IMG/VR virus record: IMGVR_UViG_3300007513_000250
Span: 1 to 20,234 of that record
Direction: 5' to 3' (one strand)
DNA length: 20,234 bases
From: a virus
In this document: positions 1 through 20,234 of the stretch, piece after piece
Numbering within the stretch: the first letter of the stretch is position 1
How the letters are laid out: the number at the start of each line of letters is the position of its first letter
The notes under the pieces: generated by a model
What the model was told of the DNA's origin: nothing
The model's database searches: none
The model's input: the letters and a program-made list of their open reading frames with translations, nothing else
Made by a program: the position numbers and the translations under genes

Positions 1-2
1 AC

Positions 3-692
3 GGTACGTCTATCGAAGTTGATTTAGTACATACTGGGGTAACTCACTCGCCAGACGGCTTCGAAGAATATTGTCTGGAAATTAACAAGATAGATGATGT
101 TCGAGAAGGACTCAAGGCTGTTCTCTCCACCTTTTTTAAACGCCAAGGCTGGCTTCAAGGGGGCGCCTACATGCAGTTAGCCATGGATATTGAAAACGAC
201 GAACTGACCTCTTATGAATGGGATCTCCGAACAGACGGAGAATATGAAGACTCCTATGAAGCCACCGCCACCGTTACACATGACTTTGATCCCGAAGAGT
301 TAAATATCAATCCTGAAGTGTTATTGGGGATTCTTGAAGACCGGGAATTTAGATTGCTGGTACGCACTCAATTCTTGCATGCGTTGCAGAAAACGACAGG
401 CATAGACTTTCAGTTGGATATCGTGCCCGAGAAAGTAACGAATATTGGTGGGACGCTGCGGTTTCCATTTACTTTTCAAGTTACAGCCGATGACCCCACT
501 GAACGTGTAGAATTATTTCGCGCTCTCGTTGAAGAGATCGACGACGAAGATGATATTGCGGCGCGCTTCGAGAAAGCGATGGCTCACGCACTAAACAACA
601 TGAAGCCCGTAGCGTATCGACAGAATTTGGACGAGAACAAAAAATATGATGCCGATTGGGCACTAAAAAGATGGAAACAAAATTTTAACTAA
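3..692 (+). CDS. Unrecognised protein, 5' end outside the window
   Basis: The reading frame is open from the first complete codon (base 3) to the TAA ending at 692, so the gene begins upstream. The first in-window ATG, at 171, has no Shine-Dalgarno site and lies inside a well-coded stretch (GTSIEVDLVHTG and onward), so it should not be taken as the start. The visible 229 residues are acidic and look like a soluble alpha/beta protein. There is no membrane segment or signal, and the C-terminus is aromatic and basic (WALKRWKQNFN). I do not recognise the family. The next gene follows after 11 bases with its own ribosome site, so the two probably share a transcript. A virion or replication role cannot be decided from what is visible. 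Confidence 0.8.
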   Translation, partial: GTSIEVDLVHTGVTHSPDGFEEYCLEINKIDDVREGLKAVLSTFFKRQGWLQGGAYMQLAMDIENDELTSYEWDLRTDGEYEDSYEATATVTHDFDPEELNINPEVLLGILEDREFRLLVRTQFLHALQKTTGIDFQLDIVPEKVTNIGGTLRFPFTFQVTADDPTERVELFRALVEEIDDEDDIAARFEKAMAHALNNMKPVAYRQNLDENKKYDADWALKRWKQNFN

Positions 693-703
693 AGGAAGAG
701 AAA

Positions 704-1354
704 ATGAGAAAGAGATTAATCGAAGCATGTGCATTTATGCTTTTGTTAGTAGCATGCACAACGTTAGTGTTTGGTATTGCAGGATGCAAGCCCAAGTTAA
801 CTACCGACGATAGCACAACCCCACCTATCCCCCAGGTAGATGATTCTGCTATTACAATTTCCCCCACCGATAGCGATGATCGCTCTTGGGTAACTTGGGA
901 GACTTGTTCACAAAAACCAGGAGATCATCCCTGTGATTTTGAATTGATGGATCAGCATGGAGATATGGTGAGTCTATACGATTATCACGGAAAGGTTATT
1001 GTAATTGATCTGTCAACAATTTGGTGTGGGGTGTGTAACAACATCGCACAAGAAGGTGATGAGTGGCTCAATGATTATGGTGCGGAAAACTTTATCTGGC
1101 TAACTATCTTAATTGATAATGCTACAGGCGATCCTCCCACATTAGCTGATATCCAGCATTGGGCTACGGTATACGGCATCGAAGTGCCTGTGCTAGTAGG
1201 CGACCGAAGCTTAGTAGATCTAACCGCTGAAACGGGTTATCCGTGCACCGGTTGGCCAACACTAGTTGTAATCGACCGAGAGATGGTTTTACAATACGGT
1301 ATTAATGGATGGAATGAAACAACCATTCGTGGGTGGGTGCAAAGTCTGTTATGA
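704..1354 (+). CDS. Thioredoxin-fold lipoprotein (TlpA/ResA-like)
   Basis: The 216-residue product has a basic start (MRKR), a hydrophobic stretch and two possible lipoboxes, LVAC (Cys18) and IAGC (Cys28), so it should be a lipid-anchored envelope protein. A Pro/Asp/Thr-rich linker (about 33-60) leads to a thioredoxin-like domain. The active site is WCGVC (Cys108, Cys111) and a GWPT segment carries the probable cis-Pro at 185. These are features of the TlpA/ResA/AhpC-TSA thiol-disulfide family. It probably reduces or exchanges disulfides in the periplasm, possibly for phage or host envelope proteins. AGGAAG lies 7 bases before the ATG. The stop overlaps the start of the next lipoprotein gene, so the two are probably translated together. 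Fold and location are well supported; the substrate is unknown. Confidence 0.85.
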   Translation: MRKRLIEACAFMLLLVACTTLVFGIAGCKPKLTTDDSTTPPIPQVDDSAITISPTDSDDRSWVTWETCSQKPGDHPCDFELMDQHGDMVSLYDYHGKVIVIDLSTIWCGVCNNIAQEGDEWLNDYGAENFIWLTILIDNATGDPPTLADIQHWATVYGIEVPVLVGDRSLVDLTAETGYPCTGWPTLVVIDREMVLQYGINGWNETTIRGWVQSLL

Positions 1355-1920
1355 TGTCCTTGTTGCTACTCTTGGGGTGCACCAACGCGCCTGTCATCGT
1401 AGTGCAAGAGACAACTACGCATGAAGAACGCCAACTCCATAAAGTATCAGAGACTATTGATGCTTCGTTCTTTAATCGTGGCCCACAAAGTCAAGGAGGA
1501 TGGCAGGGCACCCCCGACATCCGTGTGTGCACCACCGCACCCATTTCTCAGCGGAGAGTAGAAAAAGGACTTGACTTTTGGCGAGAACTAGGTTATAGTT
1601 TTGGTAGGATATATTATAATGATGTATCGAGACATTGTATTGAAGATATATTTTCATATAATACAATAATCATTGATTTGATTGACGGAACACACAGAGA
1701 GCCAGCGCTCGCCACCACAACGTCGTGGATTGACCGAGAAACCCGAGAGATTTTGAAAGCCAAAATTGCGCTTAAAAATACATGGGGCGAAGCCGACCGA
1801 ATTCTAGAACACGAGCTTGGGCATGCGCTAGGCTGGCTCGACTATAATCAAACTGGTCATATTATGCACCACGAATGGAGTCGAGGAGGACTAAATACCA
1901 TGGGAGTGGAAGTCCAATGA
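1351..1920 (+). CDS. Putative zinc metalloprotease lipoprotein (metzincin-like)
   Basis: I place the start at the ATG at 1351, which forms an ATGA overlap with the previous stop. An in-frame GTG lies at 1333. The 189-residue product opens with a short lipoprotein signal ending in LLLGC (Cys10). Residues 154-164 read HELGHALGWLD, matching the metzincin zinc motif HExxHxxGxxD, where Asp replaces the more usual third His. GHIM at 169-172 fits a Met-turn. It is therefore probably a small membrane-anchored zinc endopeptidase working in the periplasm or at the outer membrane. Its pairing with a thioredoxin-like lipoprotein suggests a joint envelope function such as lysis, entry or blocking of other phages, but that is inference. 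The stop overlaps the ATG of the first tagged gene. Confidence 0.8.
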   Translation: MMSLLLLLGCTNAPVIVVQETTTHEERQLHKVSETIDASFFNRGPQSQGGWQGTPDIRVCTTAPISQRRVEKGLDFWRELGYSFGRIYYNDVSRHCIEDIFSYNTIIIDLIDGTHREPALATTTSWIDRETREILKAKIALKNTWGEADRILEHELGHALGWLDYNQTGHIMHHEWSRGGLNTMGVEVQ

Positions 1921-2546
1921 AACTTTTAATGGAAAATTGGCGAGAGTTTTTGAATGAGACCTCACCTCCTTTTGAAGAGATTCAATCTATTATTGATCAA
2001 AATCCTTATTTAAAAGGCAAAGTTAGTGCAACTGAGGAGACAGTCTACGATATGGGGGATAAATATCTCCTGATGTCGGGGGTTTCCCACATAGCCGAGC
2101 GCCACCAAGATAAATGTTTTCCAGGCTCTCTTTTTCTCCAAGATGAGGAAGTGATAAAGAAAGCAATTCTCAATATTGTAGCCCAAATGCCCCCTGCGGA
2201 AGGAAAAGCGCTAGCTATGCCTTCGGGGATTTCTGGACTTGGAATGGAGAGATTAGTCAAAACAACACCTGAAGAAGTCGCCGGACTTGAAGATTACACG
2301 ATGAATGATGGTACAATTGTTAAAATTAAACGCGAAGGCAATAATCCCGGGCAAGTAACCGATAAATTAACAGTTATTGCTCCCTCTATTGGCAACATAG
2401 GTGGAAAGCCTCTACTTTCTCTAATAACTGCGTTTCCGGGTTTCATGGGAACTGGGCGCGGCGGTGACGGAGATATTGAGATCCTTGACCGCAGCGATTT
2501 TACAAAAAATGGATATTATTTTTTAATCCCAGAGGATTGTAAATGA
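1917..2546 (+). CDS. Tagged protein 1, possible RNase-like fold
   Basis: The start is the ATG at 1917, overlapping the preceding TGA. Upstream in-frame ATGs would only add residues that lie over the previous gene. The 209-residue product begins with the shared tag as MKLLMENWREFLNE. Its DNA differs from the other copies at several silent sites, so this is an older copy. The body contains SHIAERH (His58, His63) and, near the end, LLSLITAFPG (166-175). A His-x-x-x-x-His start followed by a late 'T-x-F/Y-P' strand recalls nuclease domains of the Barnase/EndoU/ColicinE5-D/RelE class seen in toxins and phages, but the match is weak. If the tag is a capsid-targeting peptide, this would be an injected effector. 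The gene itself is certain; its function is a guess. Confidence 0.85.
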   Translation: MKLLMENWREFLNETSPPFEEIQSIIDQNPYLKGKVSATEETVYDMGDKYLLMSGVSHIAERHQDKCFPGSLFLQDEEVIKKAILNIVAQMPPAEGKALAMPSGISGLGMERLVKTTPEEVAGLEDYTMNDGTIVKIKREGNNPGQVTDKLTVIAPSIGNIGGKPLLSLITAFPGFMGTGRGGDGDIEILDRSDFTKNGYYFLIPEDCK

Positions 2547-2568
2547 AACTCCTACTTGAAAATTGGCG
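2543..2568 (+). repeat. Tag DNA repeat, copy 1 of 5
   Basis: These 26 bases, from the ATG to the CG of the Arg9 codon, are identical to those at 2986, 3711, 4780 and 6261, including the three different Leu codons CTC-CTA-CTT. Identity begins at the start codon; the bases upstream differ between copies. This copy and the one at 3711 agree for 31 bases. Confidence 0.95.
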
Positions 2569-2989
2569 GAAGTATTTGACGGAGACAATCGGATTAGACG
2601 ATAATCCTGATTTATCACAAGACGGCTTTGAAACGGCAAAATTGCCTATTCCCTTAGAATTTAGATATGCAGAAACAGACGAGACCATTGAAACAAAAGA
2701 AGGTCCAGTAAACGCAACCGCCGGCGATGCTATCATGACCGGCACTGAAGGTGAACAATGGCCGATCCCCGCAGAGAAATTTGCAGAGACTTATGATGAT
2801 TTAGGCGACGGAACAGCCGCAAAGAAAAACATTCCTGTTTTTGCTAAAGAAATGGCTGAGCCCTTCCAAGTTAAAGTATCATGGTCAGATGATTTATTAC
2901 AAGGCGAAGCAGGAGACTATTTAGTTCAATACGGCGTGGGTGACTACGGCGTTGTGGGCAGAGAAATATTTGGAAAAACATATAAATGA
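2543..2989 (+). CDS. Tagged protein 2, PGDYG-like
   Basis: The 148-residue product starts with MKLLLENWRKYLTE, the shared tag ending in LTE. After a linker come two related strand patterns: AGDAIMTG with GEQWPIP (60-76), and AGDYLVQY followed by GVGDYGVVGREIF (123-143). Both resemble the small PGDYG-type domain, which often reads 'pGDy-v-t-GE-yp-F-Y' and has no known biochemical role. The protein is acidic and has no membrane segment. Its start overlaps the previous stop (ATGA) and GAGGA sits about 8 bases upstream, so translation is coupled. A head-internal cargo protein fits the tag. It could equally be a regulator or chaperone-like domain, and no catalytic residues can be named. Confidence 0.85.
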   Translation: MKLLLENWRKYLTETIGLDDNPDLSQDGFETAKLPIPLEFRYAETDETIETKEGPVNATAGDAIMTGTEGEQWPIPAEKFAETYDDLGDGTAAKKNIPVFAKEMAEPFQVKVSWSDDLLQGEAGDYLVQYGVGDYGVVGREIFGKTYK

Positions 2990-3011
2990 AACTCCTACTT
3001 GAAAATTGGCG
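2986..3011 (+). repeat. Tag DNA repeat, copy 2 of 5
   Basis: This copy is identical over 26 bases to the others and lies at the start codon of the ADP-ribosyltransferase-like gene. After the repeat the next codons read GAG TTC ATA AAT GAA, giving the ending E-F-I-N-E. The upstream bases show no similarity to those before other copies. Confidence 0.95.
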
Positions 3012-3714
3012 AGAGTTCATAAATGAAAACCAAGAAGGATCTGGGCTGCTTTACCACGCCACCTTGTCTGGTGAGAATAACAGCATTGTTCGTTCATTTA
3101 TTGATAACGGGATCGATCCAACGCGCGCTGGGGGCTTTGGTCAAGGTGGAGGCTTCTATCTTTGGACCGATATAAAGGATGCCCATCATTATATTAAAGG
3201 CTTGGTTTACGGCATGAAGGGCGCTTCGAAAGAGGAGGAGGTCGAAGGCAAGCCCATTATAGTAGTGGTTGACGAACCAGTTACTCCTCAAAACTTTGAT
3301 ATTGATTATGAACTGTATGCTAAGGGGCTTATTGGTTTTATCGAAGGTAACCTTGATTACTTTAAACAAAATGGTGAAGCCCTAGGTATTATAACAAAAA
3401 AGCTTGACAGTCATTTGAGTGTTGATAAAAAAGCACTTGGCCTCCAGGGCGGGAGGAAGACTGTTGCTCGATGGGATTCTCGCGCTTCGTGGGATAGTGA
3501 CATACATGGAGAAGACTACGGAATTGATATTGGCACTGGTGAACTGTTGGGAATGGTGGCATCTAAACTTCATGAATTGGACCCCACAAAATATGAAGAG
3601 TTTGAGAAGCAGGCTCTCCCGCCTGCCCGGGCTTTAAAATACAATGGCGAAACAAAGATTTGGCCATTACGCATTGAAGATGCCGAAGGCAATGTTCTGT
3701 GGAGCAGAGAATGA
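2986..3714 (+). CDS. Tagged protein 3, ADP-ribosyltransferase-like
   Basis: The 242-residue product starts with MKLLLENWREFINE (tag ending in INE) and continues directly into GSGLLYHATLSGE. LYHAT (22-26, His24) and GQGGGFYLWTD (52-62, Tyr58) with a following Ala-rich helix match the first two motifs of H-Y-x ADP-ribosyltransferases, as in DUF3990 and PARP-like folds ('lYHGt ... GkGfYlt.d...A'). Such enzymes move ADP-ribose from NAD+ onto proteins or nucleic acids. The third catalytic residue (Glu/Asp/Gln) is not obvious; several acidic residues lie in the 180-215 region. In T4 the ADP-ribosyltransferase Alt is packed in the head, carries a cleaved N-terminal targeting sequence and modifies host RNA polymerase after injection. 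This protein could play an equivalent role. It is translationally coupled at both ends. Confidence 0.8.
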   Translation: MKLLLENWREFINENQEGSGLLYHATLSGENNSIVRSFIDNGIDPTRAGGFGQGGGFYLWTDIKDAHHYIKGLVYGMKGASKEEEVEGKPIIVVVDEPVTPQNFDIDYELYAKGLIGFIEGNLDYFKQNGEALGIITKKLDSHLSVDKKALGLQGGRKTVARWDSRASWDSDIHGEDYGIDIGTGELLGMVASKLHELDPTKYEEFEKQALPPARALKYNGETKIWPLRIEDAEGNVLWSRE

Positions 3715-3736
3715 AACTCCTACTTGAAAATTGGCG
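3711..3736 (+). repeat. Tag DNA repeat, copy 3 of 5
   Basis: This is another identical 26-base copy at a start codon. It also shares the next five bases with copy 1 (GAAGT), so these two copies may be the most closely related pair. The protein bodies they introduce are unrelated. Confidence 0.95.
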
Positions 3737-4337
3737 GAAGTTTTTAAACGAGAAAAAATGGGAAGACTTTGATCATCCCAAGAATCAATGGGCCGATGTT
3801 TCACCCAGTGATATCAAAGCCGCACAACATCCGATTAATGTAGACTTATCTGATGAATTATATGATCTGATTGATGTTGCATATGCTGCCATAGGAGGCA
3901 ATTTTGATTTTGCTAACTCTGGCGATCTTCCTGGCGATCATGATCAGTGGGGAGCTATTGACATCGATGATGATCCGGAACCAGATGCACTTCGTGTTTC
4001 CAAAACAAAGCCGGCCGGCTCAAAGATGACTGTCGCAGGTCATGACGGGTCCAAGTCTGGAAAAGATGCCTATATTAGCAGGACTGCCGAATTATTATCA
4101 CAACCGGGACACTATGCGGAAATGTCCAAGAAAATTGCGGATATTATGATAAAATATTATGATATCCCGGCGGTCACCGACCCCGAAAAAGTACAGCAAG
4201 TATTGGGTCCTAATAAGTCTATCAAATGGCTCGGACCCCACCCAGAAGGAAAGCATCCTGGCATTGACGGCTGGTATACGAGAGACATCGGTCCCAATAA
4301 AGATATTCTCAAGATTATGCTTGGGAATCCAAAATGA
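3711..4337 (+). CDS. Tagged protein 4, conserved phage protein of unknown function
   Basis: The start is the ATG at 3711, overlapping the TGA of the previous gene. An in-frame ATG at 3699 would only add MEQR. The product has 208 residues and begins MKLLLENWRKFLNE. The body reads like a protein I associate with marine phages, with DLSDELYDLIDVAYAAIGG, an acidic DIDDDPEPDALRV segment, AGHDGSKSGKDAYI, and a C-terminal WLGPHPEGKHPGIDGWYTR followed by KIMLG. The mix of an early helix, central strands and a glycine-rich middle could be a GNAT-like or nucleotide-binding fold, but I see no decisive motif. No signal or membrane segment is present. The tag would place it inside the head. It is followed by an untagged hydrolase with a 4-base overlap. 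Confidence 0.85.
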   Translation: MKLLLENWRKFLNEKKWEDFDHPKNQWADVSPSDIKAAQHPINVDLSDELYDLIDVAYAAIGGNFDFANSGDLPGDHDQWGAIDIDDDPEPDALRVSKTKPAGSKMTVAGHDGSKSGKDAYISRTAELLSQPGHYAEMSKKIADIMIKYYDIPAVTDPEKVQQVLGPNKSIKWLGPHPEGKHPGIDGWYTRDIGPNKDILKIMLGNPK

Positions 4338-4783
4338 AAATTCTATTTTTACACGGACTTGAATCAACCCCAGGCGGAAGAAAGCCCACGACCATCTCAG
4401 ATGCTGGCTACGAAGTGATTGAGCCAATTCTTCCTGCGAACAGTTGGAACGATAGTATCAGCGCAGCCCAAGAGGCATATGATGAAGAACAACCAGATAT
4501 CATAGTTGGTTCGTCCCGGGGAGGAGCAGTTGCTATGGCCGCTAATCTTCCTGCACGTAAAATGATTTTAATTGCGCCGGCGTGGAAAAAGTATTGCCCT
4601 GGTTGTACTATTGCTCCCAATACAATTATTCTTCATTCGCCTGATGACGAGGTAATAGCCTTTGCAGACAGCAGACTATTGTCGAAGATGTTCGGCGCCG
4701 AACTAGTTATAGCGGGCGATGACCACCGCATGAATGATAGCGGAGCATTGGCTAAGATGATGCAGGCAATAGATAACTCATGA
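4334..4783 (+). CDS. Small alpha/beta hydrolase (YqiA-like esterase)
   Basis: The 149-residue product has the main marks of a compact alpha/beta hydrolase. LFLHGLES (4-11) gives the oxyanion-side HG motif. GSSRG (59-63) is the GxSxG elbow with Ser61 as nucleophile. HSPDDEV (101-107) holds the acid, Asp104 or Asp105. DDHRM (129-133) gives His131. Length and motifs resemble the YqiA/RBBP9-like 'UPF0227' group, which are small esterases of unknown natural substrate. It begins MKILFLHG and has no tag, unlike its neighbours, so it should stay in the cytoplasm or act in infected cells rather than be packed. ATGA overlaps at both ends show it is part of the same operon. Confidence 0.85.
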   Translation: MKILFLHGLESTPGGRKPTTISDAGYEVIEPILPANSWNDSISAAQEAYDEEQPDIIVGSSRGGAVAMAANLPARKMILIAPAWKKYCPGCTIAPNTIILHSPDDEVIAFADSRLLSKMFGAELVIAGDDHRMNDSGALAKMMQAIDNS

Positions 4784-4805
4784 AACTCCTACTTGAAAAT
4801 TGGCG
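4780..4805 (+). repeat. Tag DNA repeat, copy 4 of 5 (cut short)
   Basis: This copy is the same 26 bases as the other four, but it is followed by AGGGCTATAA rather than the codons of the tag's second half. The sequence therefore departs from the tag immediately after Arg9. This is the only copy not followed by an intact tag. Confidence 0.95.
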
Positions 4806-4815
4806 AGGGCTATAA
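4780..4815 (+). pseudogene. Truncated tag mini-ORF (MKLLLENWRGL, then stop)
   Basis: The ATG at 4780 overlaps the previous stop, exactly as at the true tagged genes. It opens MKLLLENWRGL and then reaches TAA at 4813-4815. The next codon is the ATG of the LamG gene in the same frame. A single stop codon therefore separates a partial tag, without the LxE end, from an otherwise in-frame protein. It may be a relic of a former tagged gene, a leader peptide that couples translation, or a readthrough site. The GAGGG within it is a well-placed ribosome site for the ATG at 4816. Confidence 0.7.
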
Positions 4816-6261
4816 ATGGCAATAACTCTAGAATATATGAGGCGTAAACAAAAACAACTGGAAAGAAAAATGCGGCGCGAAGCTGAATTGGAAGCTGAAA
4901 AAGAGGCAGAACGAGTTGCTGAGATAGAGGCCGAACTTCGCGAACAGGAAGAAATTGCTGCAAGGGCGCGCCTTCTTGTGGAACAACAGGAAGATAAGCG
5001 CCTTCATCAGAGGTATCTTAAAAGAAAGCAAAAAATAGCAGATCAAAAATGGGATAACCAGTTTGACGCTTTAATGACTCAGATAAAAAATCAAACCCAA
5101 AAGGATAATAAGCTTGAAGAAATAAGGTTTATAATCCAAAATCGCGAACCCTCTCTTCAACAGCTTGATTGGGATACGTGGTTATCCGTTCCTTTCAATC
5201 AAAGGCTCGCTGAATTGGATTTTGAGCGGGCGATGGAAATGTTTAAGCGCGATAATCTAATGTCTGCACGGCGTAAGAAAACGCGCGGGAAGTCTCCCAA
5301 GATCGATGCTGCTGTTAATTATGCATTATCATTCACTGGCAATGATGCAGTAGGCGCCCGCGCAGATTTGGTCGCAACATCGTTTACTCCTAATGATCCT
5401 ACAAATAAAGGCTTTTCAAGTTCTGACAGAAAACCACTTGCAGAATCAGGATTTACTATATCATTTTGGTGGAGACCAGACCAAAACTATCAGGATTCAT
5501 TTCCTATTGGCTGGAAAAGAGATACACATGCCAGATTTGACTTTGGAATAAGAAATGCATCAAAACCATGGTTTGGTTTAGGCAGTTCAGAATTAAAAGG
5601 CGTAACTTGGGAAACTATGTTTGATGATTCAGGTAATTCAGATTTAAAAAACACATTATTGGATAGTGGCGAAGGAACAGACCCCGGCTCTGGTAATCAT
5701 TTAATACTGGGTAAATGGTATCATCTTGTAGCAACATATGCAGGTACTGATAATCCTGATGGTGATGGTTACATGCTCCGTAAAATATATTTAAATGGAT
5801 ATCACATATATGGGGGATTTGGTGAAGCAAAGCAATCTGTGAACTGGACGAGCCACACTGGCGCTCAGATGGCCCGGGGTTTAGCTTTTGGTATGCGCGT
5901 AGTAGTAGCTTCAGGAACGGACTCAGAATCAGGACTAAGAAATGCTAAATATAACAACGGAAACGCATGTGGGCTTGATGAAATAGCTATTTATAGTGAA
6001 GCCAAAGATGCCGATTGGGTTACGAATGTATATAATGGTGGTGTGGATTACAATCATAAAGATTCGGGCGGCGATGGTCTTGTAGGATATTGGAGACTTA
6101 ATGAAGGTAATGGAAATACTGTTAAAGATTTATCAGGATATGGTTGGCACGGAACATTCACTAATGCTTCATACGGAACAAAGATTGATGCCGCTATAGC
6201 CGATCTACCACCTTCAGGAACACCAACTTGGATCAAGGTACCAACAGGATACGGTCAATAA
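4816..6261 (+). CDS. Coiled-coil and LamG-domain protein, probable virion adhesin or fibre
   Basis: The 481-residue product has two parts. Residues 1 to about 170 are highly charged, rich in Glu, Lys, Arg and Gln, and predicted coiled coil. Residues about 170-460 form a LamG/concanavalin A-like beta-sandwich, shown by YALSFTG near 175, FTISFWWRP, a GKWYHLVATYAG strand, KIYLNGYHIYGG, GLDEIAIYSE and GLVGYWRLNEGNGNTVKDLSG. In phages such domains bind glycans and occur on tail fibres, appendages and head decorations. The ATG at 4816 is preceded by GAGGG at a good distance, lying inside the truncated tag. The product itself has no tag, which fits a surface rather than an internal protein. Its TAA overlaps the next tagged start (TAATG). 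Confidence 0.85.
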   Translation: MAITLEYMRRKQKQLERKMRREAELEAEKEAERVAEIEAELREQEEIAARARLLVEQQEDKRLHQRYLKRKQKIADQKWDNQFDALMTQIKNQTQKDNKLEEIRFIIQNREPSLQQLDWDTWLSVPFNQRLAELDFERAMEMFKRDNLMSARRKKTRGKSPKIDAAVNYALSFTGNDAVGARADLVATSFTPNDPTNKGFSSSDRKPLAESGFTISFWWRPDQNYQDSFPIGWKRDTHARFDFGIRNASKPWFGLGSSELKGVTWETMFDDSGNSDLKNTLLDSGEGTDPGSGNHLILGKWYHLVATYAGTDNPDGDGYMLRKIYLNGYHIYGGFGEAKQSVNWTSHTGAQMARGLAFGMRVVVASGTDSESGLRNAKYNNGNACGLDEIAIYSEAKDADWVTNVYNGGVDYNHKDSGGDGLVGYWRLNEGNGNTVKDLSGYGWHGTFTNASYGTKIDAAIADLPPSGTPTWIKVPTGYGQ

Positions 6262-6286
6262 TGAAACTCCTACTTGAAAATTGGCG
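6261..6286 (+). repeat. Tag DNA repeat, copy 5 of 5
   Basis: This is the last identical 26-base copy, 1.5 kb from copy 4, at the start of the HAD gene. It is followed by ACGATTTTTAAATGAG, which completes the tag as R-F-L-N-E with codons different from those in the other copies. Confidence 0.95.
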
Positions 6287-6845
6287 ACGATTTTTAAATG
6301 AGGAGCAGGAGTACGAGATTTACTGTGACATGGATGGTGTGCTTGTAGACTTCGAATTAGGGGCCGTAGAGCACATCACAAGCGACTTAAAAAGCGGAAA
6401 GGCTTCCGAGCTAGAGGAAGAGCTTGGACGCGATTATATCACCGCTGAGGATATTAGGTCAAATAAGTCCGTTAGAAATTATATGTACAAAGAATTAGAA
6501 CATAACGCAGAATTTTGGGAGAACTTGCCTTGGATAGAAAATGGTCCCGAATTGTGGGCCGCAATTGCTCCATATAATCCGAATATATTAACAACCCCTA
6601 TGGGATATGGATCCGAAATTGGCAAACAAGCTTGGATTGATAAAAACTTAAGCCCCCTCCCCCAACAAGTTTTTATGTCGAGAGATAAATATCGCTGGGC
6701 CGATAAAAATAGTATTTTGATCGATGATTGGACAAAAAACACCATTCCTTGGGAAGAACACGGCGGCATAGCTATTTTACATCGAGATTCAGACATAGAA
6801 AAAACACTGTCAACACTGCAGGAACTCGGACTGCAAACTAATTAA
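6261..6845 (+). CDS. Tagged protein 5, HAD phosphatase (5'(3')-nucleotidase C-like)
   Basis: The start is the ATG at 6261, overlapping the previous TAA. The in-frame ATG at 6228 lies inside the LamG gene. The 194-residue product begins MKLLLENWRRFLNE and then YEIYCDMDGVLVDF. DMDG (23-26, Asp23 nucleophile and Asp25) is HAD motif I. LTT (110-112) fits motif II, Lys143 motif III, and ILIDDW (152-157, Asp155/Asp156) motif IV. Together with the small alpha insertion (35-85) this resembles the C-type 5'(3')-deoxyribonucleotidases common in phages. It would remove phosphate from nucleotides or a related substrate. A tag on a nucleotidase is unusual and suggests either delivery with the DNA or a different substrate. 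It closes the tagged cassette. Confidence 0.88.
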   Translation: MKLLLENWRRFLNEEQEYEIYCDMDGVLVDFELGAVEHITSDLKSGKASELEEELGRDYITAEDIRSNKSVRNYMYKELEHNAEFWENLPWIENGPELWAAIAPYNPNILTTPMGYGSEIGKQAWIDKNLSPLPQQVFMSRDKYRWADKNSILIDDWTKNTIPWEEHGGIAILHRDSDIEKTLSTLQELGLQTN

Positions 6846-6869
6846 AAGAGTGCGGCAGGAGGCAACAAT

Positions 6870-7187
6870 ATGGCTGATGGAGAATCTTGGGATCAATATT
6901 CCCGACTAGTTTTACAACAACTAGAAACACTTTCAAATGGCATTGAAGCTTTGCGTGGAGAGCTTCAAGATGTCAAAAACCAACTCACAGAATTAAAAGC
7001 AAAAGAGGATCGGGTACAAGACTTAAAAGATTGGAAAGAGAAGATTGACGAGGTCGCGTCTCCTTCTCAGCTACAAAATGCGCTACAAGAAATAGAAGAT
7101 TTAAAGACCTTTAAGACAAAAGCGGTCACTATTTTTGCTGTAGTGCAGTTTTTGATGGCTGCAGCAATAGCTTTATCTAGGATATAG
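6870..7187 (+). CDS. Coiled-coil protein with C-terminal membrane anchor
   Basis: The 105-residue product has a soluble N-terminal coiled coil (about 10-80), with heptad-like runs such as LQQLETLSNGIEALRGEL. It ends in one hydrophobic segment (about 85-103, AVTIFAVVQFLMAAAIALS). It would sit in the inner membrane with its N-terminus in the cytoplasm (tail-anchored). Many phages carry such tail-anchored coils of unknown function near lysis genes or virion accessory genes. The start is supported by AGGAGG 9 bases before the ATG, one of the strongest ribosome sites in the window. A 24-base gap separates it from the tagged cassette, so translation starts independently. No enzymatic function is suggested. 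Confidence 0.8.
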   Translation: MADGESWDQYSRLVLQQLETLSNGIEALRGELQDVKNQLTELKAKEDRVQDLKDWKEKIDEVASPSQLQNALQEIEDLKTFKTKAVTIFAVVQFLMAAAIALSRI

Positions 7188-7201
7188 TAGCTATTTATCA
7201 T

Positions 7202-7492
7202 ATGGGATTTGACTACATAGATGAAAAAAAATTTAAGCGATTGGTTAAGCAAATTAGTGGAACCATCACTGAGAGAGATGGAGAATTAGTCCCCTATCAC
7301 TCCATAATCGGTAGTGGTGCGATGTGGTGCTATCAACCGAGTAACAAAACTATGGTAAGAGTTCTTCGCGGTACAAAAATCTTTGTTTTAGATTATGGAG
7401 ACGAAACAGACGAACGCTGTCTGGCGTTAACCACGGATGGGGTACCCATTTTGATAAAAAAAGACGAAATTATAGAAATAGGCTTTGATTAG
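7202..7492 (+). CDS. Small protein of unknown function
   Basis: The 96-residue product alternates charged and hydrophobic residues and looks like a small beta-rich fold: VRVLRGTKIFVLDYGDE, CLALTTDGVPILI, KKDEIIEIGFD. No signal, membrane span or catalytic motif is evident and I do not recognise the family. No convincing Shine-Dalgarno sequence precedes the ATG (CTATTTATCAT), so it probably depends on translation of the gene before it, 14 bases upstream. It heads a run of very small, overlapping genes, and its stop shares a base with the GTG of the next. Confidence 0.7.
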   Translation: MGFDYIDEKKFKRLVKQISGTITERDGELVPYHSIIGSGAMWCYQPSNKTMVRVLRGTKIFVLDYGDETDERCLALTTDGVPILIKKDEIIEIGFD

Positions 7493-7656
7493 TGTTATTT
7501 AAATTTGATAAATTTTGGAAAATTATTTTAGTAACGATAAGTTCGTGGCTTGTCTACGCCTGCGCAGGTTATGAATTTACTACTATCACCTTGTTATCCC
7601 TTATATTAGCGGATAACCTTTTTAGTGCGACAAACGATGGCAAAAAAAAGAAATAA
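7492..7656 (+). CDS. Tiny membrane protein, GTG start
   Basis: An open frame of 54 codons starts with GTG at 7492, overlapping the previous TAG (TAGTG), and ends TAA at 7656. The peptide starts LFKFDKFWK, then has a long hydrophobic region (IILVTISSWLVYACAG, then FTTITLLSLILADNLF) and ends in NDGKKKK. It could form one or two membrane segments with a basic cytoplasmic tail. It fills the only otherwise empty space between its neighbours, and its end overlaps the next gene by 20 bases. Both facts favour a real gene, but the GTG start and the lack of a clear ribosome site leave doubt. Confidence 0.6.
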   Translation: MLFKFDKFWKIILVTISSWLVYACAGYEFTTITLLSLILADNLFSATNDGKKKK

Positions 7657-7873
7657 AAGTAAAAATTATGACATCACAGGAATTGTAGAAGTCATTAATA
7701 TTACTCCGGGACATCGGAAAGCAACTATATTGAACTTAGATGAACGTCGTTCGGTAGAAAAAACGGAAATTTCTGGCTCAATAGTTATAAAAAGAGCTAT
7801 TTATGAAGCAAATGCTACAAAAGAACTCTCGAACCAAGAAATACCTGCCGAACGACCCAGCGATGAAAGGTAA
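7637..7873 (+). CDS. Small basic protein of unknown function
   Basis: I choose the ATG at 7637 (MAKKRNKSKNYDITGI). An in-frame GTG at 7625 would add only four residues. The product is 78 residues with a very basic start, a strand-rich middle (GIVEVINITPGHRKATILNL) and an acidic, probably disordered end (NQEIPAERPSDER). The pattern would fit a small nucleic-acid-binding beta domain, but no known family is evident. It overlaps its upstream neighbour by 20 bases and its downstream neighbour by 11. Confidence 0.65.
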   Translation: MAKKRNKSKNYDITGIVEVINITPGHRKATILNLDERRSVEKTEISGSIVIKRAIYEANATKELSNQEIPAERPSDER

Positions 7874-8021
7874 GACACTATATATTCTTTATCAATTTGA
7901 TATGAACAAAGACGAATTAGTGTCTGATGGCCCTTATTTAAAAAAGGAAGAAGCTTATAATCACATGCACGGTTTTTTGAAGAAAGGTATATGTGCCTGG
8001 GTAGTCGTCTATAATGGATGA
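7863..8021 (+). CDS. Very small protein of unknown function
   Basis: The start is placed at the ATG at 7863, which overlaps the end of the previous gene by 11 bases. An in-frame ATG at 7803 would require a 71-base overlap and read a low-quality extension. The 52-residue product reads KGKTLYILYQFDMNKDELVSDGPYLKKEEAYNHM in its first two thirds (shown from residue 2 with its central acidic turn), then GFLKKGICAWVVVYNG. It looks like a small alpha/beta unit with two strands and a helix. No function is apparent. It overlaps the following gene by 8 bases. Confidence 0.65.
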   Translation: MKGKTLYILYQFDMNKDELVSDGPYLKKEEAYNHMHGFLKKGICAWVVVYNG

Positions 8022-8274
8022 ACAGGAACCATTTGGCACGATAGCTGCTAATAGTTTAAAAGTAGGAGATATTGTAGAATGGTCGACGTGGGATCCTAGC
8101 CGTGATAATTGGGAATTGAATTATGGAATTATTATGGAAATTAAAAATGAGGTAAAGGGCAATCGATTGGTTTCGGTTTCCGTAGTGATGCCGTTAGTAG
8201 GTCCAAAACAAGAAATTGAATTTTTTACTCCAACTTTAAAACTTATTTCTGAGGCCTCTAAAGTAGGCGACTAA
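8014..8274 (+). CDS. Small SH3-like beta-barrel protein
   Basis: The 86-residue product contains SLKVGDIVEW, a typical first strand of small SH3-like or KOW-like barrels ('xVGDxVxW'). It continues with YGIIMEIKNEVKGNRLVSVSVVMPL and EIEFFTPTLKLIS, an alternating strand pattern. I associate proteins of this size and pattern with marine T4-like phages, without a known role. It begins 8 bases inside the previous gene and its TAA touches the ATG of the VOC protein. A similar small barrel is predicted from 19728 and another from 19957. Confidence 0.7.
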   Translation: MDEQEPFGTIAANSLKVGDIVEWSTWDPSRDNWELNYGIIMEIKNEVKGNRLVSVSVVMPLVGPKQEIEFFTPTLKLISEASKVGD

Positions 8275-8619
8275 ATGAAATCGATTATAGACCATATAGC
8301 CCTTAAAGTTGAGGATCTAAAGATCGCAGAAGAGTGGTATTGCAACAATTTAGATGCTGAAGTCACTTTTCGAGATAAAAAGTACACAAGATTAAAGGTA
8401 GAAAATACTAACATTGCCTTAATCGACAAAAAATACTATCCTTGGGAGCATATTGCAATTTTGATAGAGAACAAAGAGGATTTGCCTCATGATTTAGGAA
8501 AAACTATAGAACATCGCGATGGAACGGTGGGAGTTTATGTAAAAGACCCATTTGGTAACTATTTAGAGTATATCTGGTACTCTGAAGAGCAAAAAAAGGT
8601 ATTTTTAGATAATGATTGA
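8275..8619 (+). CDS. VOC-family (glyoxalase/bleomycin-resistance fold) protein
   Basis: The 114-residue product shows the vicinal-oxygen-chelate pattern in one domain. IIDHIALKVEDLKIAEEWY (4-22) has the first metal-ligand position at His7. A second strand unit follows (TFRDKKYTRLKV, NIALID). It ends with the typical DPFGNYLEYIWY (91-102), in which the Glu is the last ligand position. VOC proteins include glyoxalase I, ring-cleavage dioxygenases and antibiotic-binding proteins, usually metal dependent and dimeric. Residues alone cannot show which reaction is catalysed here; a phage protein may simply bind a small molecule. The start immediately follows the previous TAA, and the stop overlaps the metallopeptidase start. 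Confidence 0.85.
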   Translation: MKSIIDHIALKVEDLKIAEEWYCNNLDAEVTFRDKKYTRLKVENTNIALIDKKYYPWEHIAILIENKEDLPHDLGKTIEHRDGTVGVYVKDPFGNYLEYIWYSEEQKKVFLDND

Positions 8620-9562
8620 TATTATTAATCCGATGATTAAGCAATTTATGCCTTTTGCACAGGAAAAAATGGGTTTTCACAAGCCCCCTAAATTGTTTTT
8701 GCGTGGATCTCCTAAGAACGCTGCTAACCCACTGGGGAAAACGGCATTCTATGATCCTGCCGCACAAGCTATTACCATATATATTACAGATCGTCACCCT
8801 AAAGACGTTATGAGGTCACTATCACACGAATTAGTACACCATACACAAAACTGTCGGGGTGACTTTGACAATGTCGGAGAAATGGGTGAAGGATATGCCC
8901 AAAACGACGAATATCTGCGCGAAATGGAGCGCGAAGCATACGAAAAAGGAAATATGTGCTTTCGAGACTGGGAAGACAGCATCAAAAGTACTATTTATTT
9001 TGAACATCTACAAAAAGGAGCTAAGAAAACGATGTCTACTAAAGAATGGAGAAATGGAGAATTAACCACGATTCTCTCAGAAGCTTTTGGTTTTAAGTTT
9101 AATCTTGACCATCTTACTGAGGAACGAACTGGTTCAGGAATCGATCACGGTGGTGACGATGATGAAGAGGCTGAGGAAGAGACCGAAGGCACAGCCGATA
9201 GCAAACGCGAAGAAAAAGGTCTTCGTGATGAAGGACAAGTTTCAAGCGGTCGCAATGGGCCAAATGACAGGCGCCCAGATCCACGGAAGCGTCCGATGGA
9301 AGAGGAAGAAGAGCCTTGGGGAATGGATACGGTTAAAGATCCGAAGCCCCACAAGCGCCAGGATACCCTTGCACTCCCCGCTCGTAAAAAATGTGAGGAT
9401 GGTTCGAAACCTGATCGACGAACGGGCAACTGCCCTGATGAGCGTGTACAGGTCGATTATCGAGCGTCCCCCTACGGACTTGAAGAAAAAGCTGAAATTA
9501 CTGAGGTTCAAATCCGCGAAGCTGCCAAACGTGTTTTGGCTCGGCTCAAAGGAGGAAAATAA
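8612..9562 (+). CDS. Zinc metallopeptidase domain with acidic disordered tail
   Basis: The 316-residue product has a folded N-terminal domain (1 to about 130) with HELVH at 72-76 followed by HTQ, and a downstream helix EYLREMEREAYEKG whose Glu104 or Glu108 could be the third zinc ligand (gluzincin pattern). A separate unit begins at Met141, MSTKEWRNGELTTILSEAFG and onward. It is followed by a very acidic, then Arg/Pro-rich low-complexity region (about 180-260) and a C-terminal helix (REAAKRVLARLKGGK). I recall the peptidase unit from cyanophage-like genomes as a conserved protein of unproven activity. It could act in virion maturation. A strong ribosome site before Met141 suggests that a shorter product is also made. 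Confidence 0.85.
   Translation: MIDIINPMIKQFMPFAQEKMGFHKPPKLFLRGSPKNAANPLGKTAFYDPAAQAITIYITDRHPKDVMRSLSHELVHHTQNCRGDFDNVGEMGEGYAQNDEYLREMEREAYEKGNMCFRDWEDSIKSTIYFEHLQKGAKKTMSTKEWRNGELTTILSEAFGFKFNLDHLTEERTGSGIDHGGDDDEEAEEETEGTADSKREEKGLRDEGQVSSGRNGPNDRRPDPRKRPMEEEEEPWGMDTVKDPKPHKRQDTLALPARKKCEDGSKPDRRTGNCPDERVQVDYRASPYGLEEKAEITEVQIREAAKRVLARLKGGK
9012..9034 (+). promoter_or_regulatory. Internal ribosome site and ATG within the metallopeptidase gene
   Basis: AAAAAGGAG is followed 11 bases later by an in-frame ATG at 9032 (residue 141). From there the protein has its own conserved-looking beginning, STKEWRNGELTTILSEAFG. This would give a separate product of about 176 residues comprising the helical unit and the disordered tail without the protease. 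Confidence 0.45.
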
Positions 9563-9856
9563 ATGGGAAAATCATGGAAAAGACGCTGGAACGCCGCCCG
9601 GTTGGCCTCGTATAACACTACTACGACTGACACGGTTACAACTACGGCACCAGAAGTAGAGACAATCACAGTAGAAACAACGACTCCCATAGTGGAAGCG
9701 ACAGCGGCAGAGGAAAAAACAACTTCCCCTCAAACCACTACAAAGAAAAAGACAACTACTTCGACTCGTACTGCCCGAAAAAAGGTAACCAATACAACAA
9801 AACGCCAAACACGCAAGAAAACCACTACTACCGAAGCCACAACTCACACTACTTAA
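9563..9856 (+). CDS. Thr/Lys-rich low-complexity protein
   Basis: The 97-residue product starts MGKSWKRRWNAARLASYN and is then almost wholly low complexity. Thr-rich runs mix first with acidic residues (about 19-55) and then with Lys/Arg (about 60-95, such as KKKTTTSTRTARKK). The basic half resembles histone-H1-like or protamine-like tails, and the Thr/Pro/Val half resembles a spacer. It is probably disordered. Plausible roles are DNA binding inside the head or a linker protein in the virion. AAAGGAGG lies 8 bases before the ATG, indicating strong translation. No repeat unit is exact. The reverse strand also happens to be open here because of the biased codons, but it lacks any credible signal. 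Confidence 0.75.
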   Translation: MGKSWKRRWNAARLASYNTTTTDTVTTTAPEVETITVETTTPIVEATAAEEKTTSPQTTTKKKTTTSTRTARKKVTNTTKRQTRKKTTTTEATTHTT

Positions 9857-9870
9857 AGGAATAAGCAAAA

Positions 9871-10128
9871 ATGTCGTTAAATAAAGTCTGGAATGATTTC
9901 TTACTGAATGAAAATCTTCAAGATAAAAATATTTTTACTTATTTGCAAGGTTTAGAAGAAATAATCTCCAATATTAAGCCAAAATCGATGACAGAAGAGC
10001 GTCGTTTGTCTTTGGCGAGGCAGCATCTGAAAGAAGCTCGCAGATCTGCACGCAGAATGCAAAACGAACTCCAAGTTCTAGAAGAAAGGCTTAATGTATT
10101 GGAAGAAAGCCTAAACGAGGGCTCGTAA
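9871..10128 (+). CDS. Short coiled-coil protein with a tag-like start
   Basis: The 85-residue product starts MSLNKVWNDFLLNE. This resembles the shared tag (WR-E-FL-NE against WN-D-FLL-NE) and places LNE at residues 12-14, the same position as in the tagged proteins. The rest is one long amphipathic, charged coiled coil (about 40-82, EERRLSLARQHLKEARRSAR), and the protein ends LNEGS, another LxE-Gly site. A small helical protein bounded by such sites would fit a head core or scaffold component. AAGGAA lies 9 bases upstream of the ATG. The TAA overlaps the ATG of the nucleotidyltransferase gene. The similarity to the tag is suggestive only. Confidence 0.75.
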   Translation: MSLNKVWNDFLLNENLQDKNIFTYLQGLEEIISNIKPKSMTEERRLSLARQHLKEARRSARRMQNELQVLEERLNVLEESLNEGS

Positions 10129-12053
10129 TGGGTGGTGCGGCGGGCCATATGGCTCATCCCTTCGATTTGGGATGGGTAAACTCGGGTTCTGACCTCTTAG
10201 ATTTCTTTGAGAAGGCAAAAACCTATGTTGAGAAGAAGGGCGCTGGCTCCGTCAAGATAGATGGCGTCAATGTATCGTTCAAAGTGGTCGGAGACGACGA
10301 AAACAAGCAATTTGCGGTTGATCGCGGCTCCTTAAAGCCAATAGACATCGATGGAATTACGATGGACCGCGTTGATGACCGTTTTCCAGAAGGCCACGGC
10401 ATGCGGCCGGCGATCCGGACCCTTTTGACCATTTTAAATGAAGCTTTGCCCGATATTCAACAAGAATTAGAAGAATTAGGCATGTGGGACGACCCATCGC
10501 GCTTTTTAAACACCGAATATGTCGCCGGAACGACAAATGTGACTCAATATGATGAAAATTTCCTTGCAATTCACGGATTAAGCCAATTTTATCAAAAAAC
10601 CGCTAAATCTGGACCCAGCAAAGGAAATATACGCCCTGGAATGGCGCGCCCGGAAGGAGTAAAGGCTCCAAGCGTCGAAGTGGCCTATGATCCTCAAACA
10701 ATGGACAAATTAGTCACGAAACTCAATTCTGTAGCCGAAAACTACGGTTTTAAGGTATATGGCTCCGTTCCAACCGAAAAAATCGACGAAATCGACTTTT
10801 CATCGACTTTATCGCAACCTTTTACAGTAAACGTGTCTCCTGATCGCCAAATCACTAAATCTTTGGAAGAATGGTTGCGCGAAGTCCAAAATCCACGTTA
10901 TAAAGTGGTCAAATTAAAAGATGGGACCAAAATACACTCTCTACATAAACAACTTTATCTTAATATCTTAAATGGAGAGACCCCAGTGGTAGATTTACTT
11001 GATCAGGCAGATGCGCAAGATGCTATTTATGGTGCAGTGCTGATGCACGCCACTCGAATGCTTGGAAATGATGTTATGAAGGCCCTGACAAGCCCGATGG
11101 GCGATGTAATGAACCATGAAGGTATTGTTATGCGAGATGAGAAACTTTTTGGACCAAATCCTGTCAAAATCACCGGAGACTTTATTGTTGGTAACCTCGG
11201 AGGCGGATTTGGACAGGTCACTGAAGAAGAAGAAGAAATAGAGGTCATCGACAACGAAGATGCAGATCCTGTGGGAGAATTTGCTGGTGGTGAAACGGTT
11301 GCTATTGTCCCCGGCGCATTTAAGCCGCCACACCGCGGCCATCTTGCAATGGTAGAACAATATGCCGATGAAGCAGACCGTGTAATAGTGTTAATTTCAG
11401 CCCCTGTGTTAGCAGGTAGAAAACTACCTAATGGGCGCGAAATTACTGCTGCAGATTCTCAAAAGATTTGGGAATTGTATGTTGATCACTTACCAAACGT
11501 TGAAGTAGAGATTTCCTCGCATGCTTCTCCCATAAATGCAGCTTATGAATATGTTGGAGAGGAAGGACCACTCAATGCGGGCGATAGTGTTATTCTCGGC
11601 TGCAGCAAAAAGGATTGTGATTGGAAACGATGGATGGGCGCTGAAAAATATATTAAAGATGGGGTAAGCCTGCTACCGCCCGAAGGTGTTTCCCCGACAT
11701 ATCGGGATAATGGTGAGCCATTTAGTGCTACCGAAATGAGAGACTTGCTTGGGCGCGCACAAGAAGACTCAGATGCAATTGAAGAATTAGAAGAATTTAC
11801 CGGCGAAGATAATGTTTTTGATGTTTTGTCTATTTTGGGCCTAAATGTTGGTTTAAGTGAGATGTCTTCAATGGGTGGCGGGGCCGTCCAAGGTGCAGCC
11901 GTAGGAGCCAAGGGAGGACCTTGGCGCCACACTGATATTGAAGCCGAGAACGAAAAAGAAAAGAAACGTAGTAGACTTAAAAAAGAAAATATAGATTTAT
12001 CTATGGTTGATGAAGTAATGAGACTATTTATGGAAAGAGGGATTATCCAATGA
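10128..12053 (+). CDS. Two-domain protein: ligase-like nucleotidyltransferase plus HxGH nucleotidylyltransferase
   Basis: In this 641-residue product, residues 1 to about 360 carry motifs in the order found in RNA/DNA ligase-like enzymes: KIDGVN (43-48, motif I KxDG, Lys43), DRGS (65-68), NTEYV (128-132), EGIVMR (331-336, like motif IV) and VKITGD (346-351, like motif V). After an acidic linker, residues about 388-560 form a nucleotidylyltransferase fold with PGAFKPPHRGHL (395-406, HxGH as HRGH) and FSATEMR (532-538, the ISSTxxR signature). This is the NMNAT/cytidylyltransferase group. The C-terminus is charged and helical. I recall related cyanophage proteins annotated as cytidylyltransferases. 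Possible roles are NAD or cofactor metabolism, or nucleic-acid end processing. The gene overlaps its upstream neighbour by one base and its downstream neighbour by four. Confidence 0.85.
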   Translation: MGGAAGHMAHPFDLGWVNSGSDLLDFFEKAKTYVEKKGAGSVKIDGVNVSFKVVGDDENKQFAVDRGSLKPIDIDGITMDRVDDRFPEGHGMRPAIRTLLTILNEALPDIQQELEELGMWDDPSRFLNTEYVAGTTNVTQYDENFLAIHGLSQFYQKTAKSGPSKGNIRPGMARPEGVKAPSVEVAYDPQTMDKLVTKLNSVAENYGFKVYGSVPTEKIDEIDFSSTLSQPFTVNVSPDRQITKSLEEWLREVQNPRYKVVKLKDGTKIHSLHKQLYLNILNGETPVVDLLDQADAQDAIYGAVLMHATRMLGNDVMKALTSPMGDVMNHEGIVMRDEKLFGPNPVKITGDFIVGNLGGGFGQVTEEEEEIEVIDNEDADPVGEFAGGETVAIVPGAFKPPHRGHLAMVEQYADEADRVIVLISAPVLAGRKLPNGREITAADSQKIWELYVDHLPNVEVEISSHASPINAAYEYVGEEGPLNAGDSVILGCSKKDCDWKRWMGAEKYIKDGVSLLPPEGVSPTYRDNGEPFSATEMRDLLGRAQEDSDAIEELEEFTGEDNVFDVLSILGLNVGLSEMSSMGGGAVQGAAVGAKGGPWRHTDIEAENEKEKKRSRLKKENIDLSMVDEVMRLFMERGIIQ

Positions 12054-12871
12054 AAGCTGAGCAAGAGCAAATCTTAAGAGAGAATATAAGACAGTTAATT
12101 GAAGTTGTCAAGCAAAAAAGAAGTACAGTCCAAGAAACACTGTTATTAGAAGAAGAACGCCTCCGCGGGATCGTTAGAGACTTAATTGATGTTGAACTCC
12201 AATCGCTCCGCGAGGATACTACCCCTGACAACGACCCGGTGCCCAATAAGTCTACTGGCATTAACGTTCTCGAAGATCTTTTGAAGAAAATTATTCCTGT
12301 CCTAGAGACTGATTATAAATTACTTACTACCGATGCCGAACAGCGCCAATCATTCCGCGCGCATGTTATTAATGCTGTAGTTGATGCCTTAACACCTGCT
12401 GAAGTTAATAATGAGGCTGGTGAGGAGGTTGCTGCAGCGGATGCACTAGAAGAAGAAGTAGATATAGCTATTGGCGATGAAGATAAGTTTATCGATATTC
12501 GAACTGATGCAGAAAAAAGTGCTGATGATGAAGAAGTCGAAGAGGACCCCCGCGATGGTTTTGGCGTCGCCGGCGAAGATGAAACTGGACGCAATGTAGC
12601 TTATAATGCCTTTAAAAAGATTCAAACTTCAATTATTGATTCTTATGAATTATTATCTAATCCTGAAGACCAAGAATTGTTTTATGATTATTTGATCGCC
12701 AATCTTAAATTGTATTTTGATAAATTCGAAGGCGAATTGGCGCCAGACGTAGAAGAGCCCACAAATCAAGCCTATGACGATGCTAAGAGCGAAGAAGGCG
12801 ATATGGGCGCGCCAGATGACACTGAGATGGATTTCGGTGGTGATGAAGAAGAGATAGAATTAGAATTATGA
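12050..12871 (+). CDS. Acidic coiled-coil protein, possibly scaffold or virion protein
   Basis: The 273-residue product is strongly acidic. Residues 1-60 are a charged coiled coil (EQILRENIRQLIEVVKQK and LRGIVRDLIDVELQSL), the middle holds Glu/Asp-rich runs (about 120-180), a helical domain follows (about 195-240), and the end is EEEIELEL. I associate an N-terminal 'LRENIRxLI' helix with marine T4-like phage structural proteins. The composition, acidic and helical with low-complexity tails, resembles scaffold or core proteins of T4-like heads, which direct capsid assembly and are digested later. No enzyme motif is visible. It overlaps both neighbours through ATGA junctions and precedes a tagged protein, which supports a head-related role. 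Confidence 0.75.
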   Translation: MKAEQEQILRENIRQLIEVVKQKRSTVQETLLLEEERLRGIVRDLIDVELQSLREDTTPDNDPVPNKSTGINVLEDLLKKIIPVLETDYKLLTTDAEQRQSFRAHVINAVVDALTPAEVNNEAGEEVAAADALEEEVDIAIGDEDKFIDIRTDAEKSADDEEVEEDPRDGFGVAGEDETGRNVAYNAFKKIQTSIIDSYELLSNPEDQELFYDYLIANLKLYFDKFEGELAPDVEEPTNQAYDDAKSEEGDMGAPDDTEMDFGGDEEEIELEL

Positions 12872-13632
12872 AAATTTTAATGGAGAATTGGCGCCAATTT
12901 ATAGAACATGGCGCGTCGACACCTGAGAATGGAAAAATATATCTTTTCGAAGATGAAAAGATCACAGAAGCATCTTTTAGCATAAGATTAAATCTATTAA
13001 CAGAATCCACCACAGAGATAGAAGGCTTTTTGCGAGAATGGGAGACGTCTGCCGATTATGTGTTAAGCAAGAATGTTCTTAATGAGGGCGTAATGGATTT
13101 AGTTTCTCAGGCGGCTGCAGTGTTGAAAACACTCGCAGAGAAATCTTGGGATACGGTCACAAGTGTCACTTCAAAAGTTTTAAATTTTATTGAGAAATTT
13201 AAAGAAAAACACCCCAAAATATATAGCGCCCTCAAATGGGCCTGTATAGCAATAATATGTATAGCGGCACTTTATCTAATAGCCAAAGCCACAGGAATGA
13301 CAGCTGTTGTCCAAGCTATGGAATCACTTGCTACATTCCAATGGCCCGATGTAGCAATTTCTGAATTGGTAAGAGATCTAACCAACCAACAGACAGTAGA
13401 TGCTCTTCGAAACCTACAAGACGCATTATTAAATCGAGCAGGAGACATAGGAGTAGATCTGGTGCAAAGTGATCATCAAATCCTTCAGGATCTAGGAGAT
13501 AAAATCTTAGATTCTATTCCATCGGAGCAGTCGGCTGAAGCAGTATCGGATTTCTGGGGTCAGGCGATGGAACGGTTACAGCAAGGCGCCCAGGCCGGCA
13601 CGGGACAAATTGAGACCTTCACTCCAAATTAG
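12868..13632 (+). CDS. Tag-related protein with a membrane segment and several LxE sites
   Basis: The 254-residue product starts MKILMENWRQFIEHGAS, clearly a relative of the shared tag but with silent and coding changes throughout. It has three matches to the T4 prohead protease pattern (L/I)xE before a small residue: ITE-A (32-35), LTE-S (44-47) and LNE-G (71-74). Residues about 122-139 form a hydrophobic segment (ALKWACIAIICIAALYLI), flanked by amphipathic helices and a Gln/Ala-rich end. A packed protein with a membrane segment could act at injection, for example in crossing the inner membrane, but this is inference. The ATG overlaps the previous TGA and the stop is 17 bases before the HTH gene. 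Confidence 0.8.
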   Translation: MKILMENWRQFIEHGASTPENGKIYLFEDEKITEASFSIRLNLLTESTTEIEGFLREWETSADYVLSKNVLNEGVMDLVSQAAAVLKTLAEKSWDTVTSVTSKVLNFIEKFKEKHPKIYSALKWACIAIICIAALYLIAKATGMTAVVQAMESLATFQWPDVAISELVRDLTNQQTVDALRNLQDALLNRAGDIGVDLVQSDHQILQDLGDKILDSIPSEQSAEAVSDFWGQAMERLQQGAQAGTGQIETFTPN

Positions 13633-13649
13633 ATATCTCTGAGAAAAAA

Positions 13650-14012
13650 ATGATAAAAAGTTCAAAAAAGAACTTGACAACCAAAAATAAGAGCGTTATA
13701 CTAGCATTGAAGGCTAAAAACCTTATAGATGATAGTTTGTTAGTTTCTATTAATAGTTTAACTTTAGAAGATCTAATAGCTATAAAGTTTGAACTTTCAG
13801 CTAACCATATAAATAATAGACCTTATGGATTTGACATTTGGAGAAAATCAAGTTATATTATAAAAGAGGCTTTACTAAAGTTTGCGCTTTCACCCACCAA
13901 CTCTAAAAAAGACGCGGCAAGGTTTTTAGGTTTAACCTACAGTGATTTTAAAAAAGCCATTAAAAAATACAAGGTAACCAACTTTTTTAACGACGATGTG
14001 GAAGGTTTATAA
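13650..14012 (+). CDS. Small DNA-binding protein with Fis/NtrC-type HTH
   Basis: The 120-residue product has a Lys-rich start, a central helical region (SLTLEDLIAIKFELS) and a C-terminal helix-turn-helix at about 86-108: KKDAARFLGLTYSDFKKAIKKY. The AARFLG...KK-I-KKY pattern matches the Fis/NtrC C-terminal HTH. It could regulate phage or host transcription or act on DNA architecture. The first codons include a near-consensus sigma70 promoter, so the mRNA for the full protein must begin upstream, while a second transcript begins inside the gene. No good in-frame ATG follows that promoter. The ribosome site is weak (CTGAGAAAAAA). The next gene begins 17 bases before this one ends. Confidence 0.8.
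   Translation: MIKSSKKNLTTKNKSVILALKAKNLIDDSLLVSINSLTLEDLIAIKFELSANHINNRPYGFDIWRKSSYIIKEALLKFALSPTNSKKDAARFLGLTYSDFKKAIKKYKVTNFFNDDVEGL
13674..13702 (+). promoter_or_regulatory. Near-perfect sigma70-type promoter
   Basis: TTGACA (13674-13679), a 17-base spacer and TATACT (13697-13702) give a full -35 box, ideal spacing and a -10 box with one mismatch. The predicted start is near 13709. It is inside the HTH gene, so its likely job is to produce RNA for the following small gene and the tmRNA, about 490 bases further on. This is the best promoter match I saw in the window. Confidence 0.7.
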
Positions 14013-14238
14013 ATATAACGGACACTATATCATGGGCGACTTGGTCGGCTCACACAAAACAGAAGCTGCCGCCATGAAAAAAGCAAAGAAAGAAATAAAA
14101 TTTAAATTTTCTGTGAGAGAAAAGAAAAAGAACGAGATACTTATTTGGCTTGATGGTGAAAACCACGAACCACTAGGAGTTATCACACACGAATTAAAGG
14201 GGACGAAACGGCCTCGACAGGGTAAGGAGAAAGGATAG
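13996..14238 (+). CDS. DUF2188-like small protein overlapping the tmRNA
   Basis: The 80-residue product begins MWKVYKYNGHYIMGDLVGSH and continues with KTEAAAMKKAKKE, a pattern like the small DUF2188-type fold ('wxV...g.w.v...ga..a....eA...Ak'). It then has EILIWLDGENHEPLGVI. The start overlaps the HTH gene by 17 bases. The last 13 codons plus stop (from 14199) lie inside the 5' end of the tmRNA, so the tail GTKRPRQGKEKG is dictated by RNA sequence rather than by the protein family. The core up to about residue 67 looks genuine. The protein's role is unknown. Co-transcription with the tmRNA would require processing to release the tmRNA 5' end. Confidence 0.7.
   Translation: MWKVYKYNGHYIMGDLVGSHKTEAAAMKKAKKEIKFKFSVREKKKNEILIWLDGENHEPLGVITHELKGTKRPRQGKEKG
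14008..14015 (+). promoter_or_regulatory. Possible late promoter element TATAAATA
   Basis: TATAAATA is the T4 late-promoter consensus (recognised by gp55-type sigma) and is also reported for cyanophage late genes. This copy lies about 190 bases upstream of the tmRNA, at the junction of two genes. In AT-rich DNA an 8-mer can occur by chance, and another copy at 13808 lies within the HTH gene, so this is tentative. Confidence 0.25.
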
Positions 14239-14620
14239 TGCAAGTAGTCAAACGTACCAGCAGACTTTAAATGCAGATACAAAACATAATTGCTAATAAT
14301 AATAACAATTTCGAATCTGTCCGCTTAGCGGCTTAATCGGGTGGTTACCTAAAGCCATCAATCCAATTTAGGTATTTATCGCAACAGGATGGTAAGCGAT
14401 ATCTTATAGCCATCTATCTTTTTGTTAGTTTCTGATAGCAAACTGACGCATCGATTGGAAAGGGTGAGGGTTTAGCTTGTCAGTCGATTAATCACCCCGC
14501 TTTTGTTGATTTTCACATAGCGGATGCCGGCCGTCAGACCGGTAAAAATCAACTAAACTTGTGAATGACTTGAATTTTAATATGCTTTGGACGCGGGTTC
14601 GACTCCCGCCGTCTCCACCA
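14199..14620 (+). ncRNA. ssrA: tmRNA (transfer-messenger RNA)
   Basis: The ends are diagnostic. GGGGACG at 14199-14205 pairs with CGTCTCC before an encoded ACCA end (14610-14620), keeping the G3-U wobble that alanyl-tRNA synthetase recognises. CTCGACAGGG near 14213 matches the conserved D-loop region of tmRNA, and GCGGG-TTCGACT-CCCGC near 14593-14609 is the T arm. Inside is a tag frame at 14292-14336, GCT to TAA, encoding ANNNNNFESVRLAA with the hydrophobic AA end that ClpXP-type proteases recognise. The six bases ATAATT before the GCT keep the key -5 U and -4 A. Helical parts for the pseudoknot domain are visible, for example GTTGATTTT at 14505 with AAAATCAAC at 14545. At 422 nt it is a one-piece tmRNA that rescues stalled ribosomes and tags the nascent protein. 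Confidence 0.95.
14292..14336 (+). other. tmRNA tag-peptide reading frame (ANNNNNFESVRLAA)
   Basis: The resume codon is taken as GCT at 14292. The same frame has a TAA just before the upstream ATG at 14271, so the tag cannot begin before that point. The end LAA-stop is typical; the Asn5 run and FESVR middle differ from the tags I remember (AANDENYALAA in E. coli, counting its first Ala). Confidence 0.8.
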
Positions 14621-14632
14621 TCTTACTAAGGA

Positions 14633-15331
14633 ATGCGTATATATCAAAATAAAACTAAGACAGCCATATTGCTTATTAATTTAAAGGCGGCTTCTACATC
14701 TGCTGCGACACATTGCCGAAAAGGCGAAATTTCACAGGTTACGAATTCATCAACAGAATATCGTAAAGTTGCAAGAGATCCACTATTATATAAACTAATG
14801 ATAGTGCGAGAGCCCTACCAACGAATTGAAAGTTTTTATAAAAGTCGTTTTTATGTGCCTTACTCTCAAGATGAATGGCAAAAGCTCTTAAACACAATCA
14901 CAGACTTAGAAATATATCAATGCCCTCTAACAGGCAAGTTTAAAGAGAGAAAATCCGGAAATAAATTACCGTTTTGGGTACGTATGGTAAATCATATATG
15001 TGAATATTTTGATAAAGAAGAATATTTTGCTGAAAAAATAGATTTTGAACAGTTTGTTATAAATGGGGTAGGAAAGGGATATCACGGACTTGGGCATTTA
15101 TATGAACAAACCCGACTCTTGGAGCGCTCCCAAATTAACGCCGCGGCGGTAAATGAAATTATAAAACTTGAAAATCCGGATTTTACAAACTTAAACTCTT
15201 ATTTTAATATAAATTTTGCTCATGAGAATAAAAGCTCGATAGACACGACCTTAATTTGGACGTCCGAAATGAGGCAAATAGCTTATGAAAAATACAAAAA
15301 AGATTTCGAAGAATTTAAATATACAAGATAA
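14633..15331 (+). CDS. Sulfotransferase-like protein
   Basis: The 232-residue product begins with a strand and loop AILLINLKAASTSA (11-24), in which LKAASTS resembles the 5'-phosphosulfate-binding loop of sulfotransferases ('pKxaStSl'). MIVREPYQRIESFYKSRF (56-73) matches the 3'-phosphate-binding element ('vRdPyeRliSaY', Arg59 and Ser67). The rest is helical and fits the carbohydrate sulfotransferase group (Sulfotransfer_2-like). It would use PAPS to sulfate a sugar or lipid, perhaps on the host surface. AAGGA lies almost against the ATG, so initiation may be weak. The gene starts 12 bases after the tmRNA, and its last 47 bases also encode the start of the next small peptide in another frame. 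Some neighbouring residues typical of the family are missing, so activity is uncertain. Confidence 0.7.
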   Translation: MRIYQNKTKTAILLINLKAASTSAATHCRKGEISQVTNSSTEYRKVARDPLLYKLMIVREPYQRIESFYKSRFYVPYSQDEWQKLLNTITDLEIYQCPLTGKFKERKSGNKLPFWVRMVNHICEYFDKEEYFAEKIDFEQFVINGVGKGYHGLGHLYEQTRLLERSQINAAAVNEIIKLENPDFTNLNSYFNINFAHENKSSIDTTLIWTSEMRQIAYEKYKKDFEEFKYTR

Positions 15332-15452
15332 TGAATTAACAGACGAACAATTAGAAATAGTATGTGGCGGAATGAGAAAAGAAACATTCGACATATACGC
15401 AACAGATTTAATAAATAAAAATTTATTCTACAAACAAAAGGAAAAACAATGA
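15285..15452 (+). CDS. Small peptide with a double-glycine leader motif
   Basis: This 55-residue frame starts at ATG 15285 within the end of the sulfotransferase gene. GAGG lies 10 bases before the ATG. It ends TGA at 15452 in an ATGA overlap with the FKBP gene. Residues 17-29 read ELTDEQLEIVCGG, a close match to the leader consensus of double-glycine peptides (bacteriocin and Nif11-type, 'LsdeELexVsGG'). This predicts cleavage after Gly29 by a C39-peptidase transporter and a 26-residue core, MRKETFDIYATDLINKNLFY followed by KQKEKQ. The core has no cysteine and looks like a basic amphipathic helix. No exporter is in the window, so a host transporter would be needed. It may also be a non-exported relative. 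Confidence 0.65.
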   Translation: MKNTKKISKNLNIQDNELTDEQLEIVCGGMRKETFDIYATDLINKNLFYKQKEKQ

Positions 15453-15889
15453 AAACAGTAGAAGTTGGAAACAACGTAAAAGTCCATTACGTAGGAACCC
15501 TTACAGATGGCACAGAATTTGATAGCTCGCATAAGCGAGGCGAGGCACTTCTTGTAGAAGTGGGCTCTCCTGGGCTATTAAAAGCTTTTGACGAAGCAAT
15601 CGTGGGAATGACCGAGGGCGAAACAAAAGAGATCGTACTCTCCGCTGAGGAAGGATATGGTCCCCGAAACCCCGAAGCAATGCAAACGGTTCCCAAGGAA
15701 GCCTTTGGCCCTGAATTTGAATTTGAAGAAGGTCAGACTGTCCAAGGCAATGGCCCGTATGGACCTTTTTTAGCTACAATCAAGCAACTGGAAGAAACTC
15801 AAGTGGTATTGGATATGAACCATCCTCTTGCTGGTGAAACACTCAAATTTCAAATTGAAATGTTAGAAATTATTACGGAAGGAGAGTAA
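15449..15889 (+). CDS. FKBP-type peptidyl-prolyl isomerase (SlyD/FkpB-like)
   Basis: The 146-residue product opens VKVHYVGTLTDGTEFDSS (10-27), the first strands of an FKBP domain. It continues with GLLKAFDEAIVGMTEGETKEIVL, then an inserted flap domain (about 68-118, PEEGYGPRNPEA-type segment and TVPKEAFGP). It closes with LDMNHPLAGETLKFQIEMLEI (shown in two parts: LDMNHPLAGE and TLKFQIEMLEI), the strand typical of SlyD/FkpB. It lacks SlyD's metal-binding His-rich tail. It would speed proline isomerisation and chaperone folding, possibly of phage proteins; FKBP genes occur in some marine phages. It starts in an ATGA overlap with the leader-peptide gene. Confidence 0.9.
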   Translation: MKTVEVGNNVKVHYVGTLTDGTEFDSSHKRGEALLVEVGSPGLLKAFDEAIVGMTEGETKEIVLSAEEGYGPRNPEAMQTVPKEAFGPEFEFEEGQTVQGNGPYGPFLATIKQLEETQVVLDMNHPLAGETLKFQIEMLEIITEGE

Positions 15890-15890
15890 A

Positions 15891-16106
15891 ATGAGCTTTT
15901 TAGACAAATTTAAGAGTATTATTACATTTGATAGGCTAACAGTAGGAAATAAGGAAGTAGAATCAACACCAACAACCTCTACTTCCTCCGCTCCCGATCT
16001 GTCGACGCTTAAGGTTACGGAACTGAAGGCTCTGGCTAAAGAGCGAGGCATAAAAGGCTATTCTACATTAAAGAAGGCAGAACTGTTAAGCTTGTTGAGT
16101 GAATGA
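15891..16106 (+). CDS. Small protein with a Rho_N/SAP-like C-terminal domain
   Basis: The 71-residue product has a short amphipathic start (MSFLDKFKSIITFDRL), a Ser/Thr/Pro linker (about 25-36) and a C-terminal helix-turn-helix unit, LKVTELKALAKERGIKGYST followed by LKKAELLSLL. This matches the small Rho N-terminal/SAP/LEM-like fold, which often binds nucleic acid. It has no other motif. It starts one base after the FKBP stop with GGAGAG 5-10 bases upstream, and it overlaps the next lipoprotein start through an ATGA junction. Binding to DNA or RNA is likely from the fold but unproven. Confidence 0.75.
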   Translation: MSFLDKFKSIITFDRLTVGNKEVESTPTTSTSSAPDLSTLKVTELKALAKERGIKGYSTLKKAELLSLLSE

Positions 16107-16453
16107 CTTATTTGTTATTATTGCTAATCGGATGTCTTCCGCCATTAGCTTATAGAAATTACGCCGGATCTAATTTCGATACTACTCGAAGTCCTTGCGT
16201 AGATGCTCTGTACGTTAATTTGGATAATTCCACCTGTGATGATGCTTTAATTTTCGATTTTCCTTATCATGATTATTTCATGGTTAGATGTATTGACGAT
16301 AACCCTGGAATAATTGATAATTGGACAATCCACTCTTTTTATATCACTTCTCGATATAACACCTCTACATGGACCACGTTTATGATGGATGAATCATATA
16401 CGTGGTTCTGTTCTGACCAGCAAATGGTCGTATATACCAAACCAAGGAATTAA
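16103..16453 (+). CDS. Small lipoprotein of unknown function
   Basis: The 116-residue product has a short leader MTYLLLLLIGCLPP, in which LLIGC forms a lipobox at Cys11, so it should be attached to the outer membrane or outer face of the inner membrane. The mature part is rich in aromatic residues and Thr, with several Cys (CVDALYVNLDNSTC, MVRC, WFC), and probably folds as a small disulfide-stabilised beta domain. The start overlaps the previous stop (ATGA). It is followed after one base by a 40-residue membrane protein. The two could be a spanin-like lysis pair or a superinfection-exclusion lipoprotein, but neither has the expected composition. Confidence 0.75.
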   Translation: MTYLLLLLIGCLPPLAYRNYAGSNFDTTRSPCVDALYVNLDNSTCDDALIFDFPYHDYFMVRCIDDNPGIIDNWTIHSFYITSRYNTSTWTTFMMDESYTWFCSDQQMVVYTKPRN

Positions 16454-16454
16454 A

Positions 16455-16577
16455 ATGGATATAATTTCACAAATGTGTTTTCTAATGGCCGCACTTACAT
16501 TCGGTGCTTTAGCAGGACACTACACAACCAAAGATTACTATATCAAACAACTATTAACAAGGAAGGAAAATGAATAG
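16455..16577 (+). CDS. Mini membrane protein (40 residues)
   Basis: The start is taken at ATG 16455. An in-frame ATG at 16389 lies deep inside the preceding gene. The peptide MDIISQMCFLMAALTFGALA then GHYTTKDYYIKQLLTRKENE has one hydrophobic segment (about 4-21) and a charged tail. The spacing, one base after the previous stop and an 8-base overlap with the next gene, argues for a real coupled gene. It may be a spanin-like or holin-like accessory factor, but the short length gives little to judge. No strong ribosome site precedes it (AACCAAGGAATTAAA contains only AAGGA at 9 bases). Confidence 0.55.
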   Translation: MDIISQMCFLMAALTFGALAGHYTTKDYYIKQLLTRKENE

Positions 16578-18474
16578 ATTAATTTTATTACCCTTGTTGC
16601 TTGTTCCAGCATGCAACAAGGACTCGGGAAAGGATGCTCCCGACAGTGGCGACAGTGCCGCTGTAACTCCATTAGACCCACAAGGTCGAATTGGAGGATT
16701 TGTGACGGATGAAAATGGACAACCTATCGAAGGGGTTCTCATTTCTGCACAAGAAACCACGGCTACGTCGGCCGCAGATGGCTCCTATACTCTTTTAGAG
16801 ATGGAGCCACAAACTGACATCGTGCTTAAATTTAGTAAGCGCGGCTATGCGTCTAATTATAAGGTCACTTCATTGATGACTTGGGAAACAGTCGCATCCA
16901 ACGCAACTCTTTTGTCAATTGACGGAAGCGAGACGTTCTCTAGCTTTGATGAATCTTATTTTATCATTGAGGATACTACTGTAGCTTTTGAGCCTAATAG
17001 TTTCACGGATAAATCCACAGGACAGCGTTACAATGGCGATGTTACTGCTGAAGTTACTCACGTTGACCCGTCAACTGACGAGCTTTCTGGCGCACCCCGC
17101 GATCTGTCTGCTATTTCTAACAGTGAAGACTCTCAACTAGTTTCTTATGGAATGGTTGACGTGTCATTGTTTGGCGAGAATGGCGAAGAGCTTTCGATTG
17201 ACTTGGATAAGCCCGCAACCCTGCGCATTCCAATCACCAATGGAAGCCTTCCAGACGGTCTCAAATTGGAGCCCGGAGACATTCAGAATACTTGGTCCTT
17301 TGATCCCCTCCAGGGAACCTGGATCGAAGAAGCAACCGGCACTGTCAGCGCCACTGACGATCAGTTGTATTTCATTTTTGAAGCTCCGCACTTTTCGTGG
17401 TGGAACTGCGACATGGGATTCGTTCCATCGTGCGCAGAAGGTCGTGTAATCGACTTTCAGGGCTTTCCGGTACGTGGAGCCGATGTGACGTGCGCCGGCG
17501 GTCAGACGACCTCTACGGCGGTCACAAATGACGATGGAGAGTATCAATGCAGCATCATGGTTGGCGATTATGTCAGCTTCACCGGCCACACTTTTGTCGG
17601 TGGACAAGATTGGCAAAAGACGAAGGGATCTATCTTTATGGATAGTGAAGGTTCATCGGCTGCAGACTGCGAACCGATTCCAGACATTCAGATTGATGTC
17701 TGTCGCATTGCGGGAGCAGTTAATATTGAAAACTATGATTCTATTGTAGATATCAATGAGCCTCAAGGCGTCGGAGCAGACGGAATTTCTGCTGTCTTTT
17801 GGGAACCCCCCGGACCTATTTCATATTGTGAAAACCCTTGGGATAGCTTAGAAGCCGGCGAATGCTGGAGTGGAACTAATGAAGAAATTGTTTCTATGTT
17901 CCCAGAGAGCGCTTTCCCTGGAATTCCCGATAGTGCCCGTTCCGCAGGCAACTGGGTTGAACTTTCCAATGATTATCGTTCTTATCGAATGGAGAAAAGC
18001 TTTGAAGGAACTTTGCCCTTTTATGTTTGGAATTCTCACGAAATGGAAGAAGGTCGTATCTTAACAGATCGCCCGGACTTCAAGCAAGGACAAAATATCA
18101 GCGTCGAAGCCGATGGCGACTTTACGTCGTATTTTGGCACCTGGAGCGTCGAAGAATTTGCGACCATACCTGACCAAGTATATTTTTCTGCAGACAATCT
18201 AGTGTACAATGGCGGCGGCTTACTCGTAGATTATGGCAACGCTAGTGGAGATCATGTCTTCTTTGCAGCCATTTTAGGAGAAAACCAAATGCTTTGCAAG
18301 TTTGATAACGATGGTGGGTTTATGGTACCCGCTGACGCTCTCAACAAGCTAGATGCAGGATGGGGAGGAGCATCGGTATTTAATCTATCGATGGAACTTT
18401 CCGCAGGTCCCGATGGCTTGCCAATTTATTCGCAAGTATTTTCAGGAGAAACTGTTCCTCTGCGAGTTGAGTAG
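16570..18474 (+). CDS. Large lipoprotein with carboxypeptidase-regulatory-like domains
   Basis: The 634-residue product has a lipoprotein leader MNRLILLPLLLVPACNKD (Cys15) and a short Asp/Ser-rich linker (DAPDSGDSAA), typical of surface lipoproteins from deltaproteobacteria and relatives. The first folded unit (about 38-100) is a carboxypeptidase-regulatory-like beta sandwich: GRIGGFVTDENGQPIEGVLI, then AADGSYTLLEM and KRGYAS. A second such unit follows at about 290-340 (GRVIDFQGFPVRGADVTCAG, TNDDGEYQC). Between and after lie beta-rich segments with paired Cys. It resembles a host-type surface adhesin or stalk protein rather than a common phage family, so lateral acquisition is possible. AAGGAAGG precedes the start by 7 bases. 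The gene ends just before the strongest terminator in the window. Confidence 0.85.
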   Translation: MNRLILLPLLLVPACNKDSGKDAPDSGDSAAVTPLDPQGRIGGFVTDENGQPIEGVLISAQETTATSAADGSYTLLEMEPQTDIVLKFSKRGYASNYKVTSLMTWETVASNATLLSIDGSETFSSFDESYFIIEDTTVAFEPNSFTDKSTGQRYNGDVTAEVTHVDPSTDELSGAPRDLSAISNSEDSQLVSYGMVDVSLFGENGEELSIDLDKPATLRIPITNGSLPDGLKLEPGDIQNTWSFDPLQGTWIEEATGTVSATDDQLYFIFEAPHFSWWNCDMGFVPSCAEGRVIDFQGFPVRGADVTCAGGQTTSTAVTNDDGEYQCSIMVGDYVSFTGHTFVGGQDWQKTKGSIFMDSEGSSAADCEPIPDIQIDVCRIAGAVNIENYDSIVDINEPQGVGADGISAVFWEPPGPISYCENPWDSLEAGECWSGTNEEIVSMFPESAFPGIPDSARSAGNWVELSNDYRSYRMEKSFEGTLPFYVWNSHEMEEGRILTDRPDFKQGQNISVEADGDFTSYFGTWSVEEFATIPDQVYFSADNLVYNGGGLLVDYGNASGDHVFFAAILGENQMLCKFDNDGGFMVPADALNKLDAGWGGASVFNLSMELSAGPDGLPIYSQVFSGETVPLRVE

Positions 18475-18493
18475 ACTAAGTAATAGGAACTTC

Positions 18494-18523
18494 GGGGGCC
18501 AGAGCAATCTGGCTCCCTTTTTT
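18494..18523 (+). terminator. Rho-independent terminator
   Basis: GGGGGCCAGA pairs fully (one G-U) with TCTGGCTCCC around a GCAA (GNRA) loop, giving a 10-bp stem followed directly by six T residues. It lies 20 bases after the large lipoprotein's stop and marks the end of that transcript. Confidence 0.9.
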
Positions 18524-18538
18524 ATAGGAGACAAGAAA

Positions 18539-18754
18539 ATGGACAGACTTCAACAAAGGCGCGATCAAATTCGTGCACGCAACCGGGTTCGTTATACTGC
18601 GGACCAAGAAATCATGAGAACATATCACATTAATGCTGATTTAACTCGTGAAACTACCGATGAAATCGAGAAGGCTCTGTGGGAGTTAAAAGACTCGATG
18701 GATCTGCCAACAGAAGAGATTGAATTGGCTATTGCTTCACGTCGATTAAAATAA
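18539..18754 (+). CDS. Small charged helical protein
   Basis: The ATG at 18539 has a good AGGAGA site 9 bases upstream, between the terminator and the start. An in-frame ATG at 18353 would run back through the terminator and previous gene, so it is rejected. The 71-residue product reads MDRLQQRRDQIRARNRVRYT and continues with helices (TTDEIEKALWELKDSMDL, PTEEIELAIASRRLK). It is highly charged, probably all-helical, and could bind nucleic acid or a partner protein; I do not know the family. Because it follows a terminator with no clear promoter of its own, it is probably served by terminator readthrough. Confidence 0.75.
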   Translation: MDRLQQRRDQIRARNRVRYTADQEIMRTYHINADLTRETTDEIEKALWELKDSMDLPTEEIELAIASRRLK

Positions 18755-18784
18755 ATTATTTTTTTATCCTTCTGTTAAAAAATA

Positions 18785-18793
18785 TGGTATAAT
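18785..18793 (+). promoter_or_regulatory. Candidate extended -10 promoter
   Basis: TGGTATAAT fits the extended -10 form (TGnTATAAT). No good -35 box lies at 17 bases. It is in the only AT-rich gap between two genes here and is followed by GAAGGAG before the hydroxylase start. Confidence 0.5.
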
Positions 18794-18815
18794 TATTAAT
18801 GAAGGAGAATTATGA

Positions 18816-19262
18816 GTGGGAACTATTTTTGCGTTTAGTCTCGGATTACTTTATGCAAATTTCATGGAATGGTACGTCCACAAATATTTCTTTCATGGTC
18901 TTGGAAAAAAACAAAATAGTATTTTCGCTTTTCACCTAAGACAGCACCATATTGAATCACGCAATAATAAGTTCCTAGATACTCGCGTAACCAAGCGCGA
19001 AACACTGGGGCTTTTAGCGTTTCTGGCGCTCTATCTGCCGCTCTATTCTGTAGTGCCCGCGTTTTATATAGCGCTGGTGGTATATGGGGCGGCATTTGTA
19101 ATTGTGCACAAACTTTTACATATATACCCCCATATAGCTAAAAGGCATTTTTGGTGGCATTGGAACCACCATATGCATAATCAAAATAAAAGTTGGAACG
19201 TCGTCTTTCCTCTAATGGACTGGATCACGGGTACTTTGGAGGAACGCCAAGATGAAAGTTAA
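18816..19262 (+). CDS. Fatty acid hydroxylase-superfamily membrane protein
   Basis: The start is GTG at 18816, with GGAG 8 bases upstream. A nearby ATG at 18812 is in another frame and stops after eight residues. The 148-residue product has hydrophobic segments at about 3-18, 64-80 and 82-102, and His boxes on both ends: HKYFFH (22-27, Hx4H), HLRQHH (40-45, Hx3HH) and HWNHHMH (115-121, HxxHH). This is the di-iron signature of membrane fatty acid hydroxylases, sterol desaturases and carotene hydroxylases. The closest size class is the small CrtZ/FA-hydroxylase group. It would oxidise a lipid or carotenoid in the host membrane with O2. The family call is firm; the substrate is unknown. The gene end overlaps the next start by 11 bases. 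Confidence 0.85.
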   Translation: MGTIFAFSLGLLYANFMEWYVHKYFFHGLGKKQNSIFAFHLRQHHIESRNNKFLDTRVTKRETLGLLAFLALYLPLYSVVPAFYIALVVYGAAFVIVHKLLHIYPHIAKRHFWWHWNHHMHNQNKSWNVVFPLMDWITGTLEERQDES

Positions 19263-19746
19263 AGTCGCGTTCTACAAAGGAAAGGGCAACTGGAAACATA
19301 AGATAGTGCGGTGGTGGACAAAAAGTCCCTATAGCCATGCCGAACTTATCATGCCAGACAATTACACATGGATAAGTATCAGCCCTCTTTTGACGGCCAC
19401 AGTTTCAAAAAGGATTAAAACTGATTTTGATTTAGACAATTGGGATTTTGTATCTTTAGAAATTGATGAAGTACAACATGAAGTTATTCAAGATTTTTAT
19501 CAAGAAACAGAAGGGTGTAAATACGACTGGGTGGGAATGATTTTATCTCAATTGTTGTCTTTTAATATTAAACAAAAAAACAAATGGTATTGTAGTGAAT
19601 GGATCGCTTATGCTCTCCGTATTGCTGGCATAATCGATTGGAGAGTAATAAAAATTTATGATCAAAGTGATTTGTCTCCCAAAAAGCTTTATGAGATTAT
19701 AACAAGCCAAAAAGAGGAACAACAAGAATGTCCTCCGGAAAATTAA
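19252..19746 (+). CDS. Papain-like NlpC/P60 (YiiX-like) hydrolase
   Basis: The 164-residue product has SPYSHAELIM (25-34, His29), a central acidic segment and KWYCSEWIAYAL (111-122, Cys114). The order His-then-Cys is the circularly permuted arrangement of YiiX/YebB-like NlpC/P60 proteins, where 'SHxxl' and 'YCSE' mark the active site. Such enzymes cut amide or ester bonds in peptidoglycan, lipids or acylated proteins. In phages they are often unassigned. The protein has no signal peptide, so it acts in the cytoplasm unless exported by a holin. It overlaps the hydroxylase gene by 11 bases and the next gene by 19, so all are expressed together. A lipid-related role is possible given the neighbour, but that is inference. 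Confidence 0.75.
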   Translation: MKVKVAFYKGKGNWKHKIVRWWTKSPYSHAELIMPDNYTWISISPLLTATVSKRIKTDFDLDNWDFVSLEIDEVQHEVIQDFYQETEGCKYDWVGMILSQLLSFNIKQKNKWYCSEWIAYALRIAGIIDWRVIKIYDQSDLSPKKLYEIITSQKEEQQECPPEN

Positions 19747-19976
19747 TCGAAGAAATCAAGGCGGGCGATTTGGTTCTCTTAAGAGAGCGCCGCAAAAAAT
19801 ATAAGAAAAGGCCCGCATTAATATTAAAAGTTTTGAGCGATCATGAGCGGATTTTTGTTGAATCTACGATCTGGACCGATTTTCACTATATGGTATACAC
19901 TGAAGGAAAGACTATGTACGTGTCGGAGGGTCACATAGATCGAGTTATAAGCAGTAATGAAGAGCCGGAAATTTAA
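19728..19976 (+). CDS. Small SH3-like barrel protein, unknown function
   Basis: The 82-residue product reads IKAGDLVLLRERRKKYKKRP, then ALILKVLSDHERIFVES and KTMYVSEGHIDRVI, an alternating strand pattern with a 'GDLVLL' first strand. This suggests a small KOW/SH3-like barrel with a basic loop. It could bind nucleic acid or a protein, but there is no recognisable family. The start lies 19 bases inside the end of the previous gene, with GAGGAAC and similar purine-rich stretches upstream. It overlaps the next gene by 20 bases. Confidence 0.7.
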   Translation: MSSGKLIEEIKAGDLVLLRERRKKYKKRPALILKVLSDHERIFVESTIWTDFHYMVYTEGKTMYVSEGHIDRVISSNEEPEI

Positions 19977-20163
19977 AATAGACGAATGGGTACTATATGA
20001 CCCTTATCTATCTGGTGAAAACACTACACTACGACTCAAAGCAGTGGTCCTGGAGGTGCTAGAAAATGATTTATTCTATGATTACAGGATTTTTATCGAC
20101 GGTAGGGGTACTATTACAAAAGTGCGGGAGGAGAATCTCTTTCTTTGTGAAGAAACTACGTAA
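19957..20163 (+). CDS. Small beta-barrel protein, unknown function
   Basis: The 68-residue product has KFKIDEWVLYDPYLSGE and LRLKAVVLEVLENDLFYDYR, followed by FIDGRGTITKVREENLFLCE. This is the same alternating strand plan as its upstream neighbour ('WVLYDP' aligned with 'LVLLRE', 'AVVLEVL' with 'ALILKVL'), so the two may be diverged duplicates. It begins 20 bases before the end of that gene. No catalytic or binding motif is visible. Confidence 0.7.
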   Translation: MKSRKFKIDEWVLYDPYLSGENTTLRLKAVVLEVLENDLFYDYRIFIDGRGTITKVREENLFLCEETT

Positions 20164-20230
20164 TAATGAGGAGCCACCATTCCGTTGCCCTTGCTGCGGT
20201 TTTGCTCCTTGCGACTGCGATGACCATTAA
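20147..20230 (+). CDS. Possible tiny Cys-rich protein at the right edge
   Basis: A GTG at 20147 opens a 27-residue frame, KKLRNNEEPPFRCPCCGFAP then CDCDDH, ending TAA at 20230. The CPCCG...CDC cluster resembles a small zinc-binding knuckle. The start is inside the previous gene, and the upstream GGAGGAG is rather far (15 bases), so initiation is uncertain. A competing frame begins at ATG 20166 (MRSHHSVALAAVLLLATAM) and runs off the window like a signal peptide. Only one is likely to be real, and the Cys-rich one looks more protein-like. Confidence 0.4.
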   Translation: MKKLRNNEEPPFRCPCCGFAPCDCDDH

Positions 20231-20234
20231 AAAG

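What the first reader, a model, noticed from the sequence alone, without database searches (positions are those of the whole stretch)
2986..3714. Tagged ADP-ribosyltransferase-like protein as an analogue of T4 Alt
LYHAT and GGGFYLW motifs of H-Y-x ADP-ribosyltransferases follow straight after the tag. In T4, Alt is a head-packed ADP-ribosyltransferase injected to modify host RNA polymerase and other proteins. A different ART fold carrying the same kind of head address would be convergent use of the same strategy.
Basis: partly seen in the sequence, partly recalled or inferred. Interest (0 to 1): 0.68.

Follow-up and report, generated by a model that had tools for sequence, protein, structure and literature searches.

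The report
Head-addressed ART-like protein of marine phage
A marine phage related to T4 makes a probable ADP-ribosyltransferase (an enzyme that tags other proteins using NAD) carrying a short front-end address that should load it into the virus head for injection into the host, and the same address sits on dozens of unrelated enzymes in other marine phages.

Summary
ORF 2986-3714 (242 aa) starts with MKLLLENWREFINE, then LYHAT (aa 22-26) and GGGFYLW (54-60). The tag sits on five other window genes. The same virus (203-kb record, 100% identical over the overlap) encodes a T4-type prohead protease and gp23. In 171 distinct tagged ORFs from viral contigs, 82% have E at residue 14 and 95% have L/I/V/M at 12, although the search fixed only codons 1-9. 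This is the L/I-x-E site of T4 gp21. Tagged bodies form about 91 unrelated clusters: kinases, GNATs, NUDIX, zeta-toxin and several further ART-like families. So the "head address" reading is well supported by sequence, with no experiment behind it. The ART reading is favoured but unproven. Five homologues (71-22% identity, three of them untagged archaeal MAG proteins) keep Y58 in all and H24 in all but one. The 3-sequence AF2 model is weak (pLDDT 61), yet 47 of its top 50 PDB matches are ART domains, none significant (best E 0.17). Pfam finds nothing, and no third catalytic residue is identified. It is not an Alt family member (Alt is R-S-E); it resembles Alt in delivery only. The substrate is unknown. 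Most notable: a modular, recombining address that works as a split-up version of "polyvalent" injected proteins.

The parts
2986..3027 (+). N-terminal tag MKLLLENWREFINE (capsid-targeting-sequence-like), predicted prohead-protease site I-N-E|N after residue 14
   Evidence: sequence; six tag starts in window; L/I-x-E at 12-14 in most of 171 tagged ORFs; T4 rule L/I-X-E from PMC9026906
3028..3711 (+). body, residues 15-242: probable H-Y-type ART domain
   Evidence: homolog conservation, AF2 plus Foldseek, hhalign
3049..3063 (+). LYHAT, predicted beta-1 with H24
   Evidence: H24 kept in 5 of 6 family members; strand 22-27 in model
3145..3165 (+). GGGFYLW, predicted beta-2 with Y58
   Evidence: F57-Y58 invariant in 6 of 6; strand 58-60 in model
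3295..3312 (+). FDIDYE, invariant D105/Y108/E109; candidate location of an acidic active-site residue
   Evidence: invariant in 6 of 6; role inferred only
3637..3681 (+). KYNGETKIWPLRIED, conserved C-terminal strands
   Evidence: Y219, G221, P227 invariant; strands 217-219 and 227-232 in model
1917..2546 (+). tagged ORF (MKLLMENWREFLNE), function unknown
2543..2989 (+). tagged ORF, PGDYG domain (PF14083, E 2e-18)
3711..4337 (+). tagged ORF (MKLLLENWRKFLNE), unknown
4780..4815 (+). tag-only remnant: MKLLLENWRGL then stop, directly before the next ORF
6261..6845 (+). tagged 5'-3' deoxyribonucleotidase-like (HAD), PHROG 2643
   Evidence: tag
12868..13632 (+). ORF with tag-like start MKILMENWRQFIEHG

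Best explanation
The ORF encodes an internal-head effector of a marine T4-type phage. Step 1 (inferred from sequence): the first 14 residues bind the scaffolding core, as T4 capsid-targeting sequences do. Step 2 (inferred): the T4-type prohead protease cuts after I-N-E14 and leaves a 228-residue mature protein in the head. Step 3 (inferred from T4): it is ejected into the host with the DNA. Step 4 (inferred, less certain): the body is an ADP-ribosyltransferase of the H-Y (PARP/DUF3990-like) clade that uses NAD+ to modify a host macromolecule at the start of infection. The target is unknown. Rough probabilities: head address 0.85; ART fold 0.75; active transferase 0.5. The confidence given is for head-packaged protein with an ART-type body; activity is rated separately.
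For: Tag: six tag starts in the window. Among 171 distinct tagged ORFs, 82% have E14 and 95% L/I/V/M12, at positions the search did not fix. The same genome has PF03420 protease (E 3e-31) and gp23 (E 3e-60). The gp23 N-terminal region contains LL[RK]E followed by A, N or Q in the phages examined. A tag-like ORF (MKLLLEHWNRYLQE) lies just upstream of the protease in G001, and tag-like ORFs flank it in G027. T4 rules from PMC9026906. ART: H24/Y58 conserved down to 23-29% identity, in archaeal untagged homologs too. The AF2 strand/helix order fits beta1(H)-alpha-beta2(Y)-alpha-beta3. 47 of the top 50 Foldseek PDB hits are PARP, tankyrase or PltA ART domains. DUF3990 ranks first of 191 profile comparisons with H and Y in register. 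Purifying selection. Other tagged proteins also look like ARTs.
Against: No experiment and no virion proteome. The prohead protease is common in large contigs anyway (3 of 4 untagged control contigs over 150 kb), so its presence is necessary but not discriminating. Pfam and PHROGs give no match. Foldseek E is never below 0.17 and TM-scores are low, because the model is weak. hhalign probability is only 15%. The position before the A-L-K-Y-N-G segment is R or S in the phage proteins but E in one archaeal homolog, so the classical catalytic Glu may be missing. H24 is Y in the most distant homolog.
Confidence: 0.62

Rival explanations
1. It is head-packaged by the tag but the body is a catalytically dead or non-ART domain, for example a binding protein that blocks a defence system the way T4 internal proteins block GmrSD.
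For: No third catalytic residue could be assigned; R/S stands where one archaeal homolog has E; no significant fold hit; T4 IPs are inhibitors rather than enzymes (PMC12373910).
Against: Strong conservation of the H and Y motif segments and the ART-dominated structure search.
Confidence: 0.25
2. The tag is not a head address but another shared N-terminal element, for example a host-complex docking peptide or a translational leader spread by recombination between coupled genes.
For: The tag DNA is more alike within a phage (within-contig identity 0.92 against 0.86 between contigs), and the genes overlap by 4 bp, which could favour a leader role.
Against: Protein-level conservation continues beyond codons 1-9 into an L/I-x-E site; bodies are extremely diverse; tag-like ORFs lie next to the prohead protease gene.
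Confidence: 0.1
3. The ART is made after infection as an ordinary phage moron or toxin component (like T4 ModA/ModB, or the counterpart of a cellular toxin) and is not packaged.
For: Untagged homologs exist in archaeal MAGs, so the domain has a life outside phage heads.
Against: All three phage versions carry the tag, one within a run of consecutive tagged genes.
Confidence: 0.08

Closest known systems
T4 internal head proteins IPI-IPIII and Alt with capsid-targeting sequences cut by gp21
   Same: Short N-terminal address shared by unrelated proteins, ending in L/I-x-E, in a phage with a T4-type prohead protease and gp23
   Different: The tag here is 14 aa (MKLLxENWRxYLxE) and occurs on far more cargo families; processing not shown experimentally
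T4 Alt (Alt/VIP2, R-S-E ART)
   Same: Proposed head-packaged, injected ART
   Different: No R-S-E motif and no PF03496 match in G001; H-Y class; about 228 aa mature against 68 kDa for Alt
Polyvalent-protein ARTs (Tox-ART-HYD2, PMC5512222)
   Same: H-Y-type ART motifs in a virion-delivered protein; the accompanying domain types overlap (kinase, GNAT, NTase, zincin-like, zeta toxin)
   Different: Single-domain tagged protein instead of a large multidomain polyprotein; D in strand 5 not established
DUF3990 (PF13151)
   Same: YHG...G.GFY.T motifs align in register; best profile match of 191 tested
   Different: hhalign probability only 15%; no hmmscan match
PARP/tankyrase catalytic domains
   Same: 47 of the top 50 PDB structure hits are ART domains, mostly PARPs
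   Different: Best E 0.17; TM-score about 0.2; equivalent of the catalytic Glu not found

Membership tests
T4-type internal head proteins (CTS-bearing) | 10-19 residue N-terminal propeptide shared by otherwise unrelated proteins | tested here: met
   14-residue tag on about 91 unrelated body clusters
T4-type internal head proteins (CTS-bearing) | prohead-protease site L/I-x-E at the end of the propeptide | tested here: met
   I12-N13-E14 here; E14 in 82% and L/I/V/M12 in 95% of 171 tagged ORFs; rule from PMC9026906
T4-type internal head proteins (CTS-bearing) | T4-type prohead protease and gp23 in the same genome | tested here: met
   (G001, identical to the window over the overlap); control: 3 of 4 untagged large contigs also have the protease
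T4-type internal head proteins (CTS-bearing) | present and cleaved in virions, injected | not testable with these tools
   needs virion proteomics
ART superfamily, H-Y clade | His in strand 1 and Tyr in strand 2 | tested here: met
   H24 in 5 of 6 and Y58 in 6 of 6 homologs; both in predicted strands of a weak model
ART superfamily, H-Y clade | third catalytic residue (E/D/Q) in strand 5 | tested here: inconclusive
   D105/E109 invariant but not placed in strand 5; R/S near KYNG in phage copies, E in one archaeal copy
ART superfamily, H-Y clade | ART fold | tested here: inconclusive
   AF2 pLDDT 61, pTM 0.54; Foldseek top hits are ARTs but best E 0.17
ART superfamily, H-Y clade | match to a curated ART family model | tested here: not met
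   no Pfam or PHROG ART family
ART superfamily, H-Y clade | NAD+-dependent transferase activity | not testable with these tools
   needs an assay
T4 Alt family (R-S-E) | R...S-T-S...ExE motif / PF03496 | tested here: not met
   absent from the sequence; no PF03496 match in G001
Polyvalent-protein ARTs | ART fused with other domains in one large virion protein | tested here: not met
   single-domain 242-aa protein
DUF3990 | hmmscan match to PF13151 | tested here: not met
   hhalign ranks it first but at probability 15%

The most novel reading that the evidence does not exclude
Marine T4-type phages use one recombinable 14-residue address (MKLLxENWRxYLxE) as a plug-in tag. It loads dozens of different single-domain effectors (ARTs of several clades, kinases, GNATs, NUDIX, zeta-toxin, nucleotidyltransferases, 2H-like phosphoesterases) into the head. 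This would be a split-up, individually addressed counterpart of polyvalent proteins, so that a phage's injected arsenal can be read directly from its genome.
Probability: 0.7. Interest if true: 0.76.

Novelty: new variant of a known kind. Interest (0 to 1): 0.6.

Why it matters
T4 has four well-known internal proteins (Alt and IPI-IPIII), and the injected proteins of most other phages are unknown. A conserved tag that marks cargo by sequence would let anyone list the injected effectors of uncultured marine phages and test them one by one. It would also suggest that head-packaged ADP-ribosyltransferases arose repeatedly from different ART clades behind the same address.

Tried and rejected
Rejected: L151 hit (53% over 27 aa) is a tail-fibre coincidence. 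First AF2 model with two sequences (pLDDT 45) was useless, and its fold search was meaningless. PDB sequence searches with the protein, the profile and the archaeal homolog gave nothing. No relatives in INPHARED phages or PLSDB plasmids. The tag alone finds no convincing cultured phage. T4 late promoter TATAAATA is not concentrated near the tagged genes (13 + and 16 - sites in 203 kb; two + sites in the window, none near the ART): uninformative. Tagged contigs over 150 kb all have the PF03420 protease (8 of 8), but 3 of 4 untagged controls do too, so I do not count this as discriminating. E222 as catalytic Glu was considered and dropped, because it is K in the 42% homolog. Several tagged ART-like families (L205, L226, L228, L201, L105, L114) lack Pfam support and are called ART-like from motifs only.

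Full report
WHAT IS THERE. ORF 2986-3714 (+) encodes 242 aa: MKLLLENWREFINE, then GLLYHAT (H24) and GFGQGGGFYLW (Y58). The start overlaps the upstream stop (ATGA). In the window the exact 24-nt start ATGAAACTCCTACTTGAAAATTGG occurs at 2543, 2986, 3711, 4780 and 6261, with a variant at 1917 and a weaker one at 12868. The copy at 4780 is a tag followed by a stop (MKLLLENWRGL*), just before another ORF: a tag remnant. The combined ART-like motif matches none of 200,000 shuffles of the protein.

WHOSE GENOME. The window is a 20-kb viral record. It is 100% identical over the 11.8-kb overlap fetched to a 203-kb record, G001 = IMGVR_UViG_3300013114_000447. G001 carries a T4-type prohead protease (PF03420, E 3e-31) and a T4-type major capsid protein (PF07068, E 3e-60). 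Between the gp20-like ORF (named from position) and the protease lies an ORF that starts MKLLLEHWNRYLQE. In a second phage, G027, tag-like ORFs flank the protease on both sides; the six other phages examined do not show this. The N-terminal part of gp23, where it was read (G001 and six others), contains LL[RK]E followed by A, N or Q, consistent with L-x-E specificity.

THE TAG IS A HEAD ADDRESS BY ALL SEQUENCE CRITERIA TESTED. T4 internal proteins carry 10-19-residue propeptides that target the core and are cut by gp21 after L/I-X-E (PMC9026906; PMC3012670). It gave 171 distinct ORFs over 15 aa, of which 140 have E at residue 14, 162 have L/I/V/M at 12 and 165 an aromatic or H at 11, none of which was fixed by the search. 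Bodies fall into about 91 clusters (BLAST 1e-3). Pfam names a minority: AAA/zeta toxin, NUDIX, protein kinase, GNAT, RNase T, HAD, nucleotidyltransferase, PGDYG. Tag DNA is more alike within a contig than between contigs (0.92 against 0.86; 26% against 8% identical pairs), which suggests spread by duplication or gene conversion within a phage. All tagged contigs over 150 kb (8 of 8) have the protease. A small control of untagged contigs over 150 kb has it in 3 of 4, so that point is a required condition met rather than a proof.

THE BODY. Relatives are rare: L009 (71% identity, tagged), L227 (42%, tagged, in a run of seven consecutive ORFs that begin MKLLLENW), and untagged proteins of Woesearchaeota MAGs found through the GFGQGxGFY motif (L250) and a phylum search (L271, L272). 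Across six members Y23, G42, F57, Y58, A66, D105, Y108, E109, Y219, G221 and P227 are invariant and H24 is kept in five. Purifying selection: dN 0.23, dS about 1.5. AF2 with three sequences: pLDDT 60.6, pTM 0.54, order beta1 (22-27, H24) - alpha - beta2 (58-60, Y58) - alpha - beta3 (90-95) ... beta (217-219, 227-232, 237-240). Foldseek against PDB: no hit below E 0.17, but 47 of the 50 hits shown are ART domains, mostly PARPs and tankyrases. These are related to each other, so they count as one line of evidence. In the viral library, ART-PolyVal and PARP proteins appear among weak hits. Profile comparison: DUF3990 scores best of 191 targets and nulls, with both motifs in register, but at 15% probability. 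I therefore put ART fold at about 0.75 and intact catalysis at about 0.5: the third active-site residue is not identified, and phage copies have R/S where one archaeal copy has E near KYxG.

OTHER TAGGED ART-LIKE PROTEINS. L042 (R-S-E type: YRGMG, SSISSWTAS, EEEFIL; weak PF03496, E 0.057); L205/L214 (LYHAS...VVYLALDPEVAFSYAE...VEYHG); L226, L228, L105, L114; L201 and L009:732-1457 (sister family). These rest on motifs only. If right, several ART clades were put behind one address independently.

COMPARISON WITH WHAT IS KNOWN. Head-packaged ARTs are known: T4 Alt (R-S-E) and H-Y-D ARTs of polyvalent proteins (PMC5512222); a survey judged about 44% of phage ARTs to be in contexts suggestive of head packaging (PMC9503650). 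CTS-marked T4 internal proteins that block defences are known (PMC12373910). The tag peptide itself was not found in the held literature, which is limited to open-licence papers. New here: a long, well conserved and evidently mobile address shared by very many effectors in marine T4-type phages, with this H-Y ART-like protein as one cargo. It works like Alt in delivery; it is not a member of the Alt family.

VERDICT. Observation confirmed. Interpretation partly supported: the head-address half is strong in silico; the ART half is favoured; the Alt-like host target is untested.

Noticed in passing
window 4780-4815: Orphan tag: MKLLLENWRGL then stop, immediately before the ORF at 4816; looks like a remnant of tag or cargo exchange.
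   Followed up: partly
window 14199-14620: Phage-encoded tmRNA gene with tag ANNNNNFESVRLAA.
   Followed up: no
window 15285-15452: 55-aa ORF with a double-glycine-type leader (ELTDEQLEIVCGG), like a bacteriocin or microcin precursor, beside an FKBP-like ORF (15449-15889).
   Followed up: no
G001 106766, 113207, 117224 (L015, L016) and L009:1664: A second repeated N-terminal motif, MKxTKxxLxxIIxEE, on other ORFs; it also ends in I-x-E and may be a second head address.
   Followed up: no
L227:27-4602: Seven consecutive ORFs that begin MKLLLENW, most with overlapping starts: GNAT, unknown, ART-like, ParB-like, unknown, HExxH protease-like and others.
   Followed up: partly
L286 (Flavobacterium phage immuto, MW353176) 2951, 16776, 17777: A cultured T4-like phage with a different repeated N-terminus (M.NFDLKKFLVENKLTxNSxLL) just upstream of its terminase and head genes; a possible laboratory test system for such addresses.
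   Followed up: partly
L250:2191-2895, L271:1447-2217: Untagged homologs of the body in Woesearchaeota MAG contigs; whether these are archaeal, viral or binning errors was not settled.
   Followed up: partly
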